A DNA stretch of 64,000 nucleotides from Bacteroidota bacterium (GTDB lineage Bacteria; Bacteroidota; Ignavibacteria; Ignavibacteriales; Ignavibacteriaceae). This document shows, piece by piece, positions 1 to 64,000 of this stretch. Where the stretch lies: the NCBI GenBank assembly GCA_020161395.1, contig JAIUOE010000006.1:1-64000 (forward strand), read 5' to 3'. A program made the translations under genes and the position numbers. The notes below the pieces were generated by a model. The model saw only the letters and a list, made by a program, of their open reading frames with translations. It was not told where the DNA came from and did not search any database. The first letter of the stretch is position 1. Each line of letters starts with the position of its first letter.

Positions 1-146
1 ATTTTGGGCATCCTTTTGACTGTTTGTGTTGGTTGTTTAATGATACACAAATTACTGAATTTTAGTAATATGCAGCGAGGATGCCCCTTATTATTTTAAA
101 TTAACTTTTTAAACATACCTTCTCATAGCTCATAGCTAAAAAGGTT

Positions 147-848
147 TTAGAGGAACATCGAGCTGAACGAAAGGTTTACACCGATCTGAGCGAGCAGGAT
201 ATCAGTTTTTGATTTTCTTGTGTTGTATGAAACTGTTGCATTTTGGGTGTTTATTATGACATCACCCTCGGTGAGGTATTCAGCTTTTGTACCCATGAGG
301 TATCTCGCCTTTATATCAACCATCACTCTTGTGCCCATTTGATCGTACACTGTGAACATCAATCCGGCACCACCTCCGTAGCTGAAAGCCCAGTCGCTGA
401 AATTCTGATCAGATATGGTTTCTTTTCCGGAAAATCTTTCAAGAAGTGAAGTCTGGGTGTACATGTACGAACCACCTGCGATCAACTCAACATATGGCTT
501 GAAGAGGGTGCTGGGTGGAGCAATACGAATCAGAGCATGTCCCAAAACAATGTTGTTTGATCTGGTAACATCAACAGTCAGGTCAGGGATAGTGTTGCTG
601 AGAGGTGCTCTTCTTGTTTCATTTCCATAATTAACAAACGCAAGATCGAAACCCCATTCGACAGGTACACCGGGTGCTGTGGGGAAAAGAATTTCACCAC
701 CGATACCGATACCGGTTCTTGAGAGGTTGTCTTTGAATTCACCCTGTGGGAAACCGAGAGTAAAATTTATGCCAAAACTTTGAGCAATAGCCTGTGATGA
801 AAATATCATTAAGGCAGCGGCAACAATAAATATATTCTTCTTGTTCAT
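147..848 (-). CDS. Outer-membrane beta-barrel protein
   Basis: A 233-residue protein with a clear Sec signal peptide (Lys-rich start, hydrophobic core, cleavage near AIA-Q at residue 23). The mature part has alternating glycine/aromatic beta-strand character and ends in a short strand with a terminal hydrophobic stretch (SFSSMFL), as expected for a small 8-stranded outer-membrane barrel of the OmpA/PorT-like kind. AGGAAG sits about five bases before the ATG, supporting this start. It is a single gene divergent from the next one. The specific role is unknown; a structural or adhesion barrel is inferred from topology only. Confidence 0.7.
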   Translation of the reverse strand: MNKKNIFIVAAALMIFSSQAIAQSFGINFTLGFPQGEFKDNLSRTGIGIGGEILFPTAPGVPVEWGFDLAFVNYGNETRRAPLSNTIPDLTVDVTRSNNIVLGHALIRIAPPSTLFKPYVELIAGGSYMYTQTSLLERFSGKETISDQNFSDWAFSYGGGAGLMFTVYDQMGTRVMVDIKARYLMGTKAEYLTEGDVIINTQNATVSYNTRKSKTDILLAQIGVNLSFSSMFL

Positions 849-955
849 GATCTTCCTGATTAAGTTTATTAAAAACTAAAGTGGCAATATAACAAAATGT
901 AGAGATTAATATTGTTAAATTACCCTGTAAGTTTTTCAGAAATTGTTGGAGTAAC

Positions 956-1264
956 ATGGGAAAAATAGTAACAGAGACCCTTATACGCCTCGTAATTGTA
1001 TTAACGGCGGTATATTTTATAAGAATGGCATTTCCCGATGACAAATTTTGGCTGATCCTGGCCATAACTGCTGTTATTGGGGGTGTAGTTCTCCCTGCTT
1101 ACAATTCGTACACCGGTTTTTACAAAAGTAACAGGGAGATAATTGAAAACTCCATCTGTTCGAAATGCCGCCACTTTGATGAATCCGCAGTTCTCTGCAA
1201 AAAGTATGAAAGCCACCCGAGACCCGATTTTATTCCATGCGACGGGAAAGAATTTGAGGGGTAG
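956..1264 (+). CDS. Small membrane protein with C-terminal Cys4 motif
   Basis: A 102-residue protein not assigned to a known family. Two hydrophobic segments (about residues 8-24 and 31-49) are followed by a soluble tail holding four cysteines (C68, C71, C81, C95), arranged CxxC-x9-C-x13-C. This could bind zinc or an iron-sulfur centre. GGAG lies five bases before the ATG. It stands alone between the divergent barrel gene and the PQQ-type dehydrogenase. A metal-binding role is inferred from cysteine spacing only. Confidence 0.6.
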   Translation: MGKIVTETLIRLVIVLTAVYFIRMAFPDDKFWLILAITAVIGGVVLPAYNSYTGFYKSNREIIENSICSKCRHFDESAVLCKKYESHPRPDFIPCDGKEFEG

Positions 1265-1331
1265 AACTGTTTAATTTCTAAATTGGTTTTAATTATATTG
1301 TGTTATTATTTTAATCAATTATTATTCAGAT

Positions 1332-2819
1332 ATGAGCCCATTAATGAAGAGATCAATTGCAGCAGTGGCGTTTGTTGTGCTGGTGTTCACCGTGGTGTTG
1401 ATGGTGACCCCTGTACAGTCGCAAACACTTAAAAATGCCTTCCCAAACATCACAATTCCCAATCCTGTTGACCTTCAGTCACCAATGGATGAGACGAACA
1501 GAATTTTTGTTGTCTCTCAGCAGGGGCGAATATTCGTCTTCCCGAACAGAAGTGATGCCTCGAATCCTAAAACTTTTCTCGATCTGACCGACCGTGTTCT
1601 TTACGGTGGTGAACAGGGGTTACTCGGACTTGCATTTCACCCCAACTTCATAAAAAACGGCTTCTTTTATGTCAATTATACCGCAAGCAATCCCCGAAGA
1701 ACGATAATTTCCCGTTTTCAGGTTTCAAATGTGAATGGCGACTCCGCTGTAAAAGCATCAGAATATATTTTAATGACCTACAACCAGCCCTTTTCAAACC
1801 ACAATGGCGGTCAGGTGAGTTTTGGTCCTGATGGTTATCTCTATATTGCTGCAGGAGATGGCGGCTCCTCGGGTGATCCTCAGGGAAACGGACAAAACAA
1901 GGCTGCACTTCTGGGAAAGATTTTAAGAATTGATGTGAACGGCACTTCCCCCGGAAAAAATTACGCAATCCCTCCCGATAATCCATTTGCAGGCAACACA
2001 CAGGGATGGGCAGAGGAGGTTTACGCTTACGGAATGAGGAATCCCTGGCGGTTCAGTTTCGATCTTGCAACCAACAAACTCTGGGTTGCAGATGTGGGGC
2101 AAAACATGTGGGAAGAGATAAATATCGTAGAAAAAGGGGGTAACTATGGCTGGAAAATCATGGAGTCGTTCCATTGCTACAGTCCGTCGACAAGCTGTGA
2201 CACCACAGGTTTAAAGCTCCCGATTTGGGAATATGCCCACAATTCCACAGGCGGATATTCGATCACGGGTGGCTTCGTTTACAGAGGGAACAAAAACCCG
2301 AAGCTTACTGGTAAGTATATCTATGCCGATTATGTCTCAAAAAGGATTTGGGCTCTGAAATATACTCCCGGACAGCCCGTTCAAAATGAAGTACTGCTTA
2401 ATAATTCAGGACTTTCAATAGTCTCTTTTGGTGAAGACAACTTCAAAAACCTTTATATCCTCGATTATTCAGGCAAGATTTATATGTTCGAACCGCAGGT
2501 GGATGCTGTTGATGCAATTCCACAGTTTACAGGTGGAGATTTTGCAGCACTCAAACAGAATTACCCGAATCCTTTCAATCCCTCCACTTCAATATCATTC
2601 TCCCTTGCAAAAGAAAGCAGCGTAAAACTCGAAGTGTATGACATTTTCGGATCACTTATTGAAGAGATCAAAAAAGGGGTTTATAACGCCGGTGAATTTG
2701 TCTTCGGCTGGGAACCGAATCGACTCGCATCAGGTACCTACCTTATCAGAATGACCGCCTCCGCCACCGATGGCAAAGGAATAGAAACCCAAACCATCAA
2801 GGCACTGTTTATGAAATAA
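1332..2819 (+). CDS. Secreted PQQ-type sugar dehydrogenase, T9SS sorted
   Basis: A 495-residue exported protein. A signal peptide ends near residue 30, followed by a six-bladed glucose/sorbosone dehydrogenase-type propeller (about 35-390). It shows the family landmarks GGEQGLLGLAFHPNF, NHNGGQVSFGPDGYLYIA.GDGG, YGMRNPWRFSFD and GGNYGW. The last 80 residues form a T9SS type A sorting domain (QNYPNPFNPSTSISF and a C-terminal beta region). The family oxidises sugars or aldoses with PQQ in the periplasm or at the surface; the substrate here is unknown. The start could also be the second Met four codons on. The gene is monocistronic and followed by a repeat block. Confidence 0.8.
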   Translation: MSPLMKRSIAAVAFVVLVFTVVLMVTPVQSQTLKNAFPNITIPNPVDLQSPMDETNRIFVVSQQGRIFVFPNRSDASNPKTFLDLTDRVLYGGEQGLLGLAFHPNFIKNGFFYVNYTASNPRRTIISRFQVSNVNGDSAVKASEYILMTYNQPFSNHNGGQVSFGPDGYLYIAAGDGGSSGDPQGNGQNKAALLGKILRIDVNGTSPGKNYAIPPDNPFAGNTQGWAEEVYAYGMRNPWRFSFDLATNKLWVADVGQNMWEEINIVEKGGNYGWKIMESFHCYSPSTSCDTTGLKLPIWEYAHNSTGGYSITGGFVYRGNKNPKLTGKYIYADYVSKRIWALKYTPGQPVQNEVLLNNSGLSIVSFGEDNFKNLYILDYSGKIYMFEPQVDAVDAIPQFTGGDFAALKQNYPNPFNPSTSISFSLAKESSVKLEVYDIFGSLIEEIKKGVYNAGEFVFGWEPNRLASGTYLIRMTASATDGKGIETQTIKALFMK

Positions 2820-2822
2820 TGA

Positions 2823-2866
2823 TGAATATTTGAAGGCTGAAATACGAAGGCTGAATATTTGAAGAA
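2823..2866. repeat. GAAGGCTGAA-type dispersed repeat
   Basis: Directly after the dehydrogenase stop the motif TGAATATTTGAAGGCTGA occurs and is partly repeated. It is the reverse complement of the CAGCCTTCA repeats seen near 40.6 kb and 50.16 kb, and it matches the 3' end of the glycosyltransferase gene near 50.03 kb. Confidence 0.55.
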
Positions 2867-2867
2867 T

Positions 2868-3550
2868 GGTTCCACGGATATCACGGATTTAGCACAGATT
2901 TCACGGATGGGATTTTGAGCCCTTGTGGCTACATGTGGTCAGGGGACGCTGATACACGCAGATTAGACGGAATTACGCAGATGCGATTTTGGCCCCGGAT
3001 GGGGTCATGTATGGGTAGAGATGGTTCCACGGATGCGATTTTGGCCCCGGATGGGGTCATGTATGGGTAGAGATGGTTCCACGGATGTGATTTTGGCCCC
3101 GGATGGGGTCATGTATGGGTAGAGATGGTTCCACGGATGTGATTTTGGCCCCGGATGGGGTCATGTATGGGTAGAGATGGTTCCACGGATGTGATTTTGG
3201 CTCCGGATGGGGTCATGTATGGGTAGAGATGGTTCCACGGATATCACGGATTTAACACAGATGGACACAGATGGATTTTGAGCCCTTGTGGCGACATGTG
3301 TGTAGGGGACGCAGATACACGCAGATTAAACAGATCGTCGCTTTTTATCCTTATCATCTTAAATTTTGTCGGTTGGACAATCGGGACGATTGTCACTCCT
3401 CTTCAGATTTCCCGGGTTTTTCGGCAAAACATTCATACCTGATAACTCATAAATCATAACTAACTACCCTTCTGCGAAATTCCGTTTAATCTGCGTGTAT
3501 CCGCGTCCCCTAAAAATCCTTCCGTGTAAAATCCGTGACATCCGTGGAAC
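2868..3550. repeat. Composite repeat block: three ~100-bp elements, one inverted
   Basis: The block has two direct copies of a roughly 100-bp element (2868-2970 and 3231-3332). Each starts GGTTCCACGGATATCACGG, has a centre with AGCCCTTGTGGC, and ends GATACACGCAGATTA. An inverted, shorter copy lies at 3482-3550. A 52-bp tandem array sits between the two direct copies. The element ends recur at about 37.1, 48.85, 53.85, 54.65 and 56.3 kb. No open reading frame with coding character is present, so the 750 bp between genes is essentially repeat DNA. Confidence 0.85.
2983..3242. repeat. Five tandem copies of a 52-bp unit
   Basis: The five units start at 2983, 3035, 3087, 3139 and 3191. They differ only at one or two positions (GCGATTTTGG in the first two, GTGATTTTGG in the rest, and CTCC for CCCC in the last). 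The unit joins the element centre (GGCCCCGGATGGGGTCATG) to its start (GGTTCCACGGAT), so the array looks like an expansion of an internal part of the flanking ~100-bp element. There are no unique spacers, so it is not a CRISPR array. Confidence 0.95.
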
Positions 3551-3567
3551 TATCTCTATTCAACCCC

Positions 3568-4476
3568 CTATTTCAACAAATCTGCCAGAGCATCATCTAT
3601 TTCGGGGAATGTAAACTTGAACCCTGTTTTTTCGGTGTATGCGGGGACAACCTTCTGGCTTTCGAGGATGGTAGCCGACATTTCACCAAACATGAGTTTC
3701 ACCGCAAATGAAGGGACTTTCATCAGCGACGGTTTCTTGAGTGCCTTACCCAACTGAAATGCGAATACATCCATCGTTATGGGAGTGGGGGAAACGCCGT
3801 TGAACACACCATCCTGCGGATTGTCGATCAGGTGAAGATAAAAATTGACTATGTCGTCGATGTGTATCCATGACATCCACTGGGTGCCGCTACCGATGGG
3901 ACCGCCCACCATAAATCTATATGCAGGGATCATCTTTTTTAGTGCACCGCCTTCGGGTGAAAGTACCACACCTGTTCTCACAATCGAAACTTTCACTCTG
4001 TATTGTTCCGCAAGGAGTGCCTGTTTTTCCCAGGCATCGCACACATCAGAGAGGAATCCTTCCCCTTTGCGGGAGGTTTCATCCACTTCTTCGTCTCCTG
4101 TATTTCCGTAGAATCCTGTTGCAGAGGAGGAAATCAGCACTTCCGGTTTTTTCTCCAAAAGTGAGATGGCGTGAATGAGTGCATCGGTGGTTTGGACACG
4201 GCTGTTGAGAATGACCATTTTATAAGGCTCGCTCCATCTTTCAGCAACTGAAGCTCCCGCAAGGTTTACAAAAGCTGCGGCTCCCTCAAGTTTTGAGAGG
4301 ACGGGCTTGGGATCGCGGTAGTCCCACTTCACAAATTCATTTATATAAGCCATTCCGCGGGCTTGAACTGGATCCCGCGTTATCACAACAGGGACATCGC
4401 CCCGTTCGTATATTTTTTTGCAAAGGTGCTTGCCGATTAAGCCAGTAGCACCAGTGAGTACAATTCGTTTTGCCAT
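3568..4476 (-). CDS. TIGR01777-type NAD(P)-dependent epimerase-like protein
   Basis: A 302-residue extended-SDR protein. The N-terminal nucleotide-binding motif LTGATGLIG starts at residue 6, and ISSSATGFYG resembles the catalytic Ser/Tyr region. The C-terminal part (about 250-302, ending in a short LADLL helix) matches the DUF1731-like tail of the YfcH/TIGR01777 family. The ATG at 4476 is chosen over an upstream in-frame ATG at 4527 because AGGAT lies about seven bases before it and the Rossmann fold then begins normally. The physiological substrate of this family is unclear. The gene is divergent from the AGE-like gene. Confidence 0.8.
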   Translation of the reverse strand: MAKRIVLTGATGLIGKHLCKKIYERGDVPVVITRDPVQARGMAYINEFVKWDYRDPKPVLSKLEGAAAFVNLAGASVAERWSEPYKMVILNSRVQTTDALIHAISLLEKKPEVLISSSATGFYGNTGDEEVDETSRKGEGFLSDVCDAWEKQALLAEQYRVKVSIVRTGVVLSPEGGALKKMIPAYRFMVGGPIGSGTQWMSWIHIDDIVNFYLHLIDNPQDGVFNGVSPTPITMDVFAFQLGKALKKPSLMKVPSFAVKLMFGEMSATILESQKVVPAYTEKTGFKFTFPEIDDALADLLK

Positions 4477-4579
4477 TACGATAATCCTGATTTTTCGGTT
4501 TCCAATAGTAACAAAAATCGAAGTCATTTAATTTCAGTATTTTTGTAAAAAACAATCATTCTTTTTTGAAAAGGATCCA

Positions 4580-6382
4580 ATGACGAATTTTGGACGACGG
4601 TTTGCCTCTTTCTTCCCGGCATTTATACTTTTTACGACAGCTTCATTTTCTCAATATTCACCAACCTCACCTTACCTGAATGATCCCGACAGGCTCATTG
4701 GATATGTTGACAGTTGTGCGAAATTCTGGTTTAACTCATACGATGCGACTTATGGCGGATTTTACACAAATGTGGACAGGATGGGGAATGTTATCACATC
4801 TTGGGGGACAAACAAGAAACCGCTGACGCAAACCCGTCACGCCTATGCTTTTTCAAAGGCTTTTATGCTTACTGGAAATGAAGTGTATCTGCAAAAAGCT
4901 CAGGACGCTCTCTCGTTTTTATACGGTAAGGCATGGGATAACACAAACGGCGGCTGGTATGGCGATCTGACACGGCAAGGCTCTCCAGTATCATCATCCT
5001 CCGCCAAAACGGCTTTTGACGCACATTACGCACTTTTGGGAATCGCTTCCATGTATGAGGCTACCCGCGATCCGCTTGCCGAGTCATGGTTCAAAAAGGG
5101 ATACGACCTCCTCGAAAACAGGTACTGGGACAGAGGCTCTGCTTTCGGATATTTCGATCAGGCAACAGCGAATTTTTCCACCCTGTCAGGCAAAAGTTTT
5201 AACGCAACTGTGGATGCCCTGACTACACATCTCCTCTTGATGAGCAGACTGACGGGAGAAACAAAGTACATCACCAAAGTCGACTCGGTTGTTTTGAACA
5301 TCCTCAACAGGCTTGTGCCTACGATGGACAGCCAGCAAATCGGGTTTGCAGAGTTGTATAATAATGACTGGAGCATAAACCAGTCTGAAACCATGACGAT
5401 AATGGGACATGTTCTCAAAACTGCATGGGTGCTCGGAAGGGCGTACAGACTTGACCCCAAACCGGAGTATATAACAGCCGCAAGGAAGCTTTTTAATAAT
5501 GTCCTGCTGAAAGGATATGATCACATTTACGGCGCACCCTACAAGGATTACAACAGAACAACAGGTCAGATGCTTCTTTGGGGGATTCAGGATTCCGCAA
5601 AGGCATGGTGGCAGGTTGAGCAGGCAATAACAGGTGGATTGGAACTTTGGGACATAACAAAAGATGATGAATACCTTAAAGCAGCTGATGAGAGTATAAG
5701 TTTCTTTATGAATTACTTTGTTGATCGCACCTATGGAGAAGTTTACGAGAATACAATGCGAAGGGGGGGCAGAGTATGGGGCGAGCATAAAGGAAACGGT
5801 TTCAAAGCGGCATATCATTCGGTTGAACTCGGTTACCTCACATATCTGTACTCAAAAATATATCTCGCAAAACAGCCATTCTCTCTCTATTACAAATTTT
5901 CTCCATCGATTACTCCGAGAGCAATGAAAGTATCACCACTTCTTACCTCAACAGGGAAGTTGATCATTTCGGATGTTACGCTTGATGGAGCTCCATTTGC
6001 TTCATTTAATCCAAGTACCCTCGAGCTGTATCTCTCTTCAAACATGGGTGGAAAATTCAAAGTGACCTTTCAGCCACAGGAACTTTCCTCAATCGCAGAT
6101 CAGGAGCAGGGTTTCCCCTCGGAAATGGTGCTGAATCAGAACTATCCCAATCCCTTCAATCCCGTTACGAACATATCGTTTGAACTTAAAAACGGTTCTG
6201 AAGTGTTGATACGAGTATATGATGTGATGGGAAATGAAGTTGCGACTCCTTTCGCAGGTTACAAGTCCGCAGGGAAACACAGTATAATATTTGATGCCTC
6301 CGGACTGAATTCGGGAGTTTATTTCTACACACTTAAAACAGGTACAGGAACGCAAAGCCGGAAAATGACGCTCTTAAAATGA
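4580..6382 (+). CDS. Secreted AGE-fold epimerase-like protein, T9SS sorted
   Basis: A 600-residue exported protein with a signal peptide ending near FSQ (about residue 25). An (alpha/alpha)6 barrel spans about 30-440 and resembles the N-acylglucosamine/cellobiose 2-epimerase superfamily. Visible landmarks are TRHAYAFSKAFML, GHVLKTAWVLGRAY and AAYHSVELGYL, which place His residues as in that family. A T9SS type A domain follows (NQNYPNPFNPVTNISF, ending MTLLK). Most AGE relatives are cytoplasmic, so surface export is unusual. It may epimerise or degrade oligosaccharides; the activity is inferred. Its 3' end overlaps the HAD gene by four bases (ATGA). Confidence 0.7.
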   Translation: MTNFGRRFASFFPAFILFTTASFSQYSPTSPYLNDPDRLIGYVDSCAKFWFNSYDATYGGFYTNVDRMGNVITSWGTNKKPLTQTRHAYAFSKAFMLTGNEVYLQKAQDALSFLYGKAWDNTNGGWYGDLTRQGSPVSSSSAKTAFDAHYALLGIASMYEATRDPLAESWFKKGYDLLENRYWDRGSAFGYFDQATANFSTLSGKSFNATVDALTTHLLLMSRLTGETKYITKVDSVVLNILNRLVPTMDSQQIGFAELYNNDWSINQSETMTIMGHVLKTAWVLGRAYRLDPKPEYITAARKLFNNVLLKGYDHIYGAPYKDYNRTTGQMLLWGIQDSAKAWWQVEQAITGGLELWDITKDDEYLKAADESISFFMNYFVDRTYGEVYENTMRRGGRVWGEHKGNGFKAAYHSVELGYLTYLYSKIYLAKQPFSLYYKFSPSITPRAMKVSPLLTSTGKLIISDVTLDGAPFASFNPSTLELYLSSNMGGKFKVTFQPQELSSIADQEQGFPSEMVLNQNYPNPFNPVTNISFELKNGSEVLIRVYDVMGNEVATPFAGYKSAGKHSIIFDASGLNSGVYFYTLKTGTGTQSRKMTLLK

Positions 6383-7047
6383 CACAGAACAGAATGAAAA
6401 AATATGATCTCGCCGTCTTTGATATGGACGGAACTCTCTTCGATTCAGCCGATACAATTTATCATGCTGCGATAAAAACTTTCGATGCACTCGGCATGAA
6501 AAATGTCAATTTCCCGCGTGACAGGTTCGAAACACAGATCGGTGCCCATTTTGCAGATATCTTTGTCGAATTTGGAATTGAAGTCCCCGATATAGAGCAT
6601 TATATCGATGTCTATAAAGGAATTTATTTCGATTTTATAGATGATACAAAATTTTATCCCGGTATTCCGGAACTTCTCGACTCCCTGAAGGATTCAGGAG
6701 TAAAGCTTGGACTTTTGACAACAAAAAATCAGCATCAGACTGAAAGAATAGCAGACCATTTCAATCTTCATCAGTGGTTTGAAGTGTTGATGGGACGGAA
6801 ACCTGGAATAAAGATAAAGCCCGATCCGGAGCCGCTCGAACTGATTATCTCACATTTTGGAGCTGAAAAATCGGGTACCGTTATGATTGGTGACACGGAA
6901 TTCGACATCGGATGTGGACAAAACGCAGGAGTGGACACCATTGCACTTGGATTCGGGTACAGGGATGAGAAATCATTACTGGATTTAAAGCCAACATACT
7001 ATGCGGCCACGGTGGAGGAGCTGAAAGGGATATTGTTCTCTAAATAA
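6379..7047 (+). CDS. HAD-family phosphatase (phosphoglycolate phosphatase-like)
   Basis: A 222-residue cytoplasmic HAD hydrolase. Motif I is FDMDGTLFDS with the nucleophile Asp, followed by a helical cap, LLTTKN as motif II, a conserved Lys in KIKPDPEP, and GDTEFDI as motif IV. Length and cap match the Gph/PGMB-like group, which dephosphorylates phosphoglycolate or sugar phosphates. The first ATG overlaps the stop of the AGE-like gene. A second Met five codons on (6394) fits the family start slightly better. The overlap suggests co-translation with the secreted gene, although the two act in different compartments. Confidence 0.8.
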   Translation: MTQNRMKKYDLAVFDMDGTLFDSADTIYHAAIKTFDALGMKNVNFPRDRFETQIGAHFADIFVEFGIEVPDIEHYIDVYKGIYFDFIDDTKFYPGIPELLDSLKDSGVKLGLLTTKNQHQTERIADHFNLHQWFEVLMGRKPGIKIKPDPEPLELIISHFGAEKSGTVMIGDTEFDIGCGQNAGVDTIALGFGYRDEKSLLDLKPTYYAATVEELKGILFSK

Positions 7048-7097
7048 AACTTCAGCCAATTATTTGTTCAACTTTTTAACACATATTTTAACCGCAC

Positions 7098-7700
7098 ATG
7101 AAAAAAATCCTGATACTTTTTGCACACCCTGCACTTGAGAAGTCACGGGTGAATAAAAAACTCGTCTCAATTGCAAAGAAAACCGAAGGAATCACCTTTC
7201 GTGATCTTTATGAAATTTATCCCCGTTTCGATATTGATGTAAAAAGAGAGCAAAAGCTGTTGCTCGAACACGATATCATCATTTTCCACCATCCTTTTTA
7301 CTGGTACAGTTGCCCGCCTCTGCTGAAACAGTGGATTGATCTCGTTCTTGAACACGGCTGGGCATACGGCTCGAAAGGTAATGCACTTGCGGGTAAAGCC
7401 GGACTGAATATCATCACAGCGGGTGGCAGAGAGATTGCATACACAAAAGAAGGTTTGAACAAGCACACCGTATGGGAGTTCCTCGCCCCGTTCAGACAGT
7501 CGTTTGCACTTTGCAAAATGGTGCCGCTCCCCTCTTTCGTAATTTACGGTACCCACCGCCTGGATAAAGAGGGAATTGAGAGAAGTGCTGCTGACTATCG
7601 CAAGGTTCTCGAAATGTTGCGGGATGAAAAATTAGATGAGGCACAACTACAAAAAATTCAATATTTAAACGATCTTCTAACACCTGAAGCGGAGGCATAA
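7098..7700 (+). CDS. KefF-like NAD(P)H:quinone oxidoreductase
   Basis: A 200-residue flavodoxin-fold protein of the NQO/KefF family. It starts KKILILFAHPALEKSRVNK (FMN phosphate loop), has the HHPFYWYSCPPLLKQWID active-site region, and ITAGG at about 110. In enteric bacteria KefF is the cytoplasmic partner that activates the KefC potassium efflux channel and reduces electrophilic quinones. Here the stop is one base from the start of a KefC-type antiporter, strongly supporting the same partnership. Confidence 0.85.
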   Translation: MKKILILFAHPALEKSRVNKKLVSIAKKTEGITFRDLYEIYPRFDIDVKREQKLLLEHDIIIFHHPFYWYSCPPLLKQWIDLVLEHGWAYGSKGNALAGKAGLNIITAGGREIAYTKEGLNKHTVWEFLAPFRQSFALCKMVPLPSFVIYGTHRLDKEGIERSAADYRKVLEMLRDEKLDEAQLQKIQYLNDLLTPEAEA

Positions 7701-7701
7701 T

Positions 7702-9579
7702 ATGCACGAAGGAGGATTTTTCTATCAGGCGTTTCTTTACCTTGTAACTGCAGTTGTCACAGTGCCGATTGCAAAGAGGCTGGGGCTCGGATCGGTTCTC
7801 GGTTATCTCATCGGAGGAATTATTATCGGTCCCGCACTCCTCGGACTTGTTGGAAATGAGGGACAGGATATTATGCATTTCGCTGAATTCGGGGTTGTAA
7901 TGATGCTTTTTGTGATCGGATTGGAGCTGGAACCGTCCCTTCTCTGGCGGCTTCGTGCTTCCATTCTCGGAATGGGTGGTCTCCAGATTGGCTTGACCGC
8001 ACTCCTGGCGGGTGGTGTTGCGTTTGCCTTCGGACTGTCTTGGCAAGCATCACTTGCCATCGGATTTACTCTGTCTCTCTCCTCCACAGCAATAGTGATG
8101 CAGACACTTCAGGAAAAAGGACTCATTAAATCAGGGGCGGGCCAAAGCTCCTTTTCCGTGCTGCTTTTTCAGGACATCGCAGTCATCCCGATACTTGCGA
8201 TATTTCCTCTTCTCGCCACCACAAACACAACAGCGCCTGTAAATGCACATCCTTCATTCATGGAAACACTTCCGGCATGGCTGCAGACGCTTTTTGTTAT
8301 CGGCGCAGTAGGGGTGATAGTTCTCGCAGGGAAATATCTCTTGAATCATGTTTTCAGAATAGTCGCAAAAACCGCGATGCGTGAAATTTTTACGGCGATG
8401 GTCCTCCTTTTGGTCATCGGTATTGCGTTGTTGATGAACTTTGTGGGTTTAAGTCCCGCGCTTGGTGCATTTGTTGCGGGGGTCGTGCTTGCAAACAGCG
8501 AGTACAGGCACGAACTCGAGAGTGACATTGATCCTTTTAAGGGATTGCTGTTGGGGCTGTTTTTTATATCCGTGGGTGCGAGCATCAACTTCGGTTTGAT
8601 CACAGGGCAGCCGGTTACAATTCTGCTCCTTACTTTCGGTTTGATGCTGACAAAAGCTGCGGTTGTTTTTGCGATCGGGAAGATTTTCCGTCTGGGAAAT
8701 GGCGAAAGTTCAATATTTGCAGTCGCCCTTGCTCAGGTGGGAGAGTTCGCGTTTGTACTCTTCTCCTTCTCATCTTCACTTGGGATTCTTGACTCCAATA
8801 CCACGGGAATTCTGACTGCTGTTGTGGCAATCAGCATGGCACTTACACCTTTTATCTTTACACTCAACGAAAAAGTTATTCTGCCGTTTCTCTCCCGCTC
8901 CACAATAAAACCCGAACGGGATGAGGATAAAATCGAGGAAAAAGGTAATGTGATAATCGCAGGGTTCGGCAGATTCGGTAATACCGCAGGAAGGTTCCTC
9001 AGGGCTAACGGTATTTTCCCGACCGTTATCGACAACGATTCGGATCGTGTGGAGACACTCCGAAAACTCGGAATCAAGGTGTATTACGGAGAACCCACCC
9101 GCCACGATCTCCTCCATGCAGCAGGGGCTGAAGACACGAAAATTATAATTATTGCACTCGATATCCCCGAAAAAGTGCTTGAAATGGTGCACACAGTTAA
9201 AAAACACTTTCCTCATGCAAAAATTCTCGCGAGGGCATACGACAGATCCGATGCCTACGAGTTGATGGATGCCGGAGTTGATAAAGTTTACCGGGAAACA
9301 CTTGACACCTCATTAAGGATGGGTGCGGATACACTAAAATATCTCGGATACAGGGCGTATCAAACCGAAAGGATGAGCCACATCTTCTTCAGACACGATG
9401 AACAGAATCTGAAGGAACTGGCTGCCCACAGAAAGGACAGGTCGGAATATCTCTCCGCTGCGAGACAGGCTATCGAGGAACTGGAAGAAATAATAAAGGA
9501 AGATTTTAAAGATACAGATATCAGCAGGGATGCCGGTTGGGATTCCGAATCGCTCAGGGAGGAATTCGGAAAATCCTGA
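7702..9579 (+). CDS. KefB/KefC-type K+/H+ antiporter with TrkA-N domain
   Basis: A 625-residue inner-membrane CPA2 transporter. Twelve or so membrane segments occupy residues 1-395, with the family signatures GLELEPSLLW and GAFVAGVVLANSEYRHELESD. A cytosolic Rossmann TrkA-N domain follows (GFGRFG at about 420), then a charged C-terminal tail. Kef systems release K+ and acidify the cytoplasm during electrophile stress and are gated by glutathione and its adducts. Whether this organism uses glutathione or another thiol cannot be seen here. The gene lies one base after the KefF-like gene. Confidence 0.88.
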   Translation: MHEGGFFYQAFLYLVTAVVTVPIAKRLGLGSVLGYLIGGIIIGPALLGLVGNEGQDIMHFAEFGVVMMLFVIGLELEPSLLWRLRASILGMGGLQIGLTALLAGGVAFAFGLSWQASLAIGFTLSLSSTAIVMQTLQEKGLIKSGAGQSSFSVLLFQDIAVIPILAIFPLLATTNTTAPVNAHPSFMETLPAWLQTLFVIGAVGVIVLAGKYLLNHVFRIVAKTAMREIFTAMVLLLVIGIALLMNFVGLSPALGAFVAGVVLANSEYRHELESDIDPFKGLLLGLFFISVGASINFGLITGQPVTILLLTFGLMLTKAAVVFAIGKIFRLGNGESSIFAVALAQVGEFAFVLFSFSSSLGILDSNTTGILTAVVAISMALTPFIFTLNEKVILPFLSRSTIKPERDEDKIEEKGNVIIAGFGRFGNTAGRFLRANGIFPTVIDNDSDRVETLRKLGIKVYYGEPTRHDLLHAAGAEDTKIIIIALDIPEKVLEMVHTVKKHFPHAKILARAYDRSDAYELMDAGVDKVYRETLDTSLRMGADTLKYLGYRAYQTERMSHIFFRHDEQNLKELAAHRKDRSEYLSAARQAIEELEEIIKEDFKDTDISRDAGWDSESLREEFGKS

Positions 9580-9646
9580 GATTTGAATGCTCTTGCATAT
9601 CTGCCCGGAAAAGAGTAATTTGCAGGAGGAAAACAACCAAATTCAG

Positions 9647-9979
9647 ATGAAGAAATTTAATAATTCGCTGTTGATTGTAATATATCTTGTTTCCGGACTC
9701 CTGGCGGGTTCGGCAAGCGGATTATTGTTGTCTTCCTCGCAGATTACCATCTCGACTACGAAGGGAAACCCCCGGACTCAGTACTTCACTTCCGCGAAAA
9801 TTCCGACTCACATCGCCCCTGCCTCCTTCACGGAAATCGATGTTCATGATTTTTGTACGGGAATTGAAACACCTGATACAGACCCGGTAATCTTTCGGCA
9901 GGTAGAGTCCGGACTCCGTTTCCAGGCTCCAATTCTTACACTTCCATTAAATAAAGCCCCGCCCTTTATTCTCTCTTAG
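9647..9979 (+). CDS. Small membrane-anchored or secreted protein, unknown
   Basis: A 110-residue protein I do not recognise. It starts MKKFNNS, followed by one hydrophobic segment (about residues 7-28) that could be an anchor or an uncleaved signal, then a polar region of about 80 residues without obvious motifs. AGGAGG lies 17 bases before this ATG, which is rather far. An earlier ATG at 9587 would add 20 hydrophilic residues and hide the signal-like start. It follows the KefC-type gene by 67 bp and could be cotranscribed. Confidence 0.45.
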   Translation: MKKFNNSLLIVIYLVSGLLAGSASGLLLSSSQITISTTKGNPRTQYFTSAKIPTHIAPASFTEIDVHDFCTGIETPDTDPVIFRQVESGLRFQAPILTLPLNKAPPFILS

Positions 9980-10075
9980 AACTTATCGTTAATTAATTTT
10001 TTTCGGACGATCCCGTTTGAGGTGCATAATGCCGCATTCCGTTCGTTCCGTAATTTAAACTTAAGAGAGATTAAT

Positions 10076-10183
10076 ATGAAAACTGAAGAAAAAGATGATT
10101 CAGGCATCTATGGCACGGTATTATTTGTAGTGCTTGGCGTTGGAGTAGTGCTCCTTTTATTAAAAGCAGTAATAGGATTTTAA
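10076..10183 (+). CDS. 35-residue single-span membrane peptide
   Basis: A short ORF: acidic N-terminus (MKTEEKDDSG), then one strong hydrophobic helix (about residues 13-35) ending in GF. Its stop is one base before the start of a second tiny ORF of the same kind, and AGAGA lies about six bases before the ATG. Tandem tiny single-span proteins of this sort are often accessory subunits of transporters or oxidases. The family was not recognised. Confidence rests on clean membrane-helix character and spacing. Confidence 0.45.
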   Translation: MKTEEKDDSGIYGTVLFVVLGVGVVLLLLKAVIGF

Positions 10184-10184
10184 A

Positions 10185-10289
10185 ATGGAAACATCATCCC
10201 TCATTTTAATGGTTACTGTGTGGGTTGTTGTGATTTCATTTCTCACATATTTCCTTAGAAAAGCAGTGAAAACACAGAAAAAAGAGTGA
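10185..10289 (+). CDS. 34-residue single-span membrane peptide, transporter-small-subunit-like
   Basis: The ORF starts METSSLILM and continues with one membrane helix and a basic tail (RKAVKTQKKE). The MxTSxxIxM start followed by a single helix recalls the tiny MetS-type accessory subunits of NSS-family sodium symporters, but no such transporter is in this window, so the likeness is only suggestive. It begins one base after the previous tiny ORF stops. A further ORF of 43 codons overlaps its stop as TGATG (10289) but lacks clear coding character. Confidence 0.4.
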   Translation: METSSLILMVTVWVVVISFLTYFLRKAVKTQKKE

Positions 10290-10395
10290 TGGCTTTACAG
10301 GAGTTTCCAAATGATGTATCATTTCCGGGATATTTTCTGAATGAATTGAGAATTATGTTTCAAAACATGATTCAACAATTTAGGAGCAAGGTTTT

Positions 10396-10749
10396 ATGGA
10401 CCCGTTGGAAAATCTGATTAACTACATCACCCGTGATACTGTTTTGTTTGCGGCGGTGCAGGCGATGGTAATCATCCCTGCACTCGTCTCAATAATTTAT
10501 GAGTTCAACTCGAGTAAAAAAAGGAAAATCATCCCCGGGGAAACCCTGCCTTCAACGGAAAGTAAAACCCCCGACCCGTCCATCCGCCTTCAAAAGGTTT
10601 TGTACCCCGCCACTTTAATATTTTTCGCAGCAGTCTGCTTCGCAAATGATGAGATAGCCGGTCACCGGATTTTCTGGCTTGCGCTCGATTTCGGGCTGGT
10701 TACATGGTTGCTCCTGTTTAGCCGGTGGGTGAGTGAGAGATTCGTGTAG
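10396..10749 (+). CDS. Three-span membrane protein, unknown
   Basis: A 117-residue protein with about three hydrophobic segments (residues 14-36, 70-86 and 92-110) separated by a Lys/Pro-rich cytoplasmic loop (SSKKRKIIPG onward). No motif was recognised. GGAGC lies about nine bases before the ATG. It closes the run of small membrane ORFs that follows the Kef pair; a shared operon is possible but no partner is evident. Confidence 0.5.
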   Translation: MDPLENLINYITRDTVLFAAVQAMVIIPALVSIIYEFNSSKKRKIIPGETLPSTESKTPDPSIRLQKVLYPATLIFFAAVCFANDEIAGHRIFWLALDFGLVTWLLLFSRWVSERFV

Positions 10750-10812
10750 TTAGAGCCGCTATGCAGTAGTGTATCAAAAGCTATTATTTACATTTGTCGA
10801 TTGCGGGGATTA

Positions 10813-10834
10813 TGTGATTATTTTAAAAATCACA
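10813..10834. promoter_or_regulatory. 7-bp inverted repeat (TGTGATT-N8-AATCACA)
   Basis: A perfect 7-bp inverted repeat with an 8-base AT centre lies about 45 bp upstream of a candidate promoter. It could bind a regulator or form a weak hairpin. The spacing does not match a CRP/FNR site. The rest of the 319-bp gap between 10749 and 11069 holds no gene that I can see. Confidence 0.3.
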
Positions 10835-10860
10835 TCCTGCCCGATTGACGAAAGATATAT

Positions 10861-10891
10861 TTTGCATTTATCATAATTTAAATTATCTTTG
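10861..10891 (+). promoter_or_regulatory. Bacteroidota-type promoter candidate for the TM2 gene
   Basis: TTTG (10861-10864), 19 bases, then TATCTTTG (10884-10891) match the Bacteroidota consensus TTTG / TAnnTTTG. The predicted transcription start is near 10896, leaving a leader of about 170 bases before the TM2-domain gene. Confidence 0.5.
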
Positions 10892-11068
10892 TGTACCTTT
10901 TGTACCGATTTTACATATTCGGCATTTCACGATAATTAATTTAAGATTAAATGTGTTACGAACAGTTATTTGGGTATGATGGAAGCAATGACTGAATTTT
11001 GTCGAAGTAAAGGTTGCAAAAAACTGAGTAGATAACTTAACAATCTCTTCAAAATTATTGGAGCAACC

Positions 11069-11428
11069 ATGTTCTGTCCTAATTGTGGGTCAACAGTCTC
11101 CGGTGGCAGCAGCTTCTGTGCCAGTTGTGGTGCCTCGCTTAATTCATCACGACCTCCCTACCAATCACCTAATCCACACAACGGTGGACAACCATCACCT
11201 TACGGTACACCCTATCCCCAACAAAGATCAAATAAAAGTCCGGGACTTGCCCTTGTGCTTTCTCTTCTTATTGTGGGCGGAGGGCAGTTTTATAACGGAC
11301 AGATAAGCAAAGGTTTCATGTACCTTGGCGGAGCCGTCATTCTTGGAATGCTTTCGTTTTCAATTGGCTGGTTTCTTGTTGCCATCGGTTCAGCCATTGA
11401 TGCTTATCAGACTGCAAAAACGCTTTAG
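11069..11428 (+). CDS. Zinc-ribbon and TM2-domain membrane protein
   Basis: A 119-residue protein. The N-terminal zinc ribbon has CPNCG and, 13 residues on, CASCG. A Pro/Gln/Tyr-rich linker (about 28-55) is followed by a TM2 domain: two membrane helices with the LSLLIVGGGQFYNGQISKG core. Family members are small inner-membrane proteins of poorly known function, often linked to membrane stress. GGAGC lies six bases before the start. Ten bases separate it from the next gene, so the TM2, DUF5685-like, DnaJ and DedA genes probably form one operon. Confidence 0.8.
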   Translation: MFCPNCGSTVSGGSSFCASCGASLNSSRPPYQSPNPHNGGQPSPYGTPYPQQRSNKSPGLALVLSLLIVGGGQFYNGQISKGFMYLGGAVILGMLSFSIGWFLVAIGSAIDAYQTAKTL

Positions 11429-11437
11429 AACCGTTAC

Positions 11438-12280
11438 ATGATCGGAATTTATCGTCCTCTGCGCTCTGATTTAAGTCGTGAAGCGCTCGATTTCGTAAAT
11501 GCGATACACTGCACAGGTTGTATTGCCGGTAAAAATTACCGAGGCAGGTTATCAACACTTTTTTATCCATATGAAACCGATCTGCTGCTTTTGTTGGCAT
11601 ACGGATTAAAAAAGTCTAAAAATGCAATTGCAAATCATTCTTTTGGCAGGGCTGGTTGCACCATGTTCCCTCCACTCAGAAGGAATTTAGTTCAGGATCA
11701 ATTTAACATGAACAAAGTTGCTGCTGCATTTTCGACAGTGATGATGTTTGCGGTTTTGGATGATAAAATCAGGGACGAGAACAAAAACTACCTCAAACAC
11801 TTCAGAGCAAAATACCTTGAAGCACTTCCTGAATCTCTTGATATTCTTGGCATCAAGGTAGACACACCTCCTGATCCCCGTCTTCTGAAACACCTTAATG
11901 AGAAAGACGCCAGCACATTTCCTGATTATCTGGAACTTTTTGAGCCGTTTGTTGCAGGGCTTTGGATCGCTGCACTAAATCGACTTAACACAGGAATGTC
12001 TCAGGAGTTTATTGCAAAGCTTGCAAGAAATCTGAGTGATATAATGCTTCTGGTCGACATGATCAGCGATTTTGAAAGTGACAGACTGAATGGACAGTTT
12101 AATCCGCTTCGAGATCAAAACAAACTGATGGAGGCCGAAGATCAGTTGAATTCCACAGTTTCAGCGACTTCAATGATGATCAGAGGAGTTGCTGAACCGT
12201 ACAAGGAAATATTAATTAACATCCTCTCAAAGGGGATTTATTCAATACTACATAAACGCCGGAAAAAATATGACGCGTGA
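11438..12280 (+). CDS. DUF5685-like cysteine-containing protein
   Basis: A 280-residue protein. It opens MIGIYRPL and has HCTGC near residue 26 and GRAGC near 72. The rest is largely helical with DDKIRDE and MISDFESDR motifs. The layout (GY/IYRPL start, early CxxC, LTLLL-type helix, C..P motif, helical DD region) resembles DUF5685, a family that often neighbours DnaJ proteins; that is recalled, not searched. A metal site from the cysteines is plausible. Its last 11 bases overlap the DnaJ-domain gene, implying translational coupling. Confidence 0.55.
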   Translation: MIGIYRPLRSDLSREALDFVNAIHCTGCIAGKNYRGRLSTLFYPYETDLLLLLAYGLKKSKNAIANHSFGRAGCTMFPPLRRNLVQDQFNMNKVAAAFSTVMMFAVLDDKIRDENKNYLKHFRAKYLEALPESLDILGIKVDTPPDPRLLKHLNEKDASTFPDYLELFEPFVAGLWIAALNRLNTGMSQEFIAKLARNLSDIMLLVDMISDFESDRLNGQFNPLRDQNKLMEAEDQLNSTVSATSMMIRGVAEPYKEILINILSKGIYSILHKRRKKYDA

Positions 12281-13070
12281 TGAAGCCTTAAGTATTTTAA
12301 AATTACCTCCAAATCCAACCACACAGGATATCCTAAAAGCGTACCGGGCACTATCCATGAAGTATCATCCCGATCTGTATCAGACCTCGGATGATGCTGT
12401 GAAAGAAGTGATGCATGAAAAGTTTCTACAGATTACAGCGGCAAAAGAATTTTTGCTTTCCTCACAATCAGATTCAAGCACTTCGAACAGTTCGGGACAG
12501 AATTACGGACAAAGTGCGGGTAATGATTTCAATTCTGACTATCTAAGGGCAGAGGCATTTCTCGACAGACGACAATTCACAGAAGCTTTGAATGTTGTGA
12601 ACGGAATGTTGAGAAAATATGGAAAGGAAATCGCAATTTTTGAACTCAGAAGCAGAATTTATTTCGAGCAGGAAGATTTCACAAACGCTTATCAGGATCT
12701 TTTGTATCTTGAACATGCGGAGCCCGCTGCCCGTAATGATGCCGATTTCCAGCATGTAAAAGCCGTTTACGCAGCAAGTGCCCACCATTTTGAAGATGCC
12801 CTTTTTGCGATTGATAATGCAATCCGATTGATTAGAATACCTGCACCGACTTTTCTTGCGACCAAAGCCAATATTTTTATTATGCAAGGTCGAACCGCAG
12901 AGGCTGATCAAATCATTCAGATTCTTGCCAGACACGACCCGAATCATCCTCTCGTCAGAGAGAGGCAGCGATACTTCAATGTTGGCGGGAATTATGTCGA
13001 GAAGGACAGGGCTGCCGGAGGAGCATGTTTACTGTGTACAGTTCTCGAGTGTATATTTGATTGCTGCTAA
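12270..13070 (+). CDS. DnaJ-domain protein with TPR-like repeats
   Basis: A 266-residue protein. The N-terminal J domain (about 1-70) contains the HPD triad in MKYHPDLYQ. A Ser/Gly-rich linker follows, then TPR-like helices (about 90-235). The J domain stimulates the Hsp70 ATPase; the TPR part would select clients, perhaps the preceding DUF5685-like product. The last 20 residues (GGACLLCTVLECIFDCC) do not look like a natural continuation and overlap the DedA gene in another frame by up to 77 bp. The true C-terminus may therefore be shorter, or a frameshift may lie near 13.0 kb. Confidence 0.75.
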   Translation: MTRDEALSILKLPPNPTTQDILKAYRALSMKYHPDLYQTSDDAVKEVMHEKFLQITAAKEFLLSSQSDSSTSNSSGQNYGQSAGNDFNSDYLRAEAFLDRRQFTEALNVVNGMLRKYGKEIAIFELRSRIYFEQEDFTNAYQDLLYLEHAEPAARNDADFQHVKAVYAASAHHFEDALFAIDNAIRLIRIPAPTFLATKANIFIMQGRTAEADQIIQILARHDPNHPLVRERQRYFNVGGNYVEKDRAAGGACLLCTVLECIFDCC

Positions 13071-13623
13071 TTTGGGATTGTATCATCTGATTTTGGTTGC
13101 CACTTCTATTATTGACAGAGCCGGGATACCCGTTTCTTATCTGTCCGGACTTGTATTGTTGAAAAGTGAAAGCCACAGCCCGTTTCTTTTTACAGTACTA
13201 TGTGTTATTGCCGGTTGTGTGGGCGATCTCTTTATGTATCTGGCAGGAAGCTGTTTTTTTGAACGCAAACAGGTGAATTCACCTCTTTACAGGTCGACTT
13301 TTAACTATAAAGTGCACCGGTTTGCTGAGGTCTTTGAAAAGCAACCGTTTATGTGGATACTGTTTAGCAGGGCATTTCAGTTGATCAATCAATTTATCCT
13401 GCTGGGAGTTGGTGTTAACAAATATTCACCTTTAAAGACATTTGTTGCTGTGGTTATTGGTAATATACTCTGGTTCGGCGGTTTTTTTCTGATATATTAT
13501 TTTTACGATACAACATTAACAACCCAATCAACTCCTGTAAATATAGCAACAGGAGTTGCCGGATTACTCATCATGTACTTGTTGTTAAAACGATTGGGGA
13601 AACGGTTTGAGAAAAAAGGGTGA
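12994..13623 (+). CDS. DedA/SNARE-associated family membrane protein
   Basis: A 209-residue integral membrane protein with the DedA-type core: a helix, an IPVSYLSGLVLL re-entrant-like segment, GDLFMYLAG, a basic loop, then FSRAFQLINQFILLGVGVNKYS and two more helices. DedA proteins are implicated in lipid flipping and proton-driven homeostasis. The start is uncertain. ATG at 12994 lies inside the DnaJ gene with only a weak GGCGGGA upstream, and a non-ATG start nearer 13058 is possible. Confidence 0.6.
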   Translation: MSRRTGLPEEHVYCVQFSSVYLIAANLGLYHLILVATSIIDRAGIPVSYLSGLVLLKSESHSPFLFTVLCVIAGCVGDLFMYLAGSCFFERKQVNSPLYRSTFNYKVHRFAEVFEKQPFMWILFSRAFQLINQFILLGVGVNKYSPLKTFVAVVIGNILWFGGFFLIYYFYDTTLTTQSTPVNIATGVAGLLIMYLLLKRLGKRFEKKG

Positions 13624-13661
13624 TGTAATTTCCGCCTGACTGCTTTTAGGGGTGGAAAATA

Positions 13662-13750
13662 TTCATCTACGAACATGCCACTCGCCCAGGCGAGTTAAAA
13701 GGAGGATGGGATACCGATTCATCTACGAACATGTCACTCGCCCAGGCGAG
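13662..13750. repeat. Two 33-bp direct repeats with CTCGCC/GGCGAG hairpin
   Basis: TTCATCTACGAACATG followed by a CACTCGCCCAGGCGAG hairpin occurs at 13662-13694 and 13718-13750, with one mismatch. Each copy ends in the 6-bp stem CTCGCC-CA-GGCGAG. The pair lies between the DedA gene and the tRNA-Asn terminator. Confidence 0.85.
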
Positions 13751-13763
13751 ATGATTTAAAACG

Positions 13764-13791
13764 AAAAAACCTGTCCATAAGACAGGCTTTT
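13764..13791 (-). terminator. Rho-independent terminator of tRNA-Asn
   Basis: Read on the minus strand, AGCCTGTC-TTAT-GGACAGG forms a 7- to 8-bp stem followed by a run of six T. It lies about 10 bases downstream of the tRNA. The complement also gives a stem followed by T residues toward the plus strand, so it may work both ways. Confidence 0.75.
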
Positions 13792-13800
13792 CGGTTTCGG

Positions 13801-13872
13801 CTCCGCGAGCAGGACTCGAACCTGCAACCCTTCGGTTAACAGCCGAATGCTCCACCATTGAGCTATCGCGGA
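13801..13872 (-). tRNA. tRNA-Asn (anticodon GTT)
   Basis: Seventy-two bases fold as a full cloverleaf. The acceptor pairs TCCGCGA with TCGCGGA, with discriminator G. The anticodon stem is TTCGG/CCGAA around the loop CTGTTAA, giving anticodon GTT. The T arm is GCAGG-TTCGAGT-CCTGC. The 3' CCA is not encoded. A partial copy of the 5' half lies just upstream at 13896-13934. Confidence 0.95.
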
Positions 13873-13895
13873 ATTTTCAAACTTTCAATCTTCGT

Positions 13896-13934
13896 TTAAC
13901 AGCCGTCCCGATCCATCGGGAGAGCTATTGCGGA
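13896..13934 (-). pseudogene. Remnant of a tRNA-Asn 5' half
   Basis: On the minus strand TCCGCAATAGCTC and GGCTGTTAA match the acceptor/D-stem start and the anticodon arm of the neighbouring tRNA-Asn. The D-loop region is replaced by the small hairpin TCCCGAT-GG-ATCGGGA, and nothing resembling the 3' half follows. It is a decayed duplication and cannot form a tRNA. Confidence 0.6.
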
Positions 13935-14040
13935 ATGTTTTTTACAAAACATTTTCAAAATGAGCTACAAATATACGGAATCTGTATATTCCAGTCAAGA
14001 GGTTGTTAAAATTTATTAACAACCTCCTGAAGAAATTTTT

Positions 14041-15540
14041 TTATTTCAGCAAAACGAGTTTTTTCAGTTCTGTAAGACCTTTTGAGCCATCTGCCGGAGT
14101 AGTGGTCAGTTTGTAGAAATAGATGCCCGAAAGAAGGCCTGAAGCATCGAAATTCACGGAGTGTTTTCCACTCGACTGATATTCTCTCACGAGGGTCTCA
14201 CATTCTCTTCCCAGAATATCGAATACTTCAAGTTGCACATGCGCATCCGAGACAAGTTCATATTCTATCATAGTGGAAGAGTTAAAAGGGTTCGGGTAGT
14301 TTTGCATCAAAGCAAATGAACCAGGTAACCCGTCATTGTGGATATCTGTAACAAACCTGTTGTAGAGCATCGAAATTTCAGAGTAGTATATATTCACCGA
14401 GTCCCAGACATCCACTCCGAAGACTACATGTCCCGAGTGCAATCTCGAGTCGTTTGTGATAAGATTGCCGGTAACCAGCAAATTATTGTCGCCATAAACT
14501 GACATGGTAATGGTATTTCCGGAATTGGTGGTTACGAATCTGAACCATGAAATACCCTGGAACACGACAGGCGCAGAGTTAACAGCAATCGGTACAATGC
14601 CGTCTCCGGAGAGATAACCCACCTTTATCCGGTCATCTTCAGTCCACATTCCAGTATAATATTTATAACTGTAAACTCTCCAGACAGAAAAGTTTCCATC
14701 GCCCATCGTTCCACTCCCTGTCAGAGAAAGCTCATAATTGCTGACAGCTCCGAGAGGTGTGGCAACATAGAGACTTGCAAGGGAGGAACCCGAGTGGTTA
14801 AAATTGATATTACCGTTGCTTATTGTAACTGCGGAAGCGACAGTTTCCCAGGTTCCCATTTTAATCCACGGGGTTGCCGGATCATCAAATGAATCGTTGT
14901 ATGTGCCTGTTTGTGATTGAATGAAAGGATTATATTGGATATTAACATTTCCGAGTTTGAAGTTCATTTGCTCTCCGACAACGCTAATGAGTATTTGTCC
15001 TTTAAGCAGAGCCAGGGGTGCATTTTGAATTGTACCGGAATGTTTGAGTGTGTCGTTAATCCAGGTATTTACGATTAATGAAGTGCCGGATTTTTGAACC
15101 GAGAACTTCGTTTTCAGAGAATAATCATAAAGACGAATGTGGGCGAGAGTAACGAACGGGGGGTTCATGTAGTCGGTGATGTTTTCGGCATGAACCACTT
15201 TTACTGTGTCGTCATCGAACAATAAGCCAATAAGAGAATTGAAACCGTTCCTTCCGATAAATCCTCCGTCGGCAACGGAAGCGGCATCAGAATTTACCTC
15301 AATGGAGAAATCATTGATTGTTGCCCCGATCGGGGGATAAATGTGGGCGATCTGGAAACCGGTTCCTGTTCCAACCACATTTAGCTGTCCGTTTTGGACG
15401 GAAACGCTTGCATCAGTATAAAAAGCCCAGCCCTCTGCATTTCCCGAGTCGAATGTCTCGAGGAAACTGTGCGTGGTCTGTGCAAGGATCAAAGGTGAAA
15501 TTAACGCTGCAAGAATCAGCGAGTGAAACAGAACTTTCAC
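14041..15540 (-). CDS. Secreted beta-sandwich protein, T9SS sorted
   Basis: About 499 residues. A signal peptide (KVLFHSLILAALISPLILAQ) is followed by two similar concanavalin-like modules, beginning ETFDSGNAEGW and DSFDDPATPW. A T9SS type A domain ends the protein (QNYPNPFNSSTMIEYEL, terminating KKLVLLK). The start is the GTG at 15540: GGAGGT lies five to ten bases before it, while an upstream TTG at 15552 overlaps that ribosome-binding site. The function of the beta modules is unknown; carbohydrate or surface binding would fit. Its sorting domain is very similar to that of the next gene. Confidence 0.75.
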   Translation of the reverse strand: MKVLFHSLILAALISPLILAQTTHSFLETFDSGNAEGWAFYTDASVSVQNGQLNVVGTGTGFQIAHIYPPIGATINDFSIEVNSDAASVADGGFIGRNGFNSLIGLLFDDDTVKVVHAENITDYMNPPFVTLAHIRLYDYSLKTKFSVQKSGTSLIVNTWINDTLKHSGTIQNAPLALLKGQILISVVGEQMNFKLGNVNIQYNPFIQSQTGTYNDSFDDPATPWIKMGTWETVASAVTISNGNINFNHSGSSLASLYVATPLGAVSNYELSLTGSGTMGDGNFSVWRVYSYKYYTGMWTEDDRIKVGYLSGDGIVPIAVNSAPVVFQGISWFRFVTTNSGNTITMSVYGDNNLLVTGNLITNDSRLHSGHVVFGVDVWDSVNIYYSEISMLYNRFVTDIHNDGLPGSFALMQNYPNPFNSSTMIEYELVSDAHVQLEVFDILGRECETLVREYQSSGKHSVNFDASGLLSGIYFYKLTTTPADGSKGLTELKKLVLLK

Positions 15541-15717
15541 ATTTACCTCCAATCATAAAAAAGAACGATACCTGGAATCATTTCATGATAAAAATGATAT
15601 CCACGGAGGAGCCATTATTAATAACGAATTATTTTTAACGGCACCACTGAAAGATACTAATATATTTGATTAATGTCAAGCAGAACCTTGCGGTTCATTT
15701 ATCCCGGCAATAATCTG

Positions 15718-17442
15718 TTATTTGAGCAAAACCAGCTTCTTCAGTTCCGTAAATCCTTTGGAACCGTCCACGGGTACTGCGGTCAGTTTGTAAAAATATA
15801 TTCCGGAAACAAGGTTTGAAGCGTCAAACCTGACGGAGTGTCTCCCGGTTGAGTAGCTGCCATCGAGAAGGCTTTCGAGTTCCTCACCGAGGGCGTTGAA
15901 TACCTGAAGTTTCACATTGCTTTCACGAGGGAGAAGAAATGAAATGGTCGTTGACGGATTGAACGGATTCGGGTAATTTTGCTCAAGCCGGTAATCAGTT
16001 ATTGCCGTTTCAGATTCCTTCACACCGGTAGTAATTACGATGTCGTCCACTCCTCTTGGCATAAGCTGATATCCGCTGTTGAATGGAGCGGTGGTTTTGT
16101 ACTGACTGAGAACCGATGTCAGGGTAAAAATTGCATCAACAGGAGCCGGCTGACCAGCGAGGGTGGTACCGGTGGTGATCCTTATCTGAATCGAATCTGT
16201 TCCATCAGTTATGATGTAGTTTGTATTTCCTGCCCATGTGGTAACCTGAGAAACAAGGGAGAGTCCTGTAATTTTAATCAGTTTACCTTCATAGGTCTCA
16301 TCACCACCCCAGTTCTGATTCAGAATGTCAGAAATGGTGATTTCAGCCGGTTCGACTGTAAGACCTGAATCGAGTTTTTGGAATTCACTGACAGGGTTGA
16401 TTTCTGTGAGTCCGTTGTAACTAACCACCTTGCCCGTAACTTTTATATAATCACCTTTGACAATGGATGACGAAAAACCTCCAACACCTCTGCCAAAAAC
16501 TGCCAGACCGCCCGTTGAATCCTGCAGAAATGAAGGGCTGTTGAATTCATTCCCCACAGTTACAATTCCCTTGATTGTTACTACTTTCCCTGTATCAAGC
16601 GAAACCCCGTTTGCGTCATTTTGATGCAGGTGTGCAATGTTGTACTCGGGAATCGGAACTGTAATCGAGAAAAGCCCTGAAATGCTGCTCAGGGAAGCGT
16701 TTGAGGCGTCGCTGACTTTTACCACGCAGGTCTCTGAAGAAACTTCAGGGACTGTCCATGAGTATGAACCTGCAGACGCAGGGGTTGAAGAAATAATCGT
16801 GATCCATGTTGTGCCGGAGTCAGTTGAATATTCAAGTTTTACATTCGCTACATTGACAGAAGACCAGGTGATATCTGTAGTCGAGCCACTGAGGAGGTTC
16901 GCTCCCTGTAGTGGAGTCAAGAGACTGAGAGAAGCCGGAACAGGATCCGTAACAGTCACGGTGAAGTTGGGAGCGTGATTCCATTTACTTTTTACAGCAC
17001 ATCCGGTTGCATATAAAGTTTGGGTGCCGGCTGTTGCGGGGGCTGTATATTTGAAAGACCAGACAAGTTGGGTAGTGCCGGTTTGTTTTGAAGGTTGAGT
17101 AAGTTCTCCATTTAAAACTTTAAGTCGGGTGTCAACCTTGGCAAGTGTGCCATTGGAAGCAGCTATATCCATTCCTCCGCCGGTAATGTTGGAAGTGTAG
17201 GTCATTAAGACAGAGTAGCTTCCTGTTTCACCCTTGTTCAGAGTGGCGGGTCCCGAGATGGTCAAAGTAACACTGCTGCTTGGGGAGCTTGTATGGCAGG
17301 TACAACCCGGAGTTGATCCCTTTTTTGTGTAGCCGCTTTCACCACCGGGATAAGCGAGAAGAGAGACGGTTAAAAAAGCTGTAAAAAGAATAACAGAAAG
17401 GAAATTACCAAAGATTGAATCTTGCTTCAAAAATGTTTTCAT
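15718..17442 (-). CDS. Secreted multidomain protein with CTCH motif and OB-fold-like domain, T9SS sorted
   Basis: A 574-residue exported protein. After the signal peptide it has PGCTCH near residue 46, heading a beta-sandwich region resembling the choice-of-anchor V type (to about 170). An Ig-like domain follows (SLLTPLQGANLLSGSTTDITWSS), then an OB-fold-like domain of the DUF5689 type (about 270-440, VTIKGIVTVGNE onward). The C-terminus is a T9SS type A domain (QNYPNPFNPSTTISF). CTCH is one residue short of a CxxCH haem site, so haem attachment is doubtful. The gene lies 177 bp upstream, in transcription order, of the other minus-strand T9SS gene. Confidence 0.7.
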   Translation of the reverse strand: MKTFLKQDSIFGNFLSVILFTAFLTVSLLAYPGGESGYTKKGSTPGCTCHTSSPSSSVTLTISGPATLNKGETGSYSVLMTYTSNITGGGMDIAASNGTLAKVDTRLKVLNGELTQPSKQTGTTQLVWSFKYTAPATAGTQTLYATGCAVKSKWNHAPNFTVTVTDPVPASLSLLTPLQGANLLSGSTTDITWSSVNVANVKLEYSTDSGTTWITIISSTPASAGSYSWTVPEVSSETCVVKVSDASNASLSSISGLFSITVPIPEYNIAHLHQNDANGVSLDTGKVVTIKGIVTVGNEFNSPSFLQDSTGGLAVFGRGVGGFSSSIVKGDYIKVTGKVVSYNGLTEINPVSEFQKLDSGLTVEPAEITISDILNQNWGGDETYEGKLIKITGLSLVSQVTTWAGNTNYIITDGTDSIQIRITTGTTLAGQPAPVDAIFTLTSVLSQYKTTAPFNSGYQLMPRGVDDIVITTGVKESETAITDYRLEQNYPNPFNPSTTISFLLPRESNVKLQVFNALGEELESLLDGSYSTGRHSVRFDASNLVSGIYFYKLTAVPVDGSKGFTELKKLVLLK

Positions 17443-17623
17443 AGCTTGAATCTATATTCCGGTTCTAATAATAAAAAAAAAGATCAATACAAGCAAAATA
17501 AGAATTGAAAATTCATTATTAATAAAAAAATGAAAACTGTTGAATCAAATTGATTAATTTTGTTCCGTTGTGTTTCATTTTTTGAAATTAAGAATTTTTT
17601 TATCCTGAAGAAAATCGTAATAA

Positions 17624-18469
17624 ATGACTACTGCAGTAATTGGAATTGGACTTATAGGCGGATCGCTTGCCCTTGATTTAAAGAGGAGCGGATTCAGCAG
17701 GCATATCATTGGAGTGGAAAGAGACAGGAATCATGCATATGAGGCGATGGAACTGGGACTCGTAGATGAGATAATGTCACTTGAAGAAGCCGTTTTAAAA
17801 TCATCACTCATCATTATTGCTGTTCCGGTGGATGCCTCAATTGCGGTGCTTGAGCAAGTAATGAAATCCGTTACACATCAAGTGGTAACCGATGTCGGGT
17901 CAACAAAGGAGCTGATTGTTAAATCGCTGGTGGCTCTCCCGAACAGGGGGCGATTCGTAGCCGCACATCCCATTTGGGGTACTGAAAAAAGCGGACCTTC
18001 AGCAGCACAGCCGGGTGGTTTTAACGGGCGGATAACCGTAATCTGTGACAGGGAAAAATGTGACAAAGATGCACTTCAAACAGTTGAAGCAATGTATGAT
18101 GCGCTCGGGATGAAAAAAATCTACATGGATGCAACGAGTCACGATGTTCATGCCGCATATGTCAGTCATATCTCACACATCACTTCCTTTGCACTTGCAC
18201 TCTCGGTGCTTGAGAAGGAAAAAGAGGTGGATACCATTTTTCAGCTTGCCGGCGCAGGTTTTGAAAGCACGGTCAGACTGGCGAAAAGTTCCCCGGACAC
18301 ATGGGTTCCTATCTTTGCACAAAACCGGGACAATCTGCTTGAAGTTTTAACAGAACAGATCGACCAGTTGAGTCTGATGAAGAATCTTCTCGAAAAAAAG
18401 GACTACAGGAAGTTTTACAAACTTATCGAGAAGGCAAATGAGATCAGAAAAGTACTTAATCGTGAATAA
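17624..18469 (+). CDS. tyrA: Prephenate dehydrogenase
   Basis: A 281-residue cytoplasmic enzyme that oxidatively decarboxylates prephenate to 4-hydroxyphenylpyruvate, the committed step to tyrosine. The N-terminal NAD-binding motif GIGLIGGSLALDLK is followed by IIIAVPVDA. The conserved HPIWGTEKSGP segment near residue 108 and the helical dimerisation domain (SHISHITSFALAL, AGAGFESTVRLA) complete the family pattern. No ACT domain is present, so tyrosine feedback through ACT is not expected. It is 94 bp ahead of a histidine kinase gene and 2.5 kb ahead of the DAHP synthase gene. Confidence 0.88.
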   Translation: MTTAVIGIGLIGGSLALDLKRSGFSRHIIGVERDRNHAYEAMELGLVDEIMSLEEAVLKSSLIIIAVPVDASIAVLEQVMKSVTHQVVTDVGSTKELIVKSLVALPNRGRFVAAHPIWGTEKSGPSAAQPGGFNGRITVICDREKCDKDALQTVEAMYDALGMKKIYMDATSHDVHAAYVSHISHITSFALALSVLEKEKEVDTIFQLAGAGFESTVRLAKSSPDTWVPIFAQNRDNLLEVLTEQIDQLSLMKNLLEKKDYRKFYKLIEKANEIRKVLNRE

Positions 18470-18562
18470 AAAGACTTTGCATGAATATAATTGACTCCAA
18501 CTATTGATTTTGATGTAAATTTTATGGATATTTGGCTCTGATTAATCTGATTTGAGTACTTT

Positions 18563-20695
18563 ATGCTTTTTCTGTTCCGCATCCTCTCTATTTTGATTTT
18601 ACTTGTAACCGTCACCTCTGCCCAGGTTTCTGAAGAGCTTGAGAAAGCTTATGCCACAAAAGAAAATGACACTGTCTGGGTTAACAAAATACTCCTGCTC
18701 ACCGCTGATGAACTTTCTAAAAATCTGAAAGGGACAATCGGCTACATTTCCACGACAAGAGAAATCGCAAAAAAACTTAAACATCAAAAAGGTGTTTTTG
18801 AAGCGACCATCCAAATATCTGAATACTACCGGTACACACGGCAACTCGACTCCGCAGACCGGTTCATAAAAGAATTAATTGAGCTTGGAGACAGACTTGG
18901 TGAACCGGCATTAAGATGTCGTGCAATGATTGCAAAAGGGCTTCTTCTCTCCGCAAAAGGGAGAAGTAAAGATGCGATCGATGTTTACAACGAGGCTGTT
19001 TCCATAATCGACACGAGTAAACATCAAAAACTGTATGCAGCTCTCCTCACTAACAGAGCAAACGACAGAAGCAAAGTGGATCAGAGTGAGGGGGCAGTCC
19101 ATGACTATATAGAAGCCGCTACCATTTTCGAGAAGACCGGTGAGCTGGCGTCGCTGGCAATAACTCTAAATAATATTGCACTCGAACTGGGAAGACTTGG
19201 CAGATACCGCGATGCTGTAGACTATTACGACAGGGCTATCGAAATTAATGAAAAGATCCAAAACTATCATGATCTTGCTCTGTGCTACTCGAACGCAGCC
19301 AGTTCTCTCAGAAGTCTTGGTTTACTCGACACCGCTCTTGTGTACTGCAAAAAGGCGATAGAGATTGCTTTGAAACGGGGATTTAATTTTACCCTGGCAC
19401 AAAGTTATATGAACGCAGGAAGTATTTATGAGTCGAAAAAAGATCCGGCAAATGCTGAGCTGTGGTTTAAAAAATCGATCGAAATATGTTACAGTGAGGG
19501 GATAATCTACGGCTTGATGGTCAACATGTCAGCACTCGGAGGTCTTTATGATAAATCCGGTCAGACCATGAAGGCTATTGCACATTACGACAGTGCCTTG
19601 AAATATGCGGAAAAGCTGGAGAGCAGATCAGACATCAACGACATCCATGGAAAACTTGCGGTGGTTCTGGCAAAAGCAGGAGATTACAAGCAGGCTTACA
19701 AATATCTCAGACTGTTCCATGATTACTCCGACAGTGTCAAGGGTGGTGAGACTGCCGCAAAGATAGTTGAGCTGGACAAGAAGTATCAAACAGAGAAACA
19801 GGCTGCCGAAATTGCACGGTTGGAACAGCTTTCTTCAAATCAATTGCTGATTATTATAAGTCTCATTGCTGTTGCAGCAGCATCCATTTCCATCATCTTT
19901 TTCTTCAGGTACAAGAGAAAAAAAGCGGAAGAGGCGGAAATAAAAGCAGCAAGGCATGCCAAAGAGATTGAAAAATTCTCGGAAGAGCTCAAAGAATTAA
20001 ATGCAACCAAAGATAAATTGTTTTCATTGATCTCGCATGACATAAGGGGTCCTTTCACACCCATTCTTCTTTATTCCGAGGAACTTGCAGCAAATGTTGA
20101 CAATCTAAGCAGGGATGAAATTGCTCAGATGTCGTCGGATATCAACAGTGCCGCAGCAACCAATTACTTTCTGATTAGCAATTTACTCGACTGGGCGAGA
20201 ACACAGACCGGCAGGATTCAGTTTAATCCTGAGAATCTCCACCTTGCGGAATTGATAGCAGATGTCAGGCGAAATCTTAGCTTTGCATTCAGAAGCAAGA
20301 ATATCAATCTGGAAGTGGAAATACCTCATGATACAGTAATCATGGGTGACCGGACAATGGTAAACTCGATATTTCAGAATATTATCCAGAATGCAATTAA
20401 ATTTTCCGGGGACGGGAGTGAAATAAGGGTGAGGGGACATCTTGAGGGAAACATGATTCGAATCTCGATCTCCGATAATGGAACCGGTATGTCCAAGGAG
20501 ACTGCCGGGAGTCTGTTCGGAACCGCCGGTGTGACACCCGGCAGAGGAACAAAAAATGAAGGCGGAACAGGACTTGGAATGAGCATCAGTGCCGATTTTG
20601 TTGAGAGACACTCAGGGTCAATAAGTGTTGAAAGCACAGTTGGAAAAGGGACCACAGTAACCTTTACGCTTCCTGTTGCGGAAACCGCTGTCTGA
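18563..20695 (+). CDS. TPR-repeat sensor histidine kinase
   Basis: A 710-residue protein. A signal peptide or first helix (1-21) is followed by a periplasmic array of about nine TPR-like repeats (about 40-400). A membrane helix (about 428-448), a coiled coil, and a kinase core follow. Its H box is SHDIRGP (His492), the N box is NIIQNAIKFS near 608, then DNGTGM and GGTGLGM. There is no receiver domain and no response regulator beside it, so its partner is elsewhere. TPR-HK proteins of this shape are common in Bacteroidota. A link to aromatic metabolism is suggested only by position between tyrA and the DAHP synthase gene. Confidence 0.85.
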   Translation: MLFLFRILSILILLVTVTSAQVSEELEKAYATKENDTVWVNKILLLTADELSKNLKGTIGYISTTREIAKKLKHQKGVFEATIQISEYYRYTRQLDSADRFIKELIELGDRLGEPALRCRAMIAKGLLLSAKGRSKDAIDVYNEAVSIIDTSKHQKLYAALLTNRANDRSKVDQSEGAVHDYIEAATIFEKTGELASLAITLNNIALELGRLGRYRDAVDYYDRAIEINEKIQNYHDLALCYSNAASSLRSLGLLDTALVYCKKAIEIALKRGFNFTLAQSYMNAGSIYESKKDPANAELWFKKSIEICYSEGIIYGLMVNMSALGGLYDKSGQTMKAIAHYDSALKYAEKLESRSDINDIHGKLAVVLAKAGDYKQAYKYLRLFHDYSDSVKGGETAAKIVELDKKYQTEKQAAEIARLEQLSSNQLLIIISLIAVAAASISIIFFFRYKRKKAEEAEIKAARHAKEIEKFSEELKELNATKDKLFSLISHDIRGPFTPILLYSEELAANVDNLSRDEIAQMSSDINSAAATNYFLISNLLDWARTQTGRIQFNPENLHLAELIADVRRNLSFAFRSKNINLEVEIPHDTVIMGDRTMVNSIFQNIIQNAIKFSGDGSEIRVRGHLEGNMIRISISDNGTGMSKETAGSLFGTAGVTPGRGTKNEGGTGLGMSISADFVERHSGSISVESTVGKGTTVTFTLPVAETAV

Positions 20696-20777
20696 TGTAC
20701 AACGCCTTTGGAAAAGGGGTAAAAAAGAGTTGGACAAAAAAAGAGGGCAATATTTTTTTACCGCCACAAAAAAATCT

Positions 20778-20809
20778 CTTGCATCTGAATTTGAGATAAT
20801 ATATATTTG
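20778..20809 (+). promoter_or_regulatory. Promoter candidate for the DAHP synthase leader
   Basis: CTTG (20778-20781), 20 bases, then TATATTTG (20802-20809) fit the Bacteroidota TTTG / TAnnTTTG pattern. The box ends three bases before the leader ATG, so transcription from it would give a nearly leaderless mRNA. Alternatively the real promoter is farther upstream. Confidence 0.45.
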
Positions 20810-20812
20810 TCC

Positions 20813-20893
20813 ATGATAAATCTGAAAAAAGCCACAAATACCTCCTTTTACTTTTACTGGTTTTACTTTACCGGTCGCGGGTGGCTTTTGTAA
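20813..20893 (+). CDS. Aromatic leader peptide of DAHP synthase attenuator
   Basis: A 26-codon ORF. After a lysine- and threonine-containing start it has eight consecutive aromatic codons (F Y F Y W F Y F, codons 12-19), and a further Trp at codon 24 before TAA. Such a run is very unlikely by chance and is what is expected of a leader peptide that senses Phe, Tyr and Trp together, the three end products of the DAHP synthase pathway. No Shine-Dalgarno is visible; initiation may be leaderless. The stop codon overlaps the end of RNA segment 2 of the attenuator. Confidence 0.8.
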   Translation: MINLKKATNTSFYFYWFYFTGRGWLL

Positions 20894-20957
20894 AATTTGA
20901 ATGTTATCATAAGAAATTTATAAATCACCCGGACTAAACAGCCGGGTTTTTTCGTTT
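20827..20957 (+). promoter_or_regulatory. Transcription attenuator of the DAHP synthase gene
   Basis: Four segments can be paired by eye. Segment 1 AAAAGCCAC (20827-20835) pairs with segment 2 GTGGCTTTT (20881-20889). Within segment 2, CGGGTG (20878-20883) pairs instead with segment 3 CACCCG (20926-20931). Segment 3 CCCGG (20928-20932) pairs with segment 4 CCGGG (20942-20946), which is followed by T residues. A ribosome stalled on the aromatic codons (20846-20869) would mask segment 1 and free the 2:3 antiterminator. A ribosome reaching the stop would mask segment 2 and allow the 3:4 terminator. This is the classical trp/phe-type arrangement. Confidence 0.8.
20928..20957 (+). terminator. Intrinsic terminator within the leader
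   Basis: CCCGG-a-CT-AAAC-AG-CCGGG gives a 7-bp stem with one bulged A and a four-base loop, followed by TTTTTTCGTTTTT. It lies 29 bp before the DAHP synthase start and so would stop transcription before the gene. Confidence 0.85.
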
Positions 20958-20985
20958 TTAAACCATTAACAGATGCAGAAATAAG

Positions 20986-22050
20986 ATGGAAACATTGTTG
21001 AAAAAGAGGCCCCTTATAATTTCGGGTCCATGCAGTGCTGAAACAGAGGAGCAGGTTTTGGAGACTGCCACACAACTTGCAAAGCTTGGTGTTGTGGATG
21101 TAATGCGTGCCGGAATCTGGAAACCGAGAACGAGACCGGGTACATTTGAGGGTGTTGGAACCAAAGGGCTGCCCTGGCTTCAGCAGGCGAAAAAGATAAC
21201 CGGCTTCCCCCTTGCGGTCGAGGTTGCAACCACAAAGCAGGTTGAGGACGCACTTCATTTCGATGTTGATATTCTTTGGATTGGTGCCCGGTCTGTCGTC
21301 AATCCGATGAGTGTTCAGGAGATAGCGAATGCCTTGAGAGGCACCAATGTCCCTGTGTTTATAAAAAATCCGATGAACCCCGATATCGAGTTGTGGAGCG
21401 GTGCAGTGGAGAGAATCGGTAATGCAGGTGTTACAAATATCGGACTGATACACCGGGGATTCAGCACCTACGGAAATCTTGAATACAGAAATGCCCCCAT
21501 CTGGCATCTGGCAATCGAGATGAAAAGAAGATACAGCGATCTGATGATGATCTGCGATCCTGCTCATATCTGTGGCAGAAGAGACATACTTAAAGATGTG
21601 TCGCAAAAAGCAATTGATCTCGACTTTGACGGTTTGATGATAGAAAGCCACCGCGATCCTGATAAAGCGTGGAGCGATGCGAAGCAACAGGTGACACCCG
21701 CTGATCTGAAAATACTGCTCGATCAACTGGTCTGGAGGGATTCAACCAGCGAAAATATTTCACAGGATTCCCCGCTTGAAGAGTACAGAGAGGTAATCGA
21801 TCAGATAGATGATGAACTGATGCAGTTGCTCGCTAAAAGAATGAACCTTGCTGCAAAGATTGGTGAATACAAGAAGGAAAAGAAGATTACCATACTTCAG
21901 ACCAACAGATGGAATGAAATTCTTGAGAAGGGGATCAATCTGGGTGTGAAACTTGGTTTAAGCAACGAATTTGTCGCCGGTTTCCTCGAGGTGGTTCACA
22001 TGGAAAGCATCAATCATCAGAACAGGATTATGAATTCCCAAGCCGGTTGA
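20986..22050 (+). CDS. Bifunctional DAHP synthase / chorismate mutase
   Basis: A 354-residue enzyme. Residues 1-255 are a type I beta DAHP synthase (GPCSAE, KPRTRPGTFEG, WIGARSVVNP, FIKNPMNP, IHRGFSTYGN, CDPAHICG, IESHRDPD), condensing PEP with erythrose 4-phosphate. Residues about 262-350 are an AroQ-type chorismate mutase helix bundle (REVIDQIDDELMQLLAKRM). This fusion order is typical of Bacteroidota, where the mutase domain also mediates prephenate feedback. The gene is preceded by the aromatic leader and terminator, and its stop overlaps the convergent kinase gene by 23 bp. It appears monocistronic. Confidence 0.92.
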   Translation: METLLKKRPLIISGPCSAETEEQVLETATQLAKLGVVDVMRAGIWKPRTRPGTFEGVGTKGLPWLQQAKKITGFPLAVEVATTKQVEDALHFDVDILWIGARSVVNPMSVQEIANALRGTNVPVFIKNPMNPDIELWSGAVERIGNAGVTNIGLIHRGFSTYGNLEYRNAPIWHLAIEMKRRYSDLMMICDPAHICGRRDILKDVSQKAIDLDFDGLMIESHRDPDKAWSDAKQQVTPADLKILLDQLVWRDSTSENISQDSPLEEYREVIDQIDDELMQLLAKRMNLAAKIGEYKKEKKITILQTNRWNEILEKGINLGVKLGLSNEFVAGFLEVVHMESINHQNRIMNSQAG

Positions 22051-23545
22051 CACCACCTGCGCAGTCATACAGAATCAGTTCCCTGTCAGAAAGAGTGATT
22101 CCGTTGTTTTCGAGGGGGAGGGAGATCGTAAAGATCGACCCTTTTCCCGGAGTGCTGTTTACTGATATTGTACCCCCCATTTTCTCTATGTGACTTTTAG
22201 CTATGGTAAGCCCGAGTCCGGTCCCTTCGAAATGGCGTCCCATCTCTTCACTTGCCTGTCGGAACGCCTGGAATATTATCTCAAACTCGTTGTTATCGAT
22301 CCCGATACCTGTGTCTGTTACTGAGATCAGGATATTCTTTTTATCACCCCTGGTCTGATGCCAAAGATTTACCGTTATTCCACCGTGAAAAGTGAATTTG
22401 ATGGCGTTCGAGATAAGATTTTCGAGCGCCTGAACAAACATGCTCTTGTCGAGAATGCACCGGCACCCGGAGATGTGGCTCCCGAATCTGAGATAAAGAT
22501 TCGAATTGTCGATCTGATAATCGAAAGTTTTGCAAACCTCGATCACTGTGTCGATGAGTTCAAACTCTTTTGCAACAGGATTCGATCTTCCGGCTTCGAT
22601 TCTGCTGAAGTCCATAATCTTTTTTAATGTATCGAGCAGCCTTGTGGAACTTGCAAATATCCTGTTTCCGATACTCCTTATTTCGGGATCATTTTTATAT
22701 TCACCGAGTATCTCGGCAAATCCAATGACACCTATCATCGGAGTTCGCAACTCGTGACTCATGTTCAGCAGAAAGCTCGATTTTAGTGCACTCATTTCTT
22801 CAGCTTCTTTTTTGGCTTTAATGAGGAGTTGTTCGTTGGCTTTCCTTTCAGTGATATCGGCAATGAGGGTAAGAATGCCGGTTTTCCCTCCCGGAAGAGG
22901 CACCCTTGTTTCGGTCAGTTGAACATTAAACCGGGTGCCGTCTCTTCTCGAGGCGAAAGATTCCTGACGGAGAATTTCCCCTGAGAGGATCTTCTTGAGG
23001 TTTAGATCGATGAGAGACTTGTCTGCGTGAGAGGCTATTACCGAGATGTTGTTACCGGTCAGTTCTTCCAGTGAGAATCCTGTCAGCTCAACAGCTTTTG
23101 GATTTGCATCAATGATATTCCCTCTTTCATCCTGCAGAATTATTCCTTCAGGTGACAATTCGAACAGGGAGTGGTAGCGTTCCTCGTTCATTCTAAGAGT
23201 TGTGATGTCGTTAAAGATTATATTGATATAGTCGTGCCCCTCCATAAGGATATGAGTACCTGACACATCAACATAGATAATACTGCCATCCATTCTGACG
23301 AGACACAGATCCCTCAACTCGAATACATCGAGTCTCCCCGGGGTGCTTAGACTTTCAAGTGACTGATTGAGGCTGGATGGATGTACTATATCGAGTATGT
23401 CGTGACCGAGCAGTTCTTCCTTTGCAGATGCTCCGATCATTTTCAGGAAGGCGGAATTTACAAATACAAACTTTCGAGTATCATGCACGATTGTGGGTGC
23501 AGGATAAATTTCGAGCATACTAAAAAACTGCTTCTCATTGTCCAT
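22028..23545 (-). CDS. PAS-PAS sensor histidine kinase
   Basis: A 505-residue soluble kinase without membrane segments. PAS domain 1 is at about 5-118 and PAS domain 2 at about 122-237 (ending LIADITERK). A short coiled coil follows, then the HisKA domain with MSHELRTP (His264), and the ATPase domain with NLISNAIKF, DTGIGID and GTGLGL. The start is the ATG at 23545; an upstream in-frame ATG at 23578 adds basic residues unlike the family. There is no receiver domain. Its sequence is close to the kinase at 26.2 kb, suggesting paralogues. Signal and partner are unknown. Confidence 0.85.
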   Translation of the reverse strand: MDNEKQFFSMLEIYPAPTIVHDTRKFVFVNSAFLKMIGASAKEELLGHDILDIVHPSSLNQSLESLSTPGRLDVFELRDLCLVRMDGSIIYVDVSGTHILMEGHDYINIIFNDITTLRMNEERYHSLFELSPEGIILQDERGNIIDANPKAVELTGFSLEELTGNNISVIASHADKSLIDLNLKKILSGEILRQESFASRRDGTRFNVQLTETRVPLPGGKTGILTLIADITERKANEQLLIKAKKEAEEMSALKSSFLLNMSHELRTPMIGVIGFAEILGEYKNDPEIRSIGNRIFASSTRLLDTLKKIMDFSRIEAGRSNPVAKEFELIDTVIEVCKTFDYQIDNSNLYLRFGSHISGCRCILDKSMFVQALENLISNAIKFTFHGGITVNLWHQTRGDKKNILISVTDTGIGIDNNEFEIIFQAFRQASEEMGRHFEGTGLGLTIAKSHIEKMGGTISVNSTPGKGSIFTISLPLENNGITLSDRELILYDCAGGVNRLGNS

Positions 23546-23645
23546 GTTTTTCCGCCGGAATAAAATTGTAATCTCCAAATTAATATAGTAAAAAATCCAT
23601 TTTTCATGAATAAATTAAGTTCAAAAGAAAAAAAATTGTGATCTA

Positions 23646-24848
23646 ATGCATAACTGTTTTCGAACTTCTCTGTTTTTGTTAATACTCATTGTTTCAATCC
23701 ATGCCCAAATGCCGGACAGGTATGTTATTCTGGTAATAGTTGACGGTGCAAGGTACAGCGAAACCCTTGGCGACACATCCGGAAGATTCGCTCCAAATCT
23801 TAAGAGACTGGCAACAGAGGGGGTGGTTATAGATTCATTCTTCAACAATGGCTGGACGGTAACAAACAGGGGAGTACCAGCAATCTGGTCGGGTTCATGG
23901 TCAACTCCGCTCGATACTTTTTATAACGGTTTTCAAACTCAATATGCCACCGTGCCCACTCTTTGGGAATATTTCAGAAAAGCCCATCAGCAGGATTCCA
24001 CGGAGGCAATGTATATAATGAAATATCTTTCTTCTCCCTGGCTGCAGAGTTTTCGTCCCGATTATGGACCTGCCTACTGGCCCTGGTATATCCTTCAGGG
24101 GAGCAACGATGTCTCCGTGTGGCAAAAGGCAAAAAACATGCTCCAGACATGGCGTCCGCGACTTTCGGTTCTCTATTTTTCTGATGTCGATCATTACGGA
24201 CATTTGGGTGTTTGGAATGATTATACGCGTGCCGTTACCATTGCCGACAGTCTGATCAATCAACTTTGGGAGTTTGTAAAAAATGATCCGGTTTTAAAGG
24301 ATAAAACCACGATTCTCGTGACAAATGACCACGGACGGCATTCCGACGGGGTTTCTACAGGGTTCACGGGACATGGCGACGGCTGTGCAGGGTGCAGAAG
24401 AATTATGCTTTTCGGAATTGGCGCCAATGTAAAGAAGGGCGTTCATACAAATACCAAACGATACATCCCTGATATTGTACCAACCATAGGGGCTATTCTG
24501 AATTTCCCGACTCCCGTCGTCTCGGGTGTTTCGATGAGTGAGATTCTGGATATTCAAACTGATGTGCCGGATGAGACAATTCCGCACACTTTTGCACTTG
24601 AACAGAATTTCCCTAATCCTTTCAACCCATACACAAACATAAATTTTTCTCTGCCTTCAGAGACGAAAGTTAAACTCGAAATTTACAATGCCATCGGCGA
24701 AAAGGTTTTGGATTTAATTGATGGTGACATGGCAGCAGGGAGACATCAAATCTATTTTGATGCCACCGGTCTTCCAAGCGGGCTTTATCTCTACAGACTG
24801 GTTTCCGGCAACCGGGTGGAATCCCGCAAGATGATGTTGCTGAAGTAA
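23646..24848 (+). CDS. Secreted phosphodiesterase/phosphatase-like protein, T9SS sorted
   Basis: A 400-residue exported protein with a signal peptide to about residue 20. An alkaline-phosphatase-superfamily domain (about 25-300) shows the metal-site motifs VDGARYSETL, WTVTNRGVPAIWSG (likely Thr nucleophile), DVDHYGHLG, TNDHGRHSDG and GHGDG. This pattern fits type I phosphodiesterases, nucleotide pyrophosphatases or sulfatase-like hydrolases; the substrate cannot be told. The protein ends in a T9SS type A domain (EQNFPNPFNPYTNINF, ending MMLLK). It lies back to back with the kinase gene and converges on the next T9SS gene. Confidence 0.75.
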   Translation: MHNCFRTSLFLLILIVSIHAQMPDRYVILVIVDGARYSETLGDTSGRFAPNLKRLATEGVVIDSFFNNGWTVTNRGVPAIWSGSWSTPLDTFYNGFQTQYATVPTLWEYFRKAHQQDSTEAMYIMKYLSSPWLQSFRPDYGPAYWPWYILQGSNDVSVWQKAKNMLQTWRPRLSVLYFSDVDHYGHLGVWNDYTRAVTIADSLINQLWEFVKNDPVLKDKTTILVTNDHGRHSDGVSTGFTGHGDGCAGCRRIMLFGIGANVKKGVHTNTKRYIPDIVPTIGAILNFPTPVVSGVSMSEILDIQTDVPDETIPHTFALEQNFPNPFNPYTNINFSLPSETKVKLEIYNAIGEKVLDLIDGDMAAGRHQIYFDATGLPSGLYLYRLVSGNRVESRKMMLLK

Positions 24849-24865
24849 ACGGGAGTCTCCTCCCG

Positions 24866-26089
24866 CTATTTTAAGATCACCATCTTGCCGGTCACAGGAT
24901 TGAGTCCCGTGCCAACAGGTTCCAGCCTGTAGAACCAGACTCCTGACGGGAGGTTACCCGAATTGTAATTTATCACATTTACCCCTTTTTGGCATCTCAC
25001 GGGGAGTTTTTCCTGTATAATTGAGCCTCTCAGGTCGTAAATTTTCAGTACTGCTTCCATTTCAAAAGGGACTGTAAAAGTTATTTGTGTGGAACCGTTG
25101 AAGGGATTGGGATAGTTGTTCAGGAGTCGAAATGAACCCGGGTTTTCTGCATCGGCGGATTCGATGCCTGACGGGAGCGTAACTGATGTCCAGGTCGCTC
25201 CTTTATCGGATGAATATTTAATCGCCTCAGAACCTGTCTCTCTTATTGCGACATTCGACTTCCCGGCGGCAAGATTATCGATTCCGGAATTCCCTCTGTA
25301 AACCTCATCCCACGAAGCTCCGCCGTTTGTGGTTCTTAGCAAAGAATTGACACTCCAGACCCCCTGGTAGCCGGTTAGTGAATCACCAAATGCAGCGAGA
25401 CCTGAAAGAACACCTGCATCCTGCAGGATGATGTTCCAGTTTTGACCGGCGTTTGAGCTGAACCACAGCCTCGACATTGTTGTCACGAATCCGTGTTTAG
25501 CTGAAATGAATTTCGACACCCCTTTCTCACCAAGGGATTCAATAATCTGCCAGCTTCTGCATGAATCTGCAGAACTCAAGTAGTTAAAACTTTGTGCAAA
25601 AGGGTTAAAGTTGGGGGCGTAGAGGAAAATTTTTCCGGCATGAGGCATGCCTGCAAATTTGATGTAGTTGTAATTCTGAAGAGGAAGTTGAAAACTGACC
25701 GTGTCAAACGATACGCCGCCATTAAATGACCTGTAAACGCTTAAATTACCACCCAGAATAAGAATTGTCGCTCCATCGGATTCAAAACCGGAGGCATTTA
25801 TGGTATTTCCCGATTCAAAGATTTTTGTCCAGACAGAGCCTCCGTCGGTTGTACGGTACAACTCATTCTCTTTGGCTGCAAAGCCAACAGATTCCGACAC
25901 AAAATAGAGCAACGAGATGTTTTTATTGTCCGGTCCAAAATTTAATTTTTCGAACTGGTGGGGAGAAGAGGTCTGTCTGAAAAGATCAGATTCTCTACTG
26001 ATGAACAGTTTTTCACCGGCGAACTCAAAAATCTGTGAATAAACCGGAAGAGTGAGAATGATAAACAGGGCTAATAATCTGTGACTCAT
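24866..26089 (-). CDS. Secreted YCF48/BNR-type beta-propeller protein, T9SS sorted
   Basis: About 407 residues from the ATG at 26089. A signal peptide (LLALFIILTLPVYSQ) follows directly; an earlier ATG at 26131 would put 14 polar residues before it. The body has repeated RTTDGGSVW / RTTNGGASWDEVY / YSSDKGATW motifs of BNR or YCF48-like propellers, then a T9SS type A domain (LNNYPNPFNGSTQITF, ending MVILK). BNR-like propellers in this lineage are usually surface-displayed, with unknown ligands. It resembles the larger protein at 51.2 kb in architecture. Confidence 0.75.
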   Translation of the reverse strand: MSHRLLALFIILTLPVYSQIFEFAGEKLFISRESDLFRQTSSPHQFEKLNFGPDNKNISLLYFVSESVGFAAKENELYRTTDGGSVWTKIFESGNTINASGFESDGATILILGGNLSVYRSFNGGVSFDTVSFQLPLQNYNYIKFAGMPHAGKIFLYAPNFNPFAQSFNYLSSADSCRSWQIIESLGEKGVSKFISAKHGFVTTMSRLWFSSNAGQNWNIILQDAGVLSGLAAFGDSLTGYQGVWSVNSLLRTTNGGASWDEVYRGNSGIDNLAAGKSNVAIRETGSEAIKYSSDKGATWTSVTLPSGIESADAENPGSFRLLNNYPNPFNGSTQITFTVPFEMEAVLKIYDLRGSIIQEKLPVRCQKGVNVINYNSGNLPSGVWFYRLEPVGTGLNPVTGKMVILK

Positions 26090-26186
26090 GGCTTCATCAA
26101 TTTTTGCTGTTGTAATACACAAATATGCCAAAATCTGATTTCACATCCATGAATTTACTGAAATGAAATTCAGCTAAAATATTGAT

Positions 26187-28115
26187 TTACCTTTTCGAAA
26201 GTGAATCTCTTACAAGTGTCACAAAAGCCTCTCTTTTGAACGGTTTTGACATGTAGTGAGTGCATCCTGCCCGCATGGCATCTTCCTTGTCCTTTAGCAT
26301 AGCAAAGGCGGTAAGGGCTATCACGGGAGTCTCTTTGTATTGCGGCAATTTTCTCAACTCCACTGTTGTCTGATAGCCGTCGAGACCTCTGCCAAGATTT
26401 ACATCCATCAGAATAAGAGGATAATGGTTCGAAGTTGCTTTTTCGAGTGCCTCTTTGCTGGAGATTGCAGACTCTATTTTACATATTTTTCTCAGCATTC
26501 TTGCTATCATTTCTATTGCAATGGGATCGTCTTCGACATAGAGGATGGTTGGAAGTTCTGCTTCTCCGGTTTGAACCGGTGCCGCTACACTCTCAAAAAC
26601 TTCACCTGCACGGGGATTTTGTATCGGGAGAGAAACGGTAAATGTCGTTCCGGTACCAACCTCACTGTCAAGTTGTATAGTGCCGTTTAGTTTTTCAACA
26701 AATTTTTTGGTCACAGCCAGACCGAGCCCCGTTCCTTCAAAGTTTCTGCCGAAACCTTCACTTGCCTGCCTGAAATCGTCGAATATAAATGCCTGTTCCT
26801 CTTTTGCGATACCGATTCCTGTGTCACGAACTTTCAGAAGCAGATAACCGTTCCCTGACAGATTTTTTGAAGACACCTCGACTTTTACCAGTCCTGTTTT
26901 TGTAAATTTTATTGCATTGTTGATGAGGTTTGCGCAGATCTGGGAAAAGATCCTTTCATCAGTTACGAAGGGGAGTTTCACTTCAGGTGCCACCAGTTCG
27001 AAATCGAGACCCTTTTTCTTTGCCTCGTTAATATGCAGTCGGAAATTCTCTCTGACTGTTTCTACTGCGTCAATTTCACTTTTAACCATCTCAAGCTTGC
27101 CGGCTTCAATTCTCGACAGATCGAGAATCAGGTTGAGAGTGTTCATTAAACGGGAACCGCTTTTGTAAATAATATCTGCATATTCGACCACCTGCGGGGG
27201 GTTTCCCTCTTCGGTCAGGAGGTCGGAATACCCAAGAATACCAATCATTGGAGTGCGGAGCTCGTGGCTCATATTGGCAAGGAAACTCGATTTCAACCGG
27301 TTCATTTCCTCTGCTTCCTCTTTGGCGAGAATCAATTCCTTCTCGTATTTTTTCCTGGCGGTAATATCGGCGAGGATGGTCATGATACCGGCAGACCCGT
27401 CGGGGAGAACCACTCTTGCCTCAGTCAGTTCCACATTGACGACTTCTCCATCCTTCCTCAGTCCCTCTGCTTCATGTTTATAGGAACCTTCAGTAATGAT
27501 TGTCTCGATGTCATCAGAAATGTCTTGAATGTTTTCAGGGGGAGTAATCATGCTGATGTGTTGTCCGAGCATTTCTTCTCTTGTATATCCAAGAATTACG
27601 GAGAATTCCCTGTTCACATCGATTACTTCTCCACTCTCATTTTGAAGGATAATTCCTACGGGAGAGAGGTTAAACAGAGCCCGGTATCTTGCCTCGCTTT
27701 CAATGAGGGCTTCCCTTGCCTTCAGTCGCTCTATGTTATTTTTGCGCTCCTCCAGAGCCTTCAAAATTGCTGTTCCGAGTCTTACTATCTGTTCTTTTAT
27801 CACATAGTTTGCAGCTCCGGCTCTCATACATTCCACTGCAGTCTCTTCATTTACAGAACCGGTAACAATAATTACGGGAGTAATCGGTGAATGCTCTATA
27901 GTAAGCCTGAGTGCGGAAAGCCCGTCAAACTCGGGCATCGAATAGTCGGAAAGTATAATATGCGGCTCAAACTCCTTCAATTCCCTAAGGAAGTCTCCTT
28001 CTGTTTCGACATTTCGAAATATTGCGTTGGGAAGGACTTTTTTTACTTCTCTTTTGGTAAGTTCGCAATCGGGGAGAAAGTCTTCAACTATAAGGATTTT
28101 ATATTCTTGTTCCAT
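26187..28115 (-). CDS. Hybrid histidine kinase: REC-PAS-HisKA-HATPase-REC
   Basis: A 642-residue soluble hybrid kinase. An N-terminal receiver (Asp57 in LSDYSMPEFDG) precedes a PAS domain (about 138-255, ending LADITARK). HisKA has MSHELRTP (His284), and the ATPase has NLINNAIKF, DTGIGIA and GTGLGL. A C-terminal receiver follows (about 522-642, MDVNLGRGLDG and SKPF). The domain order suggests a phosphorelay integrator receiving phosphate at the N-terminus and passing it on. It begins 21 bp after the single-domain response regulator on the same strand, so the pair is probably cotranscribed. Confidence 0.88.
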   Translation of the reverse strand: MEQEYKILIVEDFLPDCELTKREVKKVLPNAIFRNVETEGDFLRELKEFEPHIILSDYSMPEFDGLSALRLTIEHSPITPVIIVTGSVNEETAVECMRAGAANYVIKEQIVRLGTAILKALEERKNNIERLKAREALIESEARYRALFNLSPVGIILQNESGEVIDVNREFSVILGYTREEMLGQHISMITPPENIQDISDDIETIITEGSYKHEAEGLRKDGEVVNVELTEARVVLPDGSAGIMTILADITARKKYEKELILAKEEAEEMNRLKSSFLANMSHELRTPMIGILGYSDLLTEEGNPPQVVEYADIIYKSGSRLMNTLNLILDLSRIEAGKLEMVKSEIDAVETVRENFRLHINEAKKKGLDFELVAPEVKLPFVTDERIFSQICANLINNAIKFTKTGLVKVEVSSKNLSGNGYLLLKVRDTGIGIAKEEQAFIFDDFRQASEGFGRNFEGTGLGLAVTKKFVEKLNGTIQLDSEVGTGTTFTVSLPIQNPRAGEVFESVAAPVQTGEAELPTILYVEDDPIAIEMIARMLRKICKIESAISSKEALEKATSNHYPLILMDVNLGRGLDGYQTTVELRKLPQYKETPVIALTAFAMLKDKEDAMRAGCTHYMSKPFKREAFVTLVRDSLSKR

Positions 28116-28136
28116 AGAGATTCCGGGGAAATTTTG

Positions 28137-28583
28137 TTATTTGGATGCTTCATTAAGAATTAGCCAGTACATACCCAGTTGGGAAACTGCTTTTACGAAA
28201 TCCTCAAACTGCACCGGCTTGACCACATAACTGTTCGCTCCCAGATCGTAAGCTGATTTTATATCAGGATCTTCCTTCGAAGAGGTTAATATCACAACCG
28301 GCAATTTGCGCGTAATCTCATTACTCCGTATCTCTTTCAGTACTTCAAGACCGTTTATTTTTGGTAATTTGAGGTCAAGAAACACAACCCTTAACTCAGT
28401 GTGATCAACGGTTCCTTCATATTTCTCTTTATTGAAAAGGTAGTTTAAGGCATCTTCGCCGTCTTCGCAAATCTTGATATTATTTGCGAGATGATTCTTT
28501 TTCAGTGCCCTCATCATTAGAGTCGCGTCGTTGGGATTATCTTCAACTATCAGTATTTCAATTGATGAATTATTCTTTTCCAT
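28137..28583 (-). CDS. Single-domain response regulator (Rcp1-like)
   Basis: A 148-residue stand-alone receiver. It has the acidic pair in VEDNPND, phosphoacceptor Asp70 in FLDLKLPKINGLEV, LTSS with the switch Ser/Thr, and Lys122 in VVKPVQFEDF. The length and the YLFNKEKYE insert are typical of the Rcp1/CheY-like group that pairs with phytochrome or PAS kinases. There is no output domain. It precedes the hybrid kinase by 21 bp and most likely delivers or receives phosphate from its receivers. Confidence 0.85.
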   Translation of the reverse strand: MEKNNSSIEILIVEDNPNDATLMMRALKKNHLANNIKICEDGEDALNYLFNKEKYEGTVDHTELRVVFLDLKLPKINGLEVLKEIRSNEITRKLPVVILTSSKEDPDIKSAYDLGANSYVVKPVQFEDFVKAVSQLGMYWLILNEASK

Positions 28584-28774
28584 GGTTGTATATCAATTTT
28601 ACATTATAAATAATAATCCTGCTTTTAGAACGGTAAAATAAGGAATAACCTGCCTATTAACAAAATAAATCGTTCTCTGTAAAAGGGAGAGTTTAAATTT
28701 TATTGCGGCAGACCACATTAACAAATTTTATTAGGATATTTGGACAGCGAACTTTTCATTTTATTGGATATCAA

Positions 28775-30163
28775 ATGTCGAAGAACGAATCAGTAAAACC
28801 GGGAATCGTAAAACAGACGATTATTGAAGTAACTCAGCCCTTCAAAGATCTGGTGCATTCACCAAGGGCACTTTGGGGGATTAATATCTCCTATCTTCTC
28901 GAGGGACTCACTTATTTTGGTGTTGTTGGGCTCCTCACTATCTTTTTTACCGAGAATATAAAACTCAATGACATTGAATCGGGGCAGATGGTGGGTGTTC
29001 TTACAGCGGGTATCACCCTGAGTATGCTGTTTCTCGGTGCCGCGGTCGATATAATCGGTGTGAGGATGTCATTGCTCATTTCACTGATGGCTATGCTGGT
29101 TGGCAGGGTATTGCTTGCAGTCAGTCCGACACTTTTCCCGGGGACCGGACTTTGGGGTTCGGCACACATCACAGCGATGCTTGGTATCCTTGGCATCATC
29201 ATAGGTTACGGAATCTACCAGCCTGCGTGTTATGCGGGAGTGAAGCGATTTACAGATGAGAAAACCTCTGCGATGGGGTATGCAATGCTCTATGCTTTGA
29301 TGAATCTCGGAGGATTCCTTCCCGGTTTAATCTCCCCACCTGTCAGAAAGAGCTTTGGAATCACAGGAGTGTTCTGGGTTTATGTTGTGCTTACTGTCGT
29401 CGGGATTATTTCCGTGCTTTTCATTCTTACCAAAAAGACGGTAAAAATGGCAGAGGCGAATCTCAGTGATGAGAAGAAGGCGGAAGTGAAAGCCGAAAAT
29501 GAAATGCCTTTTGCTGAAAAAATGAAATATTACATGAAGAATTTCCCCCTTAAGGATATGAGATTCCTCTTCTTCATTTTTATTCTGATTCCCGTTCAGA
29601 CACTTTTTGCTCATAACTGGTTGACGCTGCCGACTTATTGCTACCGGGCTTTCACCGGTGTGGTAAGCTAGAATTTTGAGTTTTTCACAAATTTCAATCC
29701 CATACTTATTTTTATTCTTACTCCTGCCGTGGCAGCTCTGACCGCCCAGAAAAATGCATATAAAATGATGATTTGGGGAACATTTGTGATGGCTTCGCCG
29801 ACTTTTATCCTGGCTTTAGGTCCCAATATCTACACACTTTTCGGTTATCTGATAATCATGACCATTGGTGAAGCGATGTGGCAACCGAGATTTCTGCAGT
29901 GGGTGGCTGAAATTGCCCCCAAAGGGATGACGGGAATATATATGGGTATCGGGCAGTTCCCATGGTTCCTGACGAAAGTCGTCACCTCCCTTTATTCAGG
30001 ATGGTTCCTTATGAATTATGCTCCTGAAGGGGTTCCACCGGAAAAAATGAACACAGAAATGATGTGGCTGCTTTATGGATTTATCGCCATTATCAGTCCA
30101 ATCGGCTTGATCCTCGCCAAAAACTGGATGGTAAAAGGATTTAAGACCAAAAGTGAGGATTAG
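28775..30163 (+). pseudogene. MFS transporter interrupted by an in-frame TAG
   Basis: The frame encodes about 462 residues of a major facilitator protein with around 12 membrane helices and a long central cytoplasmic loop (KKTVKMAEANLSDEKK onward). A single TAG at 29669-29671, codon 299, splits it. The frame continues without shift (NFEFFTNFNPILIFILTP) to a natural stop at 30163, with helices on both sides fitting one protein. AAG to TAG would explain it. The substrate is not evident; loop and length resemble POT/nucleoside-type carriers. It could be a recent nonsense mutation, a sequencing error or a read-through gene. The start is taken at MSKNES rather than the TTG at 28703. Confidence 0.75.
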
Positions 30164-30249
30164 GGAGGTATCAGGTATCAGGTATTATTTTTGGTGTTTG
30201 GAAAGTTATTATGTGATGACTATATTTGGTCTTTAAAAGGACTGTTATT

Positions 30250-30522
30250 ATGAAACTTAGCGATTCAGTTAAATCAATCAGTTATCTAAAAGCAAATGCA
30301 GCGGCATTGGTAGAAGATATATACAAGAACGGCAAGACTTTTGTAATTACCCAAAACGGGGAGGCAAAAGTCGTTGTTCAGGATATTAAAGTGTACGAAC
30401 AGATGCAAGATACCCTGGCAATGTTAAAACTGCTTTCGATGTCAAGCAATGGTCAATCTGGCGCAAAGGAAATGACCGAAGTTTTTGATGAACTGTATAA
30501 AGAGTTAGATGAGTTGGAATAA
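30250..30522 (+). CDS. Phd/YefM-family antitoxin
   Basis: A 90-residue protein. The N-terminal Phd/YefM fold (MKLSDSVKSISYLKANAAALV, then KTFVITQNGEAKVVVQD) should bind its own operator, and an acidic C-terminal tail (FDELYKELDELE) should wrap the toxin. AAGGA lies eight bases before this ATG; an earlier ATG at 30226 lacks such a site. The gene overlaps the toxin gene by 14 bp, the usual coupled arrangement in which antitoxin comes first. Confidence 0.85.
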   Translation: MKLSDSVKSISYLKANAAALVEDIYKNGKTFVITQNGEAKVVVQDIKVYEQMQDTLAMLKLLSMSSNGQSGAKEMTEVFDELYKELDELE

Positions 30523-30850
30523 AGTGTCTTATACTGTTAAGTTCGTTGAAGCAGCCCAAAACGACCTTCGAAGTATTTACAAATATGTTTATTACAATGA
30601 TTGTAAAGCGGCAGCAAAAAAATTGTTAACTGAAATAAAATTGGCATGTGAAACTTTGCAATCTTTCCCGTCAAGAGGCCATCTCCTTCATGAGTTGCAA
30701 TTTCTGAGTGCTGGTGGCTATTTGGAAATCCACTTCAAACATTTTAGAATCATTTATGAGACAGTTGAAAATACAGTTTACATTCATGCGGTTCTTGATG
30801 GTAGAAGGAATATCCAGGAACTTTTAATTGAAAGAATACTAAATAATTAA
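30509..30850 (+). CDS. RelE/ParE-family toxin
   Basis: A 113-residue basic protein of the RelE/ParE superfamily. It has VKFVEAAQNDLRSIYKYVYYN at the N-terminus, a two-helix hairpin, and the beta-sheet core GGYLEIHFKHFRIIYETVENTVYIHAVLDGRRN. The central RIIYE and VLDGRR segments fit the fold. ParE members poison gyrase and RelE members cleave mRNA on the ribosome; which applies here cannot be decided. It is translationally coupled to the antitoxin. Confidence 0.85.
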   Translation: MSWNKVSYTVKFVEAAQNDLRSIYKYVYYNDCKAAAKKLLTEIKLACETLQSFPSRGHLLHELQFLSAGGYLEIHFKHFRIIYETVENTVYIHAVLDGRRNIQELLIERILNN

Positions 30851-30879
30851 CCTTTTAGAACAAAGGAAATTCCGCAAGC

Positions 30880-31242
30880 ATGCATAAATTAATCGAAAAG
30901 CCTGCAATTGTTCAGGCAGCAGGAAACAAGCCCAAAATAATCGAGGAATATGTCGGAAGAGTTAACTCGGGTACCGATGTCGTGAGTATCGCGAGAATGC
31001 AATCACCTGCAGGATGGACGGAGCCGGCTCAGATCCCTGAATTTGATGAATATACTGTAGTATTGAAAGGCGTCCTCCGCGTGGAGAGCGAAACGGGATT
31101 TATTGATGTCTCTGCCGGTCAGGCAATCCACACCCCCAAAGGGGAGTGGGTTAGGTACAGCACCCCGAACGATGAGGATGCCGAATATATTGCTGTCTGT
31201 TTGCCTGCGTTTTCGCCCTATACAGTACACAGACAAGAGTAA
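30880..31242 (+). CDS. Small cupin-domain protein
   Basis: A 120-residue single cupin barrel (core about 40-108), with EFDEYTVVLKGVLRVE and GQAIHTPKGEWVRYS matching the two cupin motifs, although only some metal-ligand positions are His or Glu. Small stand-alone cupins bind metals or small ligands and may be isomerases, dioxygenases or sensors. It lies 29 bp after the toxin gene but is probably an independent function. Confidence 0.75.
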   Translation: MHKLIEKPAIVQAAGNKPKIIEEYVGRVNSGTDVVSIARMQSPAGWTEPAQIPEFDEYTVVLKGVLRVESETGFIDVSAGQAIHTPKGEWVRYSTPNDEDAEYIAVCLPAFSPYTVHRQE

Positions 31243-31281
31243 CAGTTATTAGTTTTGAGTTATGATTTATAAGTTGTCCAA

Positions 31282-31356
31282 AGCCCTTGTGGCGATATGC
31301 GGGTAGAATTTGGCGACAACCTTAACCAGAGCCCTTGCGGCGGCATGTGGGTAGAA
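31282..31356. repeat. Two AGCCCTTGYGGC-type repeats
   Basis: A 27-bp unit AGCCCTTGTGGCGATATGCG plus GGTAGAA occurs at 31282-31308 and again, with four differences, at 31330-31356, 48 bp apart. It is the same core as in the composite element near 2.9-3.3 kb. Confidence 0.75.
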
Positions 31357-31411
31357 CCGGCACACAATTGCACGAATCATTCTCCATCCTTTCAACGGAG
31401 TGGTCTGTGAC

Positions 31412-31522
31412 ATGTATAGAAAATCGAAAAATCTATACATATCACAGCCGATATGTATAGAGAATTGAAAAAATTATACATATTGCATCAGTCATGCATA
31501 AAAAACCGGAAAATCTGAACAT
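31412..31522. promoter_or_regulatory. Three 29- to 33-bp palindromic operator-like repeats, 41 bp apart
   Basis: Copy 1 (31412-31440) is ATGTATAG-N13-CTATACAT. Copy 2 (31451-31483) is ATATGTATA-N15-TATACATAT. Copy 3 (31494-31522) is a degenerate ATGCATAA..CTGAACAT of the same length as copy 1. Their centres (31426, 31467, 31508) are exactly 41 bp apart, about four helical turns, so bound dimers would sit on one face of the DNA. The last copy ends 62 bp before the Fic gene start, suggesting an operator for that gene. Confidence 0.75.
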
Positions 31523-31584
31523 ATCATTAAACCATTATTTGAATGAACCATGGTCATCGAAATATTCTCAGATAAAATATAAAT

Positions 31585-32676
31585 ATGTTTTTTGATCCAA
31601 CAAAGCCATTTAATTCAATTCCTCTTTTACCTCCGGATTTTGAACTCGAGACAGAAAAGGTTCTGGAGCAACTTGATATTTCCCACCGGTATCTTGCAGA
31701 GCTTAAAATAAATTCCCGGACAATCGCCAACAATTCAGTCTTACTCAATACTCTCGCCCTCCGGGAGGCAAAAAGCAGTTCTGCGATTGAAAATATTTTT
31801 ACGGTATATGATGAATTGTATAAGTACGATCTTTTTTCAGACCAGGTCGAAAGTCCAGCCTCAAACCAGGTGCTCAGGTATTCAAAAGCTCTGATTTATG
31901 GATATAATCTTATAAAAAAAGATAAAAAACTCTCAATCAGTAAAATATTGTCGATAAAGCAGATCCTGGAAGATAATGATGCGGAAGTCCGAAAGGTTCC
32001 GGGAACTGTCCTGAAAAATATCAGGACTGGTGAGACGGCCTATACACCCCCTGACGATCCGAATGTGATCCTGAATGCACTCCGCAATCTCGAAAAATAC
32101 ATTAATGACCAGGATTTCCAGAATGTCGATCCCCTTATCAAAATGGCAGTGATTCATTATCAATTCGAGGCAATCCAGCCTTTTTACGACGATAATTGGA
32201 GGACAGGGAGGATCATAAATGTTTTATATCTCGTGATGAATAACCTTCTGGATATGCCCGTAATATGCCTGAGTAACTACTTTATGGAAAAGAAATCAGA
32301 TTATTACAGGTTGCTCAATGAGGTGCGTACAAGAAACAATTGGGAAAATTGGATTATATTTATCCTTAAGGCTGTTCAATATACAGCGGAAGACGGCATT
32401 GCCCTTATTATGGAAATAAAAGAGCTAATGAACGAATTTAAATTCAAAATCTGGAACGAGTTGCCCAAAATTTACAGCCAGGATCTGCTCTACCTGTTAT
32501 TCAGGCATCCCTACATTAATATTGATATTGGAATGAATGATCTTGGGGTGTCAAGATTAACTGTCACAAAATACTTAAACGAGTTGACTGAAAAAGGTCT
32601 TCTGAAAAAAAACAAACTCGGCAGAAACTTATATTATGTGAATAAACCGTTGTTCGATCTTTTTGTGAGGAAATGA
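31585..32676 (+). CDS. Fic-domain protein with degenerate catalytic motif and C-terminal winged helix
   Basis: A 363-residue protein with a Fic_N region (FNSIPLLPPDFELETEKVLE), the inhibitory motif SSAIEN (residues 65-70, matching S/TxxxEG/N), and a Fic core (about 110-250). A C-terminal winged HTH (about 300-363, MNDLGVSRLTVTKYLNELTEKG) follows. The canonical HPFxxGNGRxxR is here QPFYDDNWRTGR (198-209). The catalytic His is Gln and both glycines of the phosphate loop are Asp and Trp, so AMP transfer is unlikely. With its HTH and the upstream palindromes it may act as a DNA-binding regulator. Confidence 0.85.
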   Translation: MFFDPTKPFNSIPLLPPDFELETEKVLEQLDISHRYLAELKINSRTIANNSVLLNTLALREAKSSSAIENIFTVYDELYKYDLFSDQVESPASNQVLRYSKALIYGYNLIKKDKKLSISKILSIKQILEDNDAEVRKVPGTVLKNIRTGETAYTPPDDPNVILNALRNLEKYINDQDFQNVDPLIKMAVIHYQFEAIQPFYDDNWRTGRIINVLYLVMNNLLDMPVICLSNYFMEKKSDYYRLLNEVRTRNNWENWIIFILKAVQYTAEDGIALIMEIKELMNEFKFKIWNELPKIYSQDLLYLLFRHPYINIDIGMNDLGVSRLTVTKYLNELTEKGLLKKNKLGRNLYYVNKPLFDLFVRK

Positions 32677-32723
32677 CAAACAGACTCGAAATACAATTTT
32701 ACGATTAAGACTATAAACAAATC

Positions 32724-34067
32724 ATGACAAAACCTGAACTTCTCCTCCCTGCAGGAGACTTTGAAAAACTTAAATTTGCATTTCAATACGGGGCTGACGC
32801 TGTTTATGCGGGGGTTCCTGCATTTTCGCTGAGGGCACGGGAAAATGATTTTAAGATTGACGGCGTAAAAGAAGCGATTGACTACACACACTCCCTTGGG
32901 AAAAAGATTTATCTGACGGTGAATATTTTCCCTCACAACAGCAAACTTGAACCGATGCGTCGTGCAATTACCGCAATGGCTGAACTGAAACCTGACGCTT
33001 TTATTATGGCGGATCCGGGAGTTATTTATTTTGCAAAAGAAATATGTCCCGATATCCCGATACACCTTTCGACTCAGGCGAACAATATCAACTGGGCATC
33101 CGCAAAGTTCTGGAGGGAGCAAGGGATATCGAGAATCATCCTTTCCAGAGAGCTTTCTCTCCGGGAAGTGAAGACAATTCATGAAAAAGTACCTGATGTG
33201 GAGCTGGAATTTTTTGTTCATGGTTCCATCTGCATGGCTTATTCGGGGAGGTGTCTCCTTTCAAACTACATGTCTTACCGTGATGCAAATCAGGGGACAT
33301 GCGCCCACAGTTGCCGCTGGCAGTACAAAGTGTATAAGGGACACGAGCAGGAGCACAATCCGGAATATGAAGTGGTGGCATCAGAGGATGAACTTACGAT
33401 GGACGGTGTGTATGATCCTGTTTATAAACCCCTCGAAGGGAATTTCTACCTTGAAGAGCAGCAGAGACCGGGAGAGTTTCTGGAGGCTGATGAGGACGAA
33501 TATGGCACCTACATAATGAATTCGAGGGATCTCTGTGCCGCAGAATATCTTCAGGAACTGAAGGATGCCGGTGTTTCGAGCTTCAAGGTCGAGGGGAGAT
33601 CAAAATCGATTTACTATGTAGCATCCGTTGCCAGAACCTACCGCAAAGCGATTGACGAGATGGAACAGGGAATAAAGCCGACATTCGATTATGTATCCGA
33701 GCTTGCAAAAACAGCAAACAGAGGTTTTATTCCGGGATTTCTCGTATCAAATCCGAAGGAAAAAGCCCAGTGGTATGAGAAAAATGTCCAGTTGCAGACT
33801 CACGAATTTGCAGGGGTTGTCAGGGAAGTGATGCCTGACGGACTGGCACGGGTTGAAGTGAGAAACAGATTTGAAAAGGGTGAGGAACTCGAGGTTTTCT
33901 TTCCCGATTTTGGCATGGATTTTATCCAGACTGTCGGACTGATGAAAAATCCTCTCGATGAGATTGTCGAAGTGGCACACGGTGGAGCCGGAGATATCTT
34001 CATCAAACTTGACAAAGAAGTCTTCCCCGGCGTCCTGTTAAGAAAGAAAAGGCAGACTACCTCTTAA
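32724..34067 (+). CDS. U32-family protein, TrhP/YegQ-like tRNA hydroxylation factor
   Basis: A 447-residue cytoplasmic protein. It starts ELLLPAGDFEKLKFAFQYGADAVYAG, typical of the U32 family. It has the signature FVHGSICMAYSGRCLLSNYM followed by cysteines (GTCAHSCRW), VEGRSKS, and a C-terminal beta-barrel extension (about 355-445). The YegQ/TrhP branch is needed for 5-hydroxyuridine formation at U34 of tRNAs with prephenate-dependent chemistry, rather than for proteolysis; conserved Cys may bind Fe-S. Assignment to TrhP rather than another U32 branch is by length and tail. Its 3' end overlaps the convergent reductase gene by 11 bp. Confidence 0.8.
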   Translation: MTKPELLLPAGDFEKLKFAFQYGADAVYAGVPAFSLRARENDFKIDGVKEAIDYTHSLGKKIYLTVNIFPHNSKLEPMRRAITAMAELKPDAFIMADPGVIYFAKEICPDIPIHLSTQANNINWASAKFWREQGISRIILSRELSLREVKTIHEKVPDVELEFFVHGSICMAYSGRCLLSNYMSYRDANQGTCAHSCRWQYKVYKGHEQEHNPEYEVVASEDELTMDGVYDPVYKPLEGNFYLEEQQRPGEFLEADEDEYGTYIMNSRDLCAAEYLQELKDAGVSSFKVEGRSKSIYYVASVARTYRKAIDEMEQGIKPTFDYVSELAKTANRGFIPGFLVSNPKEKAQWYEKNVQLQTHEFAGVVREVMPDGLARVEVRNRFEKGEELEVFFPDFGMDFIQTVGLMKNPLDEIVEVAHGGAGDIFIKLDKEVFPGVLLRKKRQTTS

Positions 34068-34674
34068 TCAGCTTAAATGCCATGCCTCTTCCGTGCTGTT
34101 GAATGATCGCAAGGTTTATCCAACTGAAAGCGAATTGCTCCAAGAGCTCAACTTTGTCATCACCTCCGAAGTCATAGCATTCCGCAAATCCGATTTCTTT
34201 TGCAAGAGTTGAAGCCACATCCTTCGCCTTTGTGCTTGTTCCTGCACAGAACATGTCGATTCCAACGCCGTTATAGACGGGGTCTTTCATGTTTTCAAAT
34301 CCTGTGCTGTTGAAGCATTTTACAACATCTTCGCAACCTGTTACCGCTTTGATGCCTTCAAATGCATTTTTATAAGGTGCCGGTTTCATAAATACCGAAT
34401 TGGTTGCATCGATCACGATCTTCTCTTTCAGTGAGGGGTTTTGACCCGCAATATCGACAGCGACCTGTGGAGGTGTTGCGAACAGCACCACTTCTGCACT
34501 CGCGATTGCATCCGCAACTGAAGATGCCGAAATATCGGAATTGGAGGCTGTAAGACTTTTGATGTCTTCCGAGTTCACATCCCGTGTTCCAAGAATGACT
34601 TTGTGCCCCTTCTTTGCAAAGTTGAGACCAAGTGCGCCGCCGACATTTCCTGCTCCAATAATTGCTATTTTCAT
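34057..34674 (-). CDS. NADPH-dependent F420 reductase-like protein
   Basis: A 205-residue Rossmann protein: MKIAIIGAGNVGGALGLNFAKKGHKVILGTRD is an NADP-binding fold start, with VVLFATPPQVAVDI and VIDATNSV following. This is the NPD1-like group related to F420:NADP oxidoreductases and IMP-like reductases; in bacteria lacking F420 these act on unknown substrates. It follows the DJ-1/PfpI gene on the same strand by 67 bp and likely shares its control by the divergent HxlR regulator. Confidence 0.75.
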   Translation of the reverse strand: MKIAIIGAGNVGGALGLNFAKKGHKVILGTRDVNSEDIKSLTASNSDISASSVADAIASAEVVLFATPPQVAVDIAGQNPSLKEKIVIDATNSVFMKPAPYKNAFEGIKAVTGCEDVVKCFNSTGFENMKDPVYNGVGIDMFCAGTSTKAKDVASTLAKEIGFAECYDFGGDDKVELLEQFAFSWINLAIIQQHGRGMAFKLIKR

Positions 34675-34741
34675 TTTAATCCTCGATTGTTTTTCGTTAA
34701 GAAATTAATGGTTAACCATAATTTAAGCTTATGTGGATTCG

Positions 34742-35488
34742 TTAAACACCGAGAGCTTCAATTACAAGTCTTGCTGCTTCGGCTCCCGAATATTGCTGTT
34801 GTCCGGTGACAAGTCTGCCGTCCCTGACCGCAAAAGGTTTGAATAACCCGCCTGTAATGAAGTTTGTGTTCTCAATCTTTTTAGCTTCTTCCTCTATCCA
34901 GAACGGCTGAATTTTCATTCCCACATAGCTGTCAGCAAACTGCTCTTCAGCATTTGCAAAGCCCGTCCAGGTTTTTCCCTCGACTAGAAGTTTACCGTCA
35001 GAGGTTTTGGCTTTGAGGAGTACACAAGTGGCATGGCAGACAATGCCGACAACTCTACCCGCCTCATGGAAATCGACTACCAGTTTGTGGAGTTTTTCAT
35101 TATTTATGAATGTGTACATCGGTGACTGTCCCCCTGTAAGGAAAACTGCATCATAATCGCTTACATTGAGCTTATCTATTGACGGAGTGTCCTTCAACAA
35201 TGCTGAATGTGGAGGTGACTTCTTAAAGCCAAGGCTCAGGATGTCATGCGCCGAGTAACCGCTCGCATCTTCGGGATCACTAAAACTGTCTGCCATCAGC
35301 TCACCACCTTCGGGTGAATAGATATCGACTTTGTAGCCCTTTTCGGTAAAGGCGTGGTAAGGGTGGGTAAGTTCTGCCCACCAGAAACCGATTTGCCAGC
35401 CGGTTTGGGAACTGACAGAGGAATTGGCAGCAATAAGTGCAACTCTTTTCGGGCTGTTGGAATCCTTTACATTGAGGTTAGCGCTCAT
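34742..35488 (-). CDS. DJ-1/PfpI-family protein (Hsp31/glyoxalase III-like)
   Basis: About 248 residues from the ATG at 35488, which has AAGGAG about ten bases upstream; an earlier ATG at 35521 adds a Lys-rich stretch. The fold shows QIGFWWAELTHPYHAF, DAVFLTGGQSPMYTF and the nucleophile elbow GIVCHATCVLLKAK with the conserved Cys. The length and WAEL..P motif fit the class I glutamine-amidotransferase-like Hsp31/glyoxalase III type, which handles methylglyoxal or misfolded proteins. The divergent HxlR gene points to electrophile-responsive control. Confidence 0.8.
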   Translation of the reverse strand: MSANLNVKDSNSPKRVALIAANSSVSSQTGWQIGFWWAELTHPYHAFTEKGYKVDIYSPEGGELMADSFSDPEDASGYSAHDILSLGFKKSPPHSALLKDTPSIDKLNVSDYDAVFLTGGQSPMYTFINNEKLHKLVVDFHEAGRVVGIVCHATCVLLKAKTSDGKLLVEGKTWTGFANAEEQFADSYVGMKIQPFWIEEEAKKIENTNFITGGLFKPFAVRDGRLVTGQQQYSGAEAARLVIEALGV

Positions 35489-35535
35489 AAATTTTTTCTC
35501 CTTTTTGTATAATTTTTTCAAGCTAATATGTTAAA

Positions 35536-35589
35536 TTAGTACTATATAATATCTAAAATCAAGTATGTACAATAAAGTAATATACTAAC
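35536..35589. promoter_or_regulatory. Divergent control region with TTAGTA/TACTAA inverted repeat
   Basis: Between the DJ-1/PfpI and HxlR genes, TTAGTACTATA (from 35536) and ATATACTAAC (to 35589) form an imperfect inverted repeat in very AT-rich DNA. The position is right for an HxlR-type operator controlling both directions. Confidence 0.35.
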
Positions 35590-35602
35590 TAAATAGAAAG
35601 AA

Positions 35603-35950
35603 ATGCGGAAAATGCCCGTTTTCGAGTTTAGAGAGAAAAAATATAATAATCCGGTGGAGCTTGCTCTCGATGTAATTGGTGGAAAATGGAAGATGCCGAT
35701 ACTCTGGAGATTAAAAGACAAGGTTTGGAGATACGGCGAACTAAAAAATTTTATTCCCGGCATTACACACAAAATGCTTGCTCAGCAACTGCGGGAACTG
35801 GAAGCGGATGGACTTGTAAACAGAAAGGTTTATCAGGTGATTCCACCGAAAGTGGAGTATTCGATCACTGAGAAGGGATTGACTACAATTCCCTTAATTA
35901 CTTCTTTGCGTCAGTGGGGGATTGCATTTAAGGAGGATAAACTGGTTTAG
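35603..35950 (+). CDS. HxlR-family transcriptional regulator
   Basis: A 115-residue winged-helix protein with the HxlR core: NPVELALDVIGGKWKMPILWRL, RYGELKNFIPGITHKMLAQQLRELEADGLV, and the wing with YSITEKG. HxlR regulators bind divergent promoters and often respond to electrophiles such as formaldehyde or quinones. It is divergent from the DJ-1/PfpI and reductase genes, its likely targets. The start could be the Met two codons on. Confidence 0.88.
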   Translation: MRKMPVFEFREKKYNNPVELALDVIGGKWKMPILWRLKDKVWRYGELKNFIPGITHKMLAQQLRELEADGLVNRKVYQVIPPKVEYSITEKGLTTIPLITSLRQWGIAFKEDKLV

Positions 35951-36032
35951 ATATTCTCCCGAAGAGGAGGTTTATATGACTTTAAGATGAAACCGGCAGG
36001 CGTTCAATCAACAACTGCCGGCTCAATAATAT

Positions 36033-36956
36033 TTACTTCTTTGCTGCTTCTACGCAGGCTTTTATACCGGCTTTGTAAGAAGTCGGTGTAAAGTTAAAAG
36101 CTTTTTTGAATTTGTCGCTGTTGAAAATGTAGTCGTATTTGAACTGGTAGCTCATCTCGATCATCGACATAATAGTTGGATTGAAAAGCCCCGCCATAAA
36201 CAGCATCCCGTTGCTAAAGACCTGGATTTTTGGTTTAATACCCATATACTCGCCGGCAATCCTGATCATTTCCTCTCCCGTAATTGGTTTTTTCTCAGAA
36301 GGAGCGTGCCAAACCTGATTGTAAGTCGAGGGAGTATTCCCGATAAGTGCTGTGGCGTAAGCTGCATCAGGAGTGTAGGTAAAAGTGTGAAAAGCCTTTG
36401 GATTATTCATCCAGTTTGCCTTTTTTCCTTTAATCAAATTGTCGATGACAAGCAGATTAAACATCGAACTCCCTACACCCGGTCCATAGAAATCGGCACC
36501 TCGCACAATCACCCCTTGCAAATCTCCCTTTTTGTACTCATCCATGAAACGCAGATCGAGTTTCGCCCTGATTTCTCCTTTTTTACTGCAAGGATGAAAA
36601 GGCGTTTCTTCAGTCATCTCTCCTTCTACCCTGCCGTACATATAAACATTGTCAAAAAAGACGAGTTTTGCACTTTCTCTTTTACAACCTTCGATAACAT
36701 TCTCCATAATGGCGGGCCAGTGTTCCTGCCAGGTTTTGGTTGTGTACTTCAGTCCGGCGGTGAGATAAACAATCTCCGATCCCTTGATCGCCTGAAATAT
36801 TTCCTCTTTTTTTGTGATGTCAGCATTAAAGGTAATATCAGTAGAATTGACTTTTTTAGCATTTCTGCTTACAATTTTAATTTTATCTGTGTATTTCGTC
36901 AGTTCCTTTGCCAGTGGAATTCCAATTGCACCACCACCGCCTAAAATCGTTTGCAT
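36033..36956 (-). CDS. NAD-dependent epimerase/dehydratase-like SDR
   Basis: A 307-residue extended-SDR protein. The nucleotide-binding start is TILGGGGAIGIPLAKEL, a variant of GxxGxxG. It then has VVYLTAG-like and FFDNVYMYGR segments in the catalytic region, and a helical C-terminal substrate domain (YKAGIKACVEAAKK). The ATG at 36956 is preferred to one at 36983 because the Rossmann strand starts there. The substrate is unknown; the DNVYMYG pattern recalls nucleoside-diphosphate-sugar epimerase relatives. It is monocistronic on the minus strand, near the HxlR cluster. Confidence 0.75.
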   Translation of the reverse strand: MQTILGGGGAIGIPLAKELTKYTDKIKIVSRNAKKVNSTDITFNADITKKEEIFQAIKGSEIVYLTAGLKYTTKTWQEHWPAIMENVIEGCKRESAKLVFFDNVYMYGRVEGEMTEETPFHPCSKKGEIRAKLDLRFMDEYKKGDLQGVIVRGADFYGPGVGSSMFNLLVIDNLIKGKKANWMNNPKAFHTFTYTPDAAYATALIGNTPSTYNQVWHAPSEKKPITGEEMIRIAGEYMGIKPKIQVFSNGMLFMAGLFNPTIMSMIEMSYQFKYDYIFNSDKFKKAFNFTPTSYKAGIKACVEAAKK

Positions 36957-37107
36957 AGATTGGTCGCTTTCCAGTAAAATCATAAAGATGAATAATTATG
37001 AATGCGAATTTGCAGAAATTCCTGCAATTTTAAAATTGTAGATAGATGGAGGTTTGATATTTTTTGATTAATGGTTGATTTGGATTATCGATTGCGGGAA
37101 TTTACAA

Positions 37108-37158
37108 GTAAATGTTCCACGGATTGCACAGATTCATCACGGATTGCACAGTTGTGTT
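37108..37158. repeat. CCACGGATT-CACAGATT repeat copy
   Basis: Two near copies of CACGGATTGCACAG lie here, a degenerate member of the composite repeat family at 2.9-3.5 kb. The rest of the 308-bp gap between 36956 and 37265 shows no gene. Confidence 0.6.
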
Positions 37159-37264
37159 AACCTTATTGATATATATGCAAGTATTGGTTATGTATGGTGA
37201 ATTCCCCTTTCAGGAGAACGCTCCAACCCTTAAATTACACTTCCCAATAATTAAAATGTGAAAT

Positions 37265-38458
37265 ATGGAATCGATAAAAGAAATTTACCGGATTGGATTT
37301 GGTCCCTCGAGCAGCCACACGATGGGTCCGAGAAAAGCTGCAGAGATTTTCAGAGAGAAAAATGTGGAGGCTTTCCGTTTCAGGGTAGCGCTTCACGGCT
37401 CTCTTGCAGCCACGGGAAGAGGACACCTGACTGATAAGGCGATTATGGAGGTGTTATCTCCCGAAAAGACCGAAATTCTGTGGAAACCGGAAGATATTCT
37501 TGCGAAACATCCGAATGCATTGACTCTTGAGGCATTTGATTCTGATGGTAAAATTATCGATTCCTGGCGGGTCTATTCGGTCGGCGGTGGCAAAATCATT
37601 GATGATGATCATGACCCCAAGGAAGATTCGATTTATCCACACAACACGATGAACGAAATTCTGAAGTGGACGAAGCAGACCGGACGGTCATTCTGGGAAT
37701 ATGTTGAGGAAGTGGAAGGACATGATATCTATGACCACCTGGCAAATGTCTGGGAAGTGATGCAGGTGGCTATCAAAAACGGTCTTGAAGCCGAAGGAGT
37801 TTTACCGGGTCCTCTTAATTTGAGAAGAAAGGCCTCCTCGTATTTCGTAAAGGCAAAAAATTATTCGGGAACTCTTAAGGAGAAAACCCTCATTTTCTCT
37901 TATGCGCTTGCTGTGGGTGAGGAAAATGCTGCCGGTGGAGAAATAGTTACGGCTCCCACCTGCGGGTCATGCGGAACGATGCCGGCAGTTCTTAAGAGAC
38001 TGAAAGACAGTTTTGAGTTTTCGGATCAGAAAATACTCAGGGCACTTGCTACTGCAGGACTTGTGGGCAATCTTGTAAAGCACAATGCATCCATTTCGGG
38101 AGCAAAAGTTGGTTGCCAGGGGGAGGTTGGAACCGCATGTGCGATGGCGAGTGCGGCTGCCACCCAGCTTCTTGGCGGGACACCGCTTCAGATAGAGTAT
38201 GCAGCAGAAATGGGGATTGAGCACCACCTCGGGCTTACCTGCGACCCGATAATGGGGCTTGTTCAGGTGCCATGCATTGAACGAAATGCCTTCGCTGCAG
38301 AAAGGGCGTTTAACACTGCGACTTTTTCACTTCTTTCCGACGGGCAGCACCTCGTTTCGTTCGACAAAATTGTTAAGACCATGAAGCAGACGGGACATGA
38401 TATCCCCTCGATATACAAGGAAACTTCAGAAGGGGGTATGGCTCTCTTTTATTCGTAG
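37265..38458 (+). CDS. L-serine ammonia-lyase, iron-sulfur dependent, single chain
   Basis: A 397-residue enzyme converting L-serine to pyruvate and ammonia. The N-terminal beta domain begins IGFGPSSSHTMGPRKAAEIF. The alpha domain contains the conserved GGEIVTAPTCGSCG, ISGAKVGCQGEVGTACAMA and GLTCDPIMGLVQVPCIERN segments, which supply the cysteines of the [4Fe-4S] cluster. Beta and alpha parts are fused in one chain, as in enterobacterial SdaA. The gene is monocistronic, with no obvious regulatory site beyond a repeat upstream. Confidence 0.92.
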   Translation: MESIKEIYRIGFGPSSSHTMGPRKAAEIFREKNVEAFRFRVALHGSLAATGRGHLTDKAIMEVLSPEKTEILWKPEDILAKHPNALTLEAFDSDGKIIDSWRVYSVGGGKIIDDDHDPKEDSIYPHNTMNEILKWTKQTGRSFWEYVEEVEGHDIYDHLANVWEVMQVAIKNGLEAEGVLPGPLNLRRKASSYFVKAKNYSGTLKEKTLIFSYALAVGEENAAGGEIVTAPTCGSCGTMPAVLKRLKDSFEFSDQKILRALATAGLVGNLVKHNASISGAKVGCQGEVGTACAMASAAATQLLGGTPLQIEYAAEMGIEHHLGLTCDPIMGLVQVPCIERNAFAAERAFNTATFSLLSDGQHLVSFDKIVKTMKQTGHDIPSIYKETSEGGMALFYS

Positions 38459-38508
38459 AAAATTAGTAAGTTTACGAACTTTTTTTCGATCTTTTCCACG
38501 GAGTTTTT

Positions 38509-40020
38509 CTGAAGCACCTTTTACTTCTTCTGGTTTTTTGCCTGACGGCTACCGCATTCCCACAGTTAACAGCAAAAATTATGACATGGAACACTCTCAA
38601 TTACCCGGGTTCAACAGGAACGATAAGAAACCCCTACTTCAGAACTGTAATTGCAGCCGCAGATCCCGACATTTTTGTCGCGGGGGAACTGGGTTCCACA
38701 ACTGATTTTAACACTTTCCGCGATTCGGTGATAAAAAAAGTTTCAACCGAATATCAGGCAGGTGCATTTATCGATGGTCCTGATTCGGATCATGCAATAT
38801 TTTTCAAATCCTCGAAATTTAACTTTATTTCCAATACCCCGATTGCAACTGAACTGAGAGATATCAGTCAATTTGTTGTGACCACTACTTCCACACTTGA
38901 TACACTGATTATTTATGCAGTGCATTTGAAAGCAAGCAATACAACAGCAGACAGGGAACAACGGGCGAGAGAGGTGGACAGTCTCCGAAAAGTGACTGAC
39001 AAACTTCATGCGGGAGCAAATTTTATTGTACTGGGAGATTTTAATTTTTATGGCTCAACTGAACCTGCCTATATTAAATTACTAAATACTGCGACGAGCG
39101 GTTATTTTATCGATTATTTGAAGGACTCGATGTCGGGTACATGGAACAGTGCTGCGTTTTCAAGATATCATACACAATCGCCAAGAACAAGGTCTTTTGG
39201 AGGAGGTGCGACCGGAGGGATGGACGACAGATTTGACCTTATATTAATGAGTCAAAACGCAAAAGATTTTGGGGGCGTCAGTTTTGTACCGGGTTCATAT
39301 ATCGCATACGGAAATGACGGAAACCATTATAATGACTCATTAAACAGTCCGCCAAATACCGCAGTGGGTCAGATCGTTGCTGACGGTATTCATTATGCCT
39401 CTGATCATATTCCGGTAATTGCAAGTTTCCTTTTTGACACTCCATTACCTGTTGAACTTGTATCGTTTACAGGCAAAAGATCGAATGACGGAGTAAAATT
39501 GGAATGGCAGACCTCCACGGAAACTAATAATCTCGGTTTCGATGTGCAGAGGTCGGAGAATAATAAGGAGTGGCACAACCTTGGTTTTGTTGAAGGGCAC
39601 AATACGAGCAGTTCACCAAAATATTATGAGTTTACGGACCGGACAAGACACAATGGAAATTTGTATTACAGATTGAGACAAAACGACAACGACGGTACAA
39701 TAGAGTTTTCGAATGTGGTTGAGATATCCGCCAGCGTGCCCGCAGGATTCTCCCTCAATCAAAATTACCCCAATCCCTTTTCCTCAGGGAGCAACGATGC
39801 TCAAACGAATATTGAATTCGAAATACCGTCAGCAGGGAATGTGGTTCTGACAATTTACGATATTCTCGGAAGGGAAGTGACGACACTTCTCGATAAATCT
39901 TTTGAAGCGGGAAAACACACTGTGAAATTTAATCCGCAAAATTTACCTGCGGGGAATTACATCTACAAATTAAGCTGGAACAACCTGACACTGACCGGGA
40001 AGATGATCTGCCTGCCGTAG
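38509..40020 (+). CDS. Secreted endonuclease/exonuclease/phosphatase-fold protein, T9SS sorted
   Basis: The frame is open from 38470. A signal peptide (KHLLLLLVFCLTATAFPQ) is encoded before the first ATG at 38581, so translation must start upstream. CTG at 38509, with GGAG six bases before it, is the best candidate. The EEP domain (about 25-300 from CTG) has KIMTWNTLNYPG, VVTT.., FIVLGDFNFYGS and YASDHIPVIASF, matching the nuclease/phosphatase catalytic Asp, Asn and His. A T9SS type A domain ends it (NQNYPNPFSSGSNDAQTNIEF). It may degrade extracellular DNA or phospholipid; the substrate is unknown. Confidence 0.7.
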   Translation: MKHLLLLLVFCLTATAFPQLTAKIMTWNTLNYPGSTGTIRNPYFRTVIAAADPDIFVAGELGSTTDFNTFRDSVIKKVSTEYQAGAFIDGPDSDHAIFFKSSKFNFISNTPIATELRDISQFVVTTTSTLDTLIIYAVHLKASNTTADREQRAREVDSLRKVTDKLHAGANFIVLGDFNFYGSTEPAYIKLLNTATSGYFIDYLKDSMSGTWNSAAFSRYHTQSPRTRSFGGGATGGMDDRFDLILMSQNAKDFGGVSFVPGSYIAYGNDGNHYNDSLNSPPNTAVGQIVADGIHYASDHIPVIASFLFDTPLPVELVSFTGKRSNDGVKLEWQTSTETNNLGFDVQRSENNKEWHNLGFVEGHNTSSSPKYYEFTDRTRHNGNLYYRLRQNDNDGTIEFSNVVEISASVPAGFSLNQNYPNPFSSGSNDAQTNIEFEIPSAGNVVLTIYDILGREVTTLLDKSFEAGKHTVKFNPQNLPAGNYIYKLSWNNLTLTGKMICLP

Positions 40021-40024
40021 AGGG

Positions 40025-40435
40025 TTATTTCCCCTTTACCACGGTCTTTTTTTCCTGAAGTGTACGGATGTATCTTTCGTAGATTGCCTTCATCCCGGCG
40101 AAAATATCGAGATGTTCCCTGTAAACGGATTCCAGGGTTTTGAAGGTATATCCAAGATCAGCGGGACAGATTAGTTTTGACTCGGTCAAAATTGCGGCGA
40201 CACCTCCGAATTCCGATTCATGTCGCGTTAGAAATGCATCGAGACCCTCGACAACGCCGGCAATTCTTAAATTGAACTGATCTATGTCAAAAAGGAGTTT
40301 TTTCTTTAGAGGCTCTTTCTCTTCGCCTCGTAAATAGGAGAGCCTGTTTATGTCCAGCTCGAGTTCATCAAATTTTGAAATAAATTCCGAATCATATTCT
40401 GCCAGTCTGTTTCTAAGACTGAGAAGTTCGTCCAC
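40025..40435 (-). CDS. Helical protein of unknown function
   Basis: A 136-residue, highly charged, largely helical protein (LRNRLAEYDSEFISKFDELELDINRL onward) with two cysteine-free coiled-coil stretches and one conserved-looking LICPADLGYTFKTLE segment. No signal peptide or membrane helix is seen. I do not recognise the family. It converges on the T9SS nuclease-like gene with four bases between stops. Confidence 0.55.
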   Translation of the reverse strand: MDELLSLRNRLAEYDSEFISKFDELELDINRLSYLRGEEKEPLKKKLLFDIDQFNLRIAGVVEGLDAFLTRHESEFGGVAAILTESKLICPADLGYTFKTLESVYREHLDIFAGMKAIYERYIRTLQEKKTVVKGK

Positions 40436-40573
40436 CGTTTTTTAACCGGTCTTTTAAATCCCGTAATTCTTCAACGCTCTCCGGCATCCCAAAACTCCTG
40501 AGGAAATTTGTCAATATTTAGCATTGCCAATTTAGCACTTGAAATTTAATCTGACAACATTTATTGTACTTTT

Positions 40574-40632
40574 CAGCCTTCAACCCTCAGCCCTCACCTT
40601 TCAATCTTCAGCCTTCAACCATCAGCCCTCAA
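40574..40632. repeat. CAGCCTTCAACC-CAGCCCTCA repeats
   Basis: Two copies of CAGCCTTCAACCMTCAGCCCTCA lie in tandem within an AT-rich 276-bp gap. The same unit appears at 50158-50180 and, inverted, near 2.83-2.86 kb and 50.03 kb. Nothing else is seen in the gap. There is no tnaC-like leader with a Trp codon before the tryptophanase gene. Confidence 0.75.
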
Positions 40633-40711
40633 AATTCAAAATTTTTTTTGCATTGAGATTTCAGAAATTTTCATCATTTTTGATCACATATTTTTACATC
40701 TTAAGAAGAAA

Positions 40712-42091
40712 ATGCAAATGAGAACAATAATAGAACCATTTAAAATAAAAGCAGTTGAGCCGATCAGATTTACAACAAAGGAAGAACGGACTCAAATCCT
40801 GAAAAATGCCGGATATAACCCCTTTTCAATTCATGCAGATGATGTGTTGATTGACCTGCTTACGGACAGCGGCACTTCCGCAATGAGTTCGGAACAATGG
40901 GCAGGTGTAATGCTTGGTGACGAATCATACGCCGGATCAAAAAGTTTTTACAAGTTTGACGCAGCCGTAAAAAAGATTACCGGTCTGAAAAATGTGATCC
41001 CGACACATCAGGGAAGGGCATCTGAAAAGATACTTTTCACTGTGCTTGGAGGGAAGGGGAAATATTTCTGCAGCAATACACATTTTGACACTACCCGTGC
41101 AAATGTTGAATATTCGGGTGCCGAGGCTGTCGATTTCATGACGGAAATCGGGAAACATCCCGAGATGAAAGCCGATTTTAAAGGGAACATGGATATTGTT
41201 GCACTGGAGGCTTTTATCAAAAAAACAGGTGCCGAGAACATTCCACTCGTATTGATGACTGTAACCAACAATTCGGGCGGTGGTCAGCCTGTCTCGATGC
41301 AGAACATCAAAGAGACAAAGGCTATTTGTACTAAATACGGCATCCCCTTCTTCCTGGATGCATGCCGGTTTGCAGAAAATGCATATTTCATAAAGAAGCG
41401 TGAAAAAGGTTACGAAAATAAAACACCCCTTGAGATTGCACAGGAGATGTTTTCTTATGCCGATGGCTGCACTATGAGTGCGAAAAAAGACGCATTTGCA
41501 AACATTGGGGGATTCCTCGCAATGAATGATGACGGTCTGGCGATGTCGTGCAGAAACCTCCTCATAGTTACCGAAGGATTCACAACCTACGGAGGACTCG
41601 CAGGCAGAGACCTTGAAGCAATCGCGCAGGGACTTGTTGAAATTCTTGATGAGCATTACCTCGAGTACAGAATAAGATGTGTGGAATATCTCGGAGAAAA
41701 GCTCGTTAAAAATGATGTGCCGATACTCGAACCACCGGGAGGACACGCAATTTACCTCGACGCCATCAGATTTGCACCACACATTCCGCAACATCAGTTT
41801 CCGGGACAATCCATTGTCTGCGAACTGTATCTCGAAGGAGGAATCAGAGCATGTGAGATTGGAAGTGTAATGTTTGGCAGAGAACTTCCCGACGGGACGC
41901 ACATTTCACCCGCAATGGAACTTGTAAGGATGGCAATTCCCAGAAGAGTTTACACCCAAAGTCATTTCGACTACATGATTGAGGTAATAATTGATGTGTA
42001 CAAGAGAAGATCGGAACTTCGCGGGATGAAAATCACGGAACAGGCTCCGATGTTGAGACACTTCACAGCGAAATTTGACTATGTGGGTTAG
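40712..42091 (+). CDS. tnaA: Tryptophanase (tryptophan indole-lyase)
   Basis: A 459-residue PLP enzyme of the beta-eliminating lyase family, cleaving tryptophan to indole, pyruvate and ammonia. The PLP lysine lies in TMSAKKDAFANIGG (Lys258/259), and THQGRASE and DACRFAENAYFI are also present. Two substrate-specificity positions favour tryptophanase over tyrosine phenol-lyase: EIGS near residue 382, and LRHFTA with His450 where tyrosine phenol-lyase has Phe. It heads a run of closely spaced genes, overlapping the next by up to 17 bp. Confidence 0.87.
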   Translation: MQMRTIIEPFKIKAVEPIRFTTKEERTQILKNAGYNPFSIHADDVLIDLLTDSGTSAMSSEQWAGVMLGDESYAGSKSFYKFDAAVKKITGLKNVIPTHQGRASEKILFTVLGGKGKYFCSNTHFDTTRANVEYSGAEAVDFMTEIGKHPEMKADFKGNMDIVALEAFIKKTGAENIPLVLMTVTNNSGGGQPVSMQNIKETKAICTKYGIPFFLDACRFAENAYFIKKREKGYENKTPLEIAQEMFSYADGCTMSAKKDAFANIGGFLAMNDDGLAMSCRNLLIVTEGFTTYGGLAGRDLEAIAQGLVEILDEHYLEYRIRCVEYLGEKLVKNDVPILEPPGGHAIYLDAIRFAPHIPQHQFPGQSIVCELYLEGGIRACEIGSVMFGRELPDGTHISPAMELVRMAIPRRVYTQSHFDYMIEVIIDVYKRRSELRGMKITEQAPMLRHFTAKFDYVG

Positions 42092-42911
42092 TAAACAACT
42101 CAAACTAAGGCAAAAATTCGATTTCGAAAAAAAGGTCTGGAGACTGATGCTTTCGGAACCTCATTTCCTCCTCGTTGAAGAGAGGGATGTCGACAACCGG
42201 GAGGCTTTCTACCATGTCTTTGAACTATCCACCGGAAGGACTTTGCTACACAGGTTCTCCACACCGGAAAAATTCTGGAGCGGTGTGGAAACTTTTCAAA
42301 ACAAACGAATACTTTTTCACAGTTACAGATCGCAGGGACTGCCTTTTCATAAAGGGATTTTCTGTTACGACATCGAAAAACAATCGTATTTGTGGCAGGA
42401 ACCTGATCTCGCTTATTTACTGAAAAATGAACAGGGCGTTTTTGCCTTCAAACAGAAATTTGAGTCACAGGAGTATTTCCTGCTGGATAGTGACACCGGG
42501 CAGATTATTGATGAGCTTGGTGAGGACAGCACCCCGATTAATCAGATGATTGCCGAAGCCGCTGAAAAGGAATCTTTTGATCAGTTTATTTACCCTGAAA
42601 ACTTCAACCTCTCCAAATATAACGATGGCGGATACATTGAGAAACTGATGCACGAAGGAACCATTGTTGAAGTCGCAGAGATATTTGAGAAGGACTCCCT
42701 CATCTTTCTGAACACCCATCGTGGCAGCCGGGAGAAGGGCTTCCTGAATGAGTTGCTTGTTATTGACAGTGAAAAAAAGAAAGTGATCAAAAAAGAGATT
42801 CTCAACAGCAGAACGGAGAATCTCATAGCTGAAAGTTGCTTTATTTACAAGAATCTCCTCTTTTTGATTATAAACAAAAAGAGTATCGAGATTCGGGAGA
42901 TAAAAACATGA
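42075..42911 (+). CDS. DUF4905-like protein
   Basis: A 278-residue soluble protein of beta-rich character, resembling the Bacteroidota family DUF4905: repeated strands such as PHFLLVEERDVDNREAFYHVF and KGIFCYDIEKQSYLWQEPD suggest a propeller-like fold. The start could be the first or third codon (42075 or 42081); both lie inside the tryptophanase gene. Its stop overlaps the AMMECR1 start as ATGA. The function is unknown; position suggests coexpression rather than a pathway link. Confidence 0.65.
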   Translation: MTMWVSKQLKLRQKFDFEKKVWRLMLSEPHFLLVEERDVDNREAFYHVFELSTGRTLLHRFSTPEKFWSGVETFQNKRILFHSYRSQGLPFHKGIFCYDIEKQSYLWQEPDLAYLLKNEQGVFAFKQKFESQEYFLLDSDTGQIIDELGEDSTPINQMIAEAAEKESFDQFIYPENFNLSKYNDGGYIEKLMHEGTIVEVAEIFEKDSLIFLNTHRGSREKGFLNELLVIDSEKKKVIKKEILNSRTENLIAESCFIYKNLLFLIINKKSIEIREIKT

Positions 42912-43459
42912 CACTTGAAGAAAAAAAACTGCTGCTTAGGGCGGCAAGAAATGCCATAGAACACTCGCTCGGTCTCACCAAAGAGACAATTCAACTTCCC
43001 GCTGAGGGTGTTTTTGACACCATGAGCGGATGCTTTGTTACACTTCATAAACATGGTGACTTGCGGGGATGTATCGGTTTTATTAAAGGAGTGGAACCTT
43101 TGCATAAAACCATCAAGGAAGCCGCACTTCTGGCAGCAAGGGAAGACCCGAGATTCCCTCCCGTTACCGCACATGAATGGAGGCACATTGCGATTGAGAT
43201 ATCGGTGCTTTCTCCTCCGTTTGACATGCCGGATTATGACAGTATTGTTCTCGGTACCCATGGTATTATCATTCGTGAAGGATTCAGAAGTGCCCTTTTT
43301 CTGCCACAGGTACCCCTCGAGCACAATATGGATAAAGATGAGTTTCTTACCGAACTTTGCAAAAAAGCAGGACTTCCACCACGGCTCTGGACTCAAAAAC
43401 AACTTAAAATGCAGGCTTTTACAGCGGAAGTCTTCTCAGAGGAGGAAATTTATGGCTGA
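42908..43459 (+). CDS. AMMECR1-domain protein (AmmeMemoRadiSam protein A)
   Basis: A 183-residue protein. The start MTLEEKKLLLRAARNAIEHSL is followed by the AMMECR1 landmarks GCFVTLHKHGDLRGCIGFI, FPPVTAHEWRHIAIEISVLSPP and the C-terminal KMQAFTAEVF. The conserved RGCIG motif is intact. The ATG at 42908 overlaps the upstream stop by four bases; longer in-frame starts are rejected. AMMECR1, MEMO and a radical SAM protein often occur together as an uncharacterised system; no radical SAM gene is in this window. Confidence 0.85.
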   Translation: MTLEEKKLLLRAARNAIEHSLGLTKETIQLPAEGVFDTMSGCFVTLHKHGDLRGCIGFIKGVEPLHKTIKEAALLAAREDPRFPPVTAHEWRHIAIEISVLSPPFDMPDYDSIVLGTHGIIIREGFRSALFLPQVPLEHNMDKDEFLTELCKKAGLPPRLWTQKQLKMQAFTAEVFSEEEIYG

Positions 43460-44276
43460 AATAAGAAAACCCGCAGTAGCAGGGATGTTTTATCCGGCAA
43501 CACCTGAAAAACTTGAAAGACAAATGACCCGTTTGTTCAGCGGGGTACCGGATTCTCCCGTGAAAGAGGAGTTTATACCGGGAATCATTGCTCCTCATGC
43601 CGGTTATATGTATTCAGGTCTGACAGCCGCTTATGCCTACAAAAACATTGCCGACAAGAAGTATTCAAGGGTGATTATTCTTTCTCCCAGTCACAGGGAA
43701 TATTTCGGCGGTATTTCAATCTATGATGGCGACGCTTACGAAACTCCATTGGGCAGGATAAGCGTTGATCAGAATATTGCACAAAAAATGGCAGCCACTT
43801 CCCCCAGAATAATGAGAAGCAAAGCCGGTCACAGAGATGAGCATGGAGTTGAAGTGCATCTCCCTTTTTTGCAGCAAATTTATGGGAACGATTTTGAGTT
43901 TGTTCCGGTGGTCATGGGAGATCAGTCACACGCAAATATCAACGAACTCTCGAAAGCCCTTCTCGAAGTGATGGATGATGATACCCTCGTGGTTGCTTCG
44001 AGCGATCTTTCACATTTTTATACCAAACCGGTTGCAAATAAACTGGACTCTGTGATTGCAGACCGGATTGTTGAATACAACCCTGAAGCCTTGGAAGAAG
44101 ACCTCGAGAGGCAGATAACACATGCATGCGGTGGCGGTCTTGTTGTCGCACTCATGAAAGCAACAAAAAGAGCCGGGGTAAAACATTCCCTTCTGCTGCA
44201 CCGTTCCGATTCGGGTGATGTTTCGGGAGACAATACTTCAGTAGTCGGCTACCTTTCGGCAGCATTTTACAATTGA
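43452..44276 (+). CDS. MEMO-family protein (AmmeMemoRadiSam protein B)
   Basis: A 274-residue protein with a class III extradiol dioxygenase fold. The start is EIRKPAVAGMFYPATPEKLE. It has the metal-ligand-like motifs APHAGYMYSG, SPSHREYFGG, DEHGVEVHLPFLQ and ASSDLSHF, and ends GDNTSVVGYLSAAF. GGAGGAAATT immediately precedes the ATG. It overlaps the AMMECR1 gene by eight bases, the usual order for the pair. Metal oxidation or dioxygenase-like chemistry has been proposed for the family; the role is unknown. Confidence 0.87.
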   Translation: MAEIRKPAVAGMFYPATPEKLERQMTRLFSGVPDSPVKEEFIPGIIAPHAGYMYSGLTAAYAYKNIADKKYSRVIILSPSHREYFGGISIYDGDAYETPLGRISVDQNIAQKMAATSPRIMRSKAGHRDEHGVEVHLPFLQQIYGNDFEFVPVVMGDQSHANINELSKALLEVMDDDTLVVASSDLSHFYTKPVANKLDSVIADRIVEYNPEALEEDLERQITHACGGGLVVALMKATKRAGVKHSLLLHRSDSGDVSGDNTSVVGYLSAAFYN

Positions 44277-44303
44277 TGATTAGAAAACAGTTTGAGGTGA
44301 TTA

Positions 44304-45176
44304 TTGGAGTTTGATGTCGCATTTTTAGGAACGGGAAGAGCTGCATGGTCTTTGGCTGATGCACTGGTTGATGTGGGGCATTTTATCCGTTTTGCCTCCA
44401 ACAGATCGGAAGAACCGCTTCTGAAATTTGCAGAAGAGTTTATGGTGGATAAAGTCTCCACCGATATAAAGGAAATAGCAAAACATGCCTCGAGATTTCA
44501 GGTGTGTGTAATTGCTGTTCCTGATTCTGCCATAAGAGAGGTGGCTGATACACTCGCTGCACTTCCTCTGGATTTTAAGAAGTGTCTCTTTATGCACCTT
44601 TCGGGTTCGAAAACCTCCCGGGAACTCTCTTCATTAAAGAAGAAAGGAGCGATGACGGGGTCATTCCACATTCCGCAGAGTTTTCCTTCAAGAAGCCGGG
44701 TTTCTCTGTGGGATCTGCCTGTTTGCATCGAAGCATCCACGGATAAGGCAGAAAAATTCATGAAGCAGATTGCAAAAAAACTCGAACTGAAGCCCTTCTT
44801 CATAAAAGCTGAATTAAAAGTTTATTACCACCTTGCTGCTGTTTTTGCTTCTAATTTCTTTCCGGCAATTGTCGCAGACTCCATGACGATGTTCGAGCTG
44901 GCAGGAGGCAACAAAAAAGACTATTTTAAAATATTCAGTCCGATTATTGAAACCACAATAGAAAACATCCTTGAAAAAGGGCCCGAAAATGCCGTTTCGG
45001 GTGTAATTCCCCGGAAAGATTATGATACACTTCAGGAACATCTCGATGCTCTCGCCTTTGACGACCTGACACATCAGCAACTCTTGACCTACACCCGCCT
45101 CTCGGAAGTAACAGCCAAAATGCTGGGAATCAATTTGAAAATTACAATTACCAAAAACGAGGAAGCCGGGAAGTGA
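44304..45176 (+). CDS. Rossmann/DUF2520-domain oxidoreductase-like protein
   Basis: A 290-residue protein starting at TTG (44304), with GAGGTG six bases upstream. The N-terminal NADP-binding domain has VAFLGTGRAAWSLADALVDVGH and VIAVPDSAIREVA. HLSGS and GSFHIPQSF follow, then a helical DUF2520 C-terminal domain (about 155-280, YHLAAVFASNFFPAIV). The fold resembles 6-phosphogluconate/ketopantoate-type dehydrogenases. Substrate unknown. It closes the tryptophanase-to-MEMO run, and the next glycosyltransferase begins within about 20 bases. Confidence 0.8.
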   Translation: MEFDVAFLGTGRAAWSLADALVDVGHFIRFASNRSEEPLLKFAEEFMVDKVSTDIKEIAKHASRFQVCVIAVPDSAIREVADTLAALPLDFKKCLFMHLSGSKTSRELSSLKKKGAMTGSFHIPQSFPSRSRVSLWDLPVCIEASTDKAEKFMKQIAKKLELKPFFIKAELKVYYHLAAVFASNFFPAIVADSMTMFELAGGNKKDYFKIFSPIIETTIENILEKGPENAVSGVIPRKDYDTLQEHLDALAFDDLTHQQLLTYTRLSEVTAKMLGINLKITITKNEEAGK

Positions 45177-45182
45177 GGAGGT

Positions 45183-46394
45183 TTGTCGGGTAAAGTGAAA
45201 ATAAAGTACATTTTCCCGGTCTCTTTTCCCGAGGGTGGAGGGGGAACTGCCATGACTCTCCAGAACGCGAAAGCCATTCGGGCAGCAGGTTTCGATATTG
45301 AAGTTTTGATTCCCCGTTCGACAGAAAAGAGAGGCGACACCCGAAATCAAAATAAAGAAGGGGTCTATCAGGGTATTCCATTCAGGTATCTGGTTAGATC
45401 TGTGGTGCGTCCTGCCACACTGACGGGGAGATATCTAAACTTCACAGCCGGACTTGCGAATCTGTTTGTTTATATTAAAGCAGCAAATGAAGATTCGCCT
45501 TTGGGTCCTGTAATCGTTAAGGGACCCCTCGATGGTATCACACTCCTTTTATATGTTTTGGTTGTGAAATTCATTGGATTGAAATGCATTTACAATTTCG
45601 ATGACTACCCTGATTACATCCTCTTCCCGGGTAAAAACTCAAAGATTGAAAAGTTCATCTCAGAAAAAATAGCATTCAAGCTTATTGACGGATTCATCGT
45701 GATTTCGACGGCACTGAGAGATTTTGTAAGAAGTGCCACTTCAGTGTCAAAACCGGTTTATTTACTCCCGATGACAGTTGATCCCAGGAGATTCGATTCC
45801 CTCGACAACTCCTTCACCACATACAATAATTACATTTTATATACCGGATTCGATTTCAACCCGGGAAGCCGGTTTTCTTCAAAAGACGGACTCCTTGGTC
45901 TCATTTCCGTATTTTCAAAGATTGCCGGCAGGTTCCCCGGATTGCTGCTGGTAATAATAGGGGAGAACAACCCGATTTACCACGATCATGTGAAACAACT
46001 TGGGATTGAAGGAAGTGTGGTGTTTCTTGGTTTGAGAAGCCGGAACGAAGTGTCTCTCTATCAGAAGAATGCCCGTCTGCTGGTGCTTCCGCGTCCCTGG
46101 AGTAAACAGGCAGAAGGGGGATTTTCCTCAAAACTTGGTGAATACCTTCTCACCGGGAATCCGGTTTTACTTACTTCGGTCGGTGATGCAGTTTTGTATC
46201 TGAAAGATATGAGGGATGCCTGTTTCGCAATCCCGGGTGATGAAGAGGATTTTCGAGCTAAAATGGAGTTTCTACTTCAAAATGAATCCGAGGCAACAGA
46301 GATGGGTTTAAATGGAAGGAAAGCCGCACTCGAGAAGTTTAATCATGTGATTGAAGGGAAGAAACTCGCTCCGTTTCTGATGTTATTCCGATGA
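45183..46394 (+). CDS. GT4-type glycosyltransferase
   Basis: About 400 residues of GT-B fold. The N-terminal domain begins KIKYIFPVSFPEGGGGTAMTLQNAKA. The C-terminal nucleotide-sugar domain contains GSVVFLGLRSRNEVSLYQKNARLLVLPRP and SKLGEYLLTGNPVLLTSVGD, where the Glu corresponds to the family's donor-binding position. The start may be TTG 45183 (its GAGGAGG is only one base away) or GTG 45195, which fits the fold better. It probably adds a sugar to a lipid-linked oligosaccharide in the cytoplasm, opening the surface polysaccharide region. Confidence 0.75.
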   Translation: MSGKVKIKYIFPVSFPEGGGGTAMTLQNAKAIRAAGFDIEVLIPRSTEKRGDTRNQNKEGVYQGIPFRYLVRSVVRPATLTGRYLNFTAGLANLFVYIKAANEDSPLGPVIVKGPLDGITLLLYVLVVKFIGLKCIYNFDDYPDYILFPGKNSKIEKFISEKIAFKLIDGFIVISTALRDFVRSATSVSKPVYLLPMTVDPRRFDSLDNSFTTYNNYILYTGFDFNPGSRFSSKDGLLGLISVFSKIAGRFPGLLLVIIGENNPIYHDHVKQLGIEGSVVFLGLRSRNEVSLYQKNARLLVLPRPWSKQAEGGFSSKLGEYLLTGNPVLLTSVGDAVLYLKDMRDACFAIPGDEEDFRAKMEFLLQNESEATEMGLNGRKAALEKFNHVIEGKKLAPFLMLFR

Positions 46395-47654
46395 TGAGAA
46401 GTTGAAGCCCGTCACTTCTGAATAAATTCTTTCAAGTTCATGGTAAATCGACTCGGGATTGTGTCTCACTAAAGCACTTTTTCTCGCGTTTTCACCCAGG
46501 AAACCGGCAAAATCAGGGTCTTCCATTATTTTTTTGACTGCAGATATAAGTTCTTCCGGGTTTCCGGCAGAGAACAACACCCCGGAAACTCCATTTTCAA
46601 TTAGTGAAGGTGTACCCCCAACATTTGCAGCAATCACAGGTAACCCAAGGCACATTGCCTCGCAAATCGCGATTGAAGAATTTTCGATAAATGAGGTATG
46701 GATGTAAATATCGCAGTTCGTCATCGCCTCAACCAGATGATCCGCTCCAATTTTTCCGAGAAAGGAAATATTATTATTGCTGAGTGTAAATCGCGTGGCT
46801 TTCCTGATTACCTTGACCATGGAGTCGGATTCGCCAAGCCCTGCGATTCTCCATTCGAAATCGATACCGGCTCTTTGTAATTCGTCGCAGACCTGAAATA
46901 TCAAGTCCAGCCCTTTATAAAATTCGGCGTGAATTACCGTCAGGAAAACAGGTCTGGCAGATCTCTGTTTTGGCGATCGTTCAGTAAAAAACTCCCGGCG
47001 GATTACATCGTCGAGGTGGAAATATTTAATATCCGGATTTATTTGAAATAAAAACGATTCGTCAAATCCGGTTCTGCCAAGGAGATATTTCGGCTTTTTG
47101 AGAATTTTAAGTTCCCGCTTTGCCCGTTTTTTTTCATTCAAATAACGAAAGAGAACCCCCGCATAGAGAAAATCCCGTATGCCCGCACTTTCCACAACCT
47201 GAAAAAATGAAAGATTTCCAAAATAAACCGGAATGAATGAATTCACGATGCCCTGAATCTGAATTAAAACCGGAATTCCCACCTTGTCAGAAATCATCCC
47301 AAAAACTGATTCCGTACCAAATACATGGATCAGTCCGGGTTTGACAGTATCAACAACTTCAAGAATGTTTTTAATATCTCGCGAAGTGTGCTGAATCAAT
47401 AGAAATCTCCTTAGCCATCTTTCAATCTTACCCGGTCTAGGGATTTTATAATAAGTGACATTTCCAAGTTCTACCATTTCAATTCTATTGCAATTACCGA
47501 AAAAAGCGATGTGCAACTCTATCTCGCTTGTTTTTTCGCGAATCAGCAGCTCCAGAGAAGATATCCAACTTCCCTCAAATATCTGTCCTCCTGTGATTTC
47601 GGGAGTCAACAGCGAGGGAGTGTTTGTAAACCAGAGAACTTTGAGCTTTTGCAA
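46383..47654 (-). CDS. GT4-type glycosyltransferase
   Basis: About 423 residues. The fold starts KLKVLWFTNTPSLLTPEITGGQIFEGSW and ends with SFIENSSIAICEAMCLGLPVIAANVGGTPSLIENGVSG, the classic GT4 donor-site region with EAMCLGLPV. TTG at 47654 is my choice of start; the frame is open to another TTG at 47738 but that would overlap the divergent gene and add non-family residues. It converges with the preceding glycosyltransferase, overlapping by 12 bp. Acceptor and sugar are unknown. Confidence 0.75.
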   Translation of the reverse strand: MQKLKVLWFTNTPSLLTPEITGGQIFEGSWISSLELLIREKTSEIELHIAFFGNCNRIEMVELGNVTYYKIPRPGKIERWLRRFLLIQHTSRDIKNILEVVDTVKPGLIHVFGTESVFGMISDKVGIPVLIQIQGIVNSFIPVYFGNLSFFQVVESAGIRDFLYAGVLFRYLNEKKRAKRELKILKKPKYLLGRTGFDESFLFQINPDIKYFHLDDVIRREFFTERSPKQRSARPVFLTVIHAEFYKGLDLIFQVCDELQRAGIDFEWRIAGLGESDSMVKVIRKATRFTLSNNNISFLGKIGADHLVEAMTNCDIYIHTSFIENSSIAICEAMCLGLPVIAANVGGTPSLIENGVSGVLFSAGNPEELISAVKKIMEDPDFAGFLGENARKSALVRHNPESIYHELERIYSEVTGFNFSSSE

Positions 47655-47776
47655 GTGAATTTTAGTAAGTGAAGTGAAAAGTTTTATTATTGAGCCCCAA
47701 TATATTAATTTTGGGGGATGAAATCGTTGAGAATGCAAAAATCAGTCATGCTTCAAACCCGGATTATTCCCGATCC

Positions 47777-48805
47777 ATGAAGAAAATTTTACTGGTCACT
47801 AATTTTCCGGCTCCATATCGCATACATTTATACGATGAACTCGGAGTCCAACTTGGTGAGAAGTTTTTCGTGATCTATACTGATTCTTCAGTTGAAGGGC
47901 ATGAATGGCACCATCCTCATCTTAAACATTCTCACCACTTTATCAGAAATTATGAACGCGCCATAGAAATCGCGTCAAAATTTCGTCCCGATGTGGTGAT
48001 TCTTGGCGGTGTGAATATGCATACATTAAAGCTTTTTTTCTTTGCCAAGCGGGAAAAAATCAAAATTTCCATTTTCACTGATATGTGGCAACTCCCTTTT
48101 TCGCAACTAAGCAAACCTTCGCAATATCTTAGAAAATATCTTTACCGGCATGCAGATCATTTTATTGTTCCAGGTCTGAAATCCAAAGCTCACATTCTAG
48201 AATCAACCAATGCCTCAAATGCTCAAATAATTCATGTTTTACCGATTCTTCCGAATGCCTGCCATTTCCCGTTTAAGCCAAATTTTGAGGTGACTAAAGA
48301 ATTTGATTTAGTGTTTTCCGGTCAAATTATCCCTCGAAAACTTCCTTTATTTTTTGTAGAGGTTGCTGCAAAGGTTAATAAAATACGAAAGATCAAGGTT
48401 TTGGTTTTGGGAGATGGTTCCCAAAGAGAAGTCATGGAAAAAAGACTGCATGAGTATGGAATACAACACATTTTTAATGGGTATATCGAACAAAACGAGC
48501 TTCAATCGTGCTATTTCAAGAGCGGATTACTACTGTTCCCGACAAAAAATGACCCGTGGGGAGTTGTAGCAAATGAAGCACTATCCGCCGGCTTGCCTGT
48601 AGTCATATCTCCCAATGCCGGAGCCGCGGATGATTTGATTATCTCGGGCAAGAATGGTTTTGTACTTGAAACTGATGTGGAGCTCTGGGCACAAAAAACC
48701 GTTGAGATACTGGAAGGAAAGCATAAATTTGAGTTTGATGCACCACCAGACATCAAAACACTCACTGAAAATCTGTTGTCATCGTTAACCGGCATTGGTG
48801 TCTGA
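47777..48805 (+). CDS. GT4-type glycosyltransferase
   Basis: A 342-residue GT-B protein starting KKILLVTNFPAPYRIHLYDELG, with DLVFSGQIIPRKLPLFFVEVAAKVN and NDPWGVVANEALSAGLPVVISPNAGAADDLI as the donor-domain motifs. The APYR start is typical of enzymes with protein- or lipid-linked acceptors in capsule and O-antigen loci. The ATG at 47777 is preferred to one at 47690, which adds 29 residues outside the fold. It is divergent from the previous gene. Confidence 0.8.
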   Translation: MKKILLVTNFPAPYRIHLYDELGVQLGEKFFVIYTDSSVEGHEWHHPHLKHSHHFIRNYERAIEIASKFRPDVVILGGVNMHTLKLFFFAKREKIKISIFTDMWQLPFSQLSKPSQYLRKYLYRHADHFIVPGLKSKAHILESTNASNAQIIHVLPILPNACHFPFKPNFEVTKEFDLVFSGQIIPRKLPLFFVEVAAKVNKIRKIKVLVLGDGSQREVMEKRLHEYGIQHIFNGYIEQNELQSCYFKSGLLLFPTKNDPWGVVANEALSAGLPVVISPNAGAADDLIISGKNGFVLETDVELWAQKTVEILEGKHKFEFDAPPDIKTLTENLLSSLTGIGV

Positions 48806-48850
48806 GATATGGATTATTTTTTTGCCTTTAGAAATTTAACTCACAGCAAC

Positions 48851-48896
48851 TCTGTGATAATCCGTAAAATCTGCGTGTATCCGCGTCCCATTTAAC
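48851..48896. repeat. CTGCGTGTATCCGCGTCCC repeat copy
   Basis: This is a partial copy of the end of the composite element found at 3482-3550, lying just before a glycosyltransferase gene. Confidence 0.7.
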
Positions 48897-48909
48897 AAAG
48901 ATCCACCGC

Positions 48910-50052
48910 ATGAAGCAAAAAAAACTCCTCCTCTTGTTGAAACTTCCACCACCTGTAACAGGTGTAACCAAAATGTGTTCCTCTGTCCTCGAAAGTGAAA
49001 GACTATACAAGGAGTTTAACACAAAAGCTATCGGTCTAAGCTATGCAAAGGATGTGAAAAGTACAGGAGGGCTTACTGCTTCAAAATTTAAAAAGCTTTT
49101 TGAGAGTATCTTAAAAACGATATTTACAGTAGTGATTTTCTTACCCGATCTCGTTTACTTCGTCCCATCGCTTACCGGATCAGCATTTCTAAGAGACTTC
49201 CTGTTTATTCTGATCCTGAAATTCTTTAGAAGAATGACCATTTTTCACCTGCATGGTACTGGTTTAAAAGAGACCGCACTTAAATCAAAATTCTATAAAA
49301 AACTCTACAAATTCTCCTTCAATAACAGCGAGATAATAACTCTCTCTGAAAAACTGGAACATGATCTTGATTTTCTGACACCAAAAAAAATTCATATCCT
49401 CCCCAATGGAATTGCGACCGCCGCCCCATCCCCCCTCCTTGTGACCGCCCCCCCAGCCCCCCTCCTTGTAAAGGTGGGGGGAGGAATGCTCACGAATTTA
49501 CTCTTTGTGAGTAATTTTTATGAATATAAGGGGATTCCCGAACTTATCGAATTGCTTGCCGGGGTTCACCAGCAAGGACACGATTTCACCTGTAAAATCG
49601 CAGGTGAGGAAAACCATATAACCGCCGATGTCCTTCAAAAACTTATTGATAATAATGGACTAACCGAAAAGGTAGATTATCTCGGAAGCGTAAAAGGAGA
49701 TGACCTTCTCGCCTTGTATGATCAATCGGATATCTTCATCTACCCGACAAAAAAAGATGCGATGCCGTTAGTAATTCTTGAAGCCATGAGAGCGGGACTC
49801 GCAATTCTCTCCAATCCCGTTGGTGCAATTCCGGATATGATCGGAAATGATCCCGGCACACTCCCGACAACTGAAAATTTGATTTCGCTTTTGACCAGTC
49901 CGGATAAAACCCGTAAATTAGGAGAACAAAACCGCAAAACATTTGAGGAAAAATTCACAATCGACAAATTTCATTCAGGCTTGTTACAAATTTTGATAAA
50001 AGCAACCACTGAAGAAGGTATGAAGGCTGAATTTCTGAAGGACGAAGGATGA
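48910..50052 (+). CDS. GT4-type glycosyltransferase carrying repeat-derived segments
   Basis: A 380-residue GT-B enzyme. It starts KKLLLLLKLPPPVTGVTKMCSSV and has HLHGTGLK, HILPNGIA, NLLFVSNFYEYKGIPELIE and the donor motif TKKDAMPLVILEAMRAGLAILSNPVGAIPDMI. Between the two Rossmann domains (residues about 170-192) is a Pro/Leu/Val-rich insert encoded by CCCCCTCCTTGTAAAGG-type repeat DNA, absent from the equivalent linker of the other GT4 proteins here. The last dozen residues (EGMKAEFLKDEG) come from a GAAGGCTGAA-type repeat. Both are in frame, so the enzyme may still work. Confidence 0.75.
   Translation: MKQKKLLLLLKLPPPVTGVTKMCSSVLESERLYKEFNTKAIGLSYAKDVKSTGGLTASKFKKLFESILKTIFTVVIFLPDLVYFVPSLTGSAFLRDFLFILILKFFRRMTIFHLHGTGLKETALKSKFYKKLYKFSFNNSEIITLSEKLEHDLDFLTPKKIHILPNGIATAAPSPLLVTAPPAPLLVKVGGGMLTNLLFVSNFYEYKGIPELIELLAGVHQQGHDFTCKIAGEENHITADVLQKLIDNNGLTEKVDYLGSVKGDDLLALYDQSDIFIYPTKKDAMPLVILEAMRAGLAILSNPVGAIPDMIGNDPGTLPTTENLISLLTSPDKTRKLGEQNRKTFEEKFTIDKFHSGLLQILIKATTEEGMKAEFLKDEG
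49417..49485. repeat. In-frame repeat insert in a glycosyltransferase gene
   Basis: Two copies of CCCCCCTCCTTGT, the second continuing as AAAGGTGGGGGG, lie inside the coding sequence and add about 23 codons. The second copy can form a 10-bp hairpin (CCCCCTCCTT-GTA-AAGGTGGGGG, one mismatch). A third copy lies in the next intergenic region at about 50084-50117. Confidence 0.85.
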
Positions 50053-50190
50053 ACTCCGAAATATCTGTCTTTCCCTTGGTACCGCCCCCCTGCCCCCCTC
50101 CTTGTAAAGGTGGGGGAACGACCCCCTCTGTGCTCTCTGTGTGCTCTGTGGTTTATTCAGCCTTCATCCATCAGCCCTAAGCCTCGTGAC
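50053..50190. repeat. Intergenic cluster of three repeat families
   Basis: CCCCCTGCCCCCCTCCTTGT plus AAAGGTGGGGG (hairpin) is followed by CCCTCTGTGCTCTCTGTGTG plus CTCTGTGG, and by CAGCCTTCATCCATCAGCCCT. All three families occur elsewhere in the window. The cluster ends right before the GT26 start, and the in-frame extension upstream of that start is simply translated repeat. Confidence 0.85.
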
Positions 50191-50931
50191 ATGCTGACTA
50201 AACTCAACTTCCACGGCCTCGCCATCTCCGATTTCACCGGGGAAGAACTTTGGTCCGAAGTGGATTCCACAATCCGGGATGGGAAGCAGATTGTTGTACA
50301 TTGGAAGTCATTGGGGTCACCTTTTCTAATGAAGAAGACACCCGGACTCCTCGAAATTACCAACGACTTTGATATCATCCTCATAGATGGCAGGGGTCTC
50401 TATCTTTTCATGAAATTGATGGGTCAGAAGCTGAAATCGGAGCTCTACACTTCCTGGTTTACTCTGGAGTTATTAAAAAAGGCTGCGAAAAACAACTACT
50501 CTGTCATGATCCTCGGTGCTACTGAAGATGCAAACCGCGCCGCCACTTCAAACATTCGAAGTCAATATCAGGTAAAAACAGTTTACACGGGAATAAACGG
50601 CTACTTCACACCGGATGAAGAGGACTCGATAGTGGAGAAGATCAACAGGCATGCCCCCGATATCCTCCTAGTCGGAATCTCCACCCCCAAAAAGGAACTG
50701 TTCGCCCATAATCACAGGCACCACCTCAACGCAAGAATTATCCACCTCTGCGGCGGAATGGTGGATGTAATCGCCGGAAAAACCAAAATAACCCCCAAAT
50801 GGATCAAAAAACTCGGACTTGCCTGGCTCTATCGCATAGCTCAGGAACCCCGCCGTCTACTCATCCCCGTCATCTCCATGATGTGGGAAGGTTTCAAATT
50901 TGCCTTCAAAATCATTTTTAGAAGGATATAA
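50191..50931 (+). CDS. WecG/TagA/CpsF-family (GT26) glycosyltransferase
   Basis: A 246-residue protein with the GT26 signatures DIILIDGRGLYLF, SVMILGATEDANRAA, PDILLVGISTPKKELFAHNH, LCGGMVDVIAGKTKITPKWI and GLAWLYRIAQEPRRLL. The family adds ManNAcA, ManNAc or glucose to undecaprenyl-linked GlcNAc early in O-antigen, ECA or teichoic acid assembly. A UDP-sugar dehydrogenase at 55 kb could supply an acidic donor. The start at 50191 begins the fold; longer frames run through repeats. Confidence 0.85.
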   Translation: MLTKLNFHGLAISDFTGEELWSEVDSTIRDGKQIVVHWKSLGSPFLMKKTPGLLEITNDFDIILIDGRGLYLFMKLMGQKLKSELYTSWFTLELLKKAAKNNYSVMILGATEDANRAATSNIRSQYQVKTVYTGINGYFTPDEEDSIVEKINRHAPDILLVGISTPKKELFAHNHRHHLNARIIHLCGGMVDVIAGKTKITPKWIKKLGLAWLYRIAQEPRRLLIPVISMMWEGFKFAFKIIFRRI

Positions 50932-50938
50932 AGTTCAA

Positions 50939-51051
50939 ACCGCAGAGGACGCAAAGACCGCAAAGGCAGGAATAAACCACCGAGCACACAGAGCACACAG
51001 AGAAGACTTCAAATAATAACCGCAAAGATCGCAGAGAACGCGAAGAGAGGG
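50939..51051. repeat. CGCAAAG- and CACAGAG-type repeats
   Basis: ACCGCAGAGGACGCAAAGAC and the related ACCGCAAAGATCGCAGAGAA flank a CGAGCACACAGAGCACACAG copy. The remaining gap to 51245 is AT-rich with no gene visible. Confidence 0.8.
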
Positions 51052-51245
51052 ATTTTATAAAACCCATCCGCTAAATTTCGTCTAATCAGTTTCATATGTG
51101 TTCTATTTGAATCTCACACTGCGCATCATTTCTCACTATTTTGCAAATTAATTTTGGTCATTAGAATATACTTTCATAATTTTGAAAGCATGGTTTGTAT
51201 AGTGTGGGACCTATATCAATAACCATCAATAATACTTGACAAAAC

Positions 51246-53615
51246 ATGAAAAACTACATATTTAAGGCTGCTTACTGCACAATACTAGTATTTTTATTTA
51301 ACTTAACTGCATTTTCGCAAGACAACTGGACATGGCTAAACCCCAAACCGATGGGGAGTGGTATAAATGCATCCGCTTATTTCCCCGGTACAAATACAAT
51401 TGTGGCGGTGGGACCGAACGGTTTGATACTACGATCAACCGATCATGGAAGTTCTTGGAGCCATATACAGTCAAATCTGTTTGCCAACCTGGGCACAATA
51501 TCTGCTGTTAATTCCACAACATGTTTTATCGCAGGAGATAACGCTACTCTACTTAAAACCACAGACGCAGGTATCACTTGGAATATTGTTCCAATATCTG
51601 GGGTGTCGGGGGCGATTGCCTCCCTTCACTTTGTATCAACCACAACAGGCTTTCTCAGACAGGGAACTTCGGTCTATCGCTCTACTGATGGCGGGCTTAA
51701 TTGGTCACTTCTTGTTGATACATTTGGATCGACATTTGGAACTGCTTCGGCAATTCACGCATTGTCTGATACAGAGGTTATAATCGGAACAACACTGGGG
51801 AAAATTACTCGAGCGACTTCATCATCTTCATGGGATCCTTCCCTTCTTTTCACAATCGAATCTAACTCAACAGTAAACTCCGTTTCATTTAACGGTTCAA
51901 AAGGAATTGCAACTTCTTGGGGAGGTGTAGCCTGGTCTTCTGATGGAGGTGCAACATGGGCAAACTCCTCCGACGATGTGTTCGATTTCAACGGTGCAAT
52001 TTTTCTTTCTTCCTCCGATGCCGTGGCTTTCACCGGAATTGAACAAATTAAATTCTCCTCTGATGCAGGGCAAGCATGGTCCAACATCGCCACTTCCGGT
52101 TCACTCGCTCTCACAAACGCTGCCTCAAATCTTTCAGGAAATGGAATTATCCTCGGGTCATCCGGTATTCAATATAATACAATAAATTCGGGAGAAAACT
52201 GGACAAAATCATCAACCTCCATATCCTCCGGCACACTAAGATCTATTACTTGCAATGGTTCTAATATTTTGGCTACCGGCGATAACGGTCAGGTAATTCG
52301 CTCAACTAACGGTGGGACCTCTTTCACTTCCGCAACTGTCGCTGGTGGAATTACTATACAGGATATAAAATTCACAAATTCAACAACTGCATATTTGGTC
52401 GCGGGGGCATCGATCTACAAATCAACTGATGCTGGTGGAACCTGGAATGTTAGTCATGCATACGCCTCTACTACTTTCTATGAAATTTCCTTCTTCGATG
52501 ACAATAACGGAATCGCTGTTGGAACATCTGGGAAGACATCATACACAACAAATGCAGGAACATCATGGAATAATGTTGTTTATACCCCGACATTCACCAT
52601 TTATACAATTACAACCTCAGGTTCCTCAACCGCTTTCGCTTCCGGGGATAATGGCAAAATTCTAAAGACTACTGACAAAGGTGCTTCATGGACAAATTCA
52701 AACACAATCACGGGACCAATTAATTCTGTATTTTCGATTGATGGTGTAAATGTGTGGGCAGTAGGAAATTTTGGGAATATATTCAAGTCCCCTGACGCGG
52801 GTGCAAATTGGAGCCCGGTTACCTCGGGTACAACCAGCCATCTTCAGTCTGTTCGTTTTTCCGATTCTCAAAACGGAATAATAGTTGGTAATCTGGGATT
52901 TACTCTCAAGACAACAAATGGTGGTTTAACTTGGACAGGAACCATGCAGATGACGGACAAAAATCTTATGAGTGCTGCATTAATTGATGGGTCAACTACT
53001 CTTCTCTGTGGTGGGAACGGCACGGTCTTAAAATCCTATAACGCTCCCCTCCCTGTCGAACTCACCTCCTTCACAGCATCTGTAAGAAACAACACAGTAA
53101 ACCTCAACTGGGAGACAGCGACGGAAATCGACAACTACGGATTCGAAATCGAAAGAAAAGATAATTCCACCTCCTGGACAAAAATCGGCTTCGTTGGGGG
53201 ACACTATACCTCCAATTCACCGAAATATTACAATTTCTCCGACAAACCAACCGGCTCTGGCAAACATTCCTATCGCCTCAAACAAATCGACAACGATGGC
53301 AAATTTGAATACAGTCCCGAAGTGGTAGTGCTGATCGATAATCTCCCGAATGGATATTTACTCGAACAAAACTATCCAAACCCCTTCAACCCAGAAACAT
53401 CCATAAAATTTGTGCTCAAAGAGAATACAAAAGCCTCACTCAAAGTTTATAATCCAATGGGAGAATTGGTTGCAACCCTTTTTGAAGGAATTGCGGACGC
53501 CGGCAGATACTATGACATCAAATTCTACGGCAATAATCTGGCATCCGGCTTCTACATATACACACTCGATGCCGGCAAACATCGCCAAACCCGAAAAATG
53601 ATACTTATGAAATAG
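51246..53615 (+). CDS. Large secreted YCF48-like beta-propeller protein, T9SS sorted
   Basis: A 789-residue exported protein. The signal peptide ends near FSQ (residue 25). About a dozen repeats of the form ILRSTDHGSSW / LLKTTDAGITW / IYKSTDAGGTW / ILKTTDKGASW make one or two YCF48/BNR-type propellers (about 30-590). A segment ELTSFTASVRNNTVNLNWETATEIDNYGFEIER resembles a fibronectin-like spacer common before T9SS domains. The C-terminus is a T9SS type A domain (EQNYPNPFNPETSIKF, ending MILMK). The same spacer type is in the nuclease-like protein at 38.5 kb. Ligand unknown; a surface adhesin or scaffold is plausible. Confidence 0.8.
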   Translation: MKNYIFKAAYCTILVFLFNLTAFSQDNWTWLNPKPMGSGINASAYFPGTNTIVAVGPNGLILRSTDHGSSWSHIQSNLFANLGTISAVNSTTCFIAGDNATLLKTTDAGITWNIVPISGVSGAIASLHFVSTTTGFLRQGTSVYRSTDGGLNWSLLVDTFGSTFGTASAIHALSDTEVIIGTTLGKITRATSSSSWDPSLLFTIESNSTVNSVSFNGSKGIATSWGGVAWSSDGGATWANSSDDVFDFNGAIFLSSSDAVAFTGIEQIKFSSDAGQAWSNIATSGSLALTNAASNLSGNGIILGSSGIQYNTINSGENWTKSSTSISSGTLRSITCNGSNILATGDNGQVIRSTNGGTSFTSATVAGGITIQDIKFTNSTTAYLVAGASIYKSTDAGGTWNVSHAYASTTFYEISFFDDNNGIAVGTSGKTSYTTNAGTSWNNVVYTPTFTIYTITTSGSSTAFASGDNGKILKTTDKGASWTNSNTITGPINSVFSIDGVNVWAVGNFGNIFKSPDAGANWSPVTSGTTSHLQSVRFSDSQNGIIVGNLGFTLKTTNGGLTWTGTMQMTDKNLMSAALIDGSTTLLCGGNGTVLKSYNAPLPVELTSFTASVRNNTVNLNWETATEIDNYGFEIERKDNSTSWTKIGFVGGHYTSNSPKYYNFSDKPTGSGKHSYRLKQIDNDGKFEYSPEVVVLIDNLPNGYLLEQNYPNPFNPETSIKFVLKENTKASLKVYNPMGELVATLFEGIADAGRYYDIKFYGNNLASGFYIYTLDAGKHRQTRKMILMK

Positions 53616-53621
53616 CCATTA

Positions 53622-53686
53622 AAACCACAGAGCACACAGAGCTCACCGAGAAAACCCCTCTGTGCTCTCTGTGTGCTCTGTGGTTT
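53622..53686. repeat. 20-bp perfect inverted repeat of the CACAGAG family
   Basis: AAACCACAGAGCACACAGAG (53622-53641) and its exact reverse complement (53667-53686) are separated by 25 bases, immediately after the stop of the propeller gene. Transcribed RNA would form a long hairpin, but no T run follows. It may limit readthrough or protect the 3' end. Confidence 0.85.
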
Positions 53687-53787
53687 ATTACACTGTGGTT
53701 TATGTCATACTTCCACCCTTTGCAGTTTCGCAGTTTTGTAGTAACTTTAGGACACTAAAACTTAAATTTTCCGGAAAATGATATTGA

Positions 53788-53905
53788 ATAAACCGCAGAG
53801 ATCGCAAAGTTCGCAAAGAATAGAATTAAATATAAAATTGTATGATCCATCCGTGTAATCCGTGTAACTATTCTGAATCCACATCATCCGTGTTCCATTA
53901 AAAAC
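53788..53905. repeat. CGCAAAG- and ATCCGTGT-type repeats upstream of epimerase
   Basis: ACCGCAGAGATCGCAAAG is followed by CATCCGTGTAATCCGTGTAAC and CATCATCCGTGTTCCATT, ending two bases before the epimerase ATG. The 290-bp gap therefore has almost no unique sequence, and the promoter or ribosome-binding region of the next gene is itself repeat. Confidence 0.8.
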
Positions 53906-53906
53906 T

Positions 53907-54962
53907 ATGAAATTACTAATAACAGGCGGAGCGGGCTTCATCGGCTCACACATGGCGGAAAACTTCTCAAACAAGGGGTGGGAAGTGGTGGTACTCGACA
54001 ATTTCCTCACGGGGAAACGCGAAAACCTCTCCCACATCTCCGGAAATCTTAAAATAGTGGAAGGTGATATCCGTAATGCCTCCATCGTAAACGAAGTAAT
54101 GGCAGGATGTGACGCTGTAATTCACCTCGCTGCTTTGGCATCGGTTCCTGCATCGTTCAAAAATCCTGTTGAAACTTACGAAGTAAACTTCATGGGCACC
54201 CAAAATGTCCTGGAGGCAGCACTTCAACACAAAGTAAAAAGAGTAACATTTGCCTCCTCATCAGCGGTATACGGCGATACGGAAATCCTCCCCATTACCG
54301 AGGAAAACCCCGATAACCCCCTTTCACCTTACGGAGTAAGCAAACTTCTCGGCGAAAAACTCTGCCGGTTCTACAACACAGCATTTGGACTCTCAGTCGT
54401 CATCTTCCGTTTTTTTAATGTATATGGTCCGCGGCAAAACCCCTTTTCGGAATATTCAGCCGTAATCCCCAAATTCCTCAGCATCATAAAAGACGGCGGC
54501 ACCCCCGTAATCTTCGGCGACGGAGAACAAACCAGAGATTTTATATATATCTCCGACCTCGTCCATGCCCATGAGCTAGCTATTGAGTCGTTTAAAACCA
54601 CAGAGCCCACAGAGATCACAGAGGAAGAATTTAAAAAACAATCCGTGTCATCCGTGTTAAATCCGTGTAACCATTCTTCTCAATCCGTGTCATCCGTGTT
54701 AAATCCGTGTAATCCGTGTAACCATTCTTCCCCCTTGAATTTAGGTAGTGGCGAAAAAACCTCCCTGAACGACCTGATAAAAATCATCTCAATGCAGCTT
54801 GGAAGGGAAGTAAAACCAAAGTATGACCCCCCCAGATCAGGTGATATACTTCACAGCTATTGTGAAATTTCTCAAATTAACGATATTTTAACATTCAAAC
54901 CCAAAGTTTCCATGGAAATTGGTATTGAAAAAATGTTGAAATATTATAACTTGGCAAACTAA
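53907..54962 (+). CDS. Nucleotide-sugar epimerase (GalE/WbpP-like SDR) with repeat-encoded insert
   Basis: A 351-residue extended SDR. It has NAD-binding ITGGAGFIGSHM, then DNFLTGKREN, VIHLAALASVPASFKNP, SSSAVYGD, the catalytic YGVSK (Tyr142, Lys146) and RFFNVYGPRQNP. This matches UDP-sugar 4-epimerases. Residues about 231-276 (TTEPTEITEE, then SVSSVLNPCN repeats) are translated CACAGAG- and ATCCGTGT-type repeats lying between HELAIES and LNLGSGEKTSLNDLI, which are adjacent in the paralogue at 56.4 kb. The catalytic core is intact, so activity may persist. It precedes the nucleotide-sugar dehydrogenase gene by 20 bp. Confidence 0.82.
   Translation: MKLLITGGAGFIGSHMAENFSNKGWEVVVLDNFLTGKRENLSHISGNLKIVEGDIRNASIVNEVMAGCDAVIHLAALASVPASFKNPVETYEVNFMGTQNVLEAALQHKVKRVTFASSSAVYGDTEILPITEENPDNPLSPYGVSKLLGEKLCRFYNTAFGLSVVIFRFFNVYGPRQNPFSEYSAVIPKFLSIIKDGGTPVIFGDGEQTRDFIYISDLVHAHELAIESFKTTEPTEITEEEFKKQSVSSVLNPCNHSSQSVSSVLNPCNPCNHSSPLNLGSGEKTSLNDLIKIISMQLGREVKPKYDPPRSGDILHSYCEISQINDILTFKPKVSMEIGIEKMLKYYNLAN
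54597..54734. repeat. In-frame repeat insert in the epimerase gene
   Basis: A 138-bp block (46 codons, frame kept) begins with ACCACAGAGCCCACAGAG and continues with two direct copies of CAATCCGTGTCATCCGTGTT plus AAATCCGTGTAACCATTCTTC (54639-54680 and 54681-54731). The second copy carries one extra 9-bp unit. The families and their order are the same as in the flanking intergenic DNA. Confidence 0.92.
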
Positions 54963-54982
54963 TTATTTAATTTTAATTGAAA

Positions 54983-56287
54983 ATGTCAGACTACAAAACA
55001 GAACTCCTCCGGAAAATAGAAAACAGATCACTCGTCATAGGTGTAATTGGGCTTGGATATGTAGGCCTCCCCCTTGCAGTCGAGTTTGGCAGACAATACC
55101 CCGTAATCGGTTTCGATATCAACACAAAACGCGTTGAAGAACTTAAAAAAGGTGAGGACAGAACCCTCGAAGTGGATTCTGACGAACTTGCCGAAGCTAA
55201 ACATCTGGTTTATTCCTACAACAAAGAAGAACTCCGAAATGTGGATGTCTTCATAGTTACCGTTCCCACACCGGTTGATGATTATAAAATCCCCGACCTC
55301 ACCCCCCTCGTAAAGGCGAGTGAAACAGTCGGAGGTGTAATAAAACCCGGTGCTGTTGTAGTCTATGAGTCAACTGTTTACCCCGGATGTACTGAAGAAG
55401 ATTGTATCCCCGTGGTTGAAAAACAGAGTGGATTAAAATTTAATAAAGATTTCTTCGCAGGCTACAGCCCTGAAAGAATCAATCCCGGCGACAAAGAGCA
55501 CCGCGTAAGCACTATCAAAAAGGTGGTTAGCGGCAGCACACCTGAAATTGCTCACGCAGTAAACGAACTTTATAAAACCGTCATAATTGCCGGTACACAT
55601 CTCGCCACCTCAATAAAGGTTGCAGAAGCCGCAAAAGTAATTGAAAACACACAACGCGACATAAATATCGCATTTGTGAACGAACTCTCGATGCTCTTTA
55701 CCAAAATGGGCATCGATACTGTTGAAGTGTTGGAAGCTGCCGGAACAAAGTGGAACTTCCTCCCCTTCCGCCCCGGACTTGTAGGCGGCCACTGTATCGG
55801 TGTAGATCCATACTATCTCACCCATAAAGCAGTAAATATTGGCTACCACCCCGAAATTATCCTCGCGGGCAGAAGAATAAACGACGGTATGGGCGCCTTC
55901 ATCGCATCCCAGTTCGTAAAGCTCCTCATAAAAGGCGGCTACAAAATACAGGGGAGCAAGGTACTCGTTTTAGGTATTACATTTAAAGAAAATTGTCCCG
56001 ATATTCGTAACTCAAAAGTGATAGACATCATTACAGAACTCAAAGAATTCGGATGTGCAGTCGAGGTATGTGACCCCCTCGCAGATGCCGAAGAAGTAAG
56101 ACACGAATACGGAGTCGATCTTACAACATGCGAAAATTTCAACACCGTACAATACGACGGAATGATTCTCGCAGTTGCCCATGACGAATTCAGAGCGATA
56201 GATGTTCCTGCCCTCAAAGCAAGGAACATAGTCCTCTACGATGTCAAATCCTTCTTCGACAAAGAACTTGTAGATGAGCGTTTATGA
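54983..56287 (+). CDS. UDP-N-acetylhexosamine dehydrogenase (WbpA/TviB-like)
   Basis: A 434-residue UDP-glucose/GDP-mannose dehydrogenase-family enzyme. It has [67 protein letters not shown], the catalytic Cys in [12 protein letters not shown], and C-terminal [20 protein letters not shown]. The [12 protein letters not shown] and GCTEE segments fit the branch that oxidises UDP-GlcNAc or UDP-GalNAc to uronic acids. With the flanking 4-epimerases it would supply UDP-HexNAcA for an acidic polysaccharide. The ATG at 54983 is preferred to the one two codons earlier. Confidence 0.85.
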
Positions 56288-56298
56288 TAATTGAGAAA

Positions 56299-56432
56299 AA
56301 TGGAACACGGATGAGACTGATCGAACTGATTTTCACGGATACTTTTAAAGAATCCGTAGTTTATCCGTCAAATCCGTTTCATCCGTGTTCCATTGAAAAT
56401 CCGTTTTATCCGTGTTCTATTAAACCGGAAGT
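56299..56432. repeat. ATCCGTGT-type repeats with 16-bp inverted repeat
   Basis: AATGGAACACGGATGA (56299-56314) and its exact reverse complement (56379-56394) bracket further TTCACGGAT and AATCCGT units. Another AATCCGTTTTATCCGTGTTC follows. It lies between the dehydrogenase and the next epimerase. Confidence 0.85.
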
Positions 56433-56441
56433 GGTGGTAGT

Positions 56442-57377
56442 ATGAAGTTTCTCGTAACAGGTGGTGCCGGTTTCATCGGCTCAAACATCGTTCTCGAGCT
56501 TCTGAAACAGGGACACAGCGTCCGTGTACTCGATAATTTCTCCACGGGGCGACGCAGAAACCTCCTCGGACTTGAAAACGACATAGAACTTATAGAAGGT
56601 GATATCCGCAGCTACCACACAGTGGCACAGGCAGTACGCGGAGTTGAAGCTATACTTCACCAGGCGGCACTTCCATCCGTTCCCAGATCGATAAACGACC
56701 CGATCTCAACAAACGATGTGAATGTCGGCGGAACATTAAATCTCCTCGACGCAGCTCGTGGTTCGGGAGTAAGAAGAGTGGTTTTTGCCTCCTCTTCATC
56801 AGTTTATGGCGATACACCAGAATTGCCCAAACACGAGGGAATGACACCAAACCCGATGTCCCCTTATGCTGTATCAAAGCTTACGGGTGAATATTACATG
56901 AAAGTCTTTCACCGCCTCTATGGACTCGAGACAATCGCTCTCAGATATTTTAATGTGTTTGGACCAAATCAGGATCCCACATCTCAATATTCGGCAGTAA
57001 TCCCAAAATTCATAACAGCGATGAAAGAAGACCGTCAACCCGTAATCTATGGTGACGGCACACAAAGCAGAGATTTTACATTCGTCTCAAATGTAGTGAA
57101 CGCGAACCTTCTCGCTGCCACAAAACAATTGGACGAATACGGGCTCGTGATGAACATCGCCTGCCACGAACGAATCTCCCTCAACGAACTCATAGAGGAA
57201 CTCAACAAAGTCCTCGACAAAAACATAAAGCCCGTTTACGAATCCGCCAGACCGGGGGATGTGAAGCACTCCTTTGCAGCGATTGGGTTGATTAAGGAAA
57301 AGCTGGGGTTTGAAGTGGGAGCCCGTTTTGCACAAGGGTTGGCATTTACTATAGACCATTTTGCCAAAGGGAATTGA
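56442..57377 (+). CDS. UDP-sugar 4-epimerase-like SDR (WbpP-like)
   Basis: A 311-residue extended SDR with VTGGAGFIGSNIVLELLKQGH, DNFSTGRRRNL, ILHQAALPSVPRSINDP, SSSSVYGD, the catalytic YAVSK and RYFNVFGPNQDP. It is the intact counterpart of the gene at 53.9 kb and lacks the repeat insert. The PSVPRS segment and FGPNQDP fit C4-epimerases acting on UDP-GlcNAc/UDP-GlcNAcA. It ends three bases before the next gene. Confidence 0.82.
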   Translation: MKFLVTGGAGFIGSNIVLELLKQGHSVRVLDNFSTGRRRNLLGLENDIELIEGDIRSYHTVAQAVRGVEAILHQAALPSVPRSINDPISTNDVNVGGTLNLLDAARGSGVRRVVFASSSSVYGDTPELPKHEGMTPNPMSPYAVSKLTGEYYMKVFHRLYGLETIALRYFNVFGPNQDPTSQYSAVIPKFITAMKEDRQPVIYGDGTQSRDFTFVSNVVNANLLAATKQLDEYGLVMNIACHERISLNELIEELNKVLDKNIKPVYESARPGDVKHSFAAIGLIKEKLGFEVGARFAQGLAFTIDHFAKGN

Positions 57378-57380
57378 GAG

Positions 57381-58355
57381 ATGAGTAAGGTTCTTGTGAC
57401 GGGTGCCGGTGGTTTTATTGGATCTCATCTTACAGAATTATTGGTTAAAAAAGGTTTTGATGTCAAAGCATTTGTCAGATATAATGGGAAAAATGATTGG
57501 GGCTGGTTAGAATCATCCGAAGTTAGAAACAATATTGAAGTAATTTCCGGTGATATCAGAGACTACGATTCAGTCTATTCAGCAACGAAAGGCTGTGAAT
57601 CGGTTTTTCATCTTGCTGCCCTAATTGGGATTCCTTATTCTTATGTTTCTCCCTTGGCTTATATAAGGACCAACATTGAAGGTACTTACAATATACTCGA
57701 AGCCGGCAGACAGCTTGGTTTGGAACAGATTCTGGTTACATCAACGAGTGAAACCTATGGTACGGCTCAATATGTACCTATAGATGAAAAACATCCATCG
57801 GTAGGGCAGTCGCCATATTCAGCAACAAAGATTGGTGCAGATCAACTTTCTGATAGCTACTTTAGGTCTTTCAACACTCCTGTAAAAATCGTCAGACCAT
57901 TTAATACTTATGGACCAAGGCAATCTGCAAGGGCGATTATCCCTACTATAATTACTCAGATTTTGTCCGGAAAAACAGAAATCAATTTAGGGAATCTTGA
58001 TCCAACTCGTGATTTGACTTTTGTGAAAGATACTGCAGAGGGTTTTTATGAGATTTATCGCTCCGAAAGAACTTTTGGAGAGGCAACCAACATTGGAATG
58101 AACGAAGAAATTTCTGTGGGTAATCTTGTTCTAATGATTGCCAGGCTTTTAGGTAAAGATATCACAGTATTGCAGGACGGTCAAAGGATTAGAACAGGAA
58201 AATCGGAAGTTGAAAGACTATGGTGTGACAATTCTAAGATTAAAAAACTTACAGGGTGGGCACCAACTTATCAGTTGGAATCAGGTTTAAATGAGACAAT
58301 AGATTTTTTGAAGAATAATCTTCAGAGATATAAACCAGAGGTTTACAATGTCTGA
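57381..58355 (+). CDS. legB: LegB-like nucleotide-sugar 4,6-dehydratase
   Basis: A 324-residue extended SDR. NAD binding is [20 protein letters not shown]. The [12 protein letters not shown] segment after the first helices, plus STSETYG and YSATKIGAD with [19 protein letters not shown], is characteristic of the GDP-GlcNAc 4,6-dehydratase LegB of the legionaminic acid pathway. Its stop overlaps the NeuB-like gene by eight bases, starting a tightly packed operon. From here to the right edge the DNA is visibly AT-richer than upstream, suggesting separate acquisition. Confidence 0.72.
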
Positions 58356-59409
58356 CGAAGTATCAAAGAATCAACCGGAATTAAATATCGCCGGACGACT
58401 TGTGGGAATGAATTATGATCCCCTGGTCATTGCAGAACTGGGTATTAATCATGGTGGATCCTTGGAAGTTGCCAAGGAAATGGTTGACGCGGCTGCAAGA
58501 GTTGGGGTAGAAATAATTAAACACCAAACTCACATCGTCGAAGATGAGATGAGCAGTGAGGCAAAGAAAGTAATTCCCGGTCATACCAAGGAATCAATTT
58601 ATGAGATCATGGCCAAGTGTGCATTAGACGAAAAGGATGAGAGGGCTTTACAAGATTATGTGCATTCTAAAGGCTTAATTTTCATCTCGACACCCTTTTC
58701 GCGAGCCGCCGCCGATCGTTTGATCTCAATGGATGTACCGGCATTTAAGGTGGGTTCCGGTGAATGTAACAATTACCCTCTACTTAATCATATAGCTGAT
58801 TTTGGTAAACCAATCATCTTATCAACCGGGATGAATTCTATTGAAAGTATCCAAAAGGCAGTCAAAATTTTTAGAGACAAACTGGTTCCTTTTGCATTGC
58901 TGCATTGCACAAATGTGTACCCCACTCCTCCGGAAATTGTAAGATTGAATGCTATCAACGAACTTAGGATCTCATTTCCCGATGCAGTTGTTGGATTGTC
59001 TGACCATACTATTACTAACTATCCCAGTATAGCAGCAGTTGCCTTAGGAGCATCAATCCTTGAAAGACATTTTACCGATAAAATGGATAGAGAGGGCCCG
59101 GATATAGTTTGTTCCATGGACCCAAAAGCTTGTAAGGAACTGATTGTTGCTTCAAGAATTGTAAAACTGGCTAGGGATGGCGGTAAGGGACCGGTCGTTC
59201 AAGAAAAGTCTACAATCGATTTTGCTTATGCATCAGTGGTTACAATTAAAGAGATTAAAAAGGGTGAGAGATTGACTAAAGAAAATATCTGGGTTAAAAG
59301 ACCCGGAACTGGAGAGATTCTTGCTGAATTTTATGAGACTCTATTGGGGAAAAAAGCAAAAAGAGATGTAGAAATTGATATACAGTTATCGTGGAAGGAT
59401 GTCGAATAG
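58348..59409 (+). CDS. legI: NeuB/LegI-like nonulosonic acid synthase
   Basis: A 353-residue enzyme condensing PEP with an N-acyl-mannosamine-type sugar to form sialic, legionaminic or related acid. The NeuB fold shows [85 protein letters not shown] and [11 protein letters not shown]-terminal SAF/antifreeze-like domain (about 290-350, [17 protein letters not shown]) completes it. With LegB-like and PtmE-like neighbours, a LegI role is favoured over sialic acid. It is translationally coupled to the upstream gene. Confidence 0.82.
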
Positions 59410-59412
59410 AAG

Positions 59413-60549
59413 ATGAGAAGAATTTTTATTGTTGTGGAACGGAGAGCGGATTACAGCAGATTTCGCCCAATTTTACAAGAAATGAAAAAGGACCCTTTTT
59501 TCGAAATATATCTTGTAGTTACCGGAATCTGTCTTTTGGAGACTCATGGAAAAGATATCAATTATATAACCGAAGATGGTTTTGAGATTCATGCTCAAAT
59601 TCCAATGTTTGTTGAAGGATCAGAGGATACCGGGGCTGAGATGGTTCGCTCTTTGAGCCGTGTAATGAAGGGGCTGGTTGATGAACTTGAAATCGCTAAG
59701 CCTGACCTGGTATTGTCAGGTTTTGATATTGGTGCCAATTTGGCTGTAACCATTGCGGCAGCTCATATGAATATTCCCGTTGCACATATCCAGGGTGGTG
59801 AAGTAACAGGGAGCATCGACGAGAGTATTCGTCATGCCATGAGTAAGTTTGCTCACATACATTTCCCGGCAACCGAACTCTCCAAGGAGAGGTTGATAAA
59901 AATGGGAGAACACCCTGATTCAATTTTTGTCGTCGGCTGTCCTTCCATAGATGTTTTATTGGAAACTCCAGTTATTCCGAGGAAAGAGATTGAAGATAAA
60001 CTCTCAATTGACCTCAGCAAGCCAACTCTACTGATGATTCAACATCCGGTAACCACCGAAAGTTTAAGCTCTTTTGATCAGATTTCTGAGACAATTGATG
60101 CGATATCTGAGTCCAATATTAATTGTATTGTCTCCCTTCCAAATAATGATGCGGGTCACGCGAAAATAATTGAAAAAATTAAATCATCTGGATTAAGGTG
60201 GTATCCAAGTTTGCCAACCGATCTCTTTGTTAACCTCTATCGTAATGTATCAGCTTTGATTGGTAATTCCAGCTCCGGAATACATGAGACCCCAACATTG
60301 AGAATACCCACAATAAACATAGGGACACGACAACAGGGCAGGGAAAGAGCACCCAATGTGATTGATGTCGGTTACAATAAAGCAGAAATAGTGGAAGCAA
60401 TCAAAAAAGCAGTTTTTGATGAATCATTTAGGAATTTTGTAAAAACAATCGATAATCCCTATGGAGATGGGCACTCCGCTCGTAGAATAGTTGAAATACT
60501 GCGCACAATCAAACTTGATGGTATTGTTCAGAAAATGTTTTATGACTAG
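59413..60549 (+). CDS. legG: NeuC/LegG-like UDP-GlcNAc-type 2-epimerase (hydrolysing)
   Basis: A 378-residue GT-B-fold epimerase: RRIFIVVERRADYSRFRPILQEMKK, VLSGFDIGANLAVTIAAAHMNIPVAHIQGGEVTGSIDESIRHAMSK in segments, HIHFPATELSKERL, QHPVTTE, and GNSSSGIHETPTLRIPTINIGTRQQGR. The family releases UDP (or GDP) and makes the mannosamine-type sugar used by NeuB/LegI. It lies three bases after the synthase gene and overlaps the next by eight bases. Confidence 0.82.
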   Translation: MRRIFIVVERRADYSRFRPILQEMKKDPFFEIYLVVTGICLLETHGKDINYITEDGFEIHAQIPMFVEGSEDTGAEMVRSLSRVMKGLVDELEIAKPDLVLSGFDIGANLAVTIAAAHMNIPVAHIQGGEVTGSIDESIRHAMSKFAHIHFPATELSKERLIKMGEHPDSIFVVGCPSIDVLLETPVIPRKEIEDKLSIDLSKPTLLMIQHPVTTESLSSFDQISETIDAISESNINCIVSLPNNDAGHAKIIEKIKSSGLRWYPSLPTDLFVNLYRNVSALIGNSSSGIHETPTLRIPTINIGTRQQGRERAPNVIDVGYNKAEIVEAIKKAVFDESFRNFVKTIDNPYGDGHSARRIVEILRTIKLDGIVQKMFYD

Positions 60550-61387
60550 TGTCGTTTTGTTAGGAGGAGGAGGATTTATTGGTTCTAAATTATCTGAGCG
60601 ACTGCGTACCCTAAATTACAATGTTGTGGTAGCAGATATGCACCAAATGCCGGGGAGCACTGATAATTTTATAGAACTGGATATATTATCAGGTTCAAAT
60701 TTTGCTGAGATTCTGAAAAGATTTGATGTCGTCATTAACTTAACAGGCCAGATTACATCCCCTATTAATGGCTGTTGGAAGTTGAATACTCAAGGCATTA
60801 CAAACATATTGTCAGCTTTAAAGGGAAGTAATACACATATTATTCAAATTTCTACTGTTTCGGTCTATGGTACTGCAGATTTTGTTGATGAAGATTCAGC
60901 ATTAAACCCGGAAACTCCTTATGCTGTTTGTAAGTCCTTTGCAGAATTTTTAGTCAGACAAAGTCTAAAGGAAGAGAATTATACTATTCTTAGGCTCTCC
61001 AATCTTTTTGGGTCAGAACAAAAGAAAGGTTTCTTTTCCTACATCGTCCAGGCAGCAAAGGGTAATCGTACACTCGAATTTAATAACGATGGCTCTCTAC
61101 TACGGTATTATCTACACATTGATGATTGCGTTGAAGCAATCTCCCTCATGGCGCAAAAAAGACTTGCGGGTACATATAATGTGTGTGGGTTAAAAGCATA
61201 TACTATTAAAGATATCATTGATATTTTTGACAAAATACACAATATCAAGTTTTCTGTTAAATATTCAAGTATTTCACCGTCAGAAAATATTAAAACCATC
61301 AGTTCCAGTAAATTTAAAGAATTAACTGAGTACATTGCAAGGCATTCAGTTGAAGATTATATTAAGGAAATAGTGTTGAATGACTAA
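60542..61387 (+). CDS. NAD-dependent epimerase/dehydratase of the nonulosonate operon
   Basis: A 281-residue extended SDR starting MTSVVLLGGGGFIGSKLSERL. It has VVINLTGQITSP, ISTVSVYGT, the catalytic YAVCK and RLSNLFGSEQKKGFF. It is smaller than the other SDRs here and not clearly LegB, GalE or RmlD. It may modify the nonulosonate or a further sugar. The ATG at 60542 overlaps the preceding stop; an upstream in-frame ATG lies well inside that gene. It overlaps the next gene by eight bases. Confidence 0.75.
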   Translation: MTSVVLLGGGGFIGSKLSERLRTLNYNVVVADMHQMPGSTDNFIELDILSGSNFAEILKRFDVVINLTGQITSPINGCWKLNTQGITNILSALKGSNTHIIQISTVSVYGTADFVDEDSALNPETPYAVCKSFAEFLVRQSLKEENYTILRLSNLFGSEQKKGFFSYIVQAAKGNRTLEFNNDGSLLRYYLHIDDCVEAISLMAQKRLAGTYNVCGLKAYTIKDIIDIFDKIHNIKFSVKYSSISPSENIKTISSSKFKELTEYIARHSVEDYIKEIVLND

Positions 61388-62462
61388 AAAAATCACCGAG
61401 TTTTTAATCACTCAAATAGCGACTCTAAGAGAGGCAATGTCTCGGTTGGACAAAACACACAAAAAGGTACTTTTTGTTGTTAACGATATGAATCATTTGA
61501 TCGGTTCGCTTTCCGACGGAGATATCCGAAGAGCCCTTTTAGCAAATGCAGATTTTAATATGAAGGTCGGTGACTTTTGTAATACTCATCCGCACAAATT
61601 GGGTCTGGATTACGAAGTTACAGTGGTAAAAAATCTCTTTGTGGAACATAATATTTCAGCATTGCCTGTGGTAAACTCAGAAAATTTAGTTGCTGAAATT
61701 ATATTTTGGGATGATATTTTTGAAGTAAAACAAACTAATGTCAAAAAAACACAATTGCAGCTTCCGGTATTAATAATGGCTGGGGGGCAAGGTACCAGAC
61801 TGGAACCTTTTACAAAAATTCTTCCTAAACCTCTGATCCCAATTGGAGATAAGTCAATCATCGAGTTAGTTATTGACAAGTTTCTGCTTTATGGAATTGA
61901 CGAGTTTTATATAACTGTTAAACATAAAGCAAAAATAATAAAATCCTATTTTGAAGAACTTAACCCACCTTACAAGGTGAATTTTATTGAAGAAGGTGAT
62001 CCCTTAGGTACAATTGGTGCCTTATCCCTCATTAAAAACAATATACACGACACTGTCCTGGTAACAAATTGTGATATCGTGATAGATTGTGACTATAGTG
62101 AGTTTCTTAATTTTCATAATGTAAACAAATATGGAATCAGTCTGATTGCCTCCCTAATTAACCATAAAATACCATATGGGATTTGCGAAATTGAAAACGG
62201 TGGGAATCTTAAGACATTCTCTGAAAAACCGGAACAGTCTTTCCTTGCCTCAACCGGGATGTATTTGATAAATCGCGATGTAGTCGAGATAATTCCAGAA
62301 AACACATTCTATCATGTAACGCAGCTTATTGCTCAATTAAAAGACAAAGGTGGAAAAATAGGTGTGTTTCCGATATCTGAAAATTCTTGGGTTGATACAG
62401 GTGAATGGTCCGAATACAAAAAGACAACTGCCTTCTTTAATGATTTGGCACATCAATTTTAA
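61380..62462 (+). CDS. ptmE: CBS-domain nucleotidyltransferase (PtmE-like)
   Basis: A 360-residue protein. A tandem CBS pair (about 1-118, with GSLSDGDIRRALL and NISALPVVN) is fused to a sugar-1-phosphate nucleotidyltransferase domain (about 125-355) with MAGGQGTRLEPFTKILPKPLIPIGDKS, VTNCDIVIDCD, and TGEW near the end. This fusion is that of PtmE, which makes GDP-glucosamine/GDP-GlcN-type donors at the start of the Campylobacter legionaminic acid route. That supports a GDP-sugar-based legionaminic pathway here. Its position in the LegB-LegI-LegG operon is the main contextual evidence. Confidence 0.75.
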   Translation: MTKKITEFLITQIATLREAMSRLDKTHKKVLFVVNDMNHLIGSLSDGDIRRALLANADFNMKVGDFCNTHPHKLGLDYEVTVVKNLFVEHNISALPVVNSENLVAEIIFWDDIFEVKQTNVKKTQLQLPVLIMAGGQGTRLEPFTKILPKPLIPIGDKSIIELVIDKFLLYGIDEFYITVKHKAKIIKSYFEELNPPYKVNFIEEGDPLGTIGALSLIKNNIHDTVLVTNCDIVIDCDYSEFLNFHNVNKYGISLIASLINHKIPYGICEIENGGNLKTFSEKPEQSFLASTGMYLINRDVVEIIPENTFYHVTQLIAQLKDKGGKIGVFPISENSWVDTGEWSEYKKTTAFFNDLAHQF

Positions 62463-62494
62463 TGCTGTCTCATCTGACAAACTAACTTTAAGCC

Positions 62495-63241
62495 ATGTCG
62501 AGTAGAAAATTGAATTTACTAATAACGATTTGTGCCCGTGGAGGCTCAAAAGGAATCCCGGGAAAGAACTTAAGTAAAATCGCGAACTTACCACTCCTCT
62601 CCTATTCTACAGTGGTCGCGAGGGAATTTGGTGCAAAATATGATGCTGATTATGGGTTTTCAACAGATAGTGTTGATATTCTAGATTTGGCCAAGAGTGT
62701 TGGTTTTGGTACTGATTATGTCCGGCCAGCACACCTGGCTACAGACAGTTCCGGGAAAATTGATACAATTCACGATTTGATTAAATATGAAGAGTCAAAG
62801 AACTCTAAAAAATATGATTATATATTAGATCTCGACATTACTTCACCTCTAAGAACAGTTGATGATCTTGACATTGCATTTGCACTTTTACAATCCAATT
62901 CTGATGCGCTAAATCTGTTTTCGGTGAACAAAGCGCATCGCAATCCATACTTTAATCAGGTCGAAATCAAAGAAAATGGTTTTTTTGACCTGGTAAAAAA
63001 AACTCAGACACCTGTTTTAACCCGGCAGTCCGCACCTAAGGTTTGGGATTTAAATGCTTCTTTTTATTTTTATCGGAGATCCTTTTTCGATCTCAATTAC
63101 AGGAATGCATATACGGAACGGTCAATAATATATGAAATGCCACATATGTGTTTTGATCTTGATGAAAAATTAGATTTTACCATTATGTCCTATCTAATTG
63201 AAAATGAGCTACTTGATTTTGAATTGCTGAAGTTAACCTAA
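62495..63241 (+). CDS. legF: CMP-nonulosonic acid synthetase (LegF/NeuA-like)
   Basis: A 248-residue cytidylyltransferase with LLITICARGGSKGIPGKNLSKIANLPLLSYS, STDSVDILDLAKSVG, RPAHLATDSSGKIDTI, and DLDITSPLRTVDDLD as the metal- and substrate-binding segments. RQSAPKVWDLNASFYFYRR is typical of the CMP-sialate/legionaminate group. It activates the acid as CMP donor for glycosyltransfer. It follows the nucleotidyltransferase gene by 32 bp, and its stop is directly before the next start. Confidence 0.83.
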   Translation: MSSRKLNLLITICARGGSKGIPGKNLSKIANLPLLSYSTVVAREFGAKYDADYGFSTDSVDILDLAKSVGFGTDYVRPAHLATDSSGKIDTIHDLIKYEESKNSKKYDYILDLDITSPLRTVDDLDIAFALLQSNSDALNLFSVNKAHRNPYFNQVEIKENGFFDLVKKTQTPVLTRQSAPKVWDLNASFYFYRRSFFDLNYRNAYTERSIIYEMPHMCFDLDEKLDFTIMSYLIENELLDFELLKLT

Positions 63242-64000
63242 ATGCGTGTTGGGATTGTTGGTCTTGGTTCAATTGGTCAGCGTCATGCTCAAAATTTAAT
63301 AAATCTTGGTGTTGAAGATTTATTACTTCTACGACTTAAAGGAATAGGCAATAAATTTGGTATTAGTGAATATTATTCGATAGAGAGTTTTTTTTGTGAG
63401 AATCCTGATTTTGTTATCATAGCTGTTCCAACTTCTGAACACATTCATTTTCTGAAGGAAGTTATAATACGAGAGAATAGTTTTCTGTGTGAAAAACCCC
63501 TTGTAAGTTCCTTCGTTAACTTGACAGAACTTGAGCAATTATTAAAAGGATATTATAAACTCGGCGCTGTAGCAATGAACATGAGGTATCATCCATGTGT
63601 CATCGCCGTCAGGGATTTGATCCAGAATCAAGTGATTGGAGAAATTCTTAGTGCCAGGTTTTTTGTCGGGCAGTATCTTCCCGATTGGAGACCCGGTCGA
63701 GATTATTCGAAATCCTATTCTGCAAAGCGAGAATTGGGTGGTGGAGTTACTTTGGATCTTATTCACGAAATTGACCTGGCGGTTCATCTGCTGGGATCAC
63801 CTTCAGAAAAGTTGGTCTCAATCGCTGCCAAATTTTCGTCATTAACGATTGAAACAGAGGATATTACAGAGATTGCATACATCACTGAACGAAGGTGTCT
63901 TGTTTCTTTACATTTGGACTATGTGTTTCGTGGATATAAAAGGGATATCACACTTCTTGGAACTAATGGTCATATCATTGTTGACCTGTTCAAAAATAAA
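63242..64000 (+). CDS. Gfo/Idh/MocA-family oxidoreductase (truncated by window edge)
   Basis: The first 253 codons of a dehydrogenase whose 3' end lies beyond the window. The NAD-binding start is RVGIVGLGSIGQRHAQNLINLG. VIIAVPTSEHIHFL and the conserved CEKPLV follow, then AMNMRYHP and the substrate-domain GGGVTLDLIHEIDL with the usual His. PtmF-type relatives occur in Campylobacter legionaminic acid loci, and this could be the equivalent. Its ATG follows the cytidylyltransferase stop immediately. The 759 bases are open throughout. Confidence 0.82.
   Translation, partial: MRVGIVGLGSIGQRHAQNLINLGVEDLLLLRLKGIGNKFGISEYYSIESFFCENPDFVIIAVPTSEHIHFLKEVIIRENSFLCEKPLVSSFVNLTELEQLLKGYYKLGAVAMNMRYHPCVIAVRDLIQNQVIGEILSARFFVGQYLPDWRPGRDYSKSYSAKRELGGGVTLDLIHEIDLAVHLLGSPSEKLVSIAAKFSSLTIETEDITEIAYITERRCLVSLHLDYVFRGYKRDITLLGTNGHIIVDLFKNK

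Follow-up and report, generated by a model that had tools for sequence, protein, structure and literature searches.

A mixed aromatic leader peptide and probable transcription attenuator before DAHP synthase-chorismate mutase genes in Bacteroidota

The gene for a fused DAHP synthase-chorismate mutase (DAHPS-CM) in a stretch of 64,000 nucleotides from an Ignavibacteriaceae genome (contig JAIUOE010000006.1 of assembly GCA_020161395.1; "the window" hereafter) is preceded by an element that we consider, with little doubt, to be a ribosome-mediated transcription attenuator. We observed its sequence parts in the order that such attenuation calls for, their conservation, a selection for aromatic codons that acts at the protein level and a predicted fold switch, and these support the mechanism proposed in the initial annotation of this DNA.

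Results

Leader, strands and terminator in the window

The leader ORF (20813..20893, on the forward strand like all window features given here; ATG at 20813, TAA stop at 20891-20893) encodes the 26-codon peptide MINLKKATNTSFYFYWFYFTGRGWLL. It is a short ORF enriched in codons for the products of the pathway: codons 12-19 (20846..20869) are eight consecutive aromatic codons, F Y F Y W F Y F, which we propose as the sensing run, and a later Trp codon (Trp24) lies at 20882-20884. The ORF, the run and the later Trp are all present where the initial annotation placed them. No second run of eight or more aromatic codons occurs in the six frames of the window, where 0.005 such runs are expected (200 first-order Markov simulations). 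The ORF that starts 92 nt after the leader stop (20986..22050), the proposed regulated gene, matches the profiles PF00793 (DAHP_synth_1, E 2.8e-36) and PF01817 (CM_2, E 1.1e-21), which identify it as a DAHP synthase-chorismate mutase (type II) fusion.

The three alternative pairings that had been drawn were likewise found in place. Strand 1 (AAAAGCCAC, 20827..20835) pairs with GTGGCTTTT (20881-20889) in strand 2 (CGGGTGGCTTTT, 20878..20889), which forms the end of the leader ORF. The antiterminator 2:3 joins CGGGTG (20878-20883) to CACCCG (20926-20931), and strand 3 (CACCCGG, 20926..20932) is common to it and to the terminator 3:4, in which ACCCGG (20927-20932) pairs with CCGGGT (20942-20947) and a T-run follows (20947-20952). 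Strand 4 and its U-run (20942..20952) complete an intrinsic terminator between the leader and DAHPS-CM, with a hairpin of -11.0 kcal/mol that ends 38 nt before the gene start. Compared with shuffled sequences, the 2:3 segment (20871-20935) is the most unusual (-22.4 kcal/mol, z -4.3, 0/200 shuffles as good), followed by the terminator segment (20904-20958; -11.0 kcal/mol, z -2.2, 5/200). The 1:2 segment (20813-20906) is unexceptional (z -0.96, 34/200), the 1:2 duplex itself has p 0.04 against shuffles, and the whole segment (20810-20965) has a folding z of -2.38.

A simple terminator scan of the forward strand of the window did not list the 3:4 hairpin; the scan allows loops of up to 8 bases and the uninterrupted stem has a 9-base loop. 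The Rfam leader families, whose names include Trp_leader and Phe_leader, gave no match at the gathering score in the window, none in 20750-21010 at E up to 10, and none at the gathering score in 10 of the relatives' loci.

Conservation in the genus and family

We found the leader directly before DAHPS-CM in three other genomes of the window genus. In the alignment of the four leaders, the upstream box TATATTTG, AAAAAAGCCAC in strand 1, CGGGTGG in strand 2, CACCCGG in strand 3 and CCGGGTTTTTT, which covers strand 4 and the U-run, are invariant, and the linker is the variable part. The mid-run TGG is kept in all four, and the changes in the aromatic run are one synonymous TAC/TAT exchange and the loss of exactly one codon, in frame, in G001. 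The aromatic run and all four strands are thus retained when the relatives' upstream regions are aligned, as the initial annotation had suggested doing.

Orthologues of DAHPS-CM were detected in 10 of the 58 other genomes searched (best E 1e-107 to 2e-239), the remainder holding distant DAHP synthases only (best E 8e-39 or weaker). Seven of these genomes lie outside the window genus, and an aromatic leader is present in five of them (G014, G015, G025, G029 and G034); in the other two, G009 and G027, the gene lies about 1.1 kb and 60 bases, respectively, from the contig start, so that the operon head falls outside the contig. The leader is followed by prephenate dehydratase (pheA), an aminotransferase and prephenate dehydrogenase (tyrA) in G025, G034, G029 and G014, and by tyrA in G015. 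These gene names come from NCBIfam models for G025, whose first and second proteins score below the curated cut-offs of their best models.

Spread over Bacteroidota

We searched two sets of loci for an ATG-initiated ORF of 12-45 codons outside long ORFs, with at least 7 of 12 codons aromatic and a terminator at most 60 nt from its stop. The even phylum sample, in which 79 of 296 genomes have DAHPS-CM at E up to 1e-90, supplied 82 loci from 75 genomes, four genomes already included elsewhere being left out. Leader and terminator were identified upstream of DAHPS-CM at 61/82 of these loci on the sense strand and at 1/82 on the antisense strand, and 21/82 have no leader by this rule. The named-genome set comprises the best 80 of 586 Bacteroidota loci and is biased toward close relatives; here the counts were 57/80 and 0/80. 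The two sets share at least one genome (L094, L151; leaderless by the rule in both). The leaders are kin, so that these counts are not independent events. The initial annotation regarded a pan-aromatic attenuator on DAHP synthase in a Bacteroidota-like genome as notable; finding a leader attenuator is less surprising given how widespread such leaders are in the phylum and that a 5' element of pheA had already been noted in Flavobacteriaceae.

The rule was loosened to 7 of 12 post hoc, after part of the sample had been viewed, as a first rule of at least 6 of 8 aromatic codons missed the Flavobacterium-type leaders (RFYFSNSFYFFF). By the first rule, the 82 loci had 46 leaders and 45 leaders with terminator (antisense 5 and 1). 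When the second rule was applied with no terminator required, the 82 loci gave 63 sense and 10 antisense leaders, and the named set (best 80 of 586) gave 57 and 4. A leader with a GTG start is visible by eye in L141 and was missed by the ATG-only rule. Twelve of the 23 leaderless loci of the named set have less than 3.2 kb of upstream sequence, thus their operon heads may fall outside. For the analyses below we assembled 137 leaders, nine picked from the family of the window and 128 found by the 7/12 rule. Short ORFs that pass only a looser rule were kept outside this set (for example L056 1673, L108 2259, L110 2317 and L085 5761, and also L099 and L111).

Across the 118 positive loci of both sets (one being the best 80 of 586), the leader is followed first by pheA in 113 (tblastn with the G025 proteins). 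The order is pheA-aminotransferase-tyrA-DAHPS in 92, pheA-DAHPS in 17, another pheA-first order in four, tyrA-DAHPS in one and DAHPS alone in four. The last four (L211, L215, L218 and L220) come from four genomes of one other family, with the leader about 210 nt before DAHPS-CM. As this placement occurs both there and in the window, it suggests that the position directly before DAHPS-CM arose more than once.

Tandem units of leader and terminator were detected in 10 loci: five from Chitinophaga (L073, L074, L076, L077 and L083), three from Hymenobacter (L086, L087 and L089), one from Saprospiraceae and one other (L100 and L149). These precede the pheA operon, each leader with its own terminator, and in the five Chitinophaga loci the first leader contains a Trp codon and the second has Phe and Tyr only. 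Three loci (L210, L212 and L216) have Tyr- and Phe-rich codons directly 5' of DAHPS-CM without a leader by the set rule (in L212, read by eye, SYYRNFRTYYRFYWYC and then a stop), and these are perhaps a divergent leader type.

Selection on the aromatic codons

The 12-codon cores of the 137 leaders contain 661 TTN codons, of which 450 are TTT, 208 TTC, three TTA and none TTG. Among differences between related leaders at aromatic positions, 146 of 194 stay aromatic, compared with 21% of all single changes; the related pairs in this count are not independent. Both results indicate that the run is no accidental T-rich tract and that its reading frame matters.

Phe and Tyr swap freely among leaders. 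Trp is depleted, accounting for 50 of 1263 aromatic residues (4.0%) in the 137 leaders as opposed to 12.7% in the long ORFs of the same loci, and it occurs in the 12-codon core of 47 leaders. Together, the interchange and the depletion point to a family that is mainly a Phe/Tyr gauge. Given the depletion, a combined response to Phe, Tyr and Trp is, as far as codon content tells, plausible chiefly for the window genus.

A predicted fold switch

We folded the RNA outside the ribosome footprint at the point before strand 4 is made. The median probability of strand 3 being in the antiterminator over the 137 leaders is 0.95 for a mid-run stall and 0.06 for a ribosome at the stop codon, and 135 leaders switch; in the prediction, the 5' strand of the antiterminator is free in the former state and covered in the latter. 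Compared with 40 shuffles of each leader, the switch has p 0.05 or less in 106/137, where about seven are expected. Strand 3 is in some upstream pairing with a median of 0.50 in the shuffled segments, and the leader of G001, another genome of the window genus, does no better than its shuffles (p 0.3). Equilibrium folding with strand 4 present was dropped as a general test of the switch in favour of folding before strand 4, since it loses the terminator on stalling in only 42/137 leaders. Most leaders would thus need the antiterminator to form first, which is a kinetic assumption.

The window leader switches in both tests, with an equilibrium terminator probability of 0.00 for a stall at the first or middle aromatic codon and 0.99 for a ribosome at the stop. 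A codon-by-codon stall scan with three footprint sizes predicts antitermination at codons 5-17, an intermediate, footprint-dependent outcome at codons 17-19 and termination from codon 20 on, so that read-through is predicted for stalls at aromatic codons 12-17. In this model the aromatic run ends at the position where the fold switches; stalls at codons 5-11 also antiterminate, and folding alone therefore does not mark where the run begins. The later Trp has no sensing role in the model: Trp24 is part of strand 2, where a stall would lead to termination.

Strand 2 binds its own strand 3 with a median of -12.1 kcal/mol, compared with -6.8 kcal/mol for swapped partners, and prefers it over at least 95% of swaps in 84/137 leaders. 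We counted 95 different strand-3 strings to which strands 2 and 4 are both complementary, the 3:4 complementarity being demanded by the search rule and 2:3 being taken from the predicted fold. The protector stem 1:2 is distinct in the window genus; over the leaders as a whole it beats shuffles in 42/132 and is therefore not a general feature.

Predicted transcript start

The box TATATTTG (20802..20809) corresponds to the Bacteroidota -7 consensus TAnnTTTG, is identical in the four leaders of the genus and, as initially described, ends three bases 5' of the leader ATG. Since this box occupies -12 to -5 in Flavobacterium psychrophilum (PMC9723704), transcription is predicted to start at the leader AUG, near 20813-20815. 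A possible -33 element, weak and of three bases only (TTG, 20779..20781), lies 20 nt 5' of the box; a -33 TTTG motif has been described for Bacteroides fragilis (PMC7366714). Scanning 20400-21400 with the sigma-70 consensus gave three weak sites (1.1 in shuffles), none of them this box.

A perfect TAnnTTTG within 60 nt of the ATG is present in 76/137 leaders and in 78/919 ordinary ORFs of the same loci. It lies at most 10 nt from the ATG in 39 of the 76 leaders versus seven of the 78 ORFs (Fisher p 6e-9, kinship ignored), and 13-50 nt away in the other 37 leaders; 61 leaders have no perfect box in this range. A near-leaderless start thus seems to be a repeated trait, common but not universal among the leaders, and we have moderate confidence that the leader is translated in near-leaderless form.

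Setting in the own genome

In the window, the leader is preceded by tyrA (17624-18469) and a TPR-histidine kinase gene (18563-20695). The leader follows tyrA in G003. In G002 the kinase gene lies before tyrA, with 60% identity over 710 residues, and no kinase match was found at E 1e-20 in the stretches of G003 and G001 (loci compared: window 18563-20695, L035 5312-7444, L037 and L036).

The sole prephenate dehydratase match of the own genome falls within a 675-codon protein (L044, G000:C11, reverse strand 8833-10860) with a chorismate mutase-like start and matches to prephenate dehydratase and DAHP synthase, apparently a triple fusion. The 16-kb stretch around its gene contains no aromatic leader with terminator.

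The own genome also encodes a Trp leader, MNLKNTEKSVSTVAKAVRANWWWWHLFQ (ending in RANWWWWHLFQ), with a terminator, on the minus strand from 7344 in L221 (G000:C1:50000-64000). It lies 115 nt before a PF00425 (trpE-like) gene, and the ORFs that follow resemble trpG, D, C, F, B and A in their size and order, as judged by eye. This separate leader means that the genome probably senses Trp separately for the trp branch, and its presence also fits the attenuator reading of the DAHPS-CM leader.

Discussion

We infer the start of transcription, the translation of the leader, termination, the default state and the response to the amino acids as follows. Transcription would start at the leader AUG or a few bases from it. 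With charged tRNAs for Phe and Tyr (here also Trp) plentiful, the ribosome would reach the stop codon and cover strand 2, and the 3:4 hairpin with its U-run would terminate transcription before DAHPS-CM. If aromatic aminoacyl-tRNA is scarce, the ribosome would stall in codons 12-18 and leave strand 2 free, whereupon 2:3 pairing would block the terminator and DAHPS-CM would be transcribed. If the leader is not translated, 1:2 pairing would free strand 3, and termination would be favoured.

Whether the same attenuator senses only Phe and Tyr, or Phe alone, with the Trp codon incidental, is almost an even call. The Trp depletion described above and the restriction of core Trp codons to 47 leaders agree with it, as do the genes that the leader precedes, for the most part pheA and the Phe/Tyr branch where the order was checked, the separate WWWW leader of the own genome, and the aroR leader of Corynebacterium glutamicum, whose Phe-Tyr-Phe motif answers to Phe and not to Tyr (PMC11802643). 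It is opposed by the TGG that the four leaders of the window genus keep in mid-run, at a position where a stall is predicted to antiterminate. The pan-aromatic sensing of the initial annotation may hold in the window genus, which keeps this TGG inside the run (4/4), although Trp is rare across the family.

The hairpin and leader could instead act on translation or RNA stability of the downstream gene, which we judge improbable: the 92 nt between leader stop and gene start would suit such control, whereas the U-run after strand 4, demanded by the search rule and invariant in the genus, and the distance from hairpin to gene in the window speak for transcription termination. Still less probable, to the point that we rejected it, is a small hydrophobic peptide with a function of its own whose terminator the hairpin merely is. 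The leader peptide is indeed hydrophobic, and the peptide peTrpL of Sinorhizobium meliloti acts in trans (PMC7298713), but the leaders retain their aromatic character and the codons of strand 2 as their length and remaining residues change, and the placement is specific to the aromatic pathway, as the sense and antisense counts of the phylum sample show.

Alongside ribosome-mediated attenuation as such, we offer a broader reading only tentatively, at somewhat less than an even chance. It would see here an ancient class of Bacteroidota attenuators in which a mixed run reads the combined charging of tRNA-Phe and tRNA-Tyr, and of tRNA-Trp in the window genus. Members of this class would often be leaderless or near-leaderless, would stand directly before the first enzyme in more than one lineage, and would be doubled in series on one operon in Chitinophaga and Hymenobacter.

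To our knowledge, little has been described of how Bacteroidota control aromatic amino acid synthesis, and a conserved gauge that acts in cis on the entry enzyme and the pheA operon could supply this control. The leaders would give ready reporters of aromatic starvation in this phylum. They also offer a natural test of how ribosomes can initiate on leaderless or near-leaderless leaders quickly enough for coupling to RNA polymerase, and their mixed runs allow one to ask whether a single attenuator integrates several amino acids.

Comparison with known systems

The pheL, pheST and trpL leaders of Escherichia coli carry a 5' UTR and a Shine-Dalgarno sequence. The ilvGMEDA and thr leaders of enterobacteria are multivalent, in that a single leader carries codons for more than one related amino acid, but differ from the window leader in that these are branched-chain or Thr/Ile and not aromatic. 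A comparative survey of attenuation in bacteria by Lopatovskaya et al. (2010; cited in PMC10272879) reportedly extends to Bacteroidetes and may already contain a prediction of the pheA leader. In the open literature searched, no title dealt with an aromatic leader in Bacteroidota; subscription papers were mostly outside that search.

The finding is partly anticipated by work on F. psychrophilum and by C. glutamicum aroR. In F. psychrophilum, strong indications that leader peptides attenuate amino acid operons were reported, together with a structured 5' element of pheA that is conserved in Flavobacteriaceae and has no Rfam hit (PMC9723704). This element likewise stands before pheA, and its description there names no aromatic run or strands, no distribution across the phylum, no placement before DAHPS-CM and no tandem copies. 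Short ORFs in long 5' UTRs of Bacteroides thetaiotaomicron have been described as reminiscent of attenuation leaders (PMC7366714).

E. coli pheL-pheA, pheST and trpL share with the window leader the codons for pathway products and the control by charged tRNA (PMC11802643), but each reads one amino acid and they control pheA, pheST or trp and not a DAHPS-CM fusion. The aroR leader precedes the DAHP synthase gene aroF and is similar in being a mixed Phe/Tyr leader at which stalling enhances transcription; it differs in its short Phe-Tyr-Phe motif, in its response to Phe without a response to Tyr (Neshat et al. 2014, cited in PMC11802643) and in its phylum. The trpL leader of S. meliloti, whose attenuated RNA begins with the start codon of the leader ORF, provides a precedent for a leaderless attenuator, but reads Trp only, has 14 residues and belongs to Alphaproteobacteria (PMC7298713). 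Judged from sequence and predicted folding, we have high confidence in the mechanism class and take the window element to be a genuine, conserved attenuator of a known kind but of uncommon form.
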